Source: a virus
Virus record (IMG/VR): IMGVR_UViG_3300024346_000022
Location: 1 to 64,000 of that record
DNA length: 64,000 nucleotides
Reading direction: 5' to 3' (one strand)
The notes under the pieces were generated by a model. That model had not been told where the DNA came from. It was given only the letters and a program-made list of their open reading frames with translations, and searched no databases. The position numbers and the translations under genes were made by a program. Positions 1-64,000 of this stretch are shown piece by piece. Positions within the stretch are counted from its first letter, which is position 1. Each line of letters starts with the position of its first letter.

Positions 1-252
1 GTAAATAATTCTTTTACCCTCTTCCTTTGCCCTAACAAAAGACATCTCCAATTGACGAGTTGCCTCATCAATACAATCTTGGAATACTTCATTATAAGTC
101 ATTCCAAGACGCTTTGCCTGATCTTCGATGTAATTGTCTGTGGATAAGACAACGGCATCCTTCCAGTATTCATATGACCGGAGTTTATTTACATAAGTAG
201 ATTTCCCGGAACAGGGTATTCCGCAAAGCATCACAAGTTCAGGAATAAACAT
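1..252 (-). CDS. polynucleotide kinase-like P-loop protein (PseT type), 3' part outside window
   Basis: The first 84 codons are visible and the frame is still open at base 1. Residues 11-19 form a Walker A loop (GIPCSGKST), and an STDNYIED stretch at 37-44 sits where T4 polynucleotide kinase has its substrate-binding Asp motif. In the family this N-terminal domain phosphorylates RNA or DNA 5' ends, usually followed by a 3'-phosphatase domain. The ATG at 252 overlaps the HNH stop by 14 bases. An RNA ligase 1 gene lies just upstream in the same direction, which fits a T4-like RNA-repair pair for cleaved tRNA. A different P-loop nucleotide kinase cannot be excluded because the C-terminus is missing. 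Confidence 0.75.
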   Translation of the reverse strand, partial: MFIPELVMLCGIPCSGKSTYVNKLRSYEYWKDAVVLSTDNYIEDQAKRLGMTYNEVFQDCIDEATRQLEMSFVRAKEEGKRIIY

Positions 253-721
253 ATTCTTTCCAGTCCAAGACATTAGAGGTGTTGATAGTCAAATGTAACT
301 TATTATAAGGTCTCTTTACCTGCTTTGTCAAGAGCATTCCCGCTTCTTCTGGTGTTCGGTTTCCTTTCTTAACATTACAAGACCCACAGGATGTAGCAAG
401 ATTTTCCCAGTTATTTTCTCCACCACGAGACGCAGGATGAATGTGATCTATTGTAAGATTTTCGGTTGCTCCGCAGTATAAACATTTGTATCCATCCCTC
501 TTCATAACTAGACTTCTGGTGGGACGATTTTCCATCAACTTCCTATAAGGCAACCGAATATAATTCAACAACCGAATGACTTTTTCGGTAATCATATGTG
601 CCTTTTCTTTAAGAAGTAGAACAATTGCCCGACGACCATCACAAATATTGATAGGACTATAATCACTATTCAGTACCAGAATATTCTGTGTGATTTTGAT
701 TTTTTGATATTGATCGTTCAT
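239..721 (-). CDS. HNH endonuclease
   Basis: A 160-residue protein with a classic HNH core. Two CxxC pairs (C80/C83 and C112/C115) would bind structural zinc, and IDHIHP at 91-96 holds the catalytic His, followed by Asn-rich sequence. The N-terminal half (ILVLNSDYSPINI, then an RAIVLLL stretch) is the usual lead-in of the HNH proteins found in cyanobacteria and their phages. It lies between the RNA ligase and the kinase and may be a free-standing homing endonuclease. I chose the ATG at 721 because it clears the ligase stop at 727. An in-frame ATG at 760 would overlap that gene by 34 bases. Neither start has a strong ribosome-binding site. Confidence 0.88.
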   Translation of the reverse strand: MNDQYQKIKITQNILVLNSDYSPINICDGRRAIVLLLKEKAHMITEKVIRLLNYIRLPYRKLMENRPTRSLVMKRDGYKCLYCGATENLTIDHIHPASRGGENNWENLATSCGSCNVKKGNRTPEEAGMLLTKQVKRPYNKLHLTINTSNVLDWKEYVYS

Positions 722-726
722 AAGTT

Positions 727-1893
727 TTAGTAGTTCCAGTTTATACTGCCGAACATCCATCGGGCATCATCAATCTTCGGTTGCGAACCCAAAGATTTTC
801 CAATCATTTCTATCAATACCTCTTTAGAACCTTTACCACCTTTCATCGCATACATTATAGGTGCGTGAAGAGACGAAACCTTTTTCTGGACGAACTCAAC
901 AGCGAAGTCTTTCTTCTCCGGATACATTTTGTTTCCTTCCACAAAGAGTTCTGCCATCTCCAAAGCAACCTCATCCAGACCCATCCAGAATGCCCTCTCA
1001 AAGGAGCGTAGGCGGTCTGCGTCCTCTGGGGTCAGCAGAGGCACAAGGTCATCTACAGCGTCTCCCAGAAGGGTCTGGAGGACGTTCTTCTCCTGACTGA
1101 TGCTGTCTTTGGAGCGGTGGCGGAGCACATAATCATCCGCTTTCACCTTCACCATATGACCAGTATCAAAGCGAAGAACAATACCTTCACCATCATCCCA
1201 TTCACGAACTTGTTTGACGAATAGATCAATATTCTGGATGGAAAGACCATCAACTGCTTTAACCACAGGAATATTCCACGAGGTGGCATAAGACTTCATC
1301 ACCACATAAGGTAAATAAGACCCAGTATGATTATAACGCATTCCGGTGAGAATGAGATTGTCTTCGGGATAATCCACCACAATTCGGTTCTTACGGGAAA
1401 CCCACTCAAAGATAGGAGTGGTTCCTTTTTGTATGGATTTGCGAATGAAAGTATTATAGTGAGATTTATCGGCAACGAACACTTCTGCGTTCATCGCAAC
1501 ATCCGTAATACCCGCTTTGGTTGCTAATCTAAAACCTTCAGGAGTTAGGATTGGTCGTATCATAGAACCATCCAGTTTCTCCAGAACAACGTGAGGTTCA
1601 TAGAGATTGATTTTATTCAGTTGAGTTTCTTCCTTTTCTCCTACGTTGAAGAACTTATGATAAGGGCGCGAAATAAGATTGCCAGTTCCAATATCAAAGA
1701 TAAGACCACGACATTCACGACGAACCGCAGAACCAATCGGGTCATTCTCATCCCAAAGGAAAGTATCCTCAAAGGAAACCGCATAGATGATGACATTATA
1801 ACCCTCTTTTTCTAGAACACGAAACTCTTTTCTACCCTCAATATGAGGTAGAACATCGTTGATATGAGTGATGTGTGGGAAGTCGTAGTTCAT
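727..1893 (-). CDS. rnlA: RNA ligase 1 (T4 gp63 type)
   Basis: At 388 residues it is close to T4 RNA ligase 1 (374). The nucleotidyltransferase motif I is KLDGS at 106-110, with Lys106 as the expected AMP-accepting residue. FEW at 162-164 matches motif III, EGIVLR at 236-241 motif IV, and KVKADDY at 249-255 motif V. The enzyme joins 5'-phosphate and 3'-OH RNA ends and in T4 repairs anticodon-nicked tRNA together with polynucleotide kinase. The kinase-like gene downstream in the same direction supports that role. A sigma70-type promoter lies about 20 bases upstream (1913-1941), suggesting early expression. Confidence 0.93.
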   Translation of the reverse strand: MNYDFPHITHINDVLPHIEGRKEFRVLEKEGYNVIIYAVSFEDTFLWDENDPIGSAVRRECRGLIFDIGTGNLISRPYHKFFNVGEKEETQLNKINLYEPHVVLEKLDGSMIRPILTPEGFRLATKAGITDVAMNAEVFVADKSHYNTFIRKSIQKGTTPIFEWVSRKNRIVVDYPEDNLILTGMRYNHTGSYLPYVVMKSYATSWNIPVVKAVDGLSIQNIDLFVKQVREWDDGEGIVLRFDTGHMVKVKADDYVLRHRSKDSISQEKNVLQTLLGDAVDDLVPLLTPEDADRLRSFERAFWMGLDEVALEMAELFVEGNKMYPEKKDFAVEFVQKKVSSLHAPIMYAMKGGKGSKEVLIEMIGKSLGSQPKIDDARWMFGSINWNY

Positions 1894-1912
1894 CGGTACT
1901 TTTATTTCTCAT

Positions 1913-1941
1913 ACTATAATACCTCTTAACAGAAAAGTCAA
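1913..1941 (-). promoter_or_regulatory. sigma70-type promoter inside a hairpin, upstream of RNA ligase
   Basis: Minus strand reads TTGACT (1936-1941), a 17-base spacer, then TATAGT (1913-1918). The -35 lies in the loop of a hairpin with 8-bp arms TACCTCTT and AAGAGGTA. The arrangement resembles the terminator-promoter element at 42282-42319. Confidence 0.65.
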
Positions 1942-1968
1942 GAGGTAATGGACGGTTTATGAACTGGT

Positions 1969-2202
1969 TCAGGACTTGATTTCTTCCATCATTTCCTTCG
2001 CCATTCTATCATACTTGCGGTTCTGTATCCAAGTAGTAATAAAGTTATTAGGATGAAATCTTATCATCCATAAAAGTCTTACCATATTTAATTTCATCAT
2101 CTTAAAGACCAATAAAAAATAATCAGCAACATTTTGGTCTATAATCATTATATACAGAGCAATTCCAAATACAAGAAGTAATCCGTAATTAAGTGAAAAC
2201 AT
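1969..2202 (-). CDS. small membrane protein, unknown
   Basis: 77 residues starting MFSLNYG. One long or two close hydrophobic segments (about residues 4-35: LLLVFGIALYIMII, then YFLLVFKMM) are followed by a basic C-terminal half with WIQNRKYDR. It looks like an inner-membrane protein with a cytoplasmic tail. I do not recognise the family. The frame extends upstream to a TTG at 2250, but the only ATG is at 2202, and a late-promoter-like GATAAATA (2225-2232) sits about 25 bases before it, which supports the shorter start. Confidence 0.6.
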   Translation of the reverse strand: MFSLNYGLLLVFGIALYIMIIDQNVADYFLLVFKMMKLNMVRLLWMIRFHPNNFITTWIQNRKYDRMAKEMMEEIKS

Positions 2203-2224
2203 AGAGTTGTTTATGATGTGAGAA

Positions 2225-2232
2225 TATTTATC
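2225..2232 (-). promoter_or_regulatory. late promoter element GATAAATA
   Basis: Matches the T4-like late -10 element (NATAAATA). The TAA stop codon of the upstream gene lies inside it. It drives the small membrane-protein gene. Confidence 0.55.
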
Positions 2233-2809
2233 AATCCCACCAAAACTCAAGAGATTTTAATGCTCCAAAAAATTGATTATAATCACAGGAAATACCATAA
2301 CTCTTACCTTCCTTGAGTTCGTCTATGAAGTTTAGAATACCGGTGGTTGCGGGATTATGTTGAACGTATTCGTGAAATCTAAACACATCAAACTTCTCAT
2401 TATAAGAAAGAAAGGAACAATAATTGTCGGTGTATCCGGTCACAAATAAACTACTTCGGTCAATACCAGAATTGTTTATAGTGTTCCATTTATAGGTGGG
2501 TTCTCCATTATATTCACCACATTCTTCACTAAAGTCGTGTTCCAGTCCATCAATATACTCTTCGTATTTTTCTGGGTCAATACAGAATTTAGTTTCTTTC
2601 CATTTTTTGGTTTCGTCCAGACATATTCCCCTGAAATCACCGGATGCCCTGAAGACAAGATTTAGAATATAATATTGCCAATCCTCAAATTCATTCTCAT
2701 TATCTTCTTCAAGAATACCAAGTTTCTCCGCAAACTTTTCCCCCGACGCCCATTTAGAACGATAGGAGTGATGTAGTATCTCAAATTGGCGGTCTTCTTT
2801 CTCATTCAT
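2231..2809 (-). CDS. hypothetical protein, 192 aa
   Basis: An acidic soluble protein with no membrane segment and no motif I can assign. It is rich in Trp, Tyr and Asp/Glu (DWQYYILNLVF near residue 43, GLEHDFSEECGEYNGE near 88). The ATG at 2809 overlaps the stop of the upstream 58-codon gene by 8 bases, so translation is probably coupled. It belongs to a leftward run of small genes between 4.1 and 2.0 kb, a typical cyanophage accessory region. Confidence 0.7.
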   Translation of the reverse strand: MNEKEDRQFEILHHSYRSKWASGEKFAEKLGILEEDNENEFEDWQYYILNLVFRASGDFRGICLDETKKWKETKFCIDPEKYEEYIDGLEHDFSEECGEYNGEPTYKWNTINNSGIDRSSLFVTGYTDNYCSFLSYNEKFDVFRFHEYVQHNPATTGILNFIDELKEGKSYGISCDYNQFFGALKSLEFWWD

Positions 2810-2978
2810 TTGTGTTTTCTCTCATCAGTATAAGTTTTCCCCAAATTAAATCATAATAATTTTGACTATCAATATCGTGTTCGTATACCTCATTTAGTTT
2901 AATTTTTGATTTAACCAAACTAATCAAGTCATCAATTTCTTGTTTGGTTAAGTTCTCAAATACTGGGTCGGTTGTCAT
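2802..2978 (-). CDS. small hypothetical protein, 58 aa
   Basis: Short open frame beginning MTTDPVFENLTKQEIDDLI. It is helical and charged, with no membrane segment. Its ATG directly follows the TAA of the 109-residue gene (2979), and its TGA overlaps the next start, so it fills an otherwise empty 170-base gap between two coupled genes. This tight packing is the main support. Function unknown. Confidence 0.65.
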   Translation of the reverse strand: MTTDPVFENLTKQEIDDLISLVKSKIKLNEVYEHDIDSQNYYDLIWGKLILMRENTNE

Positions 2979-3308
2979 TTAATCTCTCCTAAGCCAACTT
3001 CCCGTTTCATCATCAGTATCCTCCCTTTTAAAAAAATCCACGATTTCATCAACATCACCAAAATGAGATTTATGATTACTGGGATCCGGGTCTCCCAAAT
3101 CCAATTGATTGAGGAAATCGTCCATATCACCTTCTACCATATTTGGGTTCTGTGATTTTCTTCGTGCCTGCCTCAAAATTTTAGCAGCAGAAGCATTATG
3201 AGCAGAAAGTTTTTCGCACCATATCATTTCGTTTAATTCTACTGCCTCTCCATTCACAATCTTATGGCAAACATTTTCAAGACGAATTCGGTAGTTTGTA
3301 CTTAACAT
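2979..3308 (-). CDS. hypothetical protein, 109 aa
   Basis: Two parts are visible. A basic N-terminal half contains WCEKLSAHNASAAKILRQARRK, and an acidic C-terminal half has FLNQLDLGDPDPSN and VDEIVDFFKREDTDDETG. No catalytic or metal-binding motif stands out. The mixed charge suggests a soluble protein-interaction or nucleic-acid-associated role, which is inference only. It starts from an ATG preceded by a late-type AATAAATA at 3341-3348, and its stop abuts the next start. Confidence 0.7.
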   Translation of the reverse strand: MLSTNYRIRLENVCHKIVNGEAVELNEMIWCEKLSAHNASAAKILRQARRKSQNPNMVEGDMDDFLNQLDLGDPDPSNHKSHFGDVDEIVDFFKREDTDDETGSWLRRD

Positions 3309-3340
3309 TTGATTACGATAACGAGAATGGATATTGAGAG

Positions 3341-3348
3341 TATTTATT
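3341..3348 (-). promoter_or_regulatory. late promoter element AATAAATA
   Basis: NATAAATA-type late element, 33 bases before the 109-residue gene. It contains the TAA stop of the 67-residue gene at 3344. Confidence 0.5.
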
Positions 3349-3547
3349 GCCCAAATCCTTTTGATTTAATCTTTGGTTTATCCAAAACTTCAAAGTATTT
3401 TAAGTAATCGGGAACCTGATTAAGAGAGAACCAGTGTGCCTGTGCGTTCTCATAATCATCAAAATCTATCGTTCTTTCATCACAAAGATGAAGACGATAG
3501 ATATGACGATTATAAGGTTTATGAGATGTTTGAGAGAAGATTTCCAT
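3344..3547 (-). CDS. hypothetical protein, 67 aa
   Basis: A small soluble protein with HIYRLHLCDERTIDFDDYENAQAHWF near residues 15-40, apparently a compact beta-rich fold ending in a basic tail (KPKIKSKGFGQ). I do not recognise the family. Its ATG overlaps the stop of the upstream secreted-protein gene by one base (TAATG), so the two are translationally coupled. Confidence 0.65.
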   Translation of the reverse strand: MEIFSQTSHKPYNRHIYRLHLCDERTIDFDDYENAQAHWFSLNQVPDYLKYFEVLDKPKIKSKGFGQ

Positions 3548-3750
3548 TACTCAATCCCATCAAACTGACGAATGTATGCGACACACTTCTTCCACTTCTC
3601 AAATTCCTTATCGCTAAAGTTGTCACTTGCGTATGGGATATTCACAATAGAAGCGCAAACACGATTTACATTTACGCGAATCATCATATCATTCGCAAAT
3701 GCCGGAGATGAGAAAGGAAGAATGGCAAGTAGTGGAATGAGTTTCTTCAT
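3547..3750 (-). CDS. small exported protein with signal peptide
   Basis: 67 residues. The N-terminus is a clear Sec signal: MKK, a hydrophobic core (LIPLLAILPFSS), then PAFA before Asn-Asp, a good cleavage site after about residue 19. The mature part is about 48 residues with two Cys (CASIV and KKCVAY) that could form a disulfide in the periplasm. Function is unknown; envelope modification or lysis support are possible but not shown. It overlaps both neighbours by 1-4 bases. Confidence 0.72.
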   Translation of the reverse strand: MKKLIPLLAILPFSSPAFANDMMIRVNVNRVCASIVNIPYASDNFSDKEFEKWKKCVAYIRQFDGIE

Positions 3751-3995
3751 AGATATTCTTCAAGAGTAGAAGATGACTTACGGTTTCGTGGAGTTTGTTT
3801 TACTTTTTTGAGGATGTATTCTTTTGCGAGATGAAAGGAACTTGAGGTATGAACCTGTTCCCCATTACAAATGATTACATACTTGTTTTTGCCCCAAGGA
3901 ACGGCAGCCCATTTTCCATCGCTGGTGACATATCCTTCCGGATGAGGTTCTTCGGCATTAAGAATGCGAATGTTTGGTATATTAGGAGTCAGCAT
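3747..3995 (-). CDS. hypothetical protein, 82 aa
   Basis: Soluble, basic toward the C-terminus (KKVKQTPRNRKSSSTLEE). The middle region, GKWAAVPWGKNKYVIICNGEQVH near 27-49, looks like a small beta-sheet domain followed by a helix (SFHLAKEYILKK). No family recognised. Its TGA overlaps the next start as ATGA, and its own ATG overlaps the stop of the 44-codon gene, so it is an internal member of a coupled run. Confidence 0.65.
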   Translation of the reverse strand: MLTPNIPNIRILNAEEPHPEGYVTSDGKWAAVPWGKNKYVIICNGEQVHTSSSFHLAKEYILKKVKQTPRNRKSSSTLEEYL

Positions 3996-4123
3996 GTGAC
4001 ATTCACAACCCTGGCGTTAGGATTCCGTGCCAAAATAACTCTCTGTGCCTCAGCGGGATTGTTAGCATAGACTTCTTCTGTTTGGCGTTGATTGCCAGCG
4101 ATAAAAATGACCCGATACTTCAT
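3989..4123 (-). CDS. small hypothetical protein, 44 aa
   Basis: Short frame starting MKYRVIFIAGNQRQTEEVYA with the pattern beta-strand, helix (NNPAEAQRIIL), beta-strand. This is a common layout in tiny phage proteins that modify Arg/Lys-rich partners, but no function can be given. It has a good ribosome-binding site (AGAGGA, 7 bases before the ATG) and a TATAAT box about 30 bases upstream, so it is probably the first gene of the 4.1-2.2 kb operon. Confidence 0.68.
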   Translation of the reverse strand: MKYRVIFIAGNQRQTEEVYANNPAEAQRVILARNPNARVVNVTC

Positions 4124-4151
4124 TTGAGTTTCCTCTTTTGGTTACTTGTGT

Positions 4152-4180
4152 ATTATAGTAGAAAAGGAGTCCTTTGGGAA
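4152..4180 (-). promoter_or_regulatory. sigma70-type promoter for the 4.1-2.2 kb operon
   Basis: Minus strand: TTCCCA (4175-4180), 17-base spacer, TATAAT (4152-4157). The -10 is perfect and the -35 weak (4 of 6). A near-palindrome (AAAGGACTCCTTT) lies in the spacer. Confidence 0.55.
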
Positions 4181-4210
4181 CCCCCTGTGTGCCAGTTATG
4201 AAAGTGGTCT

Positions 4211-4861
4211 TCAGGTAGTATTTTTTCTTTTATTTTTATGATAATTCTCCCGCCTTCTTGCTCTTTCATTTTCAATATTTAAAAGATATTTTTCTCTTTT
4301 TTCTTCCCTCAATCTTTCTATATTTCGTTGATAATATGCTTTTGAGGATTCATTTTGCTTCACACGTTTTTCTTCATCACTCATACCCGTTCCAGCATTC
4401 CATTGCCTGCGACCATTTGCAAATTCATTTTTTAATCTCTCACTTATCTTTTTTTTACTTTCATCACTGAATTTTTGCGCTCCCTTCTTTCCTTTATTCC
4501 AAGGTTCCCTACCTTTAACCTTTTCTTTTATTTTTTCTTTTGTTTCTTCACTACATACAATTCCTTTATTCCAAGGAACAATGCCCGTAGTGTCAAACTT
4601 TGATGAAGTTTGTTTTGATTTATTTGTAAAGTGCTTATTATGGGAAACATTATAAAAATTATGAAGTATGACTTCATCGGTTATCGCATCTTCCCGACTA
4701 CGATAATCATCCTTTATTATAATTTTTAAAGAAGGATTAAATGATTTATCGGCATATGACCCAAAATATTTAATATCTTCTTCGGGCAAACATTTACAAC
4801 TTCTACTACCAATATACCCACGACCCCAAGGTTCATATGAGTAATATGTGTAATGATACAT
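4211..4861 (-). CDS. GIY-YIG homing endonuclease with NUMOD3 repeats
   Basis: 216 residues. The N-terminal catalytic domain has YYSYE at 6-10 and GYIGSR at 15-20, the GIY-YIG signature with its catalytic Arg, and a Glu near residue 63. Two or three NUMOD3 DNA-binding repeats follow (PWNKG, SEETKEKIKEKVKG, PWNKGKKG at about 96-127; a degenerate one at 150-165) and then a highly basic tail. It is a paralogue of the gene at 37455-38105, which is also 216 residues and begins the same way, so I chose the ATG at 4861 over the TTG at 4918. A TATAAATA late promoter 24 bases upstream supports this. Confidence 0.88.
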   Translation of the reverse strand: MYHYTYYSYEPWGRGYIGSRSCKCLPEEDIKYFGSYADKSFNPSLKIIIKDDYRSREDAITDEVILHNFYNVSHNKHFTNKSKQTSSKFDTTGIVPWNKGIVCSEETKEKIKEKVKGREPWNKGKKGAQKFSDESKKKISERLKNEFANGRRQWNAGTGMSDEEKRVKQNESSKAYYQRNIERLREEKREKYLLNIENERARRRENYHKNKRKNTT

Positions 4862-4865
4862 TTTC

Positions 4866-4935
4866 GTCTTGGCGTGACTATTACTATTTATAATAGAATA
4901 GGTGTGGGACTTACGCAACTACAATCCGCCAAGAC
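4866..4935 (-). promoter_or_regulatory. late promoter within RBS-occluding hairpin, GIY-YIG gene 1
   Basis: On the minus strand GTCTTGGCG (4927-4935) can pair perfectly with CGCCAAGAC (4866-4874), whose 3' end lies 4 bases before the ATG and covers the likely Shine-Dalgarno. A perfect late element TATAAATA (4885-4892) lies between the arms. RNA read through from upstream could form the stem, while RNA started at the late promoter would lack the 5' arm. Confidence 0.65.
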
Positions 4936-4955
4936 ACAAGTTGCCGCCCACCATA

Positions 4956-6206
4956 TTATCTATTAATTGTTGAGATGGCAACGTCCCCCTTCTGGAAGAT
5001 AATATCCACCACACTCTGGACCTTCTGTGCGGTGCCCTTGGATACCTTGTCAAAGGTCGGGCAAATCACCAGACCATAGGATTTGGTGTAGGTCTCCAGA
5101 GCACCTGCCTGAAGGGCACCAGAGCGGATACCAGCGGCATCTTGGGGGTGGAGACGCAGGGTGCGACCCACAGTCTGCCCGATACCTACAATATCCATAG
5201 AGCGCATGAAGACCACCGCTTCCAGAGCAGAAATGTTGATACCTTCTGCGAGAATGCTGTGATGAAGAACCACAAACTTCTTGTCGGCGTTCTTGCCCCA
5301 TTCGTTAAGAACATCAAAGAACACCTCACGATTGACTTTATGACCGTCAATAAAGGCGCCGTGCTTTGCGGTGATGTGAAGAATAGAATATCCTTCCTGT
5401 GCTAGTTGTTCGGCAAAGTCAGTTTGAGAAAGCAGACCAATAATGTGCTTGGTCGCTTTAGCGCAAATCAGGATTTTATTGACAGGATTATCCTGAATGG
5501 TTTGGAGCAGATACTCACAATCCCGTTGGGCGATGTCCTCTCCCTTGACAGAGAGACGCATTTGAGAAGCAATCACTTTAGGAGGAATGATATAACCGTT
5601 CCGTACCAATTCTGGAGCAGGAACCTTGGCGATGATTTGACCGTAGATATCAAAGTCATTCATACCGGGTTTGCCGATTACGTTGCTATACTTTGGAGTG
5701 GCGGAGAAGAAGAAGCAACGTTGTGCTTCTGCGCTAAAATACTCTACCGCAGGGAAGAAATCACGACGCACAGAATTGTGTGCCTCGTCGAAGTAAATGG
5801 TATCTACGGAGATATCTGCCCGCTGAAGTTGATGAAGAGAGTTGTAGGTGGTGAAGATAAGTTTGTGACCCGAAATGTTCTCGTGCCAAGCGCGGATTAT
5901 GTTGGGTTTGGTAGAAGAATAGTGATGCGTCTCTCCCGTGTGAATATGAAGCACAGAAGCGTTGGTGATAAACTCCAGATACTCGCTGGAGAGTTGTTCT
6001 GCCAGAAGAATGCGGGGAGAAACAACAACAATTGTCTTTGGGATGTTAGACTGGAATTGACGAACGGCATCAAAGATACCCACGTTAGTTTTTCCCCCGC
6101 CGGTTGGAAATACGCAGATACCTTTAGAATGCTGTGAGAGAGCATCCAGAGCAGTTTGTTGGTGAGGACGGAGTTGGATCACGGGTCTCATTTCGTATGA
6201 ATACAT
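4956..6206 (-). CDS. SF2 DEAD/DEAH-box helicase
   Basis: 416 residues. Motif I is PTGGGKT (34-40), motif II DEAH (140-143), motif III SAT (168-170), and motif VI lies in QTVGRTLRLHP near the C-terminus, so both RecA-like lobes are intact. It should be an ATP-driven nucleic-acid translocase of the UvsW / type III restriction-helicase class. It lacks the N-terminal DNA-binding domain of UvsW and is shorter, so I do not name it uvsW. The ATG at 6206 has a strong Shine-Dalgarno (GAGGGGG, 4 bases away) lying in a hairpin arm. The frame opens further only to a TTG at 6233. Confidence 0.9.
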   Translation of the reverse strand: MYSYEMRPVIQLRPHQQTALDALSQHSKGICVFPTGGGKTNVGIFDAVRQFQSNIPKTIVVVSPRILLAEQLSSEYLEFITNASVLHIHTGETHHYSSTKPNIIRAWHENISGHKLIFTTYNSLHQLQRADISVDTIYFDEAHNSVRRDFFPAVEYFSAEAQRCFFFSATPKYSNVIGKPGMNDFDIYGQIIAKVPAPELVRNGYIIPPKVIASQMRLSVKGEDIAQRDCEYLLQTIQDNPVNKILICAKATKHIIGLLSQTDFAEQLAQEGYSILHITAKHGAFIDGHKVNREVFFDVLNEWGKNADKKFVVLHHSILAEGINISALEAVVFMRSMDIVGIGQTVGRTLRLHPQDAAGIRSGALQAGALETYTKSYGLVICPTFDKVSKGTAQKVQSVVDIIFQKGDVAISTINR

Positions 6207-6209
6207 AAT

Positions 6210-6241
6210 ACCCCCTCTGCGGGGAAACCACAAGAGGGGGT
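6210..6241 (-). promoter_or_regulatory. hairpin sequestering the helicase ribosome-binding site
   Basis: ACCCCCTCT (6233-6241) and AGAGGGGGT (6210-6218) form a 9-bp perfect stem with a 14-base loop. The 3' arm is the helicase Shine-Dalgarno, 4 bases before the ATG. No T-run follows, so a translational control element is more likely than a terminator. Confidence 0.55.
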
Positions 6242-6316
6242 TGTGCCAGTTCCTTGAGTGTCCTTAAGGGCTTAGAGTCTCATCTTCAACGGGGACAAAG
6301 GTAGTCTACAGGGTTT

Positions 6317-8257
6317 TTAGAATAATGTCAAGCTTGTGGATCCAACTCCAGTAACGGTAAATGTTAATATATTTCCGGATACTGTAATCTTGACGGGATT
6401 AGTAACTCCAATACCACTTGTAAATCCATTTTGGGATGTTGTGACACCAGTAATACGAGCATCTCCAACGACATGAAGTTTTGATGTTGGATTTGTGGTT
6501 CCTATACCAATATTTCCATTAAACTCACTATTTCCGACCACATAAAGATTGGTGTTATCATTTACAATAGTTGTGGTTCCAATACCAACAGAAGATACTA
6601 TAATATCAGGCGATCCAGTAAGGTTGTATGCTCCATAAGCAGTTGTTGCTGTCCCAGTTACATTTCCGGTCACATTTCCAGTTAGAGGACCAACAAAACC
6701 TAAAGTAGAAGTTATAATACCAGTATTATTGATGTTCGCACTTGTTATACTTGCTGACTGAATATTTCCAGAAGCCCTGATACTAGATTTAGTGATTGAA
6801 ACTCCTTCGCCAAATACTGGGTCTCCGCCAACAAAGAACTCATAAGAATTACTTGAAATAGTACTCGTAGAAATACCCAATCTAGAAAGAGTTGTAATTC
6901 CAAGATTTCCAATTAAAGAACCATTAAATGTTATATTTCCATTAACATACAAACTTTGATTAACATCCAGATTATTATTAATTGTTGCAATTCCAGTAAT
7001 ATAAGATGTTCCCACAACATAAAGTTTTGATGATGGGTTAGTAATACCTAATCCTAGATTTCCACCATAAGTGAGAGACATTAATGGACTTGATGAACTT
7101 TGTCCATAAATCCAATTAAAATCACCGGTTCCTAATCCTGCCGAACCATAATCAAGATAATGGTTGACATTTTCGGCATTAGAATTTATAATGTCAAGAG
7201 AATTTCTAGTACTATATGGGTATAAATTATCGGCATTTCCTGTTCTTATTTCTGCACTTCTTCCAATACCGATACTTGCAACATTATTACTACTAATTAC
7301 TCTGATTGATGAAATACCAGTCTTATTAACTTCTATGTCTGCTTCTGGTGCCGTGGCAGTTCCTACTTTAATTTTACCAGTGACATAAAGAGTATCTGTT
7401 ACTGTTGCAATTCCTGTTGAGGTAAATCCACTATTTACAGAAGTAATTGATATTCTTGCCGAAGAAGGAAGTGTTAGTGCCGTTGATGCTATTCCGGTTA
7501 CATTTCCGGTAAGATTTCCAATTAAAGGTCCACTAAATGAGGTTGCAGTAACAATACCACCACTAATTGTGACACCGGTTCCTACTTTAAGTGTGGAGAA
7601 AGTTGAAATGCCGGTTGAGTTTATGTCTCCACTTACATTTCCAATAAAACTATTAGAACTTACTATACCATCAGTAATTGTAACCCCAGTTCCTACTTCA
7701 ATTGTAGTGAATGTAGAAATGCCAGTTGAGTATATGTCTCCTATTACACTTCCGGTTAAAATTCCAGAAAAACTTGGAGAAGTTATAATTCCAGTTGTAT
7801 TTACATTTCCGGTGATGGCATCGACCGAAAATCCATTTCCGGTAAGAGGATTTTGTCCGACTTGTAAGGAGTGATATGGAAGTGTGGTTCCTATACCAAC
7901 TTTAGATGTGGTAGAAATATTTCCGGCATTAACAATCCATCCACCAACAGCAATTCCAATAACTCCGGTCATATTAGTAGCATCACCATAAAATGCCGTG
8001 GCACTTACGATTCCTGTAGAGGCATAAAGAGCAATGCCTGAACTAATTTTTACATCACTATAAAAAGTAGAAACTCCGGTGATTGTCAGATTAGTTGCCG
8101 TGACTAGTCCGGTAACCTTTGCGGTTCCGTGAACGTCCAGAAACTCTCTGGGAATTGAGGTTCCAATTCCAACCAGACCATTGGCATTTACAATAAAGTT
8201 GTCATCATCGACCTGAACTCCATTCCTAAAATTAAATGACTTTCTAATATTTGCCAT
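6317..8257 (-). CDS. tail fibre / virion structural protein, repeat-rich
   Basis: 646 residues built from degenerate Gly/Ser/Thr/Ile/Val repeats. Copies of the motif VGIGTTNPTSKLHVVG and of TGIxTxxSFxGxLTGNVTG recur throughout and predict an elongated beta-structured trimeric fibre. No enzymatic motif is seen. The same motifs occur in the genes at 8281, 17253 and 51296, so this is one of a fibre family. A late promoter CATAAATA lies 21 bases before the ATG. It is the last structural gene of the leftward fibre block. Confidence 0.85.
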   Translation of the reverse strand: MANIRKSFNFRNGVQVDDDNFIVNANGLVGIGTSIPREFLDVHGTAKVTGLVTATNLTITGVSTFYSDVKISSGIALYASTGIVSATAFYGDATNMTGVIGIAVGGWIVNAGNISTTSKVGIGTTLPYHSLQVGQNPLTGNGFSVDAITGNVNTTGIITSPSFSGILTGSVIGDIYSTGISTFTTIEVGTGVTITDGIVSSNSFIGNVSGDINSTGISTFSTLKVGTGVTISGGIVTATSFSGPLIGNLTGNVTGIASTALTLPSSARISITSVNSGFTSTGIATVTDTLYVTGKIKVGTATAPEADIEVNKTGISSIRVISSNNVASIGIGRSAEIRTGNADNLYPYSTRNSLDIINSNAENVNHYLDYGSAGLGTGDFNWIYGQSSSSPLMSLTYGGNLGLGITNPSSKLYVVGTSYITGIATINNNLDVNQSLYVNGNITFNGSLIGNLGITTLSRLGISTSTISSNSYEFFVGGDPVFGEGVSITKSSIRASGNIQSASITSANINNTGIITSTLGFVGPLTGNVTGNVTGTATTAYGAYNLTGSPDIIVSSVGIGTTTIVNDNTNLYVVGNSEFNGNIGIGTTNPTSKLHVVGDARITGVTTSQNGFTSGIGVTNPVKITVSGNILTFTVTGVGSTSLTLF

Positions 8258-8277
8258 CTTCTGGGTACATTTTTAGT

Positions 8278-8285
8278 TATTTATG
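8278..8285 (-). promoter_or_regulatory. late promoter element CATAAATA
   Basis: NATAAATA-type element upstream of the 646-residue fibre gene. It contains the TAA stop of the 1849-residue gene. Confidence 0.6.
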
Positions 8286-11200
8286 AAGTTCTCATGATAT
8301 AGGCAAGAGCATAGTATGGTGGAAGATTTGCGTTGGTTGCCGAAGAACCTGCGGGGGCGATTGATACGGAGATGCCGGTCTCCGCCCCCTCGGTATCCTT
8401 TCCAAGTAATCCATAGTCGGAGAACTGTTTGACATTCCATTTTGCTATATTTGGATTATCGTCTCCTGCTGCCCCAACTGCATTCGCTTGAAACAAGTGA
8501 TCATGACCAGGATCAGTAACAGTTGGAGTATGACTGTGAGAAACCAAAGTAGCATCAGCATTACCACCGGTTGCTGCTACGGCATATCCACTTCCGGCAC
8601 CAACAATAAATCTGTTTTGTAGATTTGGTGTTCCATTAGTACCATTACATAATTGGTATCCAGTTGGAATAGATTCGGTACTTCCCGACCACATAATAAT
8701 TCCACCAATTGGAACTAATGCCGTTGTGAAATTTATTTTTGCAGTTGTTACCGCATTAGGAGCAATCTTTGCAGTTGTTACTGAAGTATCATCCAAAGTA
8801 GTAACTAATTCAACATTACCAGTTCCATTAAAAGAAACTGCGGGAGCATCAACAACTCCGGTAATAGTAAAGGTCCTTGAGGTTTGTAGTTGAGTTGCAG
8901 AACTAGCATTACCACTTAAAGCACCACTAAATGTAGTTGCTGTCAGGGTATTTGCATCAGCATTATAACTCAATCCAGAATCAATAAACGGACTTTGATT
9001 TCCTGTTGATTGATTTGCAACTAATACTACAGAAGTTGTAGTGTCTGATGATGTAGTGGCATAAATGTTTATATTAGTCGCATTAGTTGCAGTACCAGTT
9101 AAATCTCCGGTTACATTACCAGACGTACTACCGGTTATATTGCCGGTTATATTGCCGGTTACATTTAAATTTCCACCAACATTTAAGTTCTTGGCAACCC
9201 CAACACCACCGGATACAACCAGTGCCCCATTTGCGATAGATGTGGACTGTGTAGTATCACTTAATTTTAATTGTGTCTTAATATTTACCGAATTATTAAA
9301 TTTAACTTCTTTATTAAATGTTACGGGACCATCAAACTGGGAAAGAACAGCACCAGAATTACCACCCTCAACAACAAGTCGTTCTTTAACCGTGACCTCA
9401 TCAAATATGGCACTCAATCTCGAAGGGTCTTCACCTGTAACTGTTGGAATTGGATTATCAAATGTGATTTCCTCACCGGTTGCGGATGATGTCTTGCGGT
9501 TGCCAATAAAGGAATCTCCATTATTATTCATACCGGTATAAACGACAATACCACCGGACCTTTCTTGAGACTGTACCAAGAACTCTTCTCTTTCGGTCAG
9601 AGTTATGCTCTGAACCTGAGGCAATCCGGTTGAATAGTTTCCCGGACCATATCCAAGATACTCAAAGGTATGCCCGGATGCTCTGACAATTGAAGGTCTT
9701 CTAAACTCAATTGGAATTGGTCTAATCTTTCTAATTAATGACCCACTATCGTGAGATACTTGTCTTGTTGCTAGAACACCACGAATGACCGTAATTTCAT
9801 TATTACCACCACCAGTTAGAGTATTGGTTGCAACTCTCATAATCTCTTCGTCAATCTGAATATAAGACCCGAGTGGAAATCTCTTGGTGAATGCCACAGA
9901 ACCCACAGGACTTGATACGGCAATTGTGGTGATGTTGTCATTAATTGAACTATTGGTAACAAGTGTCTCTTTATCAAAAAATGTAACACTTCTGGTTCCA
10001 AGATTTTCGGCATCAGAATCAGAACTTGCACTATTTGCCGATAATCCGTGCTTCAGAATATATCCACCATTCACACTACCTATATCAGGTGTGAGTGCCG
10101 TAAATGTATTCAGACCAACTCTATCTTTTACAACATAATCACCACGATTGTTATTTGAGGAATCGATGACTCTAAACTTATTACCGGCGACCAATCCGTG
10201 AGGTGCGGAACAATTAAAGGTTCTTACACCAGAAGAATAACCGGTGGTTGTAATCGGAACCGAAGGTCCAAGAACAAAGGCATATTGTGTATTTGTAACA
10301 ACCGGATCTCCTGCGGTCTTCGCAATTGAGATTGTTCTATCTCCAGAAACTGCCGTAATGCGGTGATAGGTGTCAGAGGTTGTTCCGTCACCCGTAAACT
10401 GAACCACATTACCAATTGCCGGAGTAATACCGGATGTTTCAATCGTGTATCTGGCAAGATTATTACCTGTACCCACTACCGAAGCATCAAAGAATAATGG
10501 ACCGGCAGAATAACCAGAACCAGAAGAGACAATATCTACAGAAGAAATTCCACCCCCAGATACAACAACTCTTGCCGTTGCTCCTTTCCAGGTTCCAGTT
10601 CCAGAATCATTTAGAAGTTTGAGATTTTGGTATGTTCCATTTGTATATAAAGTGCCACCAGTTCTAGTTCCTGTAACAATACCAGCGAGTCCGTGCCTTC
10701 TTACAAAAGTGATTGTTGCACCAGAATCAGTTACACCAGAAATATCAAGTCCAACACCAAAAGATGTGAGTAAAGTATTGGTAGATTCTCTTGTAATACT
10801 CTTTTTAAGATCATTTGTGACTACTTCACCCAAAGGTGCTCGCTTGGCGAATGACTTAGCGGAAGGTGGATTGTCGTGAATATTATCTCTATCCAGTTGA
10901 GGATACAAATCAACGACATTTTGACTATATTTAATATTTGTAAACTCCGTTGGTACTGCCTTGTCGGAGATTAGAGCATAAATGTGATAGACACCATCCT
11001 GAATACCCTGAATATATGGAGTAATTAATTCATTTCTGTAATTGTAAATATTAGATTGTAAATTATTTCTTTCAAATCTTGGTGATAATATTGTTCTGCT
11101 GGTTGTGTCGTTCGTGAATGTAGTTCCAGGAGATCTTGTTGTGATATATGTAAATGTCATATCATCAGCAACAGACGCAACCGTAAAGGTTCCGTTATAA

Positions 11201-13830
11201 CCACGATCATCTTCTCCAGAGGTATTCGTACTGTCAATTACATTTTTAATAATAACACTATCACCAACCTGAAGATTATGAGGAAGTTCAGAAATAATTG
11301 TTACTGTGCTACCACTTCTGGTACACTTCGCAATTAGACTTAAGTTTTTATTGTATTCATAATCAAATTTTGTAATCACCGTAAGATTAGGATCAGTATC
11401 TGATCTAATTCCCGTAGAACTCGTCTGTTGAATTACAAATCCGTCTTCTGGATTTTTAGCACCACCGAGTTCTTTTGGAATTACAACTCTAATTTTATAG
11501 AGTTTTTCATCCAAACTTCTACTATCGGCAATTCTCTTCACATAAGAAGGATCTGTTCTGTCAGTTAATCCCGCAACTCCAAGTGTGGTAATTGCACCAT
11601 AGATACCACTACCGGCATTTGTTGTGATATACCACTGGGTTCCATCATACTGGACTGGATGCCCAACATCACCGGCAATCTTGTCTGATACTCGACTCAA
11701 AATACGAAGAGATGTTCCTCCATAGACGGCAATTTCGGTTCCGTTTAGTGCGGCAGTGACAGATGATGCGAGTTTAATTTTAGTAGAAGAAGATATAATT
11801 GCATAATAAACAGTATTTTCTACAATATTTTCAGGTAGGTCACCAACATCACTCAAGATAATAACTTTTTCTCCCGTTTGGATATTATGAGTTCCTAAAG
11901 TAAACTCATTTGATGATGATGGACTACCAGTTACTGTATATTCTTTGACAGAACTTGAGATATCATCGGTCATTAAAATATTTGCCGAGTATTCTGTTCC
12001 GTTTGCGACAAAATACAATTTATCACCAACTTTTGCGCCAATTCTATATCCTTGAGTGAGAATTGGGGGAACATCATCTTGAGAAGTGAATCCAAAGAGA
12101 TATAGTCTTCTATTGTTTGCGACAGATATTGTCTTGGCAACATCGAATTGAATCCAATCAATATTGTCCTCTTCTCCTACAATTGTTCTTGGAGTAATAA
12201 TTGAGGTAATAAACGCTTTGTCATCTTTGGCAAATGCTTCTTTCTTAAATCCAGAAGAATTAAGTGAAATCTGCCCGAAGTTGGAGTTTGAGTTCGTGAT
12301 ACTCAAATCGGCACCACTTTCCGCATCAAAGTGCTTATTAAAACCAATCGCAAAGACGGATACAACCTGAATAAAGGCATCATTAGTCGCTTTTATATGA
12401 CTCGCTTCCCATCCACTTCTATAAATTGAAAGTGGTTCCAAGTGATATGCCACACTGGTCGAAGACGAATTGCCAGATAAAGATGCCCCTGTTTGTCTGG
12501 TGATGGCAATGCCGTCTGAATAATTACGATTTGTGGGATTATATCTTACAAATGCACGATCATCCTTTTGTAGAGATACTCCGGTGAACTGTGCCACAAC
12601 CATCGAACGAAAACCTGATGCCTTACTGCCATCAGCAAGCATTCCATTCATACCATAAACGGAACGCAAGGAAATATTAAAGATGTATGGAGATGCTCCG
12701 GATACTGTATCAGTCTCGATTGTTACAAATCCACTCGATGCATTTCCGGGTGTGGTTAGATTGAGAGGAAAGTTTGGAAGAAGATATGTAAAAACAGTTG
12801 TGTCGGTATCACTGATACTCTGAACTTTTGTTGAGATATTATAATTTGCCGGAGAAACACCACTAATCCTAATTGGAGTTCCTGCGGTGAGTTCGTGAGG
12901 TACTGTCGTTTTAACAGTAACCTGACTATTTGGAGTTCCACCAGAACCAGCCTCAATAGTAAAAATCTTAATAGGATCTGCGGCAAAGGCACCCACAATC
13001 TCCCATTCTGGTCTCTGCTTCTCAAACCCACCGGGATTTTGTGGGTACTTTTGATCGATGTCTCTACCGGACGCAAGATTAAATGCGTTCGAGAGTTTCG
13101 CATAATACATATCAAGGTCAGTAAGACCATAAGGTCCGACCGTATTCACACCATCGGCATACTCAAAACAGGTGAGTTTGTGGTGAGAAAATGTTGGTGT
13201 TGATTGGTTATTGACTGAAAAATCAGTATGATCGGTATAGACTGTTCCTTCTGTGCTGCCATCAAAAATACAGAACTGCCAGAAATAACAGGCACCAGTA
13301 ATTCTAAAAATTGCCGAGGTTGGAACAGAAGAATCGGTTGGGTTGGGAACATATTTTGGACGAATTTTGGTCTTTCTTAAATCAAGACCGACAATCGAAG
13401 TTCCTCTGGGTACAACAACTCCACCATTCACACTATTGAACTTATAAAGAATATTATCGTCTTGTGTGAGGTCGAATACAGAATTGAGTGTGAGAGATAA
13501 TGTATCTATTGCTGCCGATGTTGCTCCGCTTGGTGATACTGCTGTCGCAACTCCTCCAACATTATGTACCACAAAACCGGGGCGATTATCAACCGTATGT
13601 GCTCCGGGCATCAGGAGAATTGTGGTCTTCTCTACATCATCATTACTATTTCCTTTCTGATAGGAAAATCTTGCCGACTCTAAAAGTGCTCGCTGCAGTG
13701 TGCGAAATGGAGACGCCAAAGAATTTCCTTGATTCGAGATTGAATCAGTTGCATCAAGATCACTAGGGGAAACATATAAAATTCTTCCTTCTGTGTTCTT
13801 TATAAAATTTTCAAGTTTATTTAATGGCAA
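8281..13830 (-). CDS. giant virion structural protein with tail-collar domain
   Basis: 1849 residues. The N-terminus (NKLENFIKNTEGRILYVSP, then a QRALLESARF helix) resembles the start of large cyanophage structural proteins. A long beta-helix-like body with VTVKTTVPHELTAGTPI-type repeats follows, then fibre repeats near 1560-1650. The last ~140 residues carry a phage tail-collar module (IMWSGSTESIPTGYQLCNGT, later VSHSHTPT). It probably forms a host-contacting fibre or baseplate appendage. The start is a TTG with AAGG about 12 bases upstream. An in-frame stop 5 codons before it leaves no alternative N-terminal start. Confidence 0.88.
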   Translation of the reverse strand: MPLNKLENFIKNTEGRILYVSPSDLDATDSISNQGNSLASPFRTLQRALLESARFSYQKGNSNDDVEKTTILLMPGAHTVDNRPGFVVHNVGGVATAVSPSGATSAAIDTLSLTLNSVFDLTQDDNILYKFNSVNGGVVVPRGTSIVGLDLRKTKIRPKYVPNPTDSSVPTSAIFRITGACYFWQFCIFDGSTEGTVYTDHTDFSVNNQSTPTFSHHKLTCFEYADGVNTVGPYGLTDLDMYYAKLSNAFNLASGRDIDQKYPQNPGGFEKQRPEWEIVGAFAADPIKIFTIEAGSGGTPNSQVTVKTTVPHELTAGTPIRISGVSPANYNISTKVQSISDTDTTVFTYLLPNFPLNLTTPGNASSGFVTIETDTVSGASPYIFNISLRSVYGMNGMLADGSKASGFRSMVVAQFTGVSLQKDDRAFVRYNPTNRNYSDGIAITRQTGASLSGNSSSTSVAYHLEPLSIYRSGWEASHIKATNDAFIQVVSVFAIGFNKHFDAESGADLSITNSNSNFGQISLNSSGFKKEAFAKDDKAFITSIITPRTIVGEEDNIDWIQFDVAKTISVANNRRLYLFGFTSQDDVPPILTQGYRIGAKVGDKLYFVANGTEYSANILMTDDISSSVKEYTVTGSPSSSNEFTLGTHNIQTGEKVIILSDVGDLPENIVENTVYYAIISSSTKIKLASSVTAALNGTEIAVYGGTSLRILSRVSDKIAGDVGHPVQYDGTQWYITTNAGSGIYGAITTLGVAGLTDRTDPSYVKRIADSRSLDEKLYKIRVVIPKELGGAKNPEDGFVIQQTSSTGIRSDTDPNLTVITKFDYEYNKNLSLIAKCTRSGSTVTIISELPHNLQVGDSVIIKNVIDSTNTSGEDDRGYNGTFTVASVADDMTFTYITTRSPGTTFTNDTTSRTILSPRFERNNLQSNIYNYRNELITPYIQGIQDGVYHIYALISDKAVPTEFTNIKYSQNVVDLYPQLDRDNIHDNPPSAKSFAKRAPLGEVVTNDLKKSITRESTNTLLTSFGVGLDISGVTDSGATITFVRRHGLAGIVTGTRTGGTLYTNGTYQNLKLLNDSGTGTWKGATARVVVSGGGISSVDIVSSGSGYSAGPLFFDASVVGTGNNLARYTIETSGITPAIGNVVQFTGDGTTSDTYHRITAVSGDRTISIAKTAGDPVVTNTQYAFVLGPSVPITTTGYSSGVRTFNCSAPHGLVAGNKFRVIDSSNNNRGDYVVKDRVGLNTFTALTPDIGSVNGGYILKHGLSANSASSDSDAENLGTRSVTFFDKETLVTNSSINDNITTIAVSSPVGSVAFTKRFPLGSYIQIDEEIMRVATNTLTGGGNNEITVIRGVLATRQVSHDSGSLIRKIRPIPIEFRRPSIVRASGHTFEYLGYGPGNYSTGLPQVQSITLTEREEFLVQSQERSGGIVVYTGMNNNGDSFIGNRKTSSATGEEITFDNPIPTVTGEDPSRLSAIFDEVTVKERLVVEGGNSGAVLSQFDGPVTFNKEVKFNNSVNIKTQLKLSDTTQSTSIANGALVVSGGVGVAKNLNVGGNLNVTGNITGNITGSTSGNVTGDLTGTATNATNINIYATTSSDTTTSVVLVANQSTGNQSPFIDSGLSYNADANTLTATTFSGALSGNASSATQLQTSRTFTITGVVDAPAVSFNGTGNVELVTTLDDTSVTTAKIAPNAVTTAKINFTTALVPIGGIIMWSGSTESIPTGYQLCNGTNGTPNLQNRFIVGAGSGYAVAATGGNADATLVSHSHTPTVTDPGHDHLFQANAVGAAGDDNPNIAKWNVKQFSDYGLLGKDTEGAETGISVSIAPAGSSATNANLPPYYALAYIMRTS

Positions 13831-13860
13831 TTTTCTGTACCCTTAACTTCTTCTATGCTT

Positions 13861-13868
13861 TATTTATG
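13861..13868 (-). promoter_or_regulatory. late promoter element CATAAATA
   Basis: Located 31 bases before the TTG start of the 1849-residue gene. It overlaps the TAA stop of the 102-residue gene. Confidence 0.6.
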
Positions 13869-14172
13869 AAGATAAATCCTGTGGTATAAACTCATAATCC
13901 TCATCAGGAAGGTCTTGGGGATTTTCTAAATCCATCTCAAAGAGTAGTGGATGTGCTTCTTCGTCGATTAAGTAGAATGATTTTTGATAGAATATTTCTG
14001 GCGTATAAGTGAGTTGTAGTTCTGCTTTTTCAATTATTTCCGGATCATTTTGAGCGATTGCTGACAACTCATCGAAGGTAAAAGGAATACTATTGATGTG
14101 ATATGTTTTTATAATGAATGTGTCCTCTGGAGTCTTATACAAATTATAAGAATGTGTTATTTTATAAGACAT
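13864..14172 (-). CDS. hypothetical protein, 102 aa
   Basis: An acidic soluble protein. The first half (SYKITHSYNLYKTPEDTFI and DELSAIAQNDPEIIEKAE) mixes strand and helix, and the C-terminus is Asp/Glu/Pro-rich (DLENPQDLPDEDYEFIPQD). No family recognised. It lies immediately downstream of the tRNA cluster and upstream of the giant fibre gene. A late-type AATAAATA (14194-14201) precedes it, so it may be a virion or assembly protein, which is inference. Confidence 0.65.
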   Translation of the reverse strand: MSYKITHSYNLYKTPEDTFIIKTYHINSIPFTFDELSAIAQNDPEIIEKAELQLTYTPEIFYQKSFYLIDEEAHPLLFEMDLENPQDLPDEDYEFIPQDLSS

Positions 14173-14193
14173 TTTGATATTATCGATATCTTA

Positions 14194-14201
14194 TATTTAT
14201 T
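14194..14201 (-). promoter_or_regulatory. late promoter element AATAAATA
   Basis: NATAAATA-type element 21 bases before the ATG at 14172, between the tRNA cluster and the 102-residue gene. Confidence 0.45.
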
Positions 14202-14265
14202 TTTACTTACAAACTCTACCTTTTTTATATTCTTCTGGTATTATGTTTTCTTCTTTCTTTATAAA

Positions 14266-14561
14266 TGTCGATAGACGGCCTCGAACCGACAAGGGCTGTG
14301 CCCGACAGATTTTCGTCACACTATAGTTTTCACTACCAAACCATAAGATTTGTTTGTGCGCTGGACTTTCTCTTTTCCATATCCATAATGGATTTAGGAA
14401 CCACCTATTAAGTCTCTACACCTTCATCTTGCGATGCTTGGCTCGGGATTGCCATTTTAAAGGTTTCCCCGAATTTAAGTGGATTCACACATAGAGTTTC
14501 CTACTATGGTGCTCAATTAACGCAAAAGTCTGTTGTGTTTACCAAATTTCACCATATCGAC
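14266..14561 (-). tRNA. tRNA-Leu(UAA), interrupted by a group I intron
   Basis: The 5' exon is 14526-14561 and the 3' exon 14266-14313, 84 nt after splicing. Acceptor arms GTCGATA and TATCGAC pair fully, with discriminator A. The anticodon stem ACAGA/TCTGT closes the loop CTTAAAA, giving anticodon UAA. The variable arm GGGC-ACA-GCCC is the long arm expected of tRNA-Leu. The T-loop is TTCGAGG, with one U-U mismatch in the T stem. CCA is not encoded. The intron sits after the first anticodon base, the same site as in cyanobacterial and plastid tRNA-Leu(UAA). Confidence 0.93.
14314..14525 (-). ncRNA. group I intron (IC3-like) in tRNA-Leu
   Basis: 212 nt, ending in G as group I introns do. Conserved core elements in order: the internal guide TTGAGC, whose GAG pairs with exon CUU to form P1 with a terminal U-G; GGGGAAACC; the Q element GGCAATCCCGAGCCAAGC; the R element AGGTGTAGAGACTTAATA; and the S element AAGAGAAAGTCC, with P7 pairing AGACT to AGTCC. 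These match what I recall of the Anabaena tRNA-Leu intron (about 249 nt), but this copy is shorter. No endonuclease frame lies inside it. It is expected to self-splice. Confidence 0.92.
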
Positions 14562-14566
14562 AATAA

Positions 14567-14597
14567 GACTATTATAACTCAAAGAGTCCTAATAGTC
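14567..14597 (-). other. inter-tRNA stem-loop
   Basis: Perfect 8-bp inverted repeat GACTATTA/TAATAGTC with a second inner pairing ACTC/GAGT, between tRNA-Met and tRNA-Leu. No T-run follows on the minus strand, so an RNA-processing signal is more likely than a terminator. Confidence 0.6.
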
Positions 14598-14600
14598 AAT

Positions 14601-14674
14601 TGCTCGCCGTGGGAATCTAACCCACCTTCGGAAAATTATGAGTTTTCTGCATTCAAACAGATTGCTAGACGAGC
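14601..14674 (-). tRNA. tRNA with anticodon CAU (Met or Ile2)
   Basis: 74 nt without CCA. Acceptor arms GCTCGTC/GGCGAGC pair (one G-U), the D stem is GCA/TGC, the anticodon stem GAAAA/TTTTC closes CTCATAA, and the T stem GTGGG/CCCAC closes TTAGATT. The 1:72 pair is G-C and the anticodon stem lacks the three G-C pairs of initiators, so it is elongator Met or a lysidine-type Ile. The usual D-loop GG and C56 are altered (GTTT and TTAG), which would replace the 19-56 G-C contact by U-A. Confidence 0.85.
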
Positions 14675-14676
14675 AT

Positions 14677-14697
14677 AAAACTCCACATAAAGTGGAA
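14677..14697 (-). other. inter-tRNA stem-loop with T-run
   Basis: Minus-strand TTCCAC, loop TTTAT, GTGGAG, then TTTT. A weak terminator or processing hairpin between the UAU tRNA-like gene and tRNA-Met. Confidence 0.5.
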
Positions 14698-14785
14698 TAC
14701 GAGTGGATGGTTACGATCCATCTCAAAGGCCCTGATCTGGGGCAAAGAATTTATAAGATTCCCCTGACTACCAAGTCTCACTCGC
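14698..14785 (-). tRNA. class II tRNA-like gene, anticodon reads UAU
   Basis: 88 nt. Acceptor GCGAGTG/CACTCGT pairs with a terminal G-U, followed by A. The D arm is short (GAC, loop TTGGTA, GTC). GGGGAAT/ATTCTTT closes the loop CTTATAA, giving UAU (Ile, AUA). A long variable arm GCCC/GGGC follows, and the T arm is GATGG, loop ATCGTAA, CCATC. A long variable arm is normal only for Leu, Ser and Tyr tRNAs, so identity is uncertain. The T-loop departs from TTCRA. It could be a decaying or non-canonical tRNA. Confidence 0.55.
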
Positions 14786-14786
14786 A

Positions 14787-14810
14787 TAAAAAGTTGCCTT
14801 GAAGCAACTT
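14787..14810 (-). terminator. hairpin terminator upstream of tRNA cluster
   Basis: Minus-strand AAGTTGC (14804-14810), loop, GCAACTT (14791-14797), running into TTTTTAT. It could end transcripts of the antitoxin gene or mark a tRNA processing boundary. Confidence 0.6.
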
Positions 14811-14834
14811 ATAAGACTCATAGGTTGCCTTGAC

Positions 14835-15017
14835 TCAACAACCTTCTTCGTGGTCGGTGTGTATTCGTATAAGGTCGTCTTCTTCCTCATACTCACCATA
14901 AGGAATTAACATAGCATCTCCGTTTTCGCTTTTAATCAAGAAGGACTCACCATTCTCTACTCTTTCTAGTAGATTATCAAAATCTTCTTGAAATTCTTCT
15001 ACCGTAAACATTTCCAT
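14835..15017 (-). CDS. Phd/YefM-like antitoxin-fold protein
   Basis: 60 residues. MFTVEEFQEDFDNLLERVENGESFLI followed by KSENGDAMLIPYGEY is the N-terminal layout of Phd/YefM antitoxins (helix, beta hairpin), which bind operator DNA and neutralise a partner toxin. The C-terminus is short and acidic. No toxin gene is adjacent: upstream is a 61-residue protein and downstream the tRNA cluster. It may act as a stand-alone decoy antitoxin or repressor. An ATG two codons in is an alternative start. Confidence 0.65.
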   Translation of the reverse strand: MEMFTVEEFQEDFDNLLERVENGESFLIKSENGDAMLIPYGEYEEEDDLIRIHTDHEEGC

Positions 15018-15020
15018 TTG

Positions 15021-15206
15021 TCAAAGAGGACTAGTATATGCGAGGCAATCATCACTTACCTGATTGCGAACAACTTCCAGTACATTCATAAACTGGTTCA
15101 TACTTTGACACTCAACGGTTCGTTCGCCACCTTCACTTGAGTAAAGATAAAACTTACGAGCAAGAGTATCAACGACACATCGGGTCAGGACTTCTTCAGC
15201 GGGCAT
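15021..15206 (-). CDS. hypothetical protein, 61 aa
   Basis: A small soluble protein beginning MPAEEVLTRCVVDTLARKFYLY, with three Cys and a helix around NQFMNVLEVVRNQV. It resembles small conserved cyanophage proteins, but I cannot assign a function. It is the first gene behind an exact consensus sigma70 promoter (15235-15263) and ends 4 bases before the antitoxin-like gene, so the two form an early operon that may read into the tRNAs. Confidence 0.65.
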   Translation of the reverse strand: MPAEEVLTRCVVDTLARKFYLYSSEGGERTVECQSMNQFMNVLEVVRNQVSDDCLAYTSPL

Positions 15207-15234
15207 CAGGAGCGGTTTTTTTGATTACCTTGAT

Positions 15235-15263
15235 ATTATAGGGCATTCTGGGGCAGGTGTCAA
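15235..15263 (-). promoter_or_regulatory. consensus sigma70 promoter
   Basis: TTGACA (15258-15263), exactly 17 bases, TATAAT (15235-15240) on the minus strand. The TGA stop of the upstream oxygenase gene lies inside the -35 box. It drives the 61-residue gene, the antitoxin-like gene and possibly the tRNAs. Confidence 0.85.
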
Positions 15264-15799
15264 GGGGTTTTGTGATTTATATTTTTTGTGTACCAAGTTG
15301 CCATAGTATATCTTTTTCCACTCAATATTTCCGTTACACCATGAATATGTTTTGCTCCTGATGTAAAAATCACTAATTTTCCGGGTTTGGGAGTGATACT
15401 ATAATTATAATCTCGGAAATAAGTTTCTCCACCAGTAAAATCATCATTCAAATATAAGACAGAAGAATAATCACGATTTGAAGAATAATGTGGTTTTTGT
15501 GGGTCATCAATCCAAAAATTGTCGGCATGGGGTTCCAATTTCATTCCAATTCCCCAATAAACAAGATTTGTAAATTCGAGGAATATATTTTTTTCCTCAT
15601 AAAATTTCATACAACTATTGATTATTCTTTGATGAATGGTATTTGTCAAATCTTTAATGATTTGATCGTAAGAAGTAACAATTCTACTATCCCAAAATCC
15701 ATTAGACATGTCATTTGGTGAATGACTTTCTTGATAATTTATCAAGAGTTTACATTCATCAAGAGTTATAAAATTATCTTGTTCGAATATTTGTTCCAT
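15260..15799 (-). CDS. 2OG-Fe(II) oxygenase (prolyl-4-hydroxylase-like)
   Basis: 179 residues. The iron triad is visible: HAD at 91-93 (His, Asp) and the distal His in HIHGV (about 153). GKRYTMATWY at 161-170 supplies the Arg that binds 2-oxoglutarate. GGETYFRDY and KPGKLVIFTSG are the usual core strands. Family members hydroxylate proteins or small molecules using O2 and 2-oxoglutarate. Cyanophages commonly carry such genes, and the target is unknown. A second oxygenase lies 5 bases upstream, suggesting co-expression. Collagen-like fibres encoded nearby contain Pro and Lys, but a link is speculative. Confidence 0.9.
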   Translation of the reverse strand: MEQIFEQDNFITLDECKLLINYQESHSPNDMSNGFWDSRIVTSYDQIIKDLTNTIHQRIINSCMKFYEEKNIFLEFTNLVYWGIGMKLEPHADNFWIDDPQKPHYSSNRDYSSVLYLNDDFTGGETYFRDYNYSITPKPGKLVIFTSGAKHIHGVTEILSGKRYTMATWYTKNINHKTP

Positions 15800-15804
15800 A
15801 AAAA

Positions 15805-16401
15805 TTAAGCACTTGTGTCATTCACATAATACCAGGTGACTGCGACCCGCTTTTTACCACTTAATACCTTTTGCCCCGAATGGGGAAAGCACCAATTTGA
15901 TGGGAAAAATAATCCATATCCCGGAGAAGGTTTATATGTTTGATGAGGAAATTCTGTACCTCCACCATCAAAAGAATCATTTAGGTACAAAACAATAGTT
16001 ATGATTCTATGATACTCCTTTGAGTTTGGATCATTTGAAGTATCGTGATGAAAATTATATTCTTGATTTGAATGATATTCCAAGACTTGAATTGATTCTC
16101 TATAACAAGTAGTACTATATCCTGCAGGAACCGGATAGTGCTGAAACATACTGTTAATCGAAATCACTTTTTCTTTATAAGTTAAAAGAGATTCATTAAT
16201 TTTTTGATGAAGAAGTTTGGTTGCGTCGTGTTCTTCATTCATCGTTGTTCCAAGACTTGACCTTACAGATGCATCTATTCTAGATTTTCCATTAGAATCA
16301 AAAACTGTATTTTCTTGAAAAATTAAAGTATCAATATATTCATTAATAATTTTTAGTTCTTCTTCAGTAAGAACTTTAATAGTTTGAATTAAGTCGTTCA
16401 T
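15805..16401 (-). CDS. 2OG-Fe(II) oxygenase, second copy
   Basis: 198 residues. The iron ligands are in HHDT (His118, Asp120) and FPHSG (His174), and the 2-oxoglutarate Arg is in SGKKRVAVTWYY (Arg185). The GGGTEFPHQ and PGYGLFFPS strands are typical of prolyl-4-hydroxylase-like proteins. It is a divergent relative of its downstream neighbour rather than a recent duplicate. Its start is an ATG 36 bases after the tail-fibre chaperone gene, so it probably shares the sigma70 promoter at 17241-17269. Substrate unknown. Confidence 0.9.
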   Translation of the reverse strand: MNDLIQTIKVLTEEELKIINEYIDTLIFQENTVFDSNGKSRIDASVRSSLGTTMNEEHDATKLLHQKINESLLTYKEKVISINSMFQHYPVPAGYSTTCYRESIQVLEYHSNQEYNFHHDTSNDPNSKEYHRIITIVLYLNDSFDGGGTEFPHQTYKPSPGYGLFFPSNWCFPHSGQKVLSGKKRVAVTWYYVNDTSA

Positions 16402-16436
16402 TATGATAAATTATCAAAAATTTAATAGAAATTCTT

Positions 16437-16895
16437 CTATGGAGCAACAGGCCAAACTGGATTTTTGGGGTCTTCGGTGTTTTCTGGCAAATCTCGAAGT
16501 TCCTGACGATAAGATTGCCAAGAGACTTTTTGTTCTTCTGCAAATGGAGCATCAGAAACTTGCGTCCAATCAGATTGAGTGAGTTTTTGATTTCTTAAAG
16601 ACCTCATTTCTTCCCAGTAATCTCTTGATGCTTCTATTGCTTCTTCTCGTGCTTTCTGTTCATCTTCAATTCTTTTCAGTTCATTATTAAAGTCTATAAC
16701 TGCCTGTTGATATATTCCAAGTTCTTCTATTCTTTCATTTGGCGAACCATCTGTATATTCTACTTCTCCCCGAGTATCATACCACTGAACGGCATGAATA
16801 TTTTCAGGAACCCAAGACATATCTTGTTGAATACTTAATAAAAACTCTCCATCAATACCAATTGTTTTATCGGATGGGACAATTGTAATTCTCAT
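16437..16895 (-). CDS. tail fibre assembly chaperone-like protein
   Basis: 152 residues. The C-terminal half carries the signature of phage tail assembly chaperones: LRNQKLTQSDWTQVSDAPF, then WQSYRQELRDLPE, ending in WPVAP. A helical segment with EELGIYQQAVIDFNNELKRIE precedes it, and the N-terminus contains a small WVPENIHAVQWYD domain. Such proteins help fold or trimerise fibre tips. It lies two genes downstream of the collagen-like fibre (17253), its likely client, with only the Cys-rich 109-residue gene between them. Confidence 0.82.
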   Translation of the reverse strand: MRITIVPSDKTIGIDGEFLLSIQQDMSWVPENIHAVQWYDTRGEVEYTDGSPNERIEELGIYQQAVIDFNNELKRIEDEQKAREEAIEASRDYWEEMRSLRNQKLTQSDWTQVSDAPFAEEQKVSWQSYRQELRDLPENTEDPKNPVWPVAP

Positions 16896-17224
16896 TATTC
16901 TTTACCTTCTTCTAACATATTTAGAGTAGTGATTTGTGCCGGGATAATTCCTTGCCGAAGTGCCTGAATGTAAAGTTGTTGATTTTGTTGATTTGCTTTC
17001 ACAACTTCATTCCTGAAAGACTCAACAGCAGCACCAGTTTGATTAGATTTTTGTGCTATCTCCACTGCCATAATAGGCATCCAAGTTACGGCACATCCCC
17101 ATTCATCTACTGGTTCTCCGGTATTTGGGTTTGTTCCTCGCATTTGAGTAAACCAAGAACATTTAAGTCCTATACAATCTTTTTTAATAAGAGGGCAGAA
17201 ATCGCCTGGTTTTATTTGTGCCAT
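16895..17224 (-). CDS. hypothetical Cys-containing protein, 109 aa
   Basis: Four Cys in the N-terminal half (CPLIKKDC, LKCSW, WGCAV) suggest a small metal-binding or disulfide knot. The C-terminal half is helical and Gln-rich (VVKANQQNQQLYIQALRQG). The family is often found beside cyanophage fibre genes, but I know of no function. It overlaps the chaperone gene by one base and is the first gene after a strong sigma70-like promoter placed within the end of the fibre gene, so it can be expressed independently of the fibre. Confidence 0.7.
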   Translation of the reverse strand: MAQIKPGDFCPLIKKDCIGLKCSWFTQMRGTNPNTGEPVDEWGCAVTWMPIMAVEIAQKSNQTGAAVESFRNEVVKANQQNQQLYIQALRQGIIPAQITTLNMLEEGKE

Positions 17225-17240
17225 GGTTAATTAAAATTAT

Positions 17241-17269
17241 ATTATAGCACAATTAATTCTTTCTGGCAA
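17241..17269 (-). promoter_or_regulatory. strong sigma70-type promoter
   Basis: TTGCCA (17264-17269), 17 bases, TATAAT (17241-17246) on the minus strand. The -35 lies in the last codons of the collagen-like fibre gene. It drives the 109-residue gene, the chaperone and probably both oxygenases. Confidence 0.75.
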
Positions 17270-20240
17270 GAATTATATTAATATATTGAACATCAAAAGA
17301 CATGGAGGTTCCGGAGAAAGAACCAGACCAAGTTGGGTTGGTGAAGCCGTGCGTGTGTGAACCGCCGCCGGCAGGAAGGTTTGTGGATGTCTGCGGAGAT
17401 CGCGTCCCATAGTTACCTTGTGTTTTAGCTGTAAATTTTGGCGGATCTGGATCATCGGCACCAGCACTTCCGATGGTTTCCAGAGTCAGTGTGTGAGTGT
17501 GATTCGGGATCTCCGTCGCACCCAGCGTCCATGCACTTACAGCGCCGCTAGTGTTGGTGCCGGAAACAGTACCCGAAGGAGTTCTAGTAGAAGCAAATGC
17601 AGTTGTAAAATTCAAACTACCACCAGAAGTGCCACCATTAGTTCCAGCAGTTCCAGATACAACTCTTAATGCCTTGTTATCTTGTGTCTCGACTCTTGTC
17701 CATCCACTTGGTGCTAGTGCCTGATAGAAGAGTAATGTAACTCCAGTTGCAAAACTTTCTGATCCGGCACCAGGAGGACCAGGAGGACCAGTAACACTTG
17801 GTCCAGGAGGACCAGTAACACTTGGACCCGGAGGACCCGGAGGACCAGTAACACTTGGACCCGGAGGACCAGTAACACTTGGACCCGGAGGACCAGTAAC
17901 ACTTGAACCTTGAGTACCCTGAGTACCCTGAGTACCTTGACCGGCATTTTGTCCCGATATTCCCTGAGTACCTTGGCGACCCTGAAGACCTTGAGTACCC
18001 TGAGTACCTTGACCGGAATTTTGTCCTGCTATACCTTGAGTACCTTGAGTACCAGTACCTTGAGTACCCTGAAGACCCTGAGTACCCTGAGTACCTTGAC
18101 CGGCATTTTGTCCCGATATTCCCTGAGTACCTTGGCGACCCTGAAGACCCTGAGTACCCTGAGTACCCTGAGTACCTTGACCGGCATTTTGTCCCGATAT
18201 TCCCTGAGTACCTTGAGTACCAGTACCTTGAGTACCCTGAAGACCCTGAGTACCTTGAGTACCTTGACCGGCATTTTGTCCCGCTATTCCCTGAAGACCC
18301 TGAGTGCCTTGGCGACCCTGAAGACCTTGAGTACCCTGAGTACCTTGACCGGCATTTTGTCCTGCTATACCTTGAGTACCCTGAAGACCCTGAGTACCCT
18401 GAAGACCCTGAGTACCCTGAGTACCTTGACCGGCATTTTGTCCTGCTATACCTTGAGTACCCTGAAGACCCTGAGTACCCTGAGTACCTTGAGTACCTTG
18501 ACCGGCATTTTGTCCCGCTATTCCCTGAAGACCCTGAGTACCTTGGCGACCCTGAAGACCTTGAGTACCTTGAGTACCCTGAAGACCTTGAGTACCCTGA
18601 GTACCTTGAAGACCTTGAAGACCGGCAGCAAATGGAGTGGTCCAACTTACTCCAACACCAGTAGAAATGAGGACACTACCACCAGCACCTACATTTCCAT
18701 AAAAATCTTTCAGTGATGAACTTAATCCGACAGTTCCACCAACGTTTAGATTTTTTTCAATTCCAACACCACCTTCGGTAACAATCGATCCGGTATCCTT
18801 ACTAATAGATTGAGTTATGTCATTTACATAAACGGCATCATTAATCTGAGTTGTACCGGCACTGGAATCTAAAATAAGATTTCCAACAATAGTTTCAATA
18901 TTATTTTCGTATATTTTAATGTTGTCGAATGTTCCAACTCCAGTCACATTTAAGTCATTAACATTAACCTGAGAATTAAAAGTTCCTACTCCGGATACAT
19001 TTAGATTTTGAGTTCCAATTCTTGTAACATCAATTTCGCCGCCATTTATATCAACAGTTGAAAAGGTTGATACTCCAGTTGCATTTAATCTATTCAGAGT
19101 GGTAATTCCAGTTATACCCAAATCACTATTGATATTAACTTTCTGTAAAAATGTTGATACTCCAGTTACATAAAGTTGAGATACATTAAGTTCACCCACA
19201 AACTTAGTTGCGGTTACGATTCCAGTAAAGAATGCACTTGTTCCGGTAACAAATCCAATCGTCGTAACTCCGGTGACCTGAAGATTTCTGGTGGTCGTTG
19301 TTCCCGATACCGCAAGAGTTAAAGTTGTTGTAACACCGGTTACATTAAGATTATCAATCGTTGTTCCGCCCTTAAAACTAGATATCCCCAAGACATCCAG
19401 CAATACTTTTGGTTGAGTGCTTCCAATACCTATACGATTATTAACTTCATCAAATACAAAATTAGAAGCACCACCAACCAATCCAACATTATTATGAAAT
19501 TGAATATTTTGATATGTACCACCTGCCCCTGCTCTAATTGTGCCTTGATCTACCCAAGTCAATCCACCAAAATTATTTTTTACTAAAAGTTGAGTATTAC
19601 TTCCTGGTTGATTAGTAAAATCATAAATTGTTCCGGTAAGTCTAAGATCTCCTTGAAGATGAAGTTCTTGTGTTGGGTTCGTAGTACCAATTCCGACAGA
19701 ACCAACACCAGTTGTGGTAATTACGGTTCCACCGGCACCTACAATAATTCTATCTCCTGCAGTTAATAATCCATTAGATGAGTCAAACTTTAATTTTGTG
19801 GATGTTGAAAATTCATTTGCCGTGTTAAATATTATTTCTTGATTATTTCCTGGAGCAAATACAGTAATATCAACATTTGTCGCAGGAGAAGAATCTAAAT
19901 TTAAATATCCCTTTGCAGTAATTGCCACTCCAATCAAGTTTAGTTGAGTAGTACTACTCAATCCTCCTACGAGACTCCCTTCATTAAAAATACTGATAGT
20001 TCCCGGAATAATTCCACCTTGATTTGGAATCCAATATCTTTCTCCGGAAGTACTTCCCTCAACAGAAACCATAATAAACTGTTGCCCTACAGGAACAGGT
20101 TTTGCGGATACTGATGACGGTCCAACTAAAGGATCGCCAAGATTCGGTTCTGCATTTTCAATAGATAAGTACCTATATCTATCTGATGTTAATTCAGATT
20201 GGCGTGTTAATTTACTGCGTCCAGAAAGATACTTTGGCAT
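17253..20240 (-). CDS. collagen-like tail fibre protein
   Basis: 995 residues. The N-terminal half has beta-structured fibre repeats (VGIGTTNPTQELHLQG and TGVTT motifs). A long Gly-X-Y collagen-like stretch follows (GTQ, GLQ, then GPP GPS with VT breaks), about 290 residues. The C-terminal tip is collar-like: FYQALAPSGWTRVE, IPNHTHTLT, GGSHTHGF. The collagen part should form a rigid triple helix carrying a receptor-binding tip. Gene order (beta-helix protein, small structural protein, collagen fibre) is repeated at 61.4-51.3 kb. A chaperone-like gene lies downstream. Confidence 0.9.
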   Translation of the reverse strand: MPKYLSGRSKLTRQSELTSDRYRYLSIENAEPNLGDPLVGPSSVSAKPVPVGQQFIMVSVEGSTSGERYWIPNQGGIIPGTISIFNEGSLVGGLSSTTQLNLIGVAITAKGYLNLDSSPATNVDITVFAPGNNQEIIFNTANEFSTSTKLKFDSSNGLLTAGDRIIVGAGGTVITTTGVGSVGIGTTNPTQELHLQGDLRLTGTIYDFTNQPGSNTQLLVKNNFGGLTWVDQGTIRAGAGGTYQNIQFHNNVGLVGGASNFVFDEVNNRIGIGSTQPKVLLDVLGISSFKGGTTIDNLNVTGVTTTLTLAVSGTTTTRNLQVTGVTTIGFVTGTSAFFTGIVTATKFVGELNVSQLYVTGVSTFLQKVNINSDLGITGITTLNRLNATGVSTFSTVDINGGEIDVTRIGTQNLNVSGVGTFNSQVNVNDLNVTGVGTFDNIKIYENNIETIVGNLILDSSAGTTQINDAVYVNDITQSISKDTGSIVTEGGVGIEKNLNVGGTVGLSSSLKDFYGNVGAGGSVLISTGVGVSWTTPFAAGLQGLQGTQGTQGLQGTQGTQGLQGRQGTQGLQGIAGQNAGQGTQGTQGTQGLQGTQGIAGQNAGQGTQGTQGLQGTQGLQGTQGIAGQNAGQGTQGTQGLQGRQGTQGLQGIAGQNAGQGTQGTQGLQGTQGTGTQGTQGISGQNAGQGTQGTQGTQGLQGRQGTQGISGQNAGQGTQGTQGLQGTQGTGTQGTQGIAGQNSGQGTQGTQGLQGRQGTQGISGQNAGQGTQGTQGTQGSSVTGPPGPSVTGPPGPSVTGPPGPPGPSVTGPPGPSVTGPPGPPGAGSESFATGVTLLFYQALAPSGWTRVETQDNKALRVVSGTAGTNGGTSGGSLNFTTAFASTRTPSGTVSGTNTSGAVSAWTLGATEIPNHTHTLTLETIGSAGADDPDPPKFTAKTQGNYGTRSPQTSTNLPAGGGSHTHGFTNPTWSGSFSGTSMSFDVQYINIILARKN
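17770..18630 (-). repeat. collagen-like GXY-coding tandem repeats
   Basis: Nine-base units encoding Gly-Thr-Gln and Gly-Leu-Gln, interrupted every 20-60 bases by an AGQNAGQ or SGQNAGQ spacer, then GPP-GPS units. The period keeps all other frames open, which creates long false ORFs. Confidence 0.9.
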
Positions 20241-20242
20241 AA

Positions 20243-20917
20243 TTAGGTTGTACTATTTTCCAGAATGCTGCAAATAAATTCCATCTGAAGTGGTCCTACC
20301 AAACCACCACTTACATATGTATGGGGAATTCCAGAGGATATCCCTGCGTTAGTTACAAAGGTTTTAGAGGTTCCCACACTTCCGATAATATTATCTATGG
20401 TGAAAGATTGCTGTGGAGATGGAAAAATTGTAGTAGTAATTCCATAATTTCCACCAGCACAAGCAAATGAAAGTCCACTCATCGTGACTTCATCACCGAT
20501 ATTAAAGTTGTGAGGAGTGACAGTTACAATTGTTGTGATTCCAGTAGTATCAGTATATTGGCAAGTTGAAACCGCCACAATTCCCGATTGTGTTCCTTTA
20601 ATTAATATGGAGTCAGTAACAATAGCGGTTCTTTCTAATACCAATCTACCGTCAATAATTACGAGAGAATCATTTGGTGGAATTTCAGCATTCTTTATAA
20701 TTCTATTATTTCTCGTGTTCCCAAAAGTTCTCTGAGAAGTGCTCTTTCTTCGGTGTGTGAAAGTAACTGTTGGATAAGTATTCCCAATCGCAACATTAGA
20801 TACTTGAGCATAAAGTACAATAGCAGAAACACCAGTAGGTGCCGTATATACAGTCTGCTCTCCTGGAGCAACTGGAACTGCAATTGTCAAAAATTTATTA
20901 AGTGGTGCGACTGCCAT
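20243..20917 (-). CDS. virion structural protein, 224 aa
   Basis: Beta-rich protein. The first ~115 residues (LNKFLTIAVPVAPGEQTVYTAPTG, then TVTFTHRRK and GRLVLERTAIVT) and the last 15 (MEFICSILE) align by eye with the whole 115-residue protein at 57032. A block of about 95 residues (VTPHNFNIGDEVTMSG and onward) is inserted in this copy and resembles repeats in the 1849-residue protein. It is probably an adaptor or short fibre component between the beta-helix protein and the collagen-like fibre. Starts from ATG 4 bases after the upstream gene. Confidence 0.8.
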   Translation of the reverse strand: MAVAPLNKFLTIAVPVAPGEQTVYTAPTGVSAIVLYAQVSNVAIGNTYPTVTFTHRRKSTSQRTFGNTRNNRIIKNAEIPPNDSLVIIDGRLVLERTAIVTDSILIKGTQSGIVAVSTCQYTDTTGITTIVTVTPHNFNIGDEVTMSGLSFACAGGNYGITTTIFPSPQQSFTIDNIIGSVGTSKTFVTNAGISSGIPHTYVSGGLVGPLQMEFICSILENSTT

Positions 20918-20920
20918 ATT

Positions 20921-23443
20921 TTACCTCAATGCTAGAATTAATGGTGTAACTTCTGCTTGTATTGCCTTACTGAAATCTCTTCCCCTAATTGTAGATGTTG
21001 GTTGATTGATTTGGAAACCTTCACCTATATCAAAATTACCTTTTTGGTCGGTACTTGTAAATGGAATTTGTGCTCCGTCTAAAGCAACAATTTCGTTTGC
21101 CTTAATTGGAACACCCCCAGTAAAGGGTGTTGCTGTATTTATATTAGTACCAGTTCCAATATATTCAAAAGAGTGTGAACTTGTTAAAATTCTACTGATT
21201 CTTCTAAAAGAAACTTGTTCTGTACCAAATAATTGATATGGAATAAATTCGGTAAATGTAACTGTTGTAATACCCGCAGAATTTTCCGTTGCGGAATCAA
21301 CAGCATAATAAATGGGTCTTGTAACCACTTCTGCGGTTGCTTTACCTGGTCTTGGTTCACCATCAATAAAAACTTCTAGGTTTTGTGTTGCCAGATAATT
21401 TCTTCCACTATTTACAACATCAATAGCAGTGATTGCACCGGTAACTGGATCGACGGTTGGACTTAACTCTGCAATAATACCCTGTGGTCCTTTTGGTTGT
21501 TGAGAATTATCAGAACTGTCACGAATAATAACAGTTGGTGGGGCGGCAGCACTGTAATCACTTCCGCCATATGAAACTCTAACTTCCTGAACCTCAACCA
21601 TAGGTTGTTGAATTATACCACTACCAACAGCATCTGGATAATTACTTAAGTTTATCTTGAAGAATAGTGTTTGACCGTCATAAGGTCTTCTTGTGTTTCC
21701 TATACCCGTAAAAGTAACAATATCACTACCAGCATCAACACCCGTTTGTCCTCTATTTGGAGGATAAGTACCTACAGTTCCTGTAAATTCTGTGGAACCA
21801 ATTCCAACTGCTTTTAAACCATAATTACCAAAAGAAGAGTTGGAGTTTGTTAAATCACAAGATCCTCCAGTATCACAATAAATTCCAATATCACAGTTAA
21901 TTGTGAAAATAGAAACTAACTGAGCGTAACCATTATTTGTAATTGAAACGCCAATACCATTTTCATTATATTGAGTGAATGAATCACACACCATACACTT
22001 CAAATCATTACCTGGTGTAGAGGCAGTGGCATGATTTCCATTTATTTTCATACCAATACTGCCCGTCATAAAGTTGGTACAGTTTCTAATATATGGACTT
22101 CTCCATCTATTAGTCGGTCCTTCATTCGCTGGTCCTGGAGCAATATACCCAGAAACGGCATAATCTGCAGGATTAGTTGGAGGGAATGCTACGGCACCAC
22201 AACCGGTATGTGCAATAGAAACACTCGATCCTGCAAAGTTTATGTTTTCAATCAGACATCCTCTTCTGACATGGAAAACATCTTTAGTAACATTAAGAGG
22301 TCTAATCGTAACAAGTCTCAAATCTTGCCCCGTGACTGTAACATCAGTACGAAGACCAATTGGATTATTTTCGGTATAAACTCCTGGTCGAATCACAATT
22401 GTATCTCCAGGTTCTGCTACTGCCGCAGCACCACCTACAGTTGATTTTGCGTCACCTTCAAGTAAACCAGTGTTCGTGTCATTACCATCTTTAGTGACCC
22501 AAATTGTATTTTGAGTCTCAACTCCAGCAGGTCTCCAAGATACTCCAGTTCCTACAGATGATAATCTATAGTCAAATTTACCAGTAGCAGTACTGTTGTT
22601 TACATCTATTAAAGATGAATTAAGTTCAACTGTCCCATCAAAAACAGAAGTTCCATCAACATCTAAATTTGCTTGAACATTTACTATATTAGTTGCAGAA
22701 TCAAGATTTAAGTTTCCAGTTGCAGTATCAATAGTATTATCATTAGCACCATCAGCAATTCTAATTTCTCCAATATGTGCATCAGAGAATGGCAATGCGG
22801 AAGTTCCCAAATACGCCCCCTCATCAGAGTCTGGTACAATACCAGTATCAACGGTTACTAATCCTCCCAATCTTGAAGTTAAATCAACATCTAAAGTTGC
22901 ATTTAAGGTAGTAGCACCATCTACATTTAGAGTTGTATCTAAATCTGTGGCACCTTTTACATTAAGTGTTGTTTGTAATGTAGTAGCACCATCTACATTT
23001 AGAGTATCGTTGAGAGTAGTTGCACCATCAACATCTAGAGTAGAATCAAATTCAACTTCATCTACAACATGGAGATCTCCATTTACATCTAATTTAAATG
23101 CTGGAATAGTAAGTCCAATACCAACAAATCCCAAAGAAGTAACAACAAGATCTTGTCCAGTACCTCCGACTTGAAATCTCTCAAAAACTACCGAAGTTCC
23201 TATACCAACATTAGTCAGTCTATAAATTGATGCAGAACTACCAGCACCAGCAAATCCCCATAAGTCTTGTGTACGAATGTCCGCAATCCAATTTGGATTA
23301 TCAGAATTAACGACAGGTACTAAAGTATCTGTTCCTACACCGAGACTATTTGTCTGAACAAAATTTATAGCTGCAAATGCTTGTGCTAAATCATCTGTTG
23401 GTATGAATACTCCCTGGTCCTGAACATAAAAATAATTTGGCAT
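20921..23443 (-). CDS. virion structural protein with beta-helix (pectin-lyase-like) domain
   Basis: 840 residues. The N-terminus (YFYVQDQGVFIPTDDLAQAF) is followed by repeats of LNVDGATTL (residues about 145-185), then a right-handed beta-helix module starting WVTKDGNDTNTGLLEGDAK with PGDTIVIRPGVYTENN. The C-terminus (FTSTDQKGNFDIGEGFQIN, then PLILAL) is shared with the 1334-residue protein at 57383. Such modules in phages shape tailspikes that bind or cleave glycans. No catalytic residues can be claimed. A late promoter CATAAATA precedes it. Confidence 0.85.
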   Translation of the reverse strand: MPNYFYVQDQGVFIPTDDLAQAFAAINFVQTNSLGVGTDTLVPVVNSDNPNWIADIRTQDLWGFAGAGSSASIYRLTNVGIGTSVVFERFQVGGTGQDLVVTSLGFVGIGLTIPAFKLDVNGDLHVVDEVEFDSTLDVDGATTLNDTLNVDGATTLQTTLNVKGATDLDTTLNVDGATTLNATLDVDLTSRLGGLVTVDTGIVPDSDEGAYLGTSALPFSDAHIGEIRIADGANDNTIDTATGNLNLDSATNIVNVQANLDVDGTSVFDGTVELNSSLIDVNNSTATGKFDYRLSSVGTGVSWRPAGVETQNTIWVTKDGNDTNTGLLEGDAKSTVGGAAAVAEPGDTIVIRPGVYTENNPIGLRTDVTVTGQDLRLVTIRPLNVTKDVFHVRRGCLIENINFAGSSVSIAHTGCGAVAFPPTNPADYAVSGYIAPGPANEGPTNRWRSPYIRNCTNFMTGSIGMKINGNHATASTPGNDLKCMVCDSFTQYNENGIGVSITNNGYAQLVSIFTINCDIGIYCDTGGSCDLTNSNSSFGNYGLKAVGIGSTEFTGTVGTYPPNRGQTGVDAGSDIVTFTGIGNTRRPYDGQTLFFKINLSNYPDAVGSGIIQQPMVEVQEVRVSYGGSDYSAAAPPTVIIRDSSDNSQQPKGPQGIIAELSPTVDPVTGAITAIDVVNSGRNYLATQNLEVFIDGEPRPGKATAEVVTRPIYYAVDSATENSAGITTVTFTEFIPYQLFGTEQVSFRRISRILTSSHSFEYIGTGTNINTATPFTGGVPIKANEIVALDGAQIPFTSTDQKGNFDIGEGFQINQPTSTIRGRDFSKAIQAEVTPLILALR

Positions 23444-23464
23444 CGTAATTGTTTATGTTAAAAA

Positions 23465-23472
23465 TATTTATG
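23465..23472 (-). promoter_or_regulatory. late promoter element CATAAATA
   Basis: NATAAATA-type element 22 bases before the ATG of the 840-residue structural gene, in the 40-base gap after the gene at 23484. Confidence 0.6.
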
Positions 23473-23483
23473 GATCATAATTA

Positions 23484-23918
23484 TTATTCCGGATAAATTG
23501 GAACACCTTCATCCAAAATGAAAATTCCATCCGAATATGTGGAAAGTCCTACGATTGTACCAAATCCGCAGCATGGAGAAGCACCATCGACAATAAGAGG
23601 GATCCAACGAATTCCATTAACATCTCGGGACAGTTGATATCCATTTCTTCCAGGAACATTTACCGAATCATAAATGTTTTCATCTATTTTAACACTTCCC
23701 GCAACATCCAATCTTTGTTGTGGTTGGGTAGTACCAATTCCAATCCTACCATTTACAATTATATTTTCTCTAACATCTAGATTGTCTAAAAATATATTTA
23801 ATAAATCTTCTGGTATCTTATATGTAATATCAAATTCTAAATCTTTCTCAGTTACAAACTCTATTTCATCAGAAACAAAATACTTTTTGGCGTAGGTGAA
23901 TGTACTAAATGCTGCCAT
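23484..23918 (-). CDS. virion structural protein, 144 aa
   Basis: The C-terminal two-thirds carry the fibre signature GRIGIGTTQPQQRLDVAGSVKI followed by a segment (GYQLSRDVNGIRWIPL) also found in the larger fibres. The N-terminus (STFTYAKKYFVSDEIEFVTEKDLEF) is probably the attachment part. A late structural protein of the baseplate/fibre block. Starts 3 bases after the 236-residue gene. Confidence 0.75.
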   Translation of the reverse strand: MAAFSTFTYAKKYFVSDEIEFVTEKDLEFDITYKIPEDLLNIFLDNLDVRENIIVNGRIGIGTTQPQQRLDVAGSVKIDENIYDSVNVPGRNGYQLSRDVNGIRWIPLIVDGASPCCGFGTIVGLSTYSDGIFILDEGVPIYPE

Positions 23919-23921
23919 TTT

Positions 23922-24632
23922 TTATAAATTACTTTTTTTATCGTAGTGATAACCAACAATTGATCTTTCAGTATTATCTCCTGGATAATCTTCTATATCT
24001 CCCTCATATTCTACTATTAATTTTTCGGTATCTATTCTTTCGCCAAATATATGATAAAAACAGCATACTAGAATATTTTCTGCTGATTCTAATACAACTT
24101 CTTTACTATCAAAGCATTTTACAAAAATATTATGATAGGAACCAATTGGAGTAACCGAAATTGTGATTGTATTCGGATCCACAAGTTTTTCCCAATATTC
24201 AGGAAGTTTAATTATATTTGTATTTATTAATTTTCCCCTAACATATACTGCTGCTTCCGGACCCTCAAGACAACTATGAGTTAGTCTCCAACCTTCCTTT
24301 GTTGGGTGAGGAATATCAAAGTTTTTCTTTGCCGAAAGTCTGTGTTTTCCATTATTTGAATAAACTTCTCTTTTTGCCTTGACAGTTTTTCCCACATTAA
24401 CATTCCCATCTACATTAACATCTATTTTAACATTCACACTCTTCTTAACATTCACATTACCATCAGTATTAATATCAGGAGTGTTGGGTTCTTGGGGGTT
24501 TTTGATTACATTCAGAGTTCCATAAAGATTAGAAGCGGCAGGACCTCCTCCGGGATAAACTTCCATACCAGCCCACATTATTGGAGCCTTATTAAAGTTT
24601 ATTTCTTTACTTAGGTAAGTCTTATCTGCCAT
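23922..24632 (-). CDS. virion structural protein, 236 aa
   Basis: N-terminal part has short strand repeats (NVKKSVNVKIDVNVDGNVNVGK, residues about 55-80), likely a small beta-helix. The C-terminal domain (WRLTHSCLEGPEAAVYVRGK, IKLPEYWEKLVDPNTITISVTPIG, then VEYEGD) is a module found in many phage and cyanobacterial structural proteins. No catalytic motif identified. Between gp5-block and fibre genes, so probably a baseplate-attached component. Confidence 0.75.
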   Translation of the reverse strand: MADKTYLSKEINFNKAPIMWAGMEVYPGGGPAASNLYGTLNVIKNPQEPNTPDINTDGNVNVKKSVNVKIDVNVDGNVNVGKTVKAKREVYSNNGKHRLSAKKNFDIPHPTKEGWRLTHSCLEGPEAAVYVRGKLINTNIIKLPEYWEKLVDPNTITISVTPIGSYHNIFVKCFDSKEVVLESAENILVCCFYHIFGERIDTEKLIVEYEGDIEDYPGDNTERSIVGYHYDKKSNL

Positions 24633-24636
24633 ATAA

Positions 24637-25200
24637 TTATCCTATTGCTCCATATTTATTTGTACCACCGGCATTAAAAGTTTCTTCAACATCATCATCA
24701 CCACAGGGAGAACCAGCGGGGAATATTTTTTCACCGGTAGATGTTCCTTTAGGAGCAAGATTTCCTGTTTTTGCTATAGTATCTGCCTGATTTGATTGAG
24801 TTACAAAACGAGAACCAGCCTTAATATTTACATTTCTACCTGCGGTCAAATTAATATTTTCATCGGCATCAAGAATTATATTTTTTGCTCGAATTCTGAC
24901 ATTACCATTTCTTTCTGCCGTGATTGTTACATCTCCATTCTTACCAGCGATTACAATATCCACTCCACCACCAGAATTATTCTGCCCGGCAATAATTTCA
25001 ATTGAGCGGTCGTTGTAAATATGATACATCCCACTACCATTAGTCAATCCACATACATTATTATCCAGATCATCGGTGACTCCGTACATGGTATAAACAT
25101 TAGCACCATCCAATCCTAACTGCGGATTTCTAACATCTATTCCAAAGTTAGGTCCCAGTTTCCAATAACTTCTTTCTTCCCAGTTTGCCTCTCTAGCCAT
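24637..25200 (-). CDS. baseplate spike-like protein (gp5 C-terminal type)
   Basis: 187 residues. The middle has strand repeats of the form VDIVIAGKNGDVTITAERNGNVRIRAKNI, then INLTAGRNVNIKAG, typical of the triple-stranded beta-helix of the T4 gp5 spike and VgrG. With the gp5-like gene immediately upstream it probably forms the membrane-piercing needle as a separate polypeptide. Chosen ATG at 25200 (MAREANWEERSYWK) follows the gp5 stop directly; five more codons upstream are open but overlap that gene. Confidence 0.75.
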   Translation of the reverse strand: MAREANWEERSYWKLGPNFGIDVRNPQLGLDGANVYTMYGVTDDLDNNVCGLTNGSGMYHIYNDRSIEIIAGQNNSGGGVDIVIAGKNGDVTITAERNGNVRIRAKNIILDADENINLTAGRNVNIKAGSRFVTQSNQADTIAKTGNLAPKGTSTGEKIFPAGSPCGDDDVEETFNAGGTNKYGAIG

Positions 25201-25202
25201 TT

Positions 25203-27293
25203 TTATACCACACAATCAATAACTTGTTTTATTTCACCCTGGAATGAAGTTCTAAATCCAAATACTGGTTTTAATTTTGCTCCAGAACCAGTTTTACTTA
25301 CCATTCTAAGTATTGGTAAATCTGTAATGTCACTAATATTTATTGGAGTAATACTAACGATTGATCCATTATCAATTACAACATCATATTCATTTCCAAA
25401 GTTGTCAGTTATGGTATCTCCTGATTGATAATTGTATCCGGGATTTAAAATTAAAACTTCAGAAATCGTGATGTTCTGTTGGTCTGTGAGTGTAGTATTA
25501 ATATCTCCAGTACCACCATCGACACCAGTACCACCATCGACACCAGTACCAGTGCCACCATCAGTAACAATAATATCACCAACTTGTGGTTGGTTTCCTA
25601 ATGTATAACCTTCGCCATCAGAATTCATTATAATTGCCGTAACCTGCCCGTTCTCGATGATAGATTGAGCCACGGCACCATATCCTTTTCCACAATTATC
25701 AGTAATTGATACAAATGGTGGATAGGTATAACCAGAACCGCCGGATGTAAGAATTGCTCCAATAATACTTCCCGTATCTCCACTAATAGACCCAAAGATT
25801 GGAAGTGCCGACGCTCCAATACCGCCACCACCAAAAATATTAATCGATGGAGGATTACATACTGTTGGTATTCCACCAAAACAATTACTCAATCCACTAC
25901 CAATAAAGTTCGGGTCACTAATTCCGGGATTTAAGAAATCAAGAGGTCCTATGATGCCCTGAATTCCAGATAATCCTGATTCTGGATCAGAAGCAATAGC
26001 ACTAGCTGTATTAGCAAGATCCAAAATATCATTTATATCAAACGATGAGGATTGAGTTGGTCCAGAACCAATCGTCCATTTCTCAACACCAGGATCCGTT
26101 TCTTCTTCTCCACAGTTGAGTGATAATGAAATACCCAAAAGTCCGCTGGCAAGTTGTGTTACTGTGTCTACAAGATTAAAACCACTAAAACTTAAGATAA
26201 AAGAAAGGGCCCCAAGAACAGCGGACATTCCTGCTATGATTAAATCAATAATTCCGTTAAGCAATCCTCCAAGAAATTGGTCTATAACACAGGTCACAAC
26301 ATTCGCAACATTTTTTAATAGGGCACATACCATATCACTTATAAGTCCACCAAGACTTTCTATAATGCTCGCAATTAAACAGGGAATTAATTTTTGTAAT
26401 TGTTTTATGGGTTCAATTGTTGCACACTGTGCTTCTACTCCCGCTAAATGTGCCCCAGATTTACTCGTCGGTACTGCTGCCGCCGCTATATCATACACTT
26501 GTGCCACACCTTGTTGTAGAGCTGGTTCTAATTTCTCATAAGTACCATTCACAGCTCCGGAAACTATTTCTGTGGCAATACCTTGTATTTTTTGAGAGAT
26601 TTGGTCGCACAATTCTTCTACTTTATCATCTATCCAATTTGATGCTAAATTTGGAAATGATTTTAGGTCCTGTAGATACTTAATCGCATTTTCCAGTTCT
26701 GTGGAAATCTTTTCCATCTTGGAACCAGGTTTTGTTGTCGCAAGTTGAAGTGTATCTCCAATTACACCAGACCAGGCAAGTTGGTTAATACTGTTTGCGG
26801 TTTGTGGTGGTAGATAATATGGAGACTCTTGTGCTTTTTTTGTCTCCGCATTTTGTTCGTTTTTCTTTATTCTGGAACCATCATTTTGGATTCGTGTTGT
26901 ATATCCGGTAAATGGTACAAAAGGGCTGACATAATCTTCACTTGGAACCTGATCTGTTTTTCCAAAACACCCGGAGATCACGGGGATTTGGGCGTTATCT
27001 CCATCCAGAAAAAATCCAAATACAATATCACTCGGTCTTACTTTATGATTAGTACCATAATTTGCCGACCCCGTTCCATCGGATGTGGATAGAAGAACTT
27101 GAGCCCACGGAAGATCTTCATTTGGTAATTCTACGACACTATAAGGATGATATCCCATAATGCGAACCTTAAGTCTATTTCCCCATCCATCTTTATTGAG
27201 TTGCTTCTGAACTTCTTCTGGCGCAATCTGCCCTATCCACCACCGAAATCCGTCTCTTCCCAGAAAATTACTTTTGAGTAGTGATTCTTCCAT
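25203..27293 (-). CDS. 5: baseplate hub protein gp5-like
   Basis: 696 residues. The N-terminal OB-fold region (GRDGFRWWIGQIAPEEV, then RLKVRIMGYHP, DLPWAQVLLST, VRPSDIVFGFFLDGD at about 10-105) is that of T4 gp5. The lysozyme domain of T4 gp5 is not visible. Instead a long hydrophobic helical region (about 285-390, with LNGIIDLIIAGMSAVLGALSF) and Gly-rich C-terminal repeats follow. Muralytic activity seems to have moved to the gene at 28661. The hub protein gene lies one base upstream and a spike-like gene downstream. Confidence 0.85.
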   Translation of the reverse strand: MEESLLKSNFLGRDGFRWWIGQIAPEEVQKQLNKDGWGNRLKVRIMGYHPYSVVELPNEDLPWAQVLLSTSDGTGSANYGTNHKVRPSDIVFGFFLDGDNAQIPVISGCFGKTDQVPSEDYVSPFVPFTGYTTRIQNDGSRIKKNEQNAETKKAQESPYYLPPQTANSINQLAWSGVIGDTLQLATTKPGSKMEKISTELENAIKYLQDLKSFPNLASNWIDDKVEELCDQISQKIQGIATEIVSGAVNGTYEKLEPALQQGVAQVYDIAAAAVPTSKSGAHLAGVEAQCATIEPIKQLQKLIPCLIASIIESLGGLISDMVCALLKNVANVVTCVIDQFLGGLLNGIIDLIIAGMSAVLGALSFILSFSGFNLVDTVTQLASGLLGISLSLNCGEEETDPGVEKWTIGSGPTQSSSFDINDILDLANTASAIASDPESGLSGIQGIIGPLDFLNPGISDPNFIGSGLSNCFGGIPTVCNPPSINIFGGGGIGASALPIFGSISGDTGSIIGAILTSGGSGYTYPPFVSITDNCGKGYGAVAQSIIENGQVTAIIMNSDGEGYTLGNQPQVGDIIVTDGGTGTGVDGGTGVDGGTGDINTTLTDQQNITISEVLILNPGYNYQSGDTITDNFGNEYDVVIDNGSIVSITPINISDITDLPILRMVSKTGSGAKLKPVFGFRTSFQGEIKQVIDCVV

Positions 27294-28661
27294 TTATGAT
27301 TGTCCCGTATTCGTTCCGTAATTGCCAAATGTATCTCTAACTAATGTCATAGAAGTATATGAACCTTCGGTATCAAAATGATGGCACAATTCTTTTATCA
27401 TATATAGACCACTTTGTTCGTCGTCATATGTTGCACCATCTTCTCTGGAAATTTTAGGAAACTTACAGGTTATGATATCACCAGCTCTCAAATTAGTGTT
27501 TGAGGGTACGGTCATACTCAAGGTCTGCGTAAAGAGTATGTTGTATCTCATAATTGCTTGTGATTGATACTTAAATGGGTCGGAGTTTCCTTCGGTTGAA
27601 ACTCCAACTTCCACAGTACCAATATCCAAAACCTGAGTTAAAATTCTTGAGGGAGAGTCTCCAAGACTTACATTAGAACTACTTGAAATCTTTGGTAGTT
27701 GAAGTTCTTGCCCTAAATTACTCATACCACTCACATAATCATTCAATCTAAAAGTTCCCTCATCTGGTGGTGTAAACTCAAAGGTTAATGGATTATAAAA
27801 CATTCTATAACTAGAATATACACCTAATCGAAGTTTCTCAATTAAATTTTGATTCCTGTTTGTAGTGTATTGTAAAATATTAAAGTCATTATCTCTTACA
27901 GTTCCCGACTGGTTTACATCACTATAAGTATAAACAAATTCTTTATCATTAAAAGATTTTCTTGGAGGTTGTGAGATTAGGTTATCAATTGACCTAAAAT
28001 TAAAACCATCTTGTGTTTGATAAAATACACATCCTGCCGTTGCGTCTTTCTTTGAGATATCAGGAACTCCTTTGGATGCCAACCATACTAATACCGTAAA
28101 TGGTTTTCTTAGATTACCAATAAATCCATATTTGTTCTGTGTCTTATCAATCTTATCAATCTTATCGGTCTTTAGATATTCTTTGATAATACTTTCTACT
28201 GAATCACTAATTGATTGACCGGGTGGAAACCTTTTTGGAACTCTTGTGGTTTCATTTGTGATTGCCTCTCTCGAAACTAAATTAAGCTCAAAGAATTCTC
28301 GTTGAGACTCTGAAATAACATTTGTAATACTAGAAACATAAAGATAATCTTTCTCATCGGTTGCGAAATCTAGTCCGGGATTTGTTCCAGAATTTCCGGC
28401 AATCTTTAGAGAAACTCTCTCACCACCCCTTAAAGGAAGACCATTATAAATTGACTGAAATTTTCCTGTCGCATTTCCTTCATTATCCTGTGCCTGAATA
28501 GAATCTCCGGTATTTCCCACCTGAATCTTTACGGTAATCGTGGGTGAGAAAATATCCTCATAGTAATCAATAGAAACCGTACCAGTTCTAATGTCAACCG
28601 TTCTTTTCTGGTCGTTGGATTCGAGTATAAGTTCTTCGTAAATTGACTTTTTAGTTGACAT
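27294..28661 (-). CDS. baseplate hub protein, gp27-like
   Basis: 455 residues. SIDYYEDIFSPTITVKIQVGNTGDSI near residue 30 and the C-terminal SGLYMIKELCHHFDTEGSYTSMTLVRDTFG are typical of the beta-barrel hub proteins gp27/gpD that anchor the spike. Directly upstream of gp5, which fits, since gp27 and gp5 form one complex in T4. Overlaps the upstream hydrolase gene by one base. Sequence similarity to T4 gp27 is too weak to be certain. Confidence 0.72.
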   Translation of the reverse strand: MSTKKSIYEELILESNDQKRTVDIRTGTVSIDYYEDIFSPTITVKIQVGNTGDSIQAQDNEGNATGKFQSIYNGLPLRGGERVSLKIAGNSGTNPGLDFATDEKDYLYVSSITNVISESQREFFELNLVSREAITNETTRVPKRFPPGQSISDSVESIIKEYLKTDKIDKIDKTQNKYGFIGNLRKPFTVLVWLASKGVPDISKKDATAGCVFYQTQDGFNFRSIDNLISQPPRKSFNDKEFVYTYSDVNQSGTVRDNDFNILQYTTNRNQNLIEKLRLGVYSSYRMFYNPLTFEFTPPDEGTFRLNDYVSGMSNLGQELQLPKISSSSNVSLGDSPSRILTQVLDIGTVEVGVSTEGNSDPFKYQSQAIMRYNILFTQTLSMTVPSNTNLRAGDIITCKFPKISREDGATYDDEQSGLYMIKELCHHFDTEGSYTSMTLVRDTFGNYGTNTGQS

Positions 28662-30577
28662 TAGGTATATGCTAAATCTAGTAGAAGTTTCTTTGTGATG
28701 AAACTATTTAACGGATTAATTATGATGGGAATCATCATCGCTCCTCCACCACCAATAGAACCTTGTGATTGTGGTGGTGGTTCTTCTTCTATGATAATAA
28801 TACTAGGTCCAACTTGTTGCTGTGCCAACTGCTGAGATGCTTGTTGTCTCTGTTGAGTTCCTGATGATGTTATTTGTGCTGGTGTTGGTCTAGGTGTAGC
28901 AACTTGTGCTGGTTGTCCCGCAAGTCCAGTAAGTTGTTTTCCGATTGAAAGAAGTCCTAGATATGGTCTTGGGTTTATAGAATTTCCACCTCCCGGTCTT
29001 ACTTCAAAGTGAAGATGTATTCCTGTACTTCCCCCAGTACTTCCAATTTCACCAATTGTTGCTCCATTATAAGTCTGCCCTTGCTTTACATATACCTTTG
29101 CCAAATGAGCGAAGCGATATATGGTATTTCCGGATTTAATATCAACATAATTTCCGTAACCTCCAGAATCAAAAGCAACGAGATTAACCTTACCAGAAAG
29201 TTTTAATGCAACAAAATATCCACGACCCGCTGGAGCTATATCAATTCCATGGTGCATTCTATATTTACCAGATGTGGGTCTTAATCTCATTCCTCTTTCT
29301 GATGTAATTATTCCTGCTGCTCCTCCCGGTTTTCCTTTGAACTGGTCTACAACTGATGTTGAAACTGCTTGTGATGATTGTATTGGTGCTGGTGTTCTTG
29401 GAGTTGTTTGTGTTGGAGATGACTTAACTTGTTCCAAAACCGCCTTAATTTTTTCCGGTTTTAATGAACTACTTTGGTCTTTATAATAAAAATTTCCATA
29501 AGCATTTGGAAGCGCAGCCCATTCTTGAGAAAGACCTTGCATAAAAGTTTCAGTAGGAATTCTGCCTGCCAACCAAGCATTACCTCCTCTACCTTCAATT
29601 TGTTTTATGGCAAGAACATCTTGAACTTGTGGGCTAAAAACTGTATTTTCATTGAAACCCGCTGCTTTTGCTCTACCAAGAAGAAACTGGGGCATTTGTT
29701 GATAACGACCAGAAGCACCAGGAGCATTTCTAGCAATTTCACCAATTGTCATTTGACTTAATCCGGGTCTTACTCCTCTAGGAGCACCGTTTTGGGCATC
29801 ATAACCATTATTTTTTTTATCAGTTGAAGACTCAACAGAAGAAATTATGTCTAATAATGGTTTCCATTTTCCTCCACCAGAAGAACCAGAAGGTTGCTCT
29901 CGCATACTCTCATTTTCATATTGAGTTCCAAAGGGTTGTGCATCCTCCCCACTCACAACTCCTTCTCCAAGAGATGTTGTGAGTAACTTAAATCCTTCAT
30001 CAAACTGACTTTGCATATCCTCAAAAGTACCACCCAAATCCTTTAAGGAACTCTCAACTCTTCCCTTACTATCCGTAAAGTCAAAGGTTAGAATATTTTT
30101 ACCAACGGCACCTAAGAGATTTCCAAATCCTCTAAACAACTTTATGGTATTATCAAAAAATCCAGTTACAATAGTATAAAGTCTTTGTATTCTAGCAATC
30201 AATTCTTGTGCCATCGTAATAATTGATGGCAAATTAGTAAGCAACCATCCAACTAATAGTGTTCCTAAGAAGTCCATAATTCTTCCAAGAAATCCTTTAG
30301 CACTTGAGGCAACTGCTTTTGCCTGCCTCTTAACCACACCACCAATAGTTGATGCTTCTAACAAGTCTTCTTTATTCTTTCTTCTTTCATCTTCTTGTCT
30401 TCTTTGAGACAAAATAGAATTTCTTGATAGTAATTCTTTTTTTACTTTTGTTTTCTTTAACAAAACATTATTAAGATTTCCAGAATTCTTCCTAAGTCCA
30501 GAAAATGAATCCTTTACCGATTTAATTCCTGAACGAATATTAAGAAGACTACTGGATGGTTTTACTGCTACTGCCAT
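28661..30577 (-). CDS. tail-associated cell-wall hydrolase: lambda lysozyme-like plus M23 peptidase
   Basis: 638 residues. The N-terminal ~135 residues are basic with a hydrophobic stretch (FLGTLLVGWLLTNLP at 103-117). Residues 238-366 resemble lambda R-type transglycosylase (Glu249 in SSVES, GRYQQMPQFLL at 290-300, FSPQVQDVLA, LSQEWAALPNAYG). Residues 421-540 are an M23 metallopeptidase with HHGID (442-446), His491 and HLHFE (521-525). The two domains would cut glycan strands and peptide bridges during injection. The C-terminus is low-complexity. The N-terminal segment is shared with the next gene upstream. Confidence 0.85.
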   Translation of the reverse strand: MAVAVKPSSSLLNIRSGIKSVKDSFSGLRKNSGNLNNVLLKKTKVKKELLSRNSILSQRRQEDERRKNKEDLLEASTIGGVVKRQAKAVASSAKGFLGRIMDFLGTLLVGWLLTNLPSIITMAQELIARIQRLYTIVTGFFDNTIKLFRGFGNLLGAVGKNILTFDFTDSKGRVESSLKDLGGTFEDMQSQFDEGFKLLTTSLGEGVVSGEDAQPFGTQYENESMREQPSGSSGGGKWKPLLDIISSVESSTDKKNNGYDAQNGAPRGVRPGLSQMTIGEIARNAPGASGRYQQMPQFLLGRAKAAGFNENTVFSPQVQDVLAIKQIEGRGGNAWLAGRIPTETFMQGLSQEWAALPNAYGNFYYKDQSSSLKPEKIKAVLEQVKSSPTQTTPRTPAPIQSSQAVSTSVVDQFKGKPGGAAGIITSERGMRLRPTSGKYRMHHGIDIAPAGRGYFVALKLSGKVNLVAFDSGGYGNYVDIKSGNTIYRFAHLAKVYVKQGQTYNGATIGEIGSTGGSTGIHLHFEVRPGGGNSINPRPYLGLLSIGKQLTGLAGQPAQVATPRPTPAQITSSGTQQRQQASQQLAQQQVGPSIIIIEEEPPPQSQGSIGGGGAMMIPIIINPLNSFITKKLLLDLAYT

Positions 30578-30578
30578 C

Positions 30579-32300
30579 TTATGTCACCACATTATAATTT
30601 ACTTGTGAATAGAGCACATAGAAATTATCTGGATTTGATGCTGATATTGCCGGGACCTGATTTACTGAACCACCAGTGGGGGCGGCACCAGATCTTTGTT
30701 GGGCGGAAGATGCTATTCTTTTATAAACTACATTCGGTGCTGGTGCTGGTGCTGGACCAACATTAACCTGTGTGGAAACTCTATTGGTTTGTGCTGGTAA
30801 TGGTTTTATATTTACCTGACTTGGTTGTGATGAAACTTGATTACCTTCTTCTGGTGTTATATTAACTTCACCATATTGTGGTGCCTGAGTGAAATCAATT
30901 GAAGATGCCTGTTTCTCCAAATCAACCATTTGCTGATTGAATGACATATCAGAGGCAGGAGCAGAAGCAGCAACAGATGTAGTAGAAGGTGTAGCGGCAA
31001 AAGTTGTTGGTGGTTTTGTAGATGATGGTATTACTGGACTTTGTGGTTTTGCTGGTGAGGGTTTTGCTGATACAGAAGAAGTTGCTGCTGGTGTTTGGGG
31101 TTTTCCAAAAAATTTATCATATATGTCTTTACCAAATCCAGAACCAACACTATATCCAGCAATTCCTCCTGCAAAAGATCCTACAGGACCTAAAAGCCCA
31201 CCTACTGCGGCAGATGGAGCCGCTGCAATAACACCAGCCGCAGCTCCTGCAAGTGCCCTGCCAGGATCCTCTCCCATAGCAATATCTAATGCTGTTCCTA
31301 CAGTTCCTTGAATAAAAGGACCACCAATATTTCTTAATAACCCTCTGCCAAATCTACTGGCGGTAGAAAGTAATCCTCTTCCACCAGCGCCAGCATTTGG
31401 CGCTGCAGGTGCTGCAGGAACTACTGGCGTTGGTGGTGGTTTTTGTTTTCCAAGACCAAGCAAGGCTGCTCCGGCACCCTTTAAAAGATTTCCAAGTGCT
31501 CCAAAAAATCGACCGACAGTATTCTTAAGTAACCATCCACCAATCTTAAGAGATAATCTAGTAATAGTTGCTGCAATTGCAAAAAATCCACCATTCAATA
31601 AGAATAATGTTGCGGCACCAATTCCAAGAGCCTTTAGAACATTATCTCTAATTTCTATTAATTTTTTACCATTATCTTCTGATAGTGCTCGAAGAGTTTC
31701 AATTCCTTGATTTGTCAGCCATCCAAGTAACAGTGTTCCAAAGAACTGTGATAATCTACTTAAAATAGATTGTGTTTTTTCTGCGATTGCCTGAACCGGA
31801 GCAATTAATGCACTTTGTATTGCTCTTTCTAAAAGACTTTCTCTACCTGCTCTTAATCCTAATTCTGCTGCTCTTCTTTGTTCCTCGTTTTCTTGTTTTA
31901 TACGATTTTGTTCTAGAATACTATCATTAGTAATTGCTTTCGTAACATTATTTAACGAATTGTTAAAACCAGTAATTTCACCTCTTAAACTTCCAACGAG
32001 TTCTTGTACTCCGTTTATCGTCTGTGTCTGAATGAATATTACTTTATTTAAGTTGGCAACTTCAGAACTTAAGGTATTAACCTGACTCTGTACGGTAGTT
32101 ATTGATGTAGATTGAGACTTTACAATTGACAGAGTTTCTGGATCCGATTTCTTACTGATTGGAACAAGTGCTCCACCGCCACCAAAAATATTTGACGATA
32201 CTTGACTTTTTTTGAAGAGTGCCTTTCTTCTTTCCGCAGACAAATAGGACCCCGATATAGGATCCACTCCACTTTGAGCTACTTGTGCTAAATCAGCCAT
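30579..32300 (-). CDS. tail structural protein, hydrophobic, possible tape measure
   Basis: 573 residues. N-terminal coiled-coil-like region (VQSQVNTLSSEVANLNKVI about 70-90) and a hydrophobic segment FFGTLLLGWLTNQGIETL near 190 that matches the hydrolase gene. A Gly/Ala-rich hydrophobic part (AALLGLG, GAAAGVIAAAPSAAVGGLLG at about 275-385) and a Pro/Ala/Gln-rich low-complexity tail follow. Position between gp26 and hub genes and a length near T4 gp29 (590) make a tape-measure role possible, but this is inference. Confidence 0.7.
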   Translation of the reverse strand: MADLAQVAQSGVDPISGSYLSAERRKALFKKSQVSSNIFGGGGALVPISKKSDPETLSIVKSQSTSITTVQSQVNTLSSEVANLNKVIFIQTQTINGVQELVGSLRGEITGFNNSLNNVTKAITNDSILEQNRIKQENEEQRRAAELGLRAGRESLLERAIQSALIAPVQAIAEKTQSILSRLSQFFGTLLLGWLTNQGIETLRALSEDNGKKLIEIRDNVLKALGIGAATLFLLNGGFFAIAATITRLSLKIGGWLLKNTVGRFFGALGNLLKGAGAALLGLGKQKPPPTPVVPAAPAAPNAGAGGRGLLSTASRFGRGLLRNIGGPFIQGTVGTALDIAMGEDPGRALAGAAAGVIAAAPSAAVGGLLGPVGSFAGGIAGYSVGSGFGKDIYDKFFGKPQTPAATSSVSAKPSPAKPQSPVIPSSTKPPTTFAATPSTTSVAASAPASDMSFNQQMVDLEKQASSIDFTQAPQYGEVNITPEEGNQVSSQPSQVNIKPLPAQTNRVSTQVNVGPAPAPAPNVVYKRIASSAQQRSGAAPTGGSVNQVPAISASNPDNFYVLYSQVNYNVVT

Positions 32301-32466
32301 TTGCTTGATTCTTTAGGTTTTCTTCTTCAATATAATTTTGGAGTAAAGTTATATAAATTTCCCGTTCCCAAGGTATCATTTCCTCTAGTTCAGTCAAAGA
32401 GTATTTATGATGCTGAATTAATGCGAAAGTTGTCTTATAGTATGACGCAAGATCAGTATGCGCCAT
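32293..32466 (-). CDS. small baseplate assembly protein, gp51-like candidate
   Basis: 57 residues, too short for routine ORF calling. SYYKTTFALIQHHKYSLTEL followed by EMIPWEREIYITLLQNYIEEEN is the pattern of small tail/baseplate chaperones (the ME-PWER-IYI core). It lies between gp26 and the possible tape-measure gene, overlapping the latter by 8 bases, and in T4 gp51 works with gp26 in hub assembly. The gp51 label is inferred from position. Confidence 0.65.
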   Translation of the reverse strand: MAHTDLASYYKTTFALIQHHKYSLTELEEMIPWEREIYITLLQNYIEEENLKNQANG

Positions 32467-32468
32467 AC

Positions 32469-33188
32469 TCACACGAAAAAAGCCGATAATCCCTCCAATA
32501 CAACTTCACTTTCTACACCAGTCTTTGGATTTTTAATCTTGATTGTATGTGAAAGTTTAGGCATAGTCTCAAAGAACTTCTCAACTTCTTTAAATTGTTT
32601 AGAACTTAATTGTTCCACAAATTCTAATAGTTCTTTTTTAGTAGAATCCTTTGCCACCCAAGATTCTTCTTCTGAATAAATTTGATCGATACATGATATA
32701 ATTAAATCAAAAGTATCATCAACACTTACACTATCACCAGAATCAAAATTATTCTTAATAAATTCTGTCATAGATGGATATCTCATTCTCAAAGTCAGAG
32801 TATCATCCAATTTAATATCACGAGAATGTTTTGGATTCTCCTCAACATTAATTTCGTCCAAATTGATACTCATCGGAACCTGTGTCGTTTCATCATCAGG
32901 GCAGGTAATCAAAACATCTACAGTTTCTCCAACTGATTTACCTCTGATATTAAGAAACAAGTACTCAATATCAAATGTGGATAGGTCTTCTACTTTAATA
33001 CCTTTGCTTAAGATACAATTCGAGATTACAGTTTTAACAGCATTTGCGATTTGCTTGGAATCTTCGCTTTCCAGAGCAATAATTAGAATTTTTTCTTCTT
33101 TAACCAGAAAGGGTCTATATCTAATTTTCTTTTTTAATGATGGAATTTCTAGCTCGTAAATTGGCGTTGTAATACGGGGGAGCGGCAT
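32469..33188 (-). CDS. 26: baseplate hub subunit gp26
   Basis: 239 residues, in the T4 baseplate protein family of gp26 (208 in T4). Recognisable stretches: LPRITTPIYELEIPSLKKKIRYRPFLVKEEKIL at the start, then NIRGKSVGETVDVLITCPDD near 90, and LRMRYPSMTEFI near 140. The protein takes part in hub assembly and is widely conserved in T4-like phages. A late promoter CATAAATA lies 30 bases before the start, formed over the stop codon of the gene upstream. Confidence 0.88.
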   Translation of the reverse strand: MPLPRITTPIYELEIPSLKKKIRYRPFLVKEEKILIIALESEDSKQIANAVKTVISNCILSKGIKVEDLSTFDIEYLFLNIRGKSVGETVDVLITCPDDETTQVPMSINLDEINVEENPKHSRDIKLDDTLTLRMRYPSMTEFIKNNFDSGDSVSVDDTFDLIISCIDQIYSEEESWVAKDSTKKELLEFVEQLSSKQFKEVEKFFETMPKLSHTIKIKNPKTGVESEVVLEGLSAFFV

Positions 33189-33217
33189 TTTATTTAATTA
33201 TAAAGTTCAGATAAACT

Positions 33218-33225
33218 TATTTATG
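33218..33225 (-). promoter_or_regulatory. late promoter element CATAAATA
   Basis: NATAAATA-type element upstream of gp26. The TAA stop of the tube-like gene (33221) is part of it. Confidence 0.6.
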
Positions 33226-33979
33226 TTACAATTCTTGGATTTACATTTCCTGGAGTAAGAATAACACCCCTTACACCACTTTCTCCAAGTGTGGAACCGG
33301 GTCTATAAACAACTCTTTGAGTATTAGATTCGCCAGTATCACTATTGAAAAGTTTATTATTGTCATTATTTTGTATAAAATCCAAACTTAATGTTCTGCC
33401 ACAAACATATCGTTCATAATTAAATGTTGCATTTACTTTTAATACATCAGAACCACTATACTGAACTGGTATAGAACTCAAAGAAAGTGGAAAAAGTCCA
33501 AAGAAATTATATTCAATTTCTGCGTTATAATCTCGGTCAAATTTAATAATTTTAGTCATATTGCTCTTATAGTCCTTTGGATATCTCATCCTAAAATAGT
33601 AACCGTCAACGGATGGATTCTCATTAGACCCACTGGAAATAAATTCCATCCAGTGCTCTATAAATTTTAAAGTTTTATAATCACTATCCACATAAAATTC
33701 TAGACCGATTTCTGTAAAGATTCTACGATGAGCGACTCTTTCATTTACCCCGGTATAATTATTTGTAACCTCGGCAGTTGCCAAAGAAGTTCCGGGTAGT
33801 GATGCCGAAAAACAAAGTAATCCGGCTTCATTACTAATAAATAATGGGTCAACACCTCTTATCGCAAGATGCGATAAAAGTGGACCGGGCAGACCACCAA
33901 ACACAACCTGAAAGTGTGAGCTCTGGGCGAGATTCGTAAAGAGTGGTTTAAAGTCGGATATTCTGCGGATACTAGGCAC
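33221..33979 (-). CDS. tail-tube-like baseplate protein (gp54/gp19-type)
   Basis: 252 residues. The pattern LCFSASLPGTSLATAEVTNNYTG, then IFTEIGLEFYVDSDYKTLKFIEHWMEFI and FDRDYNAEIEYNFFGLFPLSL is that of the tail-tube fold shared by gp19, gp48 and gp54. gp48 is encoded just across the divergent junction, so this one is probably the tube initiator gp54 or a relative. The start is GTG at 33979 with AAAAGG about 10 bases upstream, and a late CTAAATA at 34013-34020. Confidence 0.72.
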   Translation of the reverse strand: MPSIRRISDFKPLFTNLAQSSHFQVVFGGLPGPLLSHLAIRGVDPLFISNEAGLLCFSASLPGTSLATAEVTNNYTGVNERVAHRRIFTEIGLEFYVDSDYKTLKFIEHWMEFISSGSNENPSVDGYYFRMRYPKDYKSNMTKIIKFDRDYNAEIEYNFFGLFPLSLSSIPVQYSGSDVLKVNATFNYERYVCGRTLSLDFIQNNDNNKLFNSDTGESNTQRVVYRPGSTLGESGVRGVILTPGNVNPRIVT

Positions 33980-34020
33980 TCTAAATACCTTTTATGAGTC
34001 TTAATAGTATAAGTATTTAG
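33980..34020. promoter_or_regulatory. face-to-face late promoters between divergent operons
   Basis: Plus strand has CTAAATAC at 33981-33988 and the minus strand has CTAAATAC at 34013-34020, an inverted pair 24 bases apart. Each faces its own gene (gp4 rightward, tube-like gene leftward), so the two transcripts overlap in antisense for about 15 bases. Confidence 0.6.
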
Positions 34021-34464
34021 ATGTCTTATAAGGGAAAGTTTAAACCATCATTTCCGGAAAAGTATGTTGGAGACCCGACAAATATTATCTACCGGTCTCT
34101 GTGGGAACTGAAGTTTCTCAAATATTGTGATACGAATGAAAATATTTTAGAATATGCCTCCGAAGAACTTGCCATTCCTTATCGTTCCCCGATAGATGGT
34201 AAAGTTCATAGATATTTTCCCGATGCTTATATAAAAGTCAAGGAACCAGATGGAAGCATTAAAAAATATTTGATTGAGATTAAACCTTATAAGCAAACGA
34301 TGCCACCACCAAAACCAAAAAGGCAGACCAAAGGATACATCTATGAAGCATATGAGTATGCCAAGAACCAATCAAAATGGGAAGCAGCAAGAGAATATTG
34401 TAAGGACAAAGGATGGACCTTTAGAGTTCTCACGGAAAATGAATTGGGGATTTCCAAAAAATGA
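34021..34464 (+). CDS. 4: head completion protein gp4
   Basis: 147 residues, matching the T4 gp4/gp50 head completion protein. Starts SYKGKFKPSFPEKYVGDPTNIIYRSLWELKFLKYCD, followed by NILEYASEELAIPYRSP and the DxxYIKVKEPDG... KYLIEIKPYKQ nuclease-like core (Asp and Glu-x-Lys). The family protects DNA ends or joins heads to tails. First gene of the only large rightward late operon. The next gene overlaps by 4 bases (ATGA). Confidence 0.92.
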   Translation: MSYKGKFKPSFPEKYVGDPTNIIYRSLWELKFLKYCDTNENILEYASEELAIPYRSPIDGKVHRYFPDAYIKVKEPDGSIKKYLIEIKPYKQTMPPPKPKRQTKGYIYEAYEYAKNQSKWEAAREYCKDKGWTFRVLTENELGISKK

Positions 34465-34808
34465 ACCGCATCAAACCCCTACTTAAAAAATTATATGGAA
34501 CAGAAGATGCCGATGATTTAATGTTGGAGATACTTGATGTATTAAAACAAACCACCGGTTCTCCAGAAGCAGGTAATATCTATACTTTTGTTTATAAACC
34601 AAAGACACCGGGTATAAGATATGATGCAAATCCGTTGGTTGCCGTTACAAATGTTTATTCTTGGGGATTTAGTGGTATTAACTTCCACTGGGGGGAAAAA
34701 CGACAATATACTCTTGAGGAAGTGATTGGACCTCTACATATTGTGAATAAAAATGAGCTTGGTGATTTAAGAAGAATGCCTTTCGGACAAATCAAGATAA
34801 ATAACTAA
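34461..34808 (+). CDS. conserved hypothetical protein, 115 aa
   Basis: Begins MNRIKPLLKKLYGTEDADDLMLEIL, helical, then a beta-rich part with TFVYKPKTPGIRYDANPLVAVTNVYSWGFSGINFHWGEKRQYTLEEV. The latter is reminiscent of short conserved proteins next to gp4 in cyanophages. Function unknown. Coupled to gp4 by a 4-base overlap and to gp48 by a 9-base gap, so a tail or head assembly role is plausible. Confidence 0.72.
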   Translation: MNRIKPLLKKLYGTEDADDLMLEILDVLKQTTGSPEAGNIYTFVYKPKTPGIRYDANPLVAVTNVYSWGFSGINFHWGEKRQYTLEEVIGPLHIVNKNELGDLRRMPFGQIKINN

Positions 34809-34817
34809 AAAAGATAA

Positions 34818-35795
34818 ATGGTAAACGGATTTAACGTATCAGCAAGTTTATCGCCAAATGCGGAAAGAATTGCGGCGTCTGCTTCTGCAAAACTTTCCTC
34901 GTCTGTGGCACCTCTTAGATATCCACAGAAAAGTATTGGAAAAAATGATGATTACCTAGAAATAGGTGTGATTGAGTATGTTGCCAATAAATTAACATTG
35001 GGGCAAGATAATCTTAAATTAAGATCTCAAACAGAAGCAATACAACAATCTAATCAAAAAGCAAAACAAACAATACAACTACCAATACCATCAAATATTG
35101 GAGATACAAATCAAGTTGATTGGGGTAATGGAGATAGTTTAAATGCTCTTCAAGCTGCAGGAGTAACGAACATAGGAAATGTTCTTACAAGTAGTAATTT
35201 GGGAAAAGGTATTATTGATGCTTTTAAATCTATGGGAACAACCGCAAAGAATGTTGCAATCCAAGGTGGGGGACAAGATTTAGTTACGAGTTATTTTAGC
35301 GCAGAGTTAATAAACACATTAGGGGCAAACGTATCTCCAGAATCACTTATATCAAGAGCAACGGGTCAAGTTTTAAATCCAAATCTAGAATTACTTTTCA
35401 GTGGTGTCAATCTAAGGACTTTTCAATTTGATTTTGATTTTGCTCCAAGAGACGAAAAAGAATCTAATGTCGTTAAAGAAATTATAAGAGTCTTTAAGCA
35501 ATCTATGGCACCTAGAACTGGCAGTAATACTGAAGGGGCTGGATTATTCATTAAAGCGCCGAATGTTTTCCTCCTAAAATATAAGAGTGGAAGTCAGGAG
35601 CATCCTTATCTAAACAAATTTAAACCCTGTGCTTTGACAAGTATGGGTATGAATTATACGGGTTCTGGTTCATATGCGACTTATGCGGATAAAACTCCGG
35701 TTCATATGAAATTGTCTCTTAGTTTTACCGAACTCAATCCAATTTATAATGAAGATTATAATAGTAGTGTTGGTCTTCAAGCAGTAGGTTACTGA
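34818..35795 (+). CDS. 48: baseplate tail-tube cap gp48
   Basis: 325 residues against 364 in T4. NVSASLSPNAERIAASASAKLSSSV at the start is low-complexity, then LRYPQKSIGKNDDYLEIGVIEYV. The C-terminal half holds the tube-like domain: NPNLELLFSGVNLRTFQFDFDFAPRDEKES, VKEIIRVFKQSM, FLLKYKSGSQEHPYLNKFKPCALTSMGMNYTGSG, HMKLSLSFTELNPIY. The protein caps the baseplate and nucleates the tail tube. Next gene starts one base after its stop. Confidence 0.9.
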   Translation: MVNGFNVSASLSPNAERIAASASAKLSSSVAPLRYPQKSIGKNDDYLEIGVIEYVANKLTLGQDNLKLRSQTEAIQQSNQKAKQTIQLPIPSNIGDTNQVDWGNGDSLNALQAAGVTNIGNVLTSSNLGKGIIDAFKSMGTTAKNVAIQGGGQDLVTSYFSAELINTLGANVSPESLISRATGQVLNPNLELLFSGVNLRTFQFDFDFAPRDEKESNVVKEIIRVFKQSMAPRTGSNTEGAGLFIKAPNVFLLKYKSGSQEHPYLNKFKPCALTSMGMNYTGSGSYATYADKTPVHMKLSLSFTELNPIYNEDYNSSVGLQAVGY

Positions 35796-35796
35796 T

Positions 35797-36444
35797 ATGT
35801 CTTATTTTAGAGAGCTTCCAGATTTAGAGTATCAATCACCTTTTGCCGATAGTAATTCCTCACAGAATTATGTAAGGGCAAAGAATTTATTTCGTCGTAT
35901 AAAACTTCGTGATGACTTAAAAAATGTTTTTACTCTGTTTAATAAGTATCAGATTCCAGAAGGAGCAAGACCCGATACTGTTGCCGAAGAAGTTTATGGA
36001 AAAGCAGATTATGACTGGGTTGTTTTATTGACCGCAGGTATTATAAATGTCAGAGATGAATGGCCTCTTTCTAATAAAGACTTATACACATATGCGGAAG
36101 AAGTTTATGGAAATGACCTAAATGCCATACATCATTATGAAACCACAGAAGTCAAAGATTCTAATGGACGACTTATACTTCCATCTGGTAAGATTGTTGA
36201 TTCTAACTTTACTATTCCAAAACCAAATGATTACTTGGCAACATTAAATCCGGTTGTTGGGATTAGTAATTATGTATATCAAACTAGAAAAAATGAGGCA
36301 AATAGGACAATCTATCTTTTAAGAACGGATTATTTACAACAATATCTAAATGATATGAAAAAGATTATGTATTATGAAAAGTCTTCTCAATATATTAATA
36401 AAAAATTAATTCGCACCGAGAATACAAGAGTCACGATGCCATAA
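35797..36444 (+). CDS. 53: baseplate wedge subunit gp53
   Basis: 215 residues, close to T4 gp53 (196). YFRELPDLEYQSPF opens the protein, then KLRDDLKNVFTLFNKYQIPEGARPDTVAEEVYGKADYDWVVLLTAGIINVRDEWPLS, the hallmark of the family, in which gp53 locks wedge to hub. The final part is more variable. It ends in a strong bidirectional terminator shared with the opposing gp32 gene. Confidence 0.92.
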   Translation: MSYFRELPDLEYQSPFADSNSSQNYVRAKNLFRRIKLRDDLKNVFTLFNKYQIPEGARPDTVAEEVYGKADYDWVVLLTAGIINVRDEWPLSNKDLYTYAEEVYGNDLNAIHHYETTEVKDSNGRLILPSGKIVDSNFTIPKPNDYLATLNPVVGISNYVYQTRKNEANRTIYLLRTDYLQQYLNDMKKIMYYEKSSQYINKKLIRTENTRVTMP

Positions 36445-36468
36445 AAAAAGGGGAGAAATCTCCCCTTT
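36443..36468. terminator. bidirectional terminator between gp53 and gp32
   Basis: Stem GGGGAG (36450-36455), loop AAAT, CTCCCC (36460-36465), flanked by seven A on the left and TTT on the right. It serves both converging transcripts. Confidence 0.85.
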
Positions 36469-36474
36469 ACTAAA

Positions 36475-37386
36475 CTATTCTGCTAATTTTGCGAAATATG
36501 ACAATTCGTCAAAATCCTCATCATCAACCGCAACAGAGCGAGATGATTTTAGACTATTGAGTTCTCCACGAAGATCCTCGGTGAGTGATGGTGCCGAACC
36601 ACGATAGTCATCCTCATCATTAACTTCTTCATCAGTACGACGAGAACCTTTAGTTCCAAGAACAGAATCAAGACGAGTCTTCAGTTCTTCATAAGACTTA
36701 AACTGACTTGGGGCAACAAGTTCAGCGAGAGAGTTCTGCTTCTTCCATAGTGCCTCCAGAGCATCATCATCATCCAGAAGAGGTCCAGGAACAGCAAACT
36801 CACTCGAATCATAGTTACGATATCCGGCAACATTCTTTGCCTTCAGTTTAAAGTTAGCACCTTTCCAGAAGTCAAATGGGTCAATTGATTCCTCATCCTC
36901 AAACTCAGGTTGCATCGCCGCAGTAAGTTTGTCAAAGATTTTTTTGCCGAACTTATACAGAAAAACACCACCTTCGTTTTCTGGATTAGCGGGGTCTTTT
37001 ACGACATAAATGTTGGAAATATACGTCAGTTTGCGCTTCTGTTTGCGAGCAATTTCTTTACCAGCGTCAGTTCCATTATTCCAAAGTTCAGAATTATATT
37101 CCGAAACTGGATCTTTTTCTCCAATAGTAGTCCTACTATTTTCAATATACCAACCTCCGGTTCCCTGAAATGCGTGACTATAAAGTTTTACAAACGGCAG
37201 GTCTTCTCCATCAGGAGCAGGAAGAAAGCGAATTACCGCATAACCATTATTTGCTTTGTCGCATTCGAGTTTCCAGAAACGCTCATCCCCCGAACTACTA
37301 CTATTATTCATTTTTTGAACTTCTTTAACTAGTTTTTCAGTTAAAGAACCTAGTTTGGATTGTTTTTTAAGATTTGCAAATGACAT
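36475..37386 (-). CDS. 32: single-stranded DNA-binding protein gp32
   Basis: 303 residues (T4: 301). FWKLECDKANNGYAVIRFLPAPDGEDLPFVKLYSHAFQ is the OB-fold start, followed by GGWYIENSRTT and LTYISNIYVVKDP. The acidic C-terminal tail (VDDEDFDELSYFAKLAE) is the protein-interaction tail. The three zinc-binding Cys of T4 gp32 are absent; only Cys42 is present, so no zinc is expected. gp32 coats ssDNA in replication, recombination and repair. It has a perfect sigma70 promoter and its own terminator. Confidence 0.93.
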   Translation of the reverse strand: MSFANLKKQSKLGSLTEKLVKEVQKMNNSSSSGDERFWKLECDKANNGYAVIRFLPAPDGEDLPFVKLYSHAFQGTGGWYIENSRTTIGEKDPVSEYNSELWNNGTDAGKEIARKQKRKLTYISNIYVVKDPANPENEGGVFLYKFGKKIFDKLTAAMQPEFEDEESIDPFDFWKGANFKLKAKNVAGYRNYDSSEFAVPGPLLDDDDALEALWKKQNSLAELVAPSQFKSYEELKTRLDSVLGTKGSRRTDEEVNDEDDYRGSAPSLTEDLRGELNSLKSSRSVAVDDEDFDELSYFAKLAE

Positions 37387-37429
37387 TTGGATTTTTTGGA
37401 TAAATTGGATTTGTTTTTATGACATCTTT

Positions 37430-37458
37430 ATTATAGAAGATTTATAAAGGGATGTCAA
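37430..37458 (-). promoter_or_regulatory. consensus sigma70 promoter of gp32
   Basis: TTGACA (37453-37458), 17 bases, TATAAT (37430-37435) on the minus strand. The TGA stop of the upstream homing endonuclease is within the -35 box. TATAAATC also occurs in the spacer. Confidence 0.88.
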
Positions 37459-38105
37459 GCCCTCGTCCAACCTTTATGGTGATTTCTTTTACCACAAATT
37501 ACATGATGCATAGCTGAATCGGTGAGATTATTTTGTTCGCAAAAATATTTGAGATTATTTGCGGTATGTATTTTTCCTTCCGGATCTTTCATTACCCAAG
37601 TTTTATTATCTCTTGCTACTTTTCTTTCTCGTATTTGCTCCCTTTGCTCTTCTGTAAGTTTTTTGCCAAGCATTCCTTTTGGAGATATTCTTCCCATATG
37701 TGATTTACTCATTTTTCTTTTGGTTTCTTCAGATGCTTTTCTATTTTTAGCAGAATCTGATATTTTCTTTCTAACTTCTGGTCTTTTTGCTGGGTTATTT
37801 TCGCCAATCATATTTTCACTTGGAGTAATATAATAAAACTTTTTAGAAGTTTGCCTTGCTTTGTTGGCAAAATGAGGATTTTTATCTACTTCATAAAAGT
37901 CGTGAAGAACACATTCTGCCTCAAGTGCATCTTCTACGCTATCAAAAGTTTCTAAAATGATTTTTTGAGTTGGTTTAAAAGTTTTGTCTCTAAAACTTCC
38001 AAAATAATTTATATCTTCTTCTGGAAGACATTTACATTCTCTTTTTCCAATATATCCATTACCAAACTCTTCATAAGAGTAATAGACATAAAAATACTTT
38101 TTCAT
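37455..38105 (-). CDS. GIY-YIG homing endonuclease with NUMOD3 repeats, second copy
   Basis: 216 residues. YVYYSYE near residues 6-12 and GYIGKR at 17-22 form the GIY-YIG core, and LPEEDINYFGS and ARQTSKKFYY are shared with the gene at 4211. NUMOD3 units are in RPEVRKKISDSAKNRKASEETKRKMSKSHMGRISPKGMLGKKLTEEQREQI, and the C-terminus (KYFCEQNNLTDSAMHHVICGKRNHHKGW) looks like a small DNA-binding helix-turn-helix. Lies between the DUF1825 gene and gp32, a typical insertion spot in T4-like phages. Confidence 0.9.
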   Translation of the reverse strand: MKKYFYVYYSYEEFGNGYIGKRECKCLPEEDINYFGSFRDKTFKPTQKIILETFDSVEDALEAECVLHDFYEVDKNPHFANKARQTSKKFYYITPSENMIGENNPAKRPEVRKKISDSAKNRKASEETKRKMSKSHMGRISPKGMLGKKLTEEQREQIRERKVARDNKTWVMKDPEGKIHTANNLKYFCEQNNLTDSAMHHVICGKRNHHKGWTRA

Positions 38106-38129
38106 TCTTCTCTAATCGGGTGACATAAG

Positions 38130-38137
38130 TATTTATA
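38130..38137 (-). promoter_or_regulatory. late promoter TATAAATA for GIY-YIG gene 2
   Basis: Exact T4 late consensus, 25 bases before the ATG at 38105, between the arms of the hairpin at 38112-38192. Confidence 0.75.
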
Positions 38138-38144
38138 CAAGAAA

Positions 38145-38162
38145 GGAGCACCGAAGCACTCC
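38145..38162 (-). terminator. UUCG-loop terminator upstream of GIY-YIG gene 2
   Basis: GGAGTGC-TTCG-GTGCTCC on the minus strand, 7-bp stem with two G-U pairs, followed by TTTCTTGT. It would end the gp33-gp59-DUF1825 transcript just before the late promoter. Confidence 0.7.
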
Positions 38163-38212
38163 AATCTAACCTGAAAAGTGTCACCCGATCAGGCATTTGT
38201 ATTTATTACCAA

Positions 38213-38542
38213 TCAGTCAAGATAATTTTTAAGGGATTCAATAGTTTGTTTCATATTACCAAAGAGAATACTCATATCAGTATCTTGGGCGAATCCCATA
38301 ATGACAACTGACTTCTTTAGATTTTCTCTGATTTCAATTGCTTCCGGATCATCAGATAATGATATTCTCGTATACATAATCTGCTGTTTTTCAAGAAGTT
38401 CCGTCATTTTATTAATATGTTCTATTTTTTCTTCACGAGGACCCATAGTAAATGAAAACAGTCTCTCATAAAGAGTTTCTGAAAGTTCATTAATTTCTTT
38501 TAGTTCTTTCTGAACCAGTTCAGAATTAAAAAAATTACTCAT
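38213..38542 (-). CDS. DUF1825 family protein
   Basis: 109 residues starting MSNFFNSELVQKELKEI. The family is small, helical and shared by cyanobacteria and cyanophages; LLEKQQIMYTRISLSDDPEA is its most recognisable stretch. Function unknown. I took the ATG at 38542, which overlaps the gp59 stop by 8 bases; the frame opens 14 codons further upstream, into gp59. The position beside gp59 and gp33 suggests a replication or transcription-related role. Confidence 0.85.
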   Translation of the reverse strand: MSNFFNSELVQKELKEINELSETLYERLFSFTMGPREEKIEHINKMTELLEKQQIMYTRISLSDDPEAIEIRENLKKSVVIMGFAQDTDMSILFGNMKQTIESLKNYLD

Positions 38543-39122
38543 TAATAATGTCCCGCAATAGTTTTTTATAATAGAATATATCAATATGTATAAAAGGTTT
38601 ATATTTTTTAATTTTAAGAGATGTCATTTCCCATATAGGGTCTATAAGTTTTTTATCATACTCTTTAGAAAATGAAAATATTGTATCATATATTACCATA
38701 TTCTCAATTGATATATCATTTCTTAAGAATGTCTTTAGAATAATTGGATGACCCTTCGAGCAGTCGAAGACACTTTTTAATTCTTTTCCCGAGAATAATG
38801 CCGTTGATTGTTCTTTGAATAAGTAGGTTAAACTCTGTTGTCTTTTCATCCATTCTGCGTATGTTCTTTCTCCAGAATTGATAATGTGCCCGATCCATAT
38901 GCTCTGGGGATTGTCTGCCGCTATAAAGTTTGATACTAAAAAATCTACAATTTCTTTGTCATTATATTTTCTTGAAGATTTCTCGAAGAAGTATTTGTCT
39001 TTGCGTTTATTGAAAGAAGTTAGTGTTGCTCTTGTTTTTTTATATTTAAAGTAATCATATTTGGGATTACTGAAATGATTTTTCAGTCCCAAATATGCCT
39101 GATAAGTTTCAAAGGGGGACAT
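38535..39122 (-). CDS. 59: helicase loader gp59
   Basis: 195 residues, like T4 gp59 (217). The start SPFETYQAYLGLKNHFSNPKYDYFKY is diagnostic, followed by KRKDKYFFEKSSRKYNDKEIVDFLVSNF and the IWIGHIINSGERTYAEW stretch. gp59 loads the gp41 helicase on gp32-coated forks. Overlaps the gp33 stop by one base (TAATG) and lies in the order gp33-gp59-DUF1825-gp32 seen in cyanophages. Confidence 0.92.
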   Translation of the reverse strand: MSPFETYQAYLGLKNHFSNPKYDYFKYKKTRATLTSFNKRKDKYFFEKSSRKYNDKEIVDFLVSNFIAADNPQSIWIGHIINSGERTYAEWMKRQQSLTYLFKEQSTALFSGKELKSVFDCSKGHPIILKTFLRNDISIENMVIYDTIFSFSKEYDKKLIDPIWEMTSLKIKKYKPFIHIDIFYYKKLLRDIINE

Positions 39123-39451
39123 TAGATAGGCAATTTGGCTTTCGAAGTTTTCTTCATAAAATTAAGATTCATCGCATCATACTTTAATCTATCTTTTAAT
39201 GGTTTTGAGATCAGTTTAGTTACTGATTCGATTTCAATATTATTTTGTTCGCAAAACATAATAATAGCGTCGATATAATTACATTTTTCCTCAACAACTA
39301 TATTCTCAATTTCGAGTGAAAACTTGGATGGAGAAAGAAACTTTTCATTAATTTGCTTTTCTAATTGCTCGTTATATTTTTCTAAATCTGGGGGATCTAA
39401 TTTCATGTTTTCTATTTTAATCTCTAAAAGACTTTCCAAAATGTTTGGCAT
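39122..39451 (-). CDS. 33: late transcription co-activator gp33
   Basis: 109 residues (T4: 112). The C-terminal part VEEKCNYIDAIIMFCEQNNIEIESVTKLISKPLKDRLKYDAMNLNFMKKT is the RNA-polymerase-binding core. The protein connects the sliding clamp and host RNA polymerase with the gp55 late sigma factor, so the TATAAATA-type promoters in this window depend on it. The upstream region holds a sigma70-like promoter fused to a late CTAAATA element. Confidence 0.88.
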   Translation of the reverse strand: MPNILESLLEIKIENMKLDPPDLEKYNEQLEKQINEKFLSPSKFSLEIENIVVEEKCNYIDAIIMFCEQNNIEIESVTKLISKPLKDRLKYDAMNLNFMKKTSKAKLPI

Positions 39452-39467
39452 AATTTAATGTATTTTA

Positions 39468-39501
39468 TATTTAGTATAACTTAAAATAATGTATTAGTCA
39501 A
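39468..39501 (-). promoter_or_regulatory. overlapping early and late promoters of gp33
   Basis: TTGACT (39496-39501), 17 bases, TATACT (39473-39478), with the late element CTAAATA (39468-39474) sharing its last bases. The TAA stop of the exonuclease gene follows TTGAC directly. gp33 could be made both early and late. Confidence 0.65.
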
Positions 39502-40174
39502 CCCCCATGAGTTCAAGTTTATCATTCACAAACTTTTTGATATACTTAACCACTAATTTCATATACTTTTTTAGGTCACTTTCTTCATAGACAACGGACT
39601 CACCATCTTCACATGCCATAATAATCACAAGTTTCTTAATTGGAGTTCCCGTCATTTCATAATATGCCATACCATAAAACATCGCTTGGACGAAATAGTT
39701 CTCAATCCACTCTCTTGGTTTTGGTTTTTTAGAAGTCTTAAAGTCAATTACAGCGAGTTCACCATCATATTCGGCAATACAATCGGTTGTTCCGGCAACT
39801 CCAAGTTGGAGACTATAAAGTGGTCCCTCAAGGCAGTGGATATTATTAATTTTATTCAGTTCCGCCTTCGCAATCTTAAAAAGAAAATCCGGCAAAGGCG
39901 GAACTGACGGCAGAGTTTTATTATAAAGGTAGTTTTCCACAAGAGAATGCATATCCGTGCCACGAGAAGTAGCCGCTTTAGTGATCTTTTGCGCCTCATC
40001 CTCACCAACCCTTTTACGCCATTTGACAAATATTTCACGATTAAAATGACTAGTAACAGAGGTGATTGAAACTAATTTTAGAAGTTTATCTCCATCAGTA
40101 ACATCATAGTAACGAACTCCATCGATTGTTTCTCTTTCGAGTTTTGGCAACTCAACATCAAGATGATTAAACAT
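39494..40174 (-). CDS. PD-(D/E)XK exonuclease, MGME1/Cas4-like
   Basis: 226 residues. The nuclease core is GVAGTTDCIAEYDGELAVIDFKTSKK (about 125-150), giving Asp, then Asp-x-Lys, followed by the QAMFYGMAYYE helix (QxxxY motif of Cas4/RecB nucleases). SRGTDMHSLVENYL provides the N-terminal His. Such proteins are common in cyanophages and probably trim DNA ends or degrade host DNA. Overlaps PhoH by one base. Confidence 0.87.
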   Translation of the reverse strand: MFNHLDVELPKLERETIDGVRYYDVTDGDKLLKLVSITSVTSHFNREIFVKWRKRVGEDEAQKITKAATSRGTDMHSLVENYLYNKTLPSVPPLPDFLFKIAKAELNKINNIHCLEGPLYSLQLGVAGTTDCIAEYDGELAVIDFKTSKKPKPREWIENYFVQAMFYGMAYYEMTGTPIKKLVIIMACEDGESVVYEESDLKKYMKLVVKYIKKFVNDKLELMGVD

Positions 40175-40926
40175 TAAAAACCTGCTTCTAATTTCGCAAT
40201 AATATATTCTTTGACAAGTCCAGAACGAACAATATCATCGACACCAAACTCAATTATATCAAAAGATGGCATTTTACGCAAGACCGTCATAAAATCAATA
40301 ATACCATTTCTCTCATTTGTTTTTTGTAAATCTGATTGAGACGCATCACCACAGAACATAATCTTGGAGTTTTCACCAACACGAGTGATAATGGAGTCAA
40401 GTTCGTGATATGACATATTTTGGAACTCATCTACAATAATAATAGAATTATCAAGCGTGGTTCCTCTTAAAAATGAAGTGCTCCAGAACTTAATTGTTTC
40501 TTGTGACTTAAGATTACCATAAAGCATATCGAAATCTACATCACTTGGCATTTGGAACATATACTTCACCATATTCTTATAAGGAATTTGGTAAATGTCA
40601 GATTTGTCATCATAAGAACCGGGAAGAAATCCAATTTCTCTTGTGGCAACTAACGAACGGACAAGATAGATTTTTTCGTAAGGTGTTTTTTCATCTAAAA
40701 CCTCACGAAGAGCATTATAAAGAGTGATGAAAGTTTTACCAGTACCGGCACATCCATAGGCAACTAAATGTTTCTGTTCCGCATAAGAATCAAAAAGTTT
40801 TTTTTGATTGTCTGTAAGTGGGTCAATATCTATTAGATATTCACCATTTAAAGGTTTTTTACGCTTTGCTTGACGAGTGGTAAGACCAACACCGATTGGT
40901 TGCTCTGCTCTTTTTCTTCTTGCCAT
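40174..40926 (-). CDS. phoH: PhoH-like ATPase
   Basis: 250 residues. Walker A GCAGTGKT at 58-65, Walker B IIIVDEFQN at 161-169, and IYLVRSLVATREIGFLPGS between them are typical of PhoH. A basic N-terminal extension (ARRKRAEQP, RQAKRKKPLNG) precedes the ATPase. PhoH is one of the most frequent auxiliary genes of marine and freshwater phages; its role (possibly an RNA helicase) is not settled. Starts 6 bases after the 80-residue gene. Confidence 0.93.
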   Translation of the reverse strand: MARRKRAEQPIGVGLTTRQAKRKKPLNGEYLIDIDPLTDNQKKLFDSYAEQKHLVAYGCAGTGKTFITLYNALREVLDEKTPYEKIYLVRSLVATREIGFLPGSYDDKSDIYQIPYKNMVKYMFQMPSDVDFDMLYGNLKSQETIKFWSTSFLRGTTLDNSIIIVDEFQNMSYHELDSIITRVGENSKIMFCGDASQSDLQKTNERNGIIDFMTVLRKMPSFDIIEFGVDDIVRSGLVKEYIIAKLEAGF

Positions 40927-40932
40927 AAGTGG

Positions 40933-41175
40933 TTAGAGTTTTTTTACAGTTGATCCTGGCATCTTTTGGGCACGACCCAAAACATCGTTCCACGAAGGGT
41001 GCTTGGCGGTTAATTTGTCCCGCCAATCCCCCGCTTCTCCAACATTCATTTGTGTTGGAATAAGAGGTCTAATATAAGGATTTTCTTTGAGATATGGTTC
41101 TTTTTCTGCCATATACATCCATTTCTCGAAGATTTCTCCTGTTTCTGTATTCTCAAATCTATAAGTCGGGCACAT
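40933..41175 (-). CDS. conserved hypothetical protein, 80 aa
   Basis: MCPTYRFENTETGEIFEKWMYMAEKEPYLKENPYIRPLI at the N-terminus resembles the beta-hairpin of FmdB-like zinc-ribbon proteins but lacks the second Cys pair. A basic C-terminal part (DVLGRAQKMPGSTVKKL) follows. In cyanophages a similar small gene often lies by PhoH. Function unknown. A late CCTAAATA element (41196-41203) precedes it. Confidence 0.72.
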   Translation of the reverse strand: MCPTYRFENTETGEIFEKWMYMAEKEPYLKENPYIRPLIPTQMNVGEAGDWRDKLTAKHPSWNDVLGRAQKMPGSTVKKL

Positions 41176-41195
41176 AAGGTATAATAATTTACAAA

Positions 41196-41203
41196 ATATT
41201 TAG
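41196..41203 (-). promoter_or_regulatory. late promoter element CCTAAATA
   Basis: Late-type CTAAATA element 21 bases before the ATG at 41175. It contains the TAA stop of thyX. Confidence 0.55.
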
Positions 41204-41955
41204 GGAGCGAGACGCGCTTTGTGTAATCTGCGATCTTCATAATAACCAAAGATTTCTGGAACCCATTCTCTCATTACTGACACCATTCCTTCACTTAATG
41301 CTTGGATTTCTACTTGAGCGTCTAACTTTGCTCTTAAGTCCAGAAAGTGTAGGGCAGAACGAAGAGAAAATGTAACCACAAAGTTCTGGCGAATATTTTG
41401 AGGAAGATAGTCTCTTAAATGTTCTTCTGCCATACCCCGAGTATTATAACCCTCCGCAAACCTCTCAGATGCCGCCAGACAGAACTTTAACTGCCTTTCG
41501 TAGTCATTCTTCGTCCATTCATACTTGTGCCCTTTACGGTCAAGGTAGAGACCTTCTGGACGCACATAGAAGACCTCTTCGGGTTTAAGTTCTCCTATAG
41601 CAACCTTCAGTACGCGACGACCAGTATATCTTTGCGATTGTACGTCAAAAGAAACTCCAATACGATGAGTTCTTGCCTGAACCATTACATTATGAACGAA
41701 CCCAACACAATCCAAAGTAATGGAAGGATGCTCTAATGGTCCCCAGTGCCCTCTTTCATTCGCAAGCAGGTGCTCTACCGCCCACTCACCACATTCCTTC
41801 TCATTTGGAGGAAACTTGGTGTGAATTGGTTCTTCACTATAATCATTTTTACCTGCCTGCCATACAAGAGTTTGTGGAAGTTGTGTCTGACGGATCATCA
41901 CAACCTGCATACGATGATCCAGTTCCAGAAGGTCTTTTGCTTTAATCGGTTTCAT
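41200..41955 (-). CDS. thyX: FAD-dependent thymidylate synthase ThyX
   Basis: 251 residues with the ThyX signature RTHRIGVSFDVQSQR at 95-109 (RHRxxS-type motif). HWGPLEHPSITL at 70-81 and the QNIRQNFVVTFSLRSALHFLDLR stretch near 190-210 are also typical. The enzyme makes dTMP from dUMP with methylene-tetrahydrofolate and FADH2, supplying DNA precursors during infection. Coupled by ATGA to a 54-residue coiled-coil gene, and driven by the promoter at 42282-42310. Confidence 0.95.
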   Translation of the reverse strand: MKPIKAKDLLELDHRMQVVMIRQTQLPQTLVWQAGKNDYSEEPIHTKFPPNEKECGEWAVEHLLANERGHWGPLEHPSITLDCVGFVHNVMVQARTHRIGVSFDVQSQRYTGRRVLKVAIGELKPEEVFYVRPEGLYLDRKGHKYEWTKNDYERQLKFCLAASERFAEGYNTRGMAEEHLRDYLPQNIRQNFVVTFSLRSALHFLDLRAKLDAQVEIQALSEGMVSVMREWVPEIFGYYEDRRLHKARLAP

Positions 41956-42116
41956 TTTCCAAATCCTTTTGATGTTTTTGTCTCAAGAATTGCCAGTTCT
42001 TCCTTAATCACCCGCAATTGTGATTTCATTTGTTTCAGTTGTTCGTCACTATAAAGATGATCCTGTCTAATCAGTTTCTCTAAAAGTTTTACCAGTTGCC
42101 GTGCTCTCTTACTCAT
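41952..42116 (-). CDS. small coiled-coil protein, 54 aa
   Basis: MSKRARQLVKLLEKLIRQD followed by LKQMKSQLRVIKEELAILE is one long charged helix with heptad-like Leu/Ile spacing. Too short for standard calling but framed by ATGA overlaps on both sides (with thyX and the 48-residue gene), which strongly supports translation. Function unknown. Confidence 0.7.
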   Translation of the reverse strand: MSKRARQLVKLLEKLIRQDHLYSDEQLKQMKSQLRVIKEELAILETKTSKGFGK

Positions 42117-42259
42117 TCTCCAAAAACCTCATCATAATCTTCTTCTAATGGAACAATATCAGATATTTTATATGTCTCGTCGGTTAAAATCTCTACCTTA
42201 AGACTATCGAGAAGAAGTTCCATATTTCTCAAAATCAATTTAATTTTATCTCTATCCAT
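42113..42259 (-). CDS. small acidic protein, 48 aa
   Basis: MDRDKIKLILRNMELLLDSLKVEIL (amphipathic helix) then an acidic tail (VPLEEDYDEVFGE). First gene of the ThyX operon, directly behind a strong sigma70 promoter, and overlapping the next start by 4 bases. Function unknown. Confidence 0.65.
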   Translation of the reverse strand: MDRDKIKLILRNMELLLDSLKVEILTDETYKISDIVPLEEDYDEVFGE

Positions 42260-42281
42260 TTAACGAGTTCATACTGTTCCT

Positions 42282-42319
42282 ATTATACAAAAAAAGAGAG
42301 AATTAGTCAATTCTCTCTT
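42282..42319 (-). promoter_or_regulatory. terminator-promoter composite upstream of thyX operon
   Basis: Perfect 11-bp hairpin AAGAGAGAATT-GACT-AATTCTCTCTT (42294-42319) followed by a run of T is a terminator on the minus strand. The same DNA forms a sigma70 promoter: TTGACT (42305-42310) in stem and loop, 17-base spacer made of the 3' stem and T-run, and TATAAT (42282-42287). Confidence 0.8.
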
Positions 42320-42358
42320 AAAAACCTTTTGGGGAGATTTTTTCGCCCTTCTGGGAAA

Positions 42359-42727
42359 TCACTTTCGCCTTTTTCTTTCGGCTGGTTTATAACCCCACGA
42401 TCTTGGATTTATTTTTCCACATCCAAAATCAATTTTTTTAATCACTCCGGCACCAAACTTATCATAATACATATCAAAGATACTTACTCTCTTTCCTCTA
42501 CATAAGTCCAGATGCTTTTTGCCATCAATTTCATAAAATACAATATAGGCATCACTTGGATAATTGGGAGACCTCACATCATCAACTGAACCATCAGAAA
42601 CTAATACCTCACAACTATATTGTGGTGGAAGTGACTTTTTTTCTTCGGGGGACCAGTTCATTAGTGTTTCCGTATTTTTTTCTCTCTCAACTACATCACG
42701 AAGTCTACTCACGAACGACCTCCCCAT
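42359..42727 (-). CDS. conserved hypothetical protein, 122 aa
   Basis: Beta-rich middle (YIVFYEIDGKKHLDLCRGKRVSIFDMYYDKFGAGVIKKIDFGCGK, about 60-105) and a basic C-terminal tail (SWGYKPAERKRRK). N-terminal SRLRDVVEREKNTETL is helical. Not recognised. Overlaps the 198-residue gene by 19 bases and ends just before the terminator at 42294-42319. Confidence 0.72.
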   Translation of the reverse strand: MGRSFVSRLRDVVEREKNTETLMNWSPEEKKSLPPQYSCEVLVSDGSVDDVRSPNYPSDAYIVFYEIDGKKHLDLCRGKRVSIFDMYYDKFGAGVIKKIDFGCGKINPRSWGYKPAERKRRK

Positions 42728-43305
42728 TTAATATCGGGATATGCCTGTGAGACAATCTCTTTTGTTATCTTATATTTAGTTTCGAGTTTCTTATCTTTGA
42801 CAAGAAAAAGGATTTCTGCCTCAAGAGGATGAAGACCTTCGAGAACATTAATAAACATCGTTTCTCTACGAAGAGAACTCAATCCATCATTTCCACCCTT
42901 GATGAAATTATAAAACTTTGTATATTCTTTGCGAATAGATGATCTTCCCTGATCTTGTGATCCCAGTGATCGGGAATTAAGTTCTTCCATTTTACCAACG
43001 GCATCTTCAATTTTGCCGGATAGTGTTCCACTAAAAGAACCTTGTTCCCCAACACTTGAGTAAGGAACAATTCCATCGGGAAGAGATGATTTAATACTCT
43101 CATCAAAGTTCCAAATTAGAATGGACTTTAATGATGGGTCTTCATATCGTTGAAGAACCTCAACTTTCTTTAGATTAGTTCTTTGTTTTGATACAAGATT
43201 AAGAACCTCAAAGACAAATGGGTTCGCTGGAAGACTATCAACTGCAGGTACGGATTGCGATACCTTTGGTTTTGTAATTGGTGTTTTTGCTTTTGTCGCG
43301 GTCAT
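42709..43305 (-). CDS. conserved T4-like cyanophage protein, 198 aa
   Basis: NPFVFEVLNLVSKQRTNLKKVEVLQRYEDPSLKSILIWNFDESIKSSLPDGIVPYS near residues 27-82 is a stretch I associate with a conserved protein of T4-like cyanophages (DUF6433-type), function unknown. RSSIRKEYTKFYNFIKGGNDGLSSLRRETMFINVLEGLHPLEAEIL follows, a helical region. No catalytic motif seen. A late ACTAAATA precedes it. Confidence 0.75.
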   Translation of the reverse strand: MTATKAKTPITKPKVSQSVPAVDSLPANPFVFEVLNLVSKQRTNLKKVEVLQRYEDPSLKSILIWNFDESIKSSLPDGIVPYSSVGEQGSFSGTLSGKIEDAVGKMEELNSRSLGSQDQGRSSIRKEYTKFYNFIKGGNDGLSSLRRETMFINVLEGLHPLEAEILFLVKDKKLETKYKITKEIVSQAYPDIKWGGRS

Positions 43306-43334
43306 AGTTATTTTATTAAATAATAAGTTGAAAA

Positions 43335-43342
43335 TATTTAGT
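43335..43342 (-). promoter_or_regulatory. late promoter element ACTAAATA
   Basis: Late-type CTAAATA element 30 bases before the ATG at 43305. The TAA stop of the membrane-protein gene (43345) lies 3 bases before it. Confidence 0.55.
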
Positions 43343-43344
43343 GA

Positions 43345-43614
43345 TTATTCTTCATCATCATCGTCATCATCGTCATCATCATTAAACAGACCCCCATATT
43401 CTTGTTGAAATCCTTCATAAAAATCTGGCGAAACACTTAAAGAAACCACTTCATCAGCGATCAAGTTTCCGTCTCTATCAAAGAGTTCTGGATGCTGTCT
43501 GGGTATCTCACGATAATTCATCATATACTCTCTGGAAACCCATCCAATCAGTATTCCCACAACAAAAAACATTATGATAATGAACGAACCGAAAACTAAA
43601 CTTGTAGCTAACAT
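43345..43614 (-). CDS. single-pass membrane protein with acidic tail
   Basis: 89 residues. One transmembrane helix (VFGSFIIIMFFVVGILIGWV, about 7-26) is followed by a cytoplasmic part and an extreme C-terminal run of nine Asp and two Glu. Small membrane proteins like this are common in cyanophages; function unknown. The ribosome-binding site GGAG lies 7 bases before the ATG. Confidence 0.72.
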   Translation of the reverse strand: MLATSLVFGSFIIIMFFVVGILIGWVSREYMMNYREIPRQHPELFDRDGNLIADEVVSLSVSPDFYEGFQQEYGGLFNDDDDDDDDDEE

Positions 43615-43635
43615 TTGTTTTCTCCGGTGAGGAAG

Positions 43636-43812
43636 TTATTCGATCTTACGAGTTTTGATCGATAATTCAAAGTAGATGGTTATTTCTTTCTTAAAGAGAA
43701 GAATTAACTTTTCGTAAATAATACCAAAAGGTTGCGATTTCTTTTGTTTTCCTCCGCTTAATATTAACTCAATACCACGATTTGGTGTGATATTGTTATT
43801 TAGGTTAGACAT
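43636..43812 (-). CDS. small basic protein, 58 aa
   Basis: Short frame starting MSNLNNNITPNRGIELIL, rich in Lys and Ile (KQKKSQPFGIIYEKLILLFKKEITIYFELSIK). Its ATG overlaps the glutaredoxin stop by one base (TAATG), which supports translation. No family recognised. Confidence 0.6.
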   Translation of the reverse strand: MSNLNNNITPNRGIELILSGGKQKKSQPFGIIYEKLILLFKKEITIYFELSIKTRKIE

Positions 43813-44048
43813 TAAACAATATGATTTTCCTGAAGGAACTTAACCGTTTCTGAAGCTCCTCCTAATTTTTTATCATTACAGATAACTTGAGGGAATGTGG
43901 AACCTTCACCAAACTCGGCATAAAACTCATCTGCTGTAAAGTGTTCTTCAAGATTATACACCACAAAGTTACTTCCTGTCAACTCAAGAACTTTCTTAAT
44001 CTTGTGACAATATTGACAATTTTCTTTAGAATATATGGTAAAGTTCAT
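43812..44048 (-). CDS. glutaredoxin
   Basis: 78 residues with active site Cys11-Gln-Tyr-Cys14 right after the first beta strand (MNFTIYSKENCQYCHK). The cis-Pro is in STFPQVIC and the GGASET motif follows, as in glutaredoxins. Likely supplies electrons to ribonucleotide reductase. The frame extends upstream to a TTG at 44078, but a late-type GTTAAATA element (44069-44076) is located there, so I use the ATG at 44048. Confidence 0.9.
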   Translation of the reverse strand: MNFTIYSKENCQYCHKIKKVLELTGSNFVVYNLEEHFTADEFYAEFGEGSTFPQVICNDKKLGGASETVKFLQENHIV

Positions 44049-44068
44049 ATTTTTATTAAGTAAAAAAG

Positions 44069-44076
44069 TATTTAAC
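44069..44076 (-). promoter_or_regulatory. possible late promoter GTTAAATA
   Basis: TTAAATA-type late element 20 bases before the glutaredoxin ATG. It departs from the consensus at the second base. Confidence 0.4.
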
Positions 44077-44081
44077 AATCA

Positions 44082-46250
44082 TTATAACTTAAAATCTTCT
44101 AAATTTTTATTTTGTCCCTTTGTCTTCCACCAATTCATAATTTCATCATGACATTTTACATTTAACCAATTATCAGTTGTCCCACTCCAAGTAGAATTAA
44201 AAGAAACATTTTCAACAAATAATGGAAAAGTATAAATTCCTCCTTGAATTCCTTCAAAAGGAGAATAAATTATATTTTCCGCAGAAGGGAGGCAAAACCA
44301 ATAAGCAAATACTCCAATACAATTGAAAGTTCCTTCTCTTTCTCTAAGTTCTTTATCAGTTCCTTTATATTCTAAATGAATATAATCATCTGGATAATAA
44401 TTTTTTATTAAATTTTCTGCGTGTTTTCTACTGATTAAGTATGCACAGCAAGACCAATCACACCAACACCGGTCTCTCAATTTGACTTCTGGATTAAAGA
44501 AGCAAAACATATCTTCCCTAATTAAACATAATTGAACAATATTCCAATTCTCTGGCAAAGAATTAAAAAATTTATCCCAAGTAAAGTTCCAATATTTTAC
44601 AGTATCAAAAGTAAAATCATCTTCACAAATGATTGTATATTCTTCATCCGTACTTTCATACCATTCTCTAATTGCTTTTAAATGTGAAGTGACTGGACCG
44701 TTACTAATGTGAGCAGTTAAAGGTCCCTCAATAATTTTATGATCTTCATCACTATATCTTTTGTAAATATGGGGTGTTACATTAGAAATTCCATATTTTT
44801 CAAACATTTCATAAAGAACATCTCTACGTTCTTGAGATTCTTCAATACTAATAAAATTAACTGAAGGAAAGTTTTTTAATTTTTCAGTAATAGTAATCTC
44901 ATTGGGGACTTGAAAAATCCAACATTTTTCTGCTGTTTCAAATCCAGAAAGTTCTTCATTTACAGCTTGCTTAACTCCAGGAAACCAATCAGTTCCTTCA
45001 ATATAATAATCATGTCCAGCAAGTATTCCTCCAGGTTTTACTTTAGGTAACCATGCTTTAATATCTTCTTTTACATCTTCATATTCATGAGAACCATCTA
45101 TAAACACAAAATCCAAGGAATGATCCCCGAATCTAGATACTGCATCTAATGATTTCATTTTTAATGGGGTGTAATAAGATTCAACTGGTTTCATATTACT
45201 CAAGAATATATCATACAACATAGAAATTTCTGTATTATTTTTATGTTCTATGCTTCCTTCCCAAGTATCCACACAATAAAAATCAATATTCTTATTAGAA
45301 TTTGCAATTTCTACTGCCATATATGCAGAAGATTTTCCTTTCCATGAACCAACTTCTACGAATTTACTACCGGAAGGAAATTTTTCAACCATAGACTTAT
45401 ATAAATTTGGATAAGAAAACCACTCTTCTCCAAATTCTGAGTTTTGGCATATGTGATTAATTGTATTGCTATGAGGTAATACTTTTAGATTTAAATCATC
45501 TAAATTTTTATCTCGACCTTTTATTTTCCACCAATATTTAACATAATTAGAAGAATCAATTTGAGACCCTTTGTGAGTTTGTTCAATAAAATGCTGATAA
45601 AAAGTTGATACAAAGTTTGTATTTTCATAAAATAATGGAATTGTATATGCATCCATATTTGCTAATGAAAACAAACAATACTCTATGCAAGGAATTACAT
45701 CATAATCTTTGATTTTTAGATAATATTTATTTTCTTGATAAAAATATTCAATTAATTCTTTAGCATAATTTCTTCTAATTAAATAGGATCCAGCAGACCA
45801 ATTCCACCATTCCCTTTGATTCAATTTCATATCATTATCTTCAATCCCATGTTCCTTAATTAAAGATAATTGAATTGCTTTCCAATTTTTTGGTAGGGCA
45901 CTTACAAAATCTTGCCAAGAAAAATTCCAATCATCTACAGATTGTATTGACATATCATCTTCAAAGAAGATTGCATACTCAGAATCTGAACTATTGTACC
46001 ACTCTCCAATTGCTTTTAAATGTGAAATTGCTGCTGCAATTCCACCAGAGTCCATTTGATGAAAATAAACTCCATCAACAGTATCATTTTCTATACAATA
46101 ATTAATTTTTCTACCATCATATGCTTCGATCATTTTTACATTTACAATTTCATTTGAAAGAAATTGATTTTCAAATGATTGTTGTCTATTAATAGAATCA
46201 CTTAAAGAAATATAATAAACTGGTGGAAAATTAGTTAATTTGTTTTTCAT
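44082..46250 (-). CDS. glycosyltransferase-methyltransferase-glycosyltransferase fusion
   Basis: 722 residues, three domains. Residues 8-220 and about 458-722 are related glycosyltransferase-25-like halves, each with a LKAI-EWY segment and an EDD motif (FEDD 96-99; CEDDFTFD later) and a NW-xxQL-LI stretch. Residues about 270-440 are a class I SAM methyltransferase: VEVGSWKGKSSA (298-309) and FIDGSHEYE (383-391). It probably builds and methylates a glycan on the host surface or virion. The ATG at 46250 follows the upstream stop, with GGAGG as ribosome-binding site. AT-rich composition suggests transfer. Confidence 0.85.
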   Translation of the reverse strand: MKNKLTNFPPVYYISLSDSINRQQSFENQFLSNEIVNVKMIEAYDGRKINYCIENDTVDGVYFHQMDSGGIAAAISHLKAIGEWYNSSDSEYAIFFEDDMSIQSVDDWNFSWQDFVSALPKNWKAIQLSLIKEHGIEDNDMKLNQREWWNWSAGSYLIRRNYAKELIEYFYQENKYYLKIKDYDVIPCIEYCLFSLANMDAYTIPLFYENTNFVSTFYQHFIEQTHKGSQIDSSNYVKYWWKIKGRDKNLDDLNLKVLPHSNTINHICQNSEFGEEWFSYPNLYKSMVEKFPSGSKFVEVGSWKGKSSAYMAVEIANSNKNIDFYCVDTWEGSIEHKNNTEISMLYDIFLSNMKPVESYYTPLKMKSLDAVSRFGDHSLDFVFIDGSHEYEDVKEDIKAWLPKVKPGGILAGHDYYIEGTDWFPGVKQAVNEELSGFETAEKCWIFQVPNEITITEKLKNFPSVNFISIEESQERRDVLYEMFEKYGISNVTPHIYKRYSDEDHKIIEGPLTAHISNGPVTSHLKAIREWYESTDEEYTIICEDDFTFDTVKYWNFTWDKFFNSLPENWNIVQLCLIREDMFCFFNPEVKLRDRCWCDWSCCAYLISRKHAENLIKNYYPDDYIHLEYKGTDKELREREGTFNCIGVFAYWFCLPSAENIIYSPFEGIQGGIYTFPLFVENVSFNSTWSGTTDNWLNVKCHDEIMNWWKTKGQNKNLEDFKL

Positions 46251-46252
46251 TA

Positions 46253-49200
46253 TTAGTCCTCCGTATCGAAGAAAAACATTTGCCATAGTCTTGCATTTTC
46301 CATAACTGTTCCAAAATATTCGGAGGCAGAATGAATAGCACTCGCATCAAAAATTACAAGGCGATTGTATACATTTCCAAGAACATCCACGGGTTCCCAA
46401 GGAGTTCCATCTAAATGACATTCTCCAGGAATATCTTTCCAGGCAGCATCCCAACCTTCCTCATAATAAGTTCGTGCTCTCGTTTGCTTATGGGCATATA
46501 ATGTAGTTCCGCACTGAAAAGGTGCGTTAGGAGTCAGATATAACATTCCTCCCCACTTTTGACTGTCGCAGTGATAAACCAGTGGTTCTCCTGACCAAGC
46601 AATTTGAAATCTTCCGTTCATTCCGTGCTCTTGCCAAGCAGTTATTTTTCTGCCTATAATTTCTTCAAATTTTTCTTTGAGATTTGGGAATAAAAATTGC
46701 TGTTCTGTGCGTCTTCCAATAAAACCTCTGCCATATCCACCCTCGGCAAATTCTTGTTCTAATGCAAATTTACGAATTTCATCCGGATTATCATAAAAAT
46801 TATCTACAATCCATGAGGTTGATTTTGAATTTGTCATTAAATCAAACTTAGATGTGGATCCATATGAAAAATAAATCATAAACTGACCAAGACAAGTAGG
46901 TTTCCACCAGTCTCTAAAATCATACAAGTATTGATCATTAAAAATATCTTTAGTTACATCTTTACCATTCCTTTCATATACATGAAGATCTGAACAATCA
47001 TTCAAATACAAATTACGAAATTCAATAAATCGCTCTACAGCATTTTGATGATCATTAATATGCCATTCGCCGGCAAAATTTGTAACATTATTTCGAATGA
47101 ATTCATAATTATCCTTTGTAAAGATTGAATACTCCCCACCCTCACAATCGAATTTTAAGAAATCAATTTTAGAAATATTATACTCCTTAATAATTTGTTC
47201 AAATGTAGTTGTAGAATATGAATTTCCTTCATGGTCATATATATAAACTCCATTTTCGGGTATTGATTTTATTTCTTCTTTATCCGAAATTGCTTTATTA
47301 ATAAAAGTCACTGGACCGTGAGAAACATTTTTTAGTAAAGAATCTATAATAGTATTAGATGGTTCAATACAATAAACTTCTTTTGGTTTTTTATCTAAAA
47401 TTGAATAAGTAAATGATCCATAGTTCGCACCAAAATCAAACACGATATCATTAGGTTTTACCTCTTGATGTTTTTCATATGTTCTATGAACAAAATTTTC
47501 ATTCGTAAATAATTGCACATATTCTTCACTAAGATTTCCCCAATCAAATTCTGGAGCAGTTGGATAATTAGAAATAACTTCACTCTCTTTTTTTTCATTT
47601 TCTTCCGAAGTCAACTTTTCTCTCACATAAATTTCATTATATCCAAGTTGAGAATGTTTTATATAATTTCTATCATTCATAAAAGGTTCGTAATTTAAAT
47701 TATTTTGAAAATTTTCCAATACAATTACCTTCGGAAGATATTTTTCTTGGTCAAAACCCATCATAACTTCAAGTTCCCAACCCTCAGTATCTATTGATAA
47801 TATATCAATACTGCTTACATCTATTTTATCCAATAAAGTATTCAGTTTAATCGTCTGTACTTCAATAACTTCTTGAGTATTATGCTCCGGAACATTATCA
47901 TACTTTATTCCCAGTGAAGAAAAACTCACCTCATCATTTTCTTGAGAGTACCAATTATCGTTATTGTAATTGATAGTAAAAGTTGTTTCTTTCTCTTCAT
48001 TAGAACAAGCATACTGATATACTTCACTATTATTATCTCTGTGCTGCTTTACAAATTTTGGATTAGGTTCGACTGCAATTGTTCTCCATCCATAATTTCT
48101 AAAATGTTTCGAGTTGCTTATGAATTCTTGAGGTCCAGCACCAACTTCAACCATTATCCCCTTATAACCTAAATCTGGGAAAAAATTTTCACGCAGATAT
48201 TTGTCAGTTTCAAACTCGGAATAAAATTTATTACAAAAAATATAATCTTCTGCATTTTTTGTATCTTCATTTTTATCTTTCATAATATTAATAATTCGTT
48301 CATTCACTAAATCAGGATGAACCCACCAATCTTCAAATGAAGAAATTCCATCTGGAGATATATCATTAACAACTAAAACATATCCTTTGCTTTTCAAGAA
48401 ATCTCTTGATTTTTGACGATATGATCTGGTCACATCAATATAATAATCGTGTTCATAAGTAATAACCGCAAATTTATACTTATCAAATGGTATTTTTAAC
48501 ATACATTCATAAGTATTTCTTGCTGGTTCTATGTCCAGTTGAAGATAATCAATTGCGGTTTCTTGAAAATTTTCCTTTAGGAGTTTTTCATAATTTATAT
48601 CCAAAGCATCTTGATTCAATACTTTAGTTTTTGGTCTTTCTTTCGTATATTCTTTTACAAATGTTTCATCTAATTCAATTGAAACACCTCTCCAGTTAAA
48701 TTTCTCTTCTAAAAGAGCGGTATTGTTTCTATCAAAGGGTTTTGCTCCTCCTATTTCAAGAAAAGTTCCATTGTTTTTTCCGTTCAATACAGAAAGAACG
48801 AATATATCCTGAAGAACTTGTGAATAATTTTTTTCGATTGTATCAGAATTTTTAAACTTAAATCTCAATTGATTAAATTTTGTCTTATCAAAATATACTG
48901 CAGATTGAGAATTTGGTCCAAGACCAATATGCATAATTTTATCTTCAACCAAGAACCGATATTCAGAATTCATATCGTTCCAATATTCATCAACAAGGGA
49001 ATGAAATAAATCTCTAGATTCTTTCATCTTACCCCACCACCAAGAAGAAATTGCTTTTTGATATACTAAAAGATATCTTCCTTCATAGTCTGGAATATTA
49101 ATTGGTTCAATTTCTTTATCATAACAATTTAAACCAAGGATAGAATAAGTATAAACTTGATCCCATTCTTGTTTTTTTTCATAGATTAAACATAAGAAAT

Positions 49201-49468
49201 AATATGCTTCTGGTCTTTCCGGTAGAATGGACAAGGCACTATGAATTAATGATTTTTCCGTCACTTCTCTTGTTGCTTGTTTTCTACAAGAAATTGATGC
49301 ACGAAGAAGTGATGTATAAGCAAGGAGTTTATTTTCTGCTCTTTCTGCTGCCCTCAAATAATAAGTATGTGCGGATGCATTATGTCCCTGATTATCATAC
49401 CATTCGGCAAGGTTATAATTTTTTTCAGGATTTTCCGTATCAGTTGCAAATAATACTAATTCATTCAT
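46253..49468 (-). CDS. TPR-three FkbM methyltransferases-2OG oxygenase fusion
   Basis: 1071 residues. Residues 1-170 look like TPR helices. Three FkbM-type methyltransferase domains follow, each with its SAM loop: TFLEIGGAK (235-243), VEVGAGPQEF (440-449) and VFDFGANYGSF (676-686). SIDTEGWE (558-565) and FDCEGGE mark the later part of domains 2 and 3. The C-terminal ~200 residues resemble a DUF6445-like 2OG-Fe(II) oxygenase with YHCDSQKWGG (HxD), AIHSASEYFG and an ARLW Arg. Probably modifies glycans or lipids together with its neighbours. Confidence 0.85.
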   Translation of the reverse strand: MNELVLFATDTENPEKNYNLAEWYDNQGHNASAHTYYLRAAERAENKLLAYTSLLRASISCRKQATREVTEKSLIHSALSILPERPEAYYFLCLIYEKKQEWDQVYTYSILGLNCYDKEIEPINIPDYEGRYLLVYQKAISSWWWGKMKESRDLFHSLVDEYWNDMNSEYRFLVEDKIMHIGLGPNSQSAVYFDKTKFNQLRFKFKNSDTIEKNYSQVLQDIFVLSVLNGKNNGTFLEIGGAKPFDRNNTALLEEKFNWRGVSIELDETFVKEYTKERPKTKVLNQDALDINYEKLLKENFQETAIDYLQLDIEPARNTYECMLKIPFDKYKFAVITYEHDYYIDVTRSYRQKSRDFLKSKGYVLVVNDISPDGISSFEDWWVHPDLVNERIINIMKDKNEDTKNAEDYIFCNKFYSEFETDKYLRENFFPDLGYKGIMVEVGAGPQEFISNSKHFRNYGWRTIAVEPNPKFVKQHRDNNSEVYQYACSNEEKETTFTINYNNDNWYSQENDEVSFSSLGIKYDNVPEHNTQEVIEVQTIKLNTLLDKIDVSSIDILSIDTEGWELEVMMGFDQEKYLPKVIVLENFQNNLNYEPFMNDRNYIKHSQLGYNEIYVREKLTSEENEKKESEVISNYPTAPEFDWGNLSEEYVQLFTNENFVHRTYEKHQEVKPNDIVFDFGANYGSFTYSILDKKPKEVYCIEPSNTIIDSLLKNVSHGPVTFINKAISDKEEIKSIPENGVYIYDHEGNSYSTTTFEQIIKEYNISKIDFLKFDCEGGEYSIFTKDNYEFIRNNVTNFAGEWHINDHQNAVERFIEFRNLYLNDCSDLHVYERNGKDVTKDIFNDQYLYDFRDWWKPTCLGQFMIYFSYGSTSKFDLMTNSKSTSWIVDNFYDNPDEIRKFALEQEFAEGGYGRGFIGRRTEQQFLFPNLKEKFEEIIGRKITAWQEHGMNGRFQIAWSGEPLVYHCDSQKWGGMLYLTPNAPFQCGTTLYAHKQTRARTYYEEGWDAAWKDIPGECHLDGTPWEPVDVLGNVYNRLVIFDASAIHSASEYFGTVMENARLWQMFFFDTED

Positions 49469-50441
49469 TGATAAAGTCCTCCAAAAAAGATTCTGAAATT
49501 TTTAAAACATAAGCGGCATTATCTACCGCACCAAAAGTAATCAAATAACTATTATTATATTTTGCTAAACCACAACAAAATTCTACTTTCATATTTAAGA
49601 ATGAAAATAGTTTAGAAAATTTTTGAGACTTAAACTCACTATCCCAATATACAAATCTATGTCGGTATGTACCATTCTTTCTTCCCAATTCAGAACTATA
49701 CAATTGTGTTTCGTGAATGATGGTTAGATATCCATCCTTATATTTAATGACTTGAGACCCACCTCTCATATCATTAAATCCTGGAGTATATTGATTAGTT
49801 TCAAATACCTGAGTTTCTTCACCATTTGGATTGAACTTCATAATACAAGTAGAATTAGTCCATTTCATTAGATGAAAAGGTTTATCCTCTATAGGAGTAC
49901 AATTCTTCATACAATACTCATTATCCGGAGGTGGTCCTGGAATTCTAAATCTTGATACTTCTATGACTTTATCATCAGCAAATTCAAGTTCTGAAATTTC
50001 CATTCTTCCAGTCCCAATCGTATCCAAATCTCTTCTCACTCCACAAAGATATATCTTATCATTCCAATGTATTAAGCGACCATCTTCCAATCCAACAAAT
50101 TCCCATTGTGGTTCGTATGTATCAAATCTTGAAGTATCAATTTTAGAATAATGTATAATATTTAAATCTCCATCTAATTGTGCAACATAATTCCAAGTAC
50201 GAAGATGCATATCATTTTCTGGATGAATATACACCATAGGTCCCCATATATGCTCAAATCTATCCAACTCCGAATGATATAAAGTATAATTTATATTTCG
50301 GATATTAACTATGATACTTCCATCCACAACCAATATTGATGGATTGGTTAGAGAAGGTCCCATAAAATCTTCTGAAGGAATCATTAATGGTTTTACGATT
50401 CCACCATTTTCCAAGGCAAGTTTTACAAAGTTCATAAACAT
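49461..50441 (-). CDS. beta-propeller glycosidase/phosphorylase-like protein (GH130-type)
   Basis: 326 residues from the ATG at 50441 (an ATG two codons in is also possible; the frame opens to a TTG at 50480). NPSILVVDGSIIVNIRNINYTLYHS, then PQWEFVGLEDGRLIHWNDKIYLCGVRRD, GGSQVIKYKDGYLTIIHET and FCCGLAKYNNSYLITFGAVD form repeated blades. GLEDGRL resembles GLEDPR of GH130 mannoside phosphorylases. Activity not proven. First gene of the operon behind a consensus promoter. Confidence 0.7.
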   Translation of the reverse strand: MFMNFVKLALENGGIVKPLMIPSEDFMGPSLTNPSILVVDGSIIVNIRNINYTLYHSELDRFEHIWGPMVYIHPENDMHLRTWNYVAQLDGDLNIIHYSKIDTSRFDTYEPQWEFVGLEDGRLIHWNDKIYLCGVRRDLDTIGTGRMEISELEFADDKVIEVSRFRIPGPPPDNEYCMKNCTPIEDKPFHLMKWTNSTCIMKFNPNGEETQVFETNQYTPGFNDMRGGSQVIKYKDGYLTIIHETQLYSSELGRKNGTYRHRFVYWDSEFKSQKFSKLFSFLNMKVEFCCGLAKYNNSYLITFGAVDNAAYVLKISESFLEDFINE

Positions 50442-50457
50442 AATAATTAATAAAGTA

Positions 50458-50508
50458 TTATTTCTCAGTAAATTTATCAATAGTGTAATTATAAAATGGA
50501 TGCATCAT
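50458..50508 (-). other. short leader ORF, 16 codons
   Basis: ATG-ATG followed by HPFYNYTIDKFTEK and a stop, between the consensus promoter at 50530 and the GH130-like gene. It may be a leader peptide or a remnant; the frame is open further upstream. Weak support. Confidence 0.25.
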
Positions 50509-50529
50509 ATACTCACAATCATAAAATTT

Positions 50530-50558
50530 ATTATAACAGATTAGTTCTTAAGTGTCAA
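50530..50558 (-). promoter_or_regulatory. consensus sigma70 promoter of the glycan operon
   Basis: TTGACA (50553-50558), 17 bases, TATAAT (50530-50535) on the minus strand, about 90 bases before the first large gene. Drives the genes from 50441 down to at least 44082. Confidence 0.88.
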
Positions 50559-50597
50559 TAGATGGTTCTGGCAGGTCGTACTCGGTAGCGATGGGGG

Positions 50598-51299
50598 TCA
50601 TATACCGAAACGCCTACGAAGAGCGTTGAAGTTTTGTGTGACTTCTGTTGCGGTGAGTACTCTGTTGTATGCCTGAATAGTAGCGACTTTTGCTGCATAG
50701 TTGGCCGCCGCACCAGTAAACATCGTTCTAAATGATAATGTTGTATTAGAAAATGCCGTTGCACTTGTAGTTAAGGCATATCCACTGGAGTTAAATCGGT
50801 GTATAAAAGGAGTTCTTGTGGTTGGATTTGTACCAAAAGCAATATAAGACCATGATGTAGTAACATTTCCGGAGGTAACATCAACAGGTATGTTATTATC
50901 CTTAAAATAAAATGTTGTGCCTGCAGTTCCATATGCTCCTATCTCAATAAATGGATCTATTCTATTGAAAAAATAGTTCCATCCAGTACCTGTTTGTGGA
51001 ATTGTTTGTTGTAAAAACAAACACATAGTAAATCCGGTGTTAGTGGATAAATTCAAATCAGAATCTAGGTCTAAACGTTCATTAGTTCCATCAAAAAGCA
51101 AATGACCTCCATTGGCGCTGCTGTAAGTCGGTCCATTTATAAGAGTTCCATTATTCCTATTACCACTCAAATCAGTCCAGATGGTTCCCGAACCACGATA
51201 AGAATTTTGTTGTCCTGCATCCAGATTTAAGACAAGATCATTTGTAACAATTTTTGGATATGTGGTTGAAATAGCAAAACTTTTACTCAAAAAACTCAT
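50598..51299 (-). CDS. LamG/concanavalin-like lectin fibre protein
   Basis: 233 residues. DLVLNLDAGQQNSYRGSGTIWTDLSGNRNNGTLINGPTYSS at 22-62, then GGHLLFDGTNERLDLDSDLNLS and the final AYNRVLTATEVTQNFNALRRRFGI are typical of laminin-G/concanavalin-like modules (Laminin_G_3). The module binds sugars and here may form the host-contacting tip of the collagen-like fibre encoded upstream. The two overlap by 4 bases (ATGA). Confidence 0.85.
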   Translation of the reverse strand: MSFLSKSFAISTTYPKIVTNDLVLNLDAGQQNSYRGSGTIWTDLSGNRNNGTLINGPTYSSANGGHLLFDGTNERLDLDSDLNLSTNTGFTMCLFLQQTIPQTGTGWNYFFNRIDPFIEIGAYGTAGTTFYFKDNNIPVDVTSGNVTTSWSYIAFGTNPTTRTPFIHRFNSSGYALTTSATAFSNTTLSFRTMFTGAAANYAAKVATIQAYNRVLTATEVTQNFNALRRRFGI

Positions 51300-54200
51300 T
51301 TGAAGTTACCATTCACAATACCAAGAACTTGATAATTTGCAGTAGTACTAGCAGAACCTATTGTGTTAATGCCAGTAAAGTTAAAAATATCATAAGAAGT
51401 TGTAGAAGCAGTTGAGACAACAGAACCAGGATATCTTACAGTTCTTGCAGTACCATTTAAATTTACTGTGGTACATGCATATCCAATTGAAGTTTGAATT
51501 GCAACAACTGTAAATGTAAGAACACTGTTATCAAAAGTACTATCAGTTGGAATACCAGTTACATTCAGTGTGATTGGTCCTGTTGGATTTGTACAAATAG
51601 CAATATTACCACCACCAATATTATAAACCAAACTTACAGTATTTCCGCTTACACGTATTGATTTTTCTGCAAGAGATTGGATACGAGTATCAGTTGCAGT
51701 GAAAGAACCAGCAACGGATACTGTTGTTGTTGGATTTGTGGTTCCAATACCAAGATTACCGGATGAAGGATTGAATACAAGTTTTGTAGAAGAAATATAA
51801 GAAGTTCTAGCAATTCCTGATGTGACAGAAAGAATTCCAACATACCAATTTGAATTTGTTGTGGTGTTATCAAATACCGTAACCCCCCCATCACTTGTAC
51901 CCTGTAGTCCTTGAGTACCCTGAAGTCCTTGAGTACCCTGAAGACCTTGAGTTCCTTGAACACCTTGATTACTTAGACCTTGAAGTCCTTGAGTACCCTG
52001 AAGTCCTTGAGTACCCTGAAGACCTTGAGTTCCTTGAACACCTTGATTACTTAGACCTTGAAGTCCTTGAGTACCCTGAAGACCTTGAGTACCCTGAAGA
52101 CCTTGAGTACCTTGAGTACCAGAACCTTGAAGTCCTTGAGTTCCCTGCAATCCTTGAGTACCTTGAAGTCCTTGAGTACCTTGAACACCTTGATTACTTA
52201 GACCTTGAAGTCCTTGAGTTCCCTGCAATCCTTGAGTACCTTGAAGTCCTTGAGTACCTTGAGTACCAGAACCCTGAAGTCCTTGAAGTCCTTGAACACC
52301 TTGAGTACCCTGAAGTCCTTGAGTACCTTGAACACCTTGATTACTTAGACCTTGAAGTCCTTGAGTTCCCTGCAATCCTTGAGTACCCTGAAGTCCTTGA
52401 GTACCTTGAGTACCAGAACCTTGAAGTCCCTGAAGTCCCTGCAATCCTTGAGTACCTTGAACACCTTGATTACTTAGACCTTGAAGTCCTTGAGTTCCCT
52501 GAAGACCTTGAGTTCCTTGTAGTCCTTGAAGTCCAGCAGCAAAAGGAGTAGTCCAAGAAACTCCAGCACCTGTTGATACTAAAACACTACCGGCAGCACC
52601 TACATTATTATTGATATCTCTCAAAGCACCATCAAGTTCTACCAATCCACCGAAAGTAGAAACACCGGTAATTCTTACATCTCCTTGAACGTGAAGTTTT
52701 GATGTTGGATTGGTTGTTCCCAATCCTATATTTCCACCATAAGGTCCAAGTTGTATCGTTCCATTCGCATCTACATCGATACTTGGAATACCAGAAACAT
52801 CATTAACAGAGAAGATAGAACCACTGGTGAGATTATTTGTAATACTGAATAACTGACCAGCAGAACCTTCCCAAGATAAGGTGCCTGAGTTTAGAGTATC
52901 ATAAGGAATTATATCAATTACTGTACCAATTCCAAGTGCTCCAGTAGAGGGATTGAATTGAAGTTTTGTTGAAGAAACCTGAGCAGTTTTGGCGATTCCT
53001 GATGTGACAGAAATAATTCCAACATACCAGTTTGAATTTGTTGTGGTGTCATCAAATACCACAAATCCACCATCACTTGCACCCTGAAGACCTTGAGTAC
53101 CTTGATTTCCTGTACCCTGGAGTCCTTGAGTACCTTGAGTACCTTGAGTTCCTTGAGTACCCTGATTTCCTGTACCCTGGAGTCCTTGAGTTCCTTGAGT
53201 TCCCTGTAATCCTTGAGTTCCTTGATTTCCTGTACCCTGGAGTCCTTGTGTTCCTTGAGTACCTTGAGTACCCTGATTTCCTGTACCCTGGAGTCCTTGA
53301 GTACCTTGAACACCCTGAAGAGCGGCATTCTGTATCGTTGCCTTTCCTACAACATTTCCAGTTACATCATAAAGAGCAATAAAATCACTACTTTGAGGGT
53401 CTGTAACAGTAGGTAATCCATTAATATCAAGATTTGTAGCAGTTCCATTAAATCTGGTTGCGGTAATTTGACTATCGGTAATATGAACTCCACCGACTGC
53501 CAAACGAACTCCATTAGGAACTTGAGTAGAACCAATACCAACACCATAATTGAATAACCAGGCATCAGTAGTACCGGCACCTAAAGTACCACCCTTAATC
53601 CACATAATTTGTTTATATGTGGAAGGAATACTATCAATACCAACAACATTAATATCAATTAATGGAGTACCTTCAGTAGATGCAATTGAAATACCACCGT
53701 GATTTGCCGTGGTATCCGTAGAAACATCCTGACCAAAGGAATTTGTTGTAAATCCCAATACAATATCTTTATCTTTTACTTGTAATTCATTAACAACAAG
53801 AAATGCTGTAGTACCACCAACAGTTATGTTTCCCGTAACATTTAGATTTGAATTAATATTTGTAGCACCATTAACTGTAAGACCCGTAAATGTGGGATTA
53901 TTAGTTAGGGTGATTGTTGCACCTACTCCAGATGATGTTGCAGTTAGATTTCCACTTACAAAGTTAATGGAATTAACATTACCTGGAGTTCCTACAACAG
54001 AACCTTCCTCACGAATTGTAATACCAGTAATTGCACCAGCAGAAGCAGCAGCAACCCAAGTAGGTGTAGCACCAACTCCATTTGATGCAAGAACATACCC
54101 AGGTGTACCATTTGCCAAAAATACAGTAGTATCAGATGCAGATTGATAAGGTATATTACCAATAACACCACCTTTTAGATTTGTGGCAATACCGGCATTA

Positions 54201-57028
54201 GAAACATAGTCGGCAATTGTGATAGTAGAAGCAGTACCAGATGCTGTTGCAGTTACATTCTGCCCTACAAAGTTAATGGAATTAACATTATCCGCAGTTC
54301 CTACAACAGAACCTTCCTCACGAATTGTAATACCACTAATTGCACCAGCAGAAGCAGCAGCAACCCAATCTACTCCAGAACCAGTTGATGCAAGGACTTG
54401 TCCGGGTGCTCCAGATTCATTATCCTTATCAAAGAGAGAACCACGAAGTCTAATACCACCATTTACATCTAAGTTTGTTGTTGGATTTGTGGTTCCAATA
54501 CCAACATAACCTTCTGGAGTTATTCTTAATCTCTCACTAATAACTGCACCATCTAAAGTATAAAATCTCAAAGAACCTTGGTAATCAGTTCCCACATAAT
54601 CGTCCCAACCTTCTATAAGAGCGACTGGTTGTGCAAGTTCTGATGCATTTCCTCCAACTCTAAAATCAATTGCTCCTGCTTTTCTTCCGCCAGATACTTT
54701 AAATTGACTATTTGTAAGTCTTACTGTTGCAATACCAGTACCACCAGAAATTTCAAATGTTGCTGCAGGATTAGTAGCACCAATACCAAGATTACCAGAA
54801 ACATAAGCACCACCAGTAACTTGAAGTCTTTGTGATGCGGTTCCTGTTGCTGATGTAGAGTTTATAACAATATTTCCAGAACTATCAACTCTCAATCTTT
54901 CTGCAGAAGCATTTACATCATAAACCCGAAGACCATCAAAACCAGCAGCAATTGAACCCGAACCAACTCTAAAGTTGTCTCCACCTGCTCCAGTTGCAGT
55001 AAAACCAATTTCCGCAATAGATGTTCCTTGAATATGAACACCATAGATTGGATTATTGGTTCCAATACCAACATTACCACTTGCAGTAACAACAAAAGGA
55101 GTTTCATCAGGATTTGTAGAATCTTCAATTACAAGAGCATTACCAGTTCCAAGTTGAGTGATACGAACCATATCACTTGATGTAGTTCCAGAGAACAATC
55201 CAGCAATAGAAGTTGCTGTTGGAACTACATTTAAAGTTGCTCCTGGATTTGTGGTTCCAATACCAACTCTTTGATTTGTTGCGTCATAAACAAAATTAGT
55301 TGCACCGGCAGATACATTATTATTGTTAAAAATAACTTGAGAGTTAGAACCTGCTATTGGTCCTACAAGACCTTGAGTACCCTGAAGACCTTGAGTTCCT
55401 TGAGTTCCTTGAGTACCCTGATTTCCTGTACCCTGAAGACCTTGAGTTCCTTGAGTTCCTTGGAGTCCTTGAGTACCTTGATTTCCTGTACCCTGGAGTC
55501 CTTGAGTTCCCTGTAATCCTTGAGTTCCTTGATTTCCTGTACCCTGAAGACCTTGTGTTCCTTGAGTTCCTTGAGTTCCTTGAGTTCCTTGAGTACCCTG
55601 ATTTCCTGTACCCTGAAGACCTTGTGTTCCCTGAAGACCTTGAGTACCCTGATTTCCTGTACCCTGAAGACCTTGAGTTCCTTGAGTTCCTTGGAGTCCT
55701 TGAGTACCCTGATTTCCTGTACCCTGAAGACCTTGAGTACCCTGAAGACCTTGTGTACCTTGAGTACCCTGATTTCCTGTACCTTGGAGTCCTTGTGTTC
55801 CTTGGAGTCCTTGGAGTCCTTGAGTACCTTGATTTCCTGTACCTTGGAGTCCTTGTGTTCCTTGAGTTCCCTGAAGACCTTGAGTACCTTGATTTCCTGT
55901 GCCCTGAAGACCTTGTGTTCCTTGAGTTCCTTGGAGTCCTTGAGTACCCTGATTTCCTGTACCCTGAAGACCTTGTGTTCCTTGAGTACCTTGTCTACCT
56001 TGAGTACCCTGATTTCCTGTACCCTGAAGACCTTGAGTTCCTTGAGTACCTTGTCTACCTTGGAGTCCTTGAGTTCCCTGAAGACCTTGCAACGCAGCAT
56101 TTTGAATTGTTGCCTTTCCTACAACTGTTCCACTTACATCATAAAGAGCAATAAAATCTCCACTCTGCGGATCGGCAATTAAAGGAAGACCATTAATATC
56201 AAGATTTGTAGCAGTTCCAATAAATCTGGTTGCGGTAATTTGACTATCGGTAATATGAACTCCACCAACTGCCAAACGAACTCCATTTGGTACTTGAGTG
56301 GAACCAATACCAATTGCATAATTACTTAACCAAGCGTCAGTTCCAAGTCCAACAAAAGAACCTGCCTTAAACCACATAAACTTCTTATATGTGGCAGGTA
56401 ATGTTTCAATACCAACAATATTGAGATTTACAAGAGGATTTCCTTCGGTGGAGGCAATCGCAATACCACCGTGATTTGCCGTATTATCTGTTGATATATC
56501 ATTCCCATTTCCATCTGTACGAACTCCAAGAACAATATCAGCATCAGCAACTTTAAATGTTTCTGTGAATAAAGTAGCGGAAGTACCACCAATCGTAATG
56601 TTTCCATTTACATTTAAGTTACGATTAACCTGAAGGTCTCTGGAAACTGTAACATCTTGTGGTGTTGTAAATTGATTTGGAATACTTAAGATTGGTGATG
56701 AACCTTCTCCGGTTCCGGTCGTAACCGTAATTTGATTTGCAGTTCCTGTGATGTTCTTAACATAATCACCAAAGGTATCAGTTCCAAGACCAACTGAATT
56801 TACAGTAACACTTGATGCTGTTGTTGCAGTTCCTGTTAAGTTTCCAATAAATGTGGTTGCGGTTACAACACCAGTAAAGTTTCCATCACCAACTACGGTA
56901 AGTTTTGATGTTGCATTTGTGGTTCCGATTCCAACTTTGCCTACAGTTTGTATAACAGTTCTATCTTCACTATAAGAAGATAAACCTACTTTGAGTTCTC
57001 TTTGCCTGCCGCTGACGTACTTATCCAT
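51296..57028 (-). CDS. giant collagen-like tail fibre protein
   Basis: 1910 residues. Three collagen-like Gly-X-Y blocks (residues about 311-555, 1233-1316, 1498-1711) alternate with beta-structured fibre repeats of VGIGTTNPT type and a pair of duplicated domains (VGKATIQNAALQG before each of the first two blocks). N-terminus VSGRQRELKVGLSSYSEDRT is the attachment part. A paralogue of the fibre at 17253 but nearly twice as long. Probably a long fibre shaft; the lectin gene downstream may be the tip. Confidence 0.9.
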   Translation of the reverse strand: MDKYVSGRQRELKVGLSSYSEDRTVIQTVGKVGIGTTNATSKLTVVGDGNFTGVVTATTFIGNLTGTATTASSVTVNSVGLGTDTFGDYVKNITGTANQITVTTGTGEGSSPILSIPNQFTTPQDVTVSRDLQVNRNLNVNGNITIGGTSATLFTETFKVADADIVLGVRTDGNGNDISTDNTANHGGIAIASTEGNPLVNLNIVGIETLPATYKKFMWFKAGSFVGLGTDAWLSNYAIGIGSTQVPNGVRLAVGGVHITDSQITATRFIGTATNLDINGLPLIADPQSGDFIALYDVSGTVVGKATIQNAALQGLQGTQGLQGRQGTQGTQGLQGTGNQGTQGRQGTQGTQGLQGTGNQGTQGLQGTQGTQGLQGTGNQGTQGLQGTQGTQGLQGTGNQGTQGLQGLQGTQGLQGTGNQGTQGTQGLQGTQGLQGTGNQGTQGLQGTQGTQGLQGTGNQGTQGLQGTQGLQGTGNQGTQGTQGTQGTQGTQGLQGTGNQGTQGLQGTQGLQGTGNQGTQGLQGTQGTQGLQGTGNQGTQGTQGTQGLQGTQGLVGPIAGSNSQVIFNNNNVSAGATNFVYDATNQRVGIGTTNPGATLNVVPTATSIAGLFSGTTSSDMVRITQLGTGNALVIEDSTNPDETPFVVTASGNVGIGTNNPIYGVHIQGTSIAEIGFTATGAGGDNFRVGSGSIAAGFDGLRVYDVNASAERLRVDSSGNIVINSTSATGTASQRLQVTGGAYVSGNLGIGATNPAATFEISGGTGIATVRLTNSQFKVSGGRKAGAIDFRVGGNASELAQPVALIEGWDDYVGTDYQGSLRFYTLDGAVISERLRITPEGYVGIGTTNPTTNLDVNGGIRLRGSLFDKDNESGAPGQVLASTGSGVDWVAAASAGAISGITIREEGSVVGTADNVNSINFVGQNVTATASGTASTITIADYVSNAGIATNLKGGVIGNIPYQSASDTTVFLANGTPGYVLASNGVGATPTWVAAASAGAITGITIREEGSVVGTPGNVNSINFVSGNLTATSSGVGATITLTNNPTFTGLTVNGATNINSNLNVTGNITVGGTTAFLVVNELQVKDKDIVLGFTTNSFGQDVSTDTTANHGGISIASTEGTPLIDINVVGIDSIPSTYKQIMWIKGGTLGAGTTDAWLFNYGVGIGSTQVPNGVRLAVGGVHITDSQITATRFNGTATNLDINGLPTVTDPQSSDFIALYDVTGNVVGKATIQNAALQGVQGTQGLQGTGNQGTQGTQGTQGLQGTGNQGTQGLQGTQGTQGLQGTGNQGTQGTQGTQGTQGLQGTGNQGTQGLQGASDGGFVVFDDTTTNSNWYVGIISVTSGIAKTAQVSSTKLQFNPSTGALGIGTVIDIIPYDTLNSGTLSWEGSAGQLFSITNNLTSGSIFSVNDVSGIPSIDVDANGTIQLGPYGGNIGLGTTNPTSKLHVQGDVRITGVSTFGGLVELDGALRDINNNVGAAGSVLVSTGAGVSWTTPFAAGLQGLQGTQGLQGTQGLQGLSNQGVQGTQGLQGLQGLQGSGTQGTQGLQGTQGLQGTQGLQGLSNQGVQGTQGLQGTQGVQGLQGLQGSGTQGTQGLQGTQGLQGTQGLQGLSNQGVQGTQGLQGTQGLQGTQGLQGSGTQGTQGLQGTQGLQGTQGLQGLSNQGVQGTQGLQGTQGLQGTQGLQGLSNQGVQGTQGLQGTQGLQGTQGLQGTSDGGVTVFDNTTTNSNWYVGILSVTSGIARTSYISSTKLVFNPSSGNLGIGTTNPTTTVSVAGSFTATDTRIQSLAEKSIRVSGNTVSLVYNIGGGNIAICTNPTGPITLNVTGIPTDSTFDNSVLTFTVVAIQTSIGYACTTVNLNGTARTVRYPGSVVSTASTTSYDIFNFTGINTIGSASTTANYQVLGIVNGNFK
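51893..52530 (-). repeat. collagen-like coding repeats, block 3
   Basis: Nine-base Gly-Thr-Gln/Gly-Leu-Gln codon units with GLSNQGVQG spacers, in the C-terminal part of the 1910-residue fibre. Confidence 0.88.
53080..53325 (-). repeat. collagen-like coding repeats, block 2
   Basis: Same unit with GTGNQG spacers, the shortest of the three blocks. Confidence 0.85.
55364..56095 (-). repeat. collagen-like coding repeats, block 1
   Basis: Longest block of the 1910-residue fibre, with regular GTGNQGTQG spacers about every 36-45 bases. Confidence 0.88.
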
Positions 57029-57031
57029 TTG

Positions 57032-57379
57032 CTAGTTGAGAGTTTCTAAGATACTTGCTATGAACTTAATATTAGTATTACTACTTGCAGAAAATCTAAG
57101 AACATCACTTGATTCTAGAACTAATTTTCCCGACAACAAATTTGCAGTATCATTTCCAGAGATAGGATATGACAAAATAATTTCAGTCGTAACTGCAATT
57201 CCAGTTCTTTTATTAGTTCTTTGATGTGCGAATGAAACTGTTTGAGTTTGTGTCCCAATGTTTGCTGCCTGTGCTAAAAGTACAACTCCAGTATATCCAA
57301 CTGGAGATGTATAAATGCCAACATTATTAGTACTGCCAACAGCAGTTATCGTCTTGAATACATTAAGTGCTAATGCCAT
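57032..57379 (-). CDS. virion structural protein, 115 aa
   Basis: Beta-rich (FKTITAVGSTNNVGIYTSPVGYTGVVLLAQAANIG, then TVSFAHQRTNKRTG, GKLVLESSDVLRFSAS, IKFIASILE). It aligns end-to-end with the 224-residue protein at 20243, minus the ~95-residue insert. Probably an adaptor between the beta-helix protein and the collagen fibre. It has a good ribosome-binding site (AGGAGGAG). Confidence 0.8.
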   Translation of the reverse strand: MALALNVFKTITAVGSTNNVGIYTSPVGYTGVVLLAQAANIGTQTQTVSFAHQRTNKRTGIAVTTEIILSYPISGNDTANLLSGKLVLESSDVLRFSASSNTNIKFIASILETLN

Positions 57380-57382
57380 TAT

Positions 57383-60300
57383 TTAATCTCCTCCTAGTGC
57401 TAGAATAAATGGTGTGATGGTAGAAAATAAACTCTTTGAATAAAATGTACCAGAAATAGTACCAGCCTGCTGATCAATTACAACGCCATCACCAATTCTA
57501 AAGTTTCCTGATTGGTCGGTACTTGTAAATACAACTAGTCCACCATTACGGGCATCAGTTTCATTTTCCTGAATAGGAACACCACCAGTTGCAGGAAGAG
57601 CAGTTGCAATTTCAGTACCAGAACCAATATATTCTAGTGAATGACCTGTTGCCAAAACACGACTCTGTTTGAAAAATGGAACCAGTGTTCCTATTCCAAC
57701 GTCATAAGGAACATTATCATTTATCGTGATCGTACAAATACCAGCAGAAATTGGCGTAGAACTTAATATTGAATAATAAGTTGGAACCATTATAGGTATC
57801 GCTACTGCTGTATTTATTCCAACTTCAGGACCGGTTAATGTAACAGTTGGAGTATAAGTATATCCTCTACCACTAGAAACCATATCAATTGAAACCACCA
57901 CTCCATCTTTAACTTCGGCAACTGCCTGTGCCGCAACTCCAAAATTAGTTTCTGGATCAGATATATCAATTTCCGGAGAGATAAAATATCCAGATCCACC
58001 ATTACTCACTAATATCTTTTCTACTGTATAATAAAGTTTACTAAAATATACAACCTGACCATCAAATGGTCTTATAACATTAATTTTTGCCGTGCCTGTA
58101 TTGGGAACATAAGTATGCGGTAATGTAGAAACTCCAACATTCGCAGTAAACACGGTGCTTGCCCTTGATGCAGTAGTTGGAATACTAGAAGTATTTCCTG
58201 ATGCAATTGATGTAGTAAGAATTCCTACAAGGTTGTCAATAGTGTTCTTGACATTTGAACAGGAATCTTCATCCTGATTAGAACCGGTAAGAGGGTCTAT
58301 CTGTAATGTTAAATCTTGGTAGTTCAGTAAATTATTAATTGCCTTTTTTGAATAATCTCTAACAGCATGGAATGCCGTAATTGACTCGGTTACTTCTCCA
58401 ACTAATCCATTAGAAAGCGGATTTCCATTTATATCAAAATAAGATTCGGTTGCAATAATAATATTATTATTCGTAAATTCCTCTAAATCATCCGCAATAG
58501 CATCAACTACATATCCAATATCTCTACGACACTTATTTTGACCCGTTACAAATATTCCGGGATTTATATTAATTGAATTTAGTACTGTTAAATTGCCACT
58601 ACTAATTGCTTGGATGGAGATACCAACAAGAGTATCAATTGCATCCCGAACATTTGTGCAAGAATTAGGATTCGTATTTGAAGATATTCCAGAACTTGGA
58701 GTTGGATCAGCAGTAAGAGTTAAATCCTTTCTATTCAATTGATTTGTAATTGCTTTTTTGGCATATTCTCTTGCAGAAGCAAATGCATAAACAGACTCCG
58801 ATTCTTCACCCAAAAGAGAAGTTGTAGCAGATCCAACATTATCAAAATAAAACTTAGTAAAGGCAATAGAATATGAATTTCCACCAGTAAATATATCAGT
58901 AGAAATTGCATCAACAAAGTATCCCAAATCTCTGGCACATTTGTTTGTTGTTGAAATACCTAGATTTTCATTAAATGTTAATAATGAACCAGTTGTTCCA
59001 AGACCGATAACGGTGGTCACAATTCCAACAAGATTGTCAATATTTGATTGGACATCGGCACAAGAATTTGGATTACCAGATTGTAAAACAAGTAAAGAAG
59101 TTCCTATTCCACCATAAGATGCTGGTCCAGAACTAATTCCAAGATTTTTAAAATTCAATTGATTTGTGATAGCCTTTTTCATCAAATCTCTAGACGCATT
59201 AAAGGCAGTTACAGATTCTACAGTTTCTCCGACTAACCCATTAGAAATTGGATTTCCTGAGTTATCAAAATATTGAAGAGTAAAATCTCTAGAATACTTA
59301 TTACCACCAGTAAATACATCAGTAGAAATGGCATCAATAAGATACCCAAGATCTCTCGCACACTTATATCCGCCAGGGGAACTTGTGGAACCAATACCAA
59401 CACTTAAATTAAAATATCCAAAATTTGTATTTGGTAAAGAAGAGGTATTTCCTGAACCAATTACCGTGGTTACAATTCCAACAAGATTATCAATATTCGT
59501 TCTAACATTGGCACAGGAACTTGGGTTTGTGTTCGATCCAGTTAATGGATCTGCAGTAATAGTTAAATCACTATAAGCAGCACCAACTAAAGTATTGGTG
59601 ATTGCACTCTTCATTAATTGCCTTGCTTCAACAAATGCATAATTTGATGCAACCTCCTCACCCTGAAGACCATTTGTAATTGGATTTCCAGCACTATCAA
59701 AATATTTTAAGGTAAATTGGCGAGAATAATTATTTCCACCAGTTAAAATGTCTGTTGAAATTGCATCTATAAAAAATCCAAGATCTCTTTTACATTTTTC
59801 CTCAGAAGTTGCAATTCCCGGATATACATTATAAGTATTCGTCCAGGCAATGCTTACAACTACATCCTTATTTTTTTGAATTAATCTATAAGAATCAAAA
59901 TATCTTGACCTAGAATTAGTCTGAATGTCTCCAGGGAAATAGAAATCTGAGTGTGCTATTGCAACTGATCCTAAAGATTTATCAACGATTTCTTGTTTAT
60001 TAATTTGAATTAATCTCGATGCATCATAATATCTAGATCTAGCATTAGTTTCTGGTTCATCCGGAAAATAAAAATCTGACGGAAATCCAACAGCAATTGA
60101 TGCAAGTGATTTATCTACAATTTCTTGCTTGTTCTGTTGAATTAATCTATATGAATCATAGAATCTAGAATACTGTGTTGTCTGAGGATCACCGGGAAAA
60201 TAAAAATCAGGATGATTGAGGGCAATTGCCGCAAGTGATTTATCTTGTATTTCTGTTCTATTTGCACGAATTGAATTTGCCGCATCAACATATCTTCCCG

Positions 60301-61387
60301 GAGCAACAGTTTTTGTCTCAAATACATATCCCTTATTACCACTTGGATATGTAACAATTCCAGGACCAGAAGGGCAACTAAACTGAAGTCCGGAAAGAGA
60401 AATACCCATACCAACCGTGAATTTATGAGCACTATTGGTATAGGCAGTTAAAAGTCCTGTCCTATTATCATAAAGAGCATTTACTATATTTAAAGTTGGT
60501 ACATTTAAATCAAGAACAAAAGTATCCGAATTTTCTGCCGCAGCACTTGTGACTATTCCTGTATATTTTAAGGGTCCTATACCATCGGAAATTAGTCCAT
60601 AGTTACCAAAGGAAGAGTTTGAGTTTGTAAGATCACAAGCAGCACCACTTCCACAAAAAACTGCAATATCACTACAAATTGTGAAGAGAGAAACTAACTG
60701 TGCATATCCCTCATTTGTAATTGAGATTCCAATACCACCTTGATTATATTGAGTATAAGAGTCAAGAACCATACTCTTAGTTGGTCCAATTGCTTTGGAA
60801 CCATCAATTCTCATTCCAATACTTCCAGGAATAAAATTGGTTCCGTTCTGTACATAAGGTGATTGATCAAAATATCCTATTTGATCAGGATTAAAGGAGA
60901 AGATTGCCCTACCAGGATTCATCGTTCCGGTATAGGACATTTCTGCAACATAAACCCCATTTGCCACATAGAACAAATCTTGATCTGGATTCTGTGGTGA
61001 TACTGATACTTCTCTTAGACTATCACCGACGATTGAGACTTGTTCTGGAATGGTTAGAGGATTGTTCTCTATATAAGATCCAGCACTAACTTTAATAACT
61101 GATCCTGTTGTTGCCTGTGTGAGTGCTGCTCCAATTGTTCTTTTGGCGTCTCCGAGTTTGAGTCCGGTGTTTGTGTCGTTTCCGTCTTTTGTGACATATA
61201 AAATATTTGTGACTGTTGTTCCGGCACCGATGCGAATAATGTCAGTTCCTATTCCAGGACGATCCCTTCTACCCGTAAGTTCACCATCATAGGTATTATA
61301 CGCTAGTTCGCCACTTAAGAGTTGATTGATTGTGGGTCTTTTGCCAGGAACAGCAGACCTTTTAATCCTAATTGGAGTTCCGTCCAT
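57383..61387 (-). CDS. giant beta-helix virion structural protein with repeated domains
   Basis: 1334 residues. Beta-helix start YVTKDGNDTNTGLKLGDAKRTIG (about 68-90) as in the protein at 20921. Then four ~36-residue repeats (KQEIVDKSLASIA...DFYFPG...SRYYDSYRLIQ, about 375-515) and four ~150-residue repeats with KCARDLGYxxDAIxTDxFTGGN and AFxxxRDLMKKAITNQL (about 525-1080). The C-terminus (FTSTDQSGNFRIGDG, TPFILALGGD) is shared with the protein at 20921. Fibre or tailspike component, expressed from a TATAAATA late promoter. Confidence 0.86.
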   Translation of the reverse strand: MDGTPIRIKRSAVPGKRPTINQLLSGELAYNTYDGELTGRRDRPGIGTDIIRIGAGTTVTNILYVTKDGNDTNTGLKLGDAKRTIGAALTQATTGSVIKVSAGSYIENNPLTIPEQVSIVGDSLREVSVSPQNPDQDLFYVANGVYVAEMSYTGTMNPGRAIFSFNPDQIGYFDQSPYVQNGTNFIPGSIGMRIDGSKAIGPTKSMVLDSYTQYNQGGIGISITNEGYAQLVSLFTICSDIAVFCGSGAACDLTNSNSSFGNYGLISDGIGPLKYTGIVTSAAAENSDTFVLDLNVPTLNIVNALYDNRTGLLTAYTNSAHKFTVGMGISLSGLQFSCPSGPGIVTYPSGNKGYVFETKTVAPGRYVDAANSIRANRTEIQDKSLAAIALNHPDFYFPGDPQTTQYSRFYDSYRLIQQNKQEIVDKSLASIAVGFPSDFYFPDEPETNARSRYYDASRLIQINKQEIVDKSLGSVAIAHSDFYFPGDIQTNSRSRYFDSYRLIQKNKDVVVSIAWTNTYNVYPGIATSEEKCKRDLGFFIDAISTDILTGGNNYSRQFTLKYFDSAGNPITNGLQGEEVASNYAFVEARQLMKSAITNTLVGAAYSDLTITADPLTGSNTNPSSCANVRTNIDNLVGIVTTVIGSGNTSSLPNTNFGYFNLSVGIGSTSSPGGYKCARDLGYLIDAISTDVFTGGNKYSRDFTLQYFDNSGNPISNGLVGETVESVTAFNASRDLMKKAITNQLNFKNLGISSGPASYGGIGTSLLVLQSGNPNSCADVQSNIDNLVGIVTTVIGLGTTGSLLTFNENLGISTTNKCARDLGYFVDAISTDIFTGGNSYSIAFTKFYFDNVGSATTSLLGEESESVYAFASAREYAKKAITNQLNRKDLTLTADPTPSSGISSNTNPNSCTNVRDAIDTLVGISIQAISSGNLTVLNSININPGIFVTGQNKCRRDIGYVVDAIADDLEEFTNNNIIIATESYFDINGNPLSNGLVGEVTESITAFHAVRDYSKKAINNLLNYQDLTLQIDPLTGSNQDEDSCSNVKNTIDNLVGILTTSIASGNTSSIPTTASRASTVFTANVGVSTLPHTYVPNTGTAKINVIRPFDGQVVYFSKLYYTVEKILVSNGGSGYFISPEIDISDPETNFGVAAQAVAEVKDGVVVSIDMVSSGRGYTYTPTVTLTGPEVGINTAVAIPIMVPTYYSILSSTPISAGICTITINDNVPYDVGIGTLVPFFKQSRVLATGHSLEYIGSGTEIATALPATGGVPIQENETDARNGGLVVFTSTDQSGNFRIGDGVVIDQQAGTISGTFYSKSLFSTITPFILALGGD

Positions 61388-61414
61388 TTATTACATTCGG
61401 TATTTACCAAAATT

Positions 61415-61432
61415 AGACAGTATATACTGTCT
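61415..61432. promoter_or_regulatory. 18-bp perfect palindrome at fibre operon start
   Basis: AGACAGTATATACTGTCT, directly downstream of the late promoter at 61439-61446, around the expected transcription start. It could be a 5' stabilising hairpin or a protein-binding site. Confidence 0.6.
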
Positions 61433-61438
61433 TCAAGT

Positions 61439-61446
61439 TATTTATA
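61439..61446 (-). promoter_or_regulatory. late promoter TATAAATA for fibre cluster 2
   Basis: Exact T4 late consensus on the minus strand, 52 bases before the ATG of the 1334-residue gene. Probably drives the whole cluster down to 50598. Confidence 0.75.
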
Positions 61447-61451
61447 AAACC

Positions 61452-61823
61452 TTATGACGCATTATTTTTTCTTGGGCGATAAGAATAAAGATTTGTGGGT
61501 GATGGAGGTTTCATCCAATTTTCTATTTTATCAAATCTTTCTTCACTATAAAAATCTTGCTGGACATACCACAGTTTCCAGTGCTCGTGCCCTTTGGATT
61601 GATTACAAGAATGGCAAGAGCATACTACATTCGTGGTAGTATCTAATCCACCTTTTGATTGAGGAAGTATGTGGTCTATTGTAAGATTATCTTCAGACTC
61701 ACAATAGGCACACTTATGATTCCAACTCTCTTTGATATCTTTTCTCCATATTCGTTTAGCATCCCCAGAACTTGTCGTATAAAGATTAAACAGGTACTCT
61801 TTAGGCGAATGGAGAGGTCCCAT
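61452..61823 (-). CDS. HNH endonuclease, second
   Basis: 123 residues. WNHKCAYCESEDNLTIDHILPQSKGGLDTTTNVVCSCHSCNQSKG (about 35-79) is a complete HNH domain: two CxxC pairs, the DHILP His, and Asn before the second Cys pair. Unlike the protein at 239 it has no long N-terminal domain. Next to a fibre cluster, a usual place for free-standing endonucleases. The ATG at 61823 follows the tiny 32-codon ORF. Confidence 0.88.
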   Translation of the reverse strand: MGPLHSPKEYLFNLYTTSSGDAKRIWRKDIKESWNHKCAYCESEDNLTIDHILPQSKGGLDTTTNVVCSCHSCNQSKGHEHWKLWYVQQDFYSEERFDKIENWMKPPSPTNLYSYRPRKNNAS

Positions 61824-61826
61824 AAG

Positions 61827-61925
61827 TTACTGCGACTTATGATTATTTAGAGTTATTGAGATGGTTTCTTTTAGACAAATCCAAATATAATGAAACTGTT
61901 CGGATAATGTTGTCTTATACTTCAT
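61827..61925 (-). CDS. tiny ORF, 32 aa
   Basis: MKYKTTLSEQFHYIWICLK and a basic tail. Its ATG overlaps the stop of the 29-codon ORF (ATGA) and its stop lies 3 bases before the HNH start. Only the coupling supports it. Confidence 0.35.
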   Translation of the reverse strand: MKYKTTLSEQFHYIWICLKETISITLNNHKSQ

Positions 61926-62011
61926 TCTTCTTTATTTCTTCCAAAATTATAACCCCAATATATGATATAGAGGTCTATGAGAACATTAAACCAATTGATG
62001 TTTTGTATCAT
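61922..62011 (-). CDS. tiny ORF, 29 aa, possibly membrane-associated
   Basis: MIQNINWFNVLIDLYIIYW is hydrophobic, with a charged tail (NFGRNKEE). ATGA overlap with the 125-residue gene upstream and with the next tiny ORF. Function unknown. Confidence 0.4.
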   Translation of the reverse strand: MIQNINWFNVLIDLYIIYWGYNFGRNKEE

Positions 62012-62385
62012 ATCACTACAGGTTGTCCCTGACCTTCTGGAAGTTGTGGTGCTTTAGAAGAAACCACAGGGTTCTTATTTGAGTTTTTAATAACGATAAA
62101 GGCATCTTTTTGATAAGTAATTGTCCCATAAGGTTTAGACCACTTTGGATTTGCGTCTGGATGAGTTGCGGTTCCTGTCGCAGAACATCCACCAATATTG
62201 ACCTCAAAAGTATCTTCACCAGTCCAACCAAGAGAACGCATTACCTGAAATACATCTTTCATTACATACTGAAACTTTGATTCCTCTCTTGATGCTAACG
62301 CAAGGTCATTAATCATTTTTGTGTATAGGTCGTCAATATTTTTTTCTCCGGAACGAAAAGGATTACCATAGGTTTCTTTTGTCAT
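62008..62385 (-). CDS. hypothetical protein, 125 aa
   Basis: Mixed helical start (NIDDLYTKMINDLALASREESKFQYVMKDVFQVMRSLGW) then a beta-rich end (TGTATHPDANPKWSKPYGTITYQKDAFIVIKNSN). No family recognised. A sigma70-type promoter TTTACA-17-TATAAT lies 23 bases upstream and a chain of tiny coupled ORFs leads on to the HNH gene. Confidence 0.65.
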   Translation of the reverse strand: MTKETYGNPFRSGEKNIDDLYTKMINDLALASREESKFQYVMKDVFQVMRSLGWTGEDTFEVNIGGCSATGTATHPDANPKWSKPYGTITYQKDAFIVIKNSNKNPVVSSKAPQLPEGQGQPVVI

Positions 62386-62407
62386 TTGGTTTTTATGTCT
62401 TTGTAGT

Positions 62408-62436
62408 ATTATACGTCATTTATGAGGTTTTGTAAA
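62408..62436 (-). promoter_or_regulatory. sigma70-type promoter
   Basis: TTTACA (62431-62436), 17 bases, TATAAT (62408-62413) on the minus strand, upstream of the 125-residue gene. Confidence 0.7.
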
Positions 62437-62445
62437 GACTATTAT

Positions 62446-62497
62446 AGTAGAGATATAAGGAAGAGGAACATACCGAATGCTATGAAGGCTGCGAGGA
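62446..62497. repeat. 52-bp direct repeat, left copy
   Basis: Matches 63272-63323 with one mismatch (C for T). On the minus strand it encodes the C-terminal part of the 21-residue hydrophobic peptide, without a start codon. Confidence 0.85.
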
Positions 62498-62503
62498 TAA
62501 ATA
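62496..62503 (+). promoter_or_regulatory. late promoter GATAAATA formed at repeat junction
   Basis: NATAAATA-type late element on the plus strand, formed from the last bases of the left repeat and the first cassette bases. It lies 14 bases before the ATG at 62518. Confidence 0.5.
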
Positions 62504-62517
62504 CAAATAAAATTCTT

Positions 62518-62913
62518 ATGAAAACTTATAAAGAATTTATATCAATACTTGAAAAGTTTAAACCATTTCCTGAAGATAGTGTAAGTAGACAAATTGAAAG
62601 AAAAAAGAAAAGTGGTTCTAATGAAGATGCTCATAAGATGAAGGTTGCTAAAAATTTTATGACTAAATCAGGTAATAGTAATAATGCAAAAAGGTCAGTA
62701 GATACTATTAAAAAGAATTTATATGCAACTGTTCATAAAGGAAACCCAGACGGTATTAATGCTAAAAATGTGGATGTTATTAGTAGGATTGTAAAAGGGC
62801 ACACTAAAAAGTCTAAATTAAAAGATTTAGACCAACAGTCGGATTTTAACAAGAAAAACAAAGACGCAAAAAATAAACTCAATAAAATATATCAAAGAAA
62901 TGAAAATACCTGA
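62518..62913 (+). CDS. hypothetical basic protein, 131 aa
   Basis: Begins MKTYKEFISILEKFKPFPED, then a Lys/Asn/Ser-rich helical body (QIERKKKSGSNEDAHKMKVAKNFM, DPKNKL-like C-terminus), strongly basic. Possibly a DNA-binding or internal virion protein; no family recognised. The frame opens to an ATG at 62422, but that part translates the repeat, so I prefer the internal start. Rightward, opposite to its neighbours. Confidence 0.62.
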   Translation: MKTYKEFISILEKFKPFPEDSVSRQIERKKKSGSNEDAHKMKVAKNFMTKSGNSNNAKRSVDTIKKNLYATVHKGNPDGINAKNVDVISRIVKGHTKKSKLKDLDQQSDFNKKNKDAKNKLNKIYQRNENT

Positions 62914-63271
62914 AAAAACAAAATTATTAGAATTGTATTCTTATGGTATTGAAAGTTTTGTATTAAATCTTCAAGATTACTTAAAGACTGATAATAAGGT
63001 ATCCGAATTAAAATCTCATATTGGATTTAAACTTTCAGAAATTTCTGGTATCATATTTGATTATAATGGAGACAAAAAATTATTCCTGATGAGATTAAAG
63101 AGAAATAAGAAGCAAACGGTTACTTACTGCCTTGAACTATTATCTGTTGAATGGTGTGAAGATATTATAGTTCTTATGAAAAGGATTAGTAATAAAAAAC
63201 ACTGCTGGAGAATAGTTCAAGATAAAAAGTTAGAGTATTCTTGGGATTTTATTGAGAACATTTTTGATTAA
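62900..63271 (+). CDS. hypothetical protein, 123 aa
   Basis: Begins MKIPEKTKLLELYSYGIESF. Mixed alpha/beta with KLSEISGIIFDYNGDKKLFLMRLKRNKKQTVTYCLELLSVEW (about 45-85). The start overlaps the 131-residue gene by 14 bases. It ends right at the second repeat copy, and no family is recognised. Together with the preceding gene it makes a compact two-gene cassette. Confidence 0.62.
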   Translation: MKIPEKTKLLELYSYGIESFVLNLQDYLKTDNKVSELKSHIGFKLSEISGIIFDYNGDKKLFLMRLKRNKKQTVTYCLELLSVEWCEDIIVLMKRISNKKHCWRIVQDKKLEYSWDFIENIFD

Positions 63272-63333
63272 AGTAGAGATATAAGGAAGAGGAACATACC
63301 GAATGCTATGAAGGTTGCGAGGATTGTTAGCAT
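63268..63333 (-). CDS. tiny hydrophobic peptide, 21 aa
   Basis: MLTILATFIAFGMF and four more hydrophobic residues make a single membrane helix. The ATG is one base after the stop of the 69-residue membrane protein, so it is coupled to it. A truncated copy of its 3' end lies at 62446-62497. Confidence 0.5.
   Translation of the reverse strand: MLTILATFIAFGMFLFLISLL
63272..63323. repeat. 52-bp direct repeat, right copy
   Basis: Right-hand copy of the repeat at 62446-62497, here inside the intact 21-residue gene. Confidence 0.85.
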
Positions 63334-63334
63334 T

Positions 63335-63544
63335 TTAGTTCTTATAAAGGTCTTCTAATCTTTCTTTGGTGAGGTCAACATATAAAAGTTCATCACCTTC
63401 TTTTGGTGCCTCTGGGTGTTGAGGTTTTCTTGGAGTTCTCATTTCTTTATTGATGGATTGGATGTTTCCCCACATCATCGCAAAGGCACCTCCGGCGATG
63501 ACTGCGAAGAATGTGAAGTAGATGAAGATTAGAAAGGGGTTCAT
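63335..63544 (-). CDS. small membrane protein, 69 aa
   Basis: MNPFLIFIYFTFFAVIAGGAF is a transmembrane helix, followed by a Pro/Lys/Glu-rich cytoplasmic part (RTPRKPQHPEAPKEGDELLYVD). Similar small proteins are usual in cyanophages. The ATG at 63544 overlaps the homing-endonuclease stop by 4 bases; the frame extends only to a TTG at 63562. Confidence 0.72.
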   Translation of the reverse strand: MNPFLIFIYFTFFAVIAGGAFAMMWGNIQSINKEMRTPRKPQHPEAPKEGDELLYVDLTKERLEDLYKN

Positions 63545-64000
63545 TTTCTTCCAATCCTCCAACCATCACCAGGGCATTCTAACACAAGTTTACAATTTCC
63601 GAGACCATCATTCCACCATTTTTTACCTTTCTTTGCTTCACTTAATTTTTTCCGGGTTTCTTCTGTTGGTTGTTTACCTTTATGTGCTTCACTCATTTTC
63701 TTTCTAGTTTCTTCTGAATATTTTCTTCCTATCATATATTGATTACCTTTTTGTGCCTCACCAACTTTTCTTTTAGTTTCGTCTGAAAGTTTTTTACCAA
63801 CATTCCAAGTATTTCCAATCATTCTCTGTCTGATTTTATCTTTGTGTTCCTCCGATAGTTTTATTCCTTTTCTTTTTTCACTTATTTGTCGTTTTTGTTC
63901 TTCACTCATTTCTTTCCCATAGTTGGGATTTTTTTCACCGACTCTTAGTTCACTTAATTTTTTTCTTGTTTCTTCACTTACTAAAAGTCCAGAAACACCT
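63541..64000 (-). CDS. homing endonuclease-type protein with NUMOD3 repeats, N-terminus outside window
   Basis: At least 152 codons are visible and open at base 64000. Five or six NUMOD3 units are seen: VSEETRKKLSELRVG, MSEEQKRQISEKRKG, LSEEHKDKIRQRMIG, LSDETKRKVGEAQKG, YSEETRKKMSEAHKG and PTEETRKKLSEAKKG. The C-terminus (KWWNDGLGNCKLVLECPGDGW) is common in GIY-YIG/HNH homing proteins. The catalytic domain is upstream of the window, so its class (GIY-YIG or HNH) is not visible. It probably differs from the other two. Confidence 0.85.
   Translation of the reverse strand, partial: GVSGLLVSEETRKKLSELRVGEKNPNYGKEMSEEQKRQISEKRKGIKLSEEHKDKIRQRMIGNTWNVGKKLSDETKRKVGEAQKGNQYMIGRKYSEETRKKMSEAHKGKQPTEETRKKLSEAKKGKKWWNDGLGNCKLVLECPGDGWRIGRK

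Follow-up and report, generated by a model that had tools for sequence, protein, structure and literature searches.

The window analysed here is a stretch of 64,000 nucleotides, positions 1 to 64,000 of the IMG/VR virus record IMGVR_UViG_3300024346_000022. On its minus strand, from 14561 to 14266, lies a tRNA-Leu(UAA) gene whose anticodon is interrupted by a 212-nt insert that we assign to the group I introns. The features of the locus, in window positions and with the helices as predicted, are as follows:

14526–14561, minus strand: 5′ exon of tRNA-Leu(UAA), 36 nt, 3′ end ...ACAGACUU; the joined exons are called tRNA-Leu(taa) by ARAGORN
14314–14525, minus strand: the 212-nt IC3-like group I intron, inserted between positions 34 and 35 of the anticodon and ending in G; RF00028 at 53.3 bits plus covariation
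14266–14313, minus strand: 3′ exon of tRNA-Leu(UAA), 48 nt, with class II variable arm, CCA not encoded; ARAGORN on the joined exons
14512–14514, minus strand: internal guide GAG, forming P1 with exon CUU (14528–14526), with U·G at the 5′ splice site; unchanged in each of the 26 viral relatives
14476–14482, minus strand: 5′ strand of P3, CCACUUA, partner 14407–14401; changes on both sides in five of seven pairs
14468–14473, minus strand: 5′ strand of P4, UUCGGG, partner 14447–14442; a covarying G-C/U-A pair
14410–14414, minus strand: 5′ strand of P7, GACUU, partner 14368–14364, the guanosine-site helix; 100% paired, double changes in three pairs
14356–14360, minus strand: 5′ strand of P9, CGCAC, partner 14321–14317; two compensatory changes seen in this virus only
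14600–14675, minus strand: neighbouring tRNA-Met(CAU), uninterrupted; ARAGORN, and RF00005 at 47.2 bits
14697–14786, minus strand: neighbouring tRNA-like gene of class II, anticodon UAU; ARAGORN at relaxed threshold, homologs in S-SRM01 and S-SKS1

The intron was recognized by a permissive Rfam scan of 13900–15000, in which RF00028 (Intron_gpI) matched 14535–14341 with 53.3 bits and an E value of 1.8e-12, just above the curated gathering score of 50 bits; the same match was recovered in a search of the full 96.7-kb virus record. A default Rfam scan of the entire window did not detect the intron, and default ARAGORN on the window did not call the interrupted tRNA, reporting tRNA-Met alone in its neighbourhood. 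That standard tRNA and Rfam scans passed over this gene offers a reason why viral tRNA counts are too low. When the exons are joined, ARAGORN returns an 84-nt class II tRNA-Leu(taa) in which the variable arm is long and the acceptor, D and anticodon stems are intact. The sole stem defect is a U-U mismatch in the T-stem, within the 3′ exon, which could weaken the tRNA; the T-loop contains G60. L073 and L232, two further assemblies of this virus, match the locus base for base, which excludes an assembly error as the source of the interrupted gene.

An earlier note, made from the letters of this stretch, had described a T4-like cyanophage whose tRNA-Leu(UAA) is interrupted by a group I intron in the classical position within the anticodon. 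The Rfam model and the site bear this out, and the exon/intron boundaries given there are exact to the base. The final G, the pairing of exon CUU with GAG and the order of the core elements, for which we find P3, P4, P6, P7, P8 and P9 in sequence order, likewise agree with that description. The tRNA had also been called complete, which stands as far as the ARAGORN call and the long variable arm are concerned and has to be qualified for the T-stem.

The fold was assessed by aligning 26 non-redundant viral relatives, placing helices P1–P9 of the window intron on the alignment and counting pairs. Standard pairs occupy 94.5% of the pair cells, against 27–41% when the partner strand is slid by 1–3 columns and 75% in shuffles; because the structure was derived from the window sequence, the slid control somewhat favours it, whereas the double-sided changes, found in 41 of 63 pairs, are free of that bias. 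In P7 the swaps among the 26 relatives are U-A/A-U and C-G/G-C. The innermost pair of P3, A-U in the window intron, forms in only two of the 26 relatives. The private changes in P9 convert A-U to C-G and C-G to G-U (alignment columns 203/247 and 204/246). By itself, the minimum-energy fold of the intron stands out only a little (z −2.2), which is what a pseudoknotted ribozyme would be expected to show. Covariation thus backs the catalytic core of P3, P4, P6, P7 and P8, and the U at position −1 paired with G in P1, together with G as the final intron base, is what group I introns possess. The subgroup call was made by reading the alignment by eye: P5 is short (two pairs) and lacks P5abc, P7.1 and P7.2 are absent, and GAAA loops, of the GNRA type, cap P2 and P9b on the P2 and P9 arms. 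Judged from these features, the intron is a group I, IC3-like intron that is predicted to be self-splicing.

The named phages closest to the virus are the Synechococcus phages S-SRM01 (freshwater) and S-SKS1 (marine). The tRNA cluster is syntenic with theirs, both holding a class II UAU tRNA, a tRNA-Met and an intronless tRNA-Leu(UAA) at the same place; however, their tRNA-Leu(UAA) is built on a class I scaffold, whereas that of the window is class II. Among intronless tRNAs, the one closest to the window exons is a tRNA-Leu(taa) from Pelagibacter phage Mosig, with 88% identity along 68 nt that include the insertion point. Phage tRNAs are usually explained as serving codons that an AT-rich phage uses often, and UUA, at 20.4 per 1000 codons in the window ORFs, ranks second among the leucine codons. 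As to the rest of the cluster, the long variable arm is odd for an apparent tRNA-Ile such as the gene at 14697–14786 (minus strand), and upstream of the cluster a 60-aa ORF at 14835–15017 (minus strand) has a sub-threshold Phd/YefM antitoxin match and similar DNA in S-SRM01.

Introns at this site were sampled by core-motif and splice-site pattern scans of IMG/VR and one such scan of bacterial genomes, and a case was accepted when its 3′ splice site was located and the spliced tRNA had a UAA anticodon. At least 109 viral tRNA-Leu(UAA) introns (including that of the window and two fragments of the same virus) and at least 111 bacterial ones were verified, both numbers being lower bounds; as the scans also used a pattern built from the intron family itself, counts and proportions fall short of a census. 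Unannotated tRNA-Leu introns were found in two GenBank huge-phage lineages, LR756501/LR756503 (205 nt) and LR756511 (700 nt, with an HNH gene). The earlier note treated such an intron as not known from a T4-like phage; the open-access literature indeed holds no report that we found, but unannotated cases are common in viral contigs and occur in GenBank phages. Its suggestion that the intron had been shortened by selection for compactness fares worse, as among the matches listed the viral lengths cluster at 197–202 nt, slightly below the 212 nt of the window intron, with a bacterial median of 242 nt. ARAGORN labels of tRNA-Tyr(ata) or tRNA-Phe(gaa) for some interrupted Leu genes were rejected as boundary errors, the splice-site search yielding tRNA-Leu(taa). 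A class I scaffold with a short variable arm was seen in several viral tRNA-Leu(UAA) genes (L006 3764–3836, L011 2801–2877, L160, L175 and L205), and a spliced length below 80 nt in 28 of 100 short-intron viral cases vs. one of 111 bacterial cases, among the matches listed.

Among the matches listed, the intron closest to that of the window lies on a cyanophage contig (L175), whose nrd genes match T4-like cyanophages, and is 88–89% identical (core 97%). A second viral relative (L205) is 79–81% identical; megablast of L205 against phages gave no match, and PHROGs identified T4-like tail genes on it. The core of the window intron also shares 90% identity with the introns found in viral tRNA-Arg(UCU) genes, more than with most viral Leu introns, and the histories of intron and exons do not match. 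On the cellular side, again among the matches listed, cyanobacterial introns come no closer than 55% (core 63%) and bacterial introns of any kind no closer than 63% overall; the best core match, at 81%, comes from an alphaproteobacterial MAG. In a maximum-likelihood tree, the window intron falls in a clade (SH-aLRT 96) made up of 62 viral introns and a single bacterial one on a long branch, and the 21 sampled cyanobacterial introns form one separate, fully supported clade on a long branch. With its best identity of 55% and its place outside that clade, the window intron appears not to belong to the sampled cyanobacterial tRNA-Leu intron lineage. Adding other viral tRNA introns gave a viral-only clade of 61 Leu, nine Arg and one Ala introns (SH-aLRT 90), and in unconstrained trees the viral clade lies beside Pseudomonadota introns, not cyanobacteria. 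When the window and cyanobacterial introns were forced together, the AU test returned p = 0.22, or 0.31 with L175 and L205 included, over some 205–210 usable columns; because the alignment is this short, the forced grouping is left standing.

The host group of the virus is likely the alpha-cyanobacteria, which include Synechococcus and Prochlorococcus and are marked by CsoS2. Of 244 genomes examined from the cyanobacterial phylum, 23 were CsoS2-positive, and none of these 23 contained the intron pattern or an RF00028 match above cut-off. As a positive control, RF00028 scored above cut-off in eight of eight intron-bearing genomes.

Evidence on movement comes from comparing introns with the tRNAs that hold them. 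Of 693 viral intron pairs more than 93% identical, which are not independent of one another, 215 sit in tRNAs less than 65% identical. Such pairs often combine a class I tRNA with a class II tRNA, with near-identical introns in scaffolds about 52% identical. Because near-identical viral introns thus occupy unrelated tRNA scaffolds, we infer that the intron moves between genes. The viral tRNA-Arg(UCU) introns are inserted after the same anticodon-loop CUU. Anticodon-loop introns of tRNA-Arg, most often UCU, were noted in putative viral contigs L016, L050, L054, L065, L072, L099, L105, L125 and L129, and further anticodon-loop group I introns in putative viral contigs were those of tRNA-Lys (L034, L090), tRNA-Thr (L027, L052), tRNA-Ala (L048), tRNA-Gln (L059, L075) and tRNA-Asn (L068).

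Family members of 670–860 nt encode an endonuclease, which is an HNH protein or, in L190, a LAGLIDADG protein, and one viral HNH protein is 59% identical to one from a gammaproteobacterium. The window intron, whose 212 nt leave no room for an endonuclease gene, is not a homing intron with an endonuclease of its own, and no relative of the family's HNH was found across the 96.7-kb fragment that makes up the virus record. The lack of an intron endonuclease, with GIY-YIG genes elsewhere in the window, had been correctly noted before. These free-standing GIY-YIG/NUMOD3 endonuclease-like genes lie at window positions 4211–4861 and 37455–38105, and a further one at 63541–64251 of the virus record, directly downstream of psbA (all on the minus strand). 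The intron fits a mobile family as an endonuclease-less member.

Other RNA elements were seen in the same searches. Just past the window end, psbA (66418–64407 of the virus record, minus strand; locus L012) consists of five exons and four ORF-less group I introns of 232, 209, 254 and 237 nt (RF00028, 55.7–93.9 bits). Its exons, one of only 19 nt, join to a 359-aa D1 protein collinear with solved D1 proteins. A PhotoRC-II RNA motif (44.0 bits, above cut-off) lies upstream at L012 5959–6048 (minus strand), about 66458–66547 of the record. Elsewhere, psbA holds two annotated introns in S-CBWM1, three unannotated matches in S-SRM01 (one below the Rfam cut-off) and one intron in S-PM2. In the 735-kb phage LR756501, a group I intron of 96.1 bits (L364 1122–1694) adjoins a tmRNA match below threshold; this may be a huge-phage tmRNA split by an intron. 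The capsid region of the marine podovirus KT997847 holds two group I introns (L009 1944–2124 and 2653–2833) with a core close to that of the tRNA introns, the first matching at 90% over 67 bp.

Taken together, the locus is very probably a phage tRNA-Leu(UAA) gene with an endonuclease-less IC3-like intron that was drawn from a mobile pool circulating among viruses and not recently acquired from the cyanobacterial host. The intron transcript would fold and bind guanosine in P7; the precursor would be cut after U34 of exon CUU, held by the guide GAG; and U34 would be ligated to A35, giving a mature tRNA for UUA, which is among the leucine codons used often by this AT-rich phage. The source of the intron would be mobile introns circulating among viruses, which enter the anticodon loop after the CUU of tRNA-Leu(UAA) or tRNA-Arg(UCU).

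The earlier note had instead read the shared site as pointing to a recent transfer, of the intron or of the whole interrupted gene, from cyanobacterial host to phage. The site and the broad intron class are indeed shared with cyanobacterial tRNA-Leu(UAA) introns, and the virus is a cyanophage with psbA. However, the nearest introns are viral (88–97% vs. 55%, core 63%, for the best cyanobacterial one, among the matches listed), the sampled cyanobacterial introns form their own long-branched clade with the window intron outside it, and group I introns above cut-off were found in 0 of 23 alpha-cyanobacterial genomes against eight of eight controls. The identities, the trees and the host search contradict the recency of such a transfer, which we consider scarcely credible, and the AU test leaves room for a deeper cyanobacterial link. 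An ancient entry of a cyanobacterial tRNA-Leu intron into viruses, followed by diversification, would agree with p values of 0.22–0.31 on a short alignment and with the many cyanophages among the carriers. It is unlikely, though not negligibly so, given that the viral clade lies beside Pseudomonadota introns in free trees, that the best cellular match listed is alphaproteobacterial (core 81%), and that HNH genes are common to the family and gammaproteobacteria.

Movement might also have come about solely by recombination in flanking tRNA DNA or by exchange of the whole locus, as tRNA clusters recombine readily and the anticodon arm offers a short shared stretch. The occurrence of near-identical introns in class I and class II scaffolds about 52% identical, and in both tRNA-Leu and tRNA-Arg, together with the endonucleases encoded by family members, reduces this account to a low but appreciable probability. 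A gene in decay, with the tRNA past function or the intron past splicing, would explain the T-stem U-U mismatch, G60 in the T-loop and a score below those of the other four group I introns of the virus record. Yet the catalytic helices are all intact, the private P9 changes are compensatory, the acceptor, D and anticodon stems are preserved, and the sequence is identical in three assemblies, all of which makes decay very unlikely. Beyond the virus-circulating intron that we prefer for this locus, a wider picture can be drawn tentatively, at somewhat less than even probability: viruses may keep a lineage of small tRNA introns that hops from one tRNA gene to another, with Leu-UAA, Arg-UCU and possibly further genes as targets and the anticodon-loop CUU as the sole guide; most copies would lack an endonuclease and might move by reverse splicing or by endonucleases acting in trans, and viruses would serve as a reservoir that both feeds and is fed by bacterial tRNA introns.

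Among group I introns, that of tRNA-Leu(UAA) is the textbook case of an "ancient" one, and inheritance versus movement is an old question for such introns. The virus-dominated clade described here crosses tRNA scaffolds and the tRNA-Leu/tRNA-Arg divide and includes endonuclease-bearing members, and the more than 100 viral records with tRNA-Leu introns at the classical site provide a natural system for testing tRNA intron mobility. If the wider picture is true, viruses feed, and are fed by, bacterial tRNA introns long held to be ancient and mostly vertical. A 2014 review placed all phage introns then known in protein genes, despite the many phage tRNA genes (PMC3984707), and in the open-access literature we found no account of a phage tRNA gene with a group I intron.

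The group IC3 intron of cyanobacterial and plastid tRNA-Leu(UAA) (Kuhsel 1990, Xu 1990 and Paquin 1997, as cited in PMC3984707) resembles that of the window in tRNA, site after U34, similar size and core motifs. It differs in sequence (55%, core 63%) and in its separate clade, the window intron being virus-borne and related to tRNA-Arg(UCU) introns. Proteobacterial tRNA-Leu(UAA) introns, such as those of Rhodospirillaceae TMED23 (L356) and Rhodoferax (L264), share the site and are nearer in sequence than the cyanobacterial ones, with identities of at most 63% overall and 81% in the core; however, they are cellular and lie outside the viral clade, and the sampled bacterial introns as a whole have a median of 242 nt. 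The introns of LR756501/LR756503 and LR756511 share tRNA and site, that of LR756501 (205 nt) being 76% identical over 150 nt, but their carriers are huge phages and the LR756511 copy is a 700-nt intron with an HNH gene. Finally, the introns of phage protein genes (T4 td and nrd; psbA of S-PM2 and S-CBWM1) are phage-borne and of the same self-splicing class, often with free-standing endonucleases, whereas they interrupt protein genes and, unlike the window intron, belong to another sequence subfamily.
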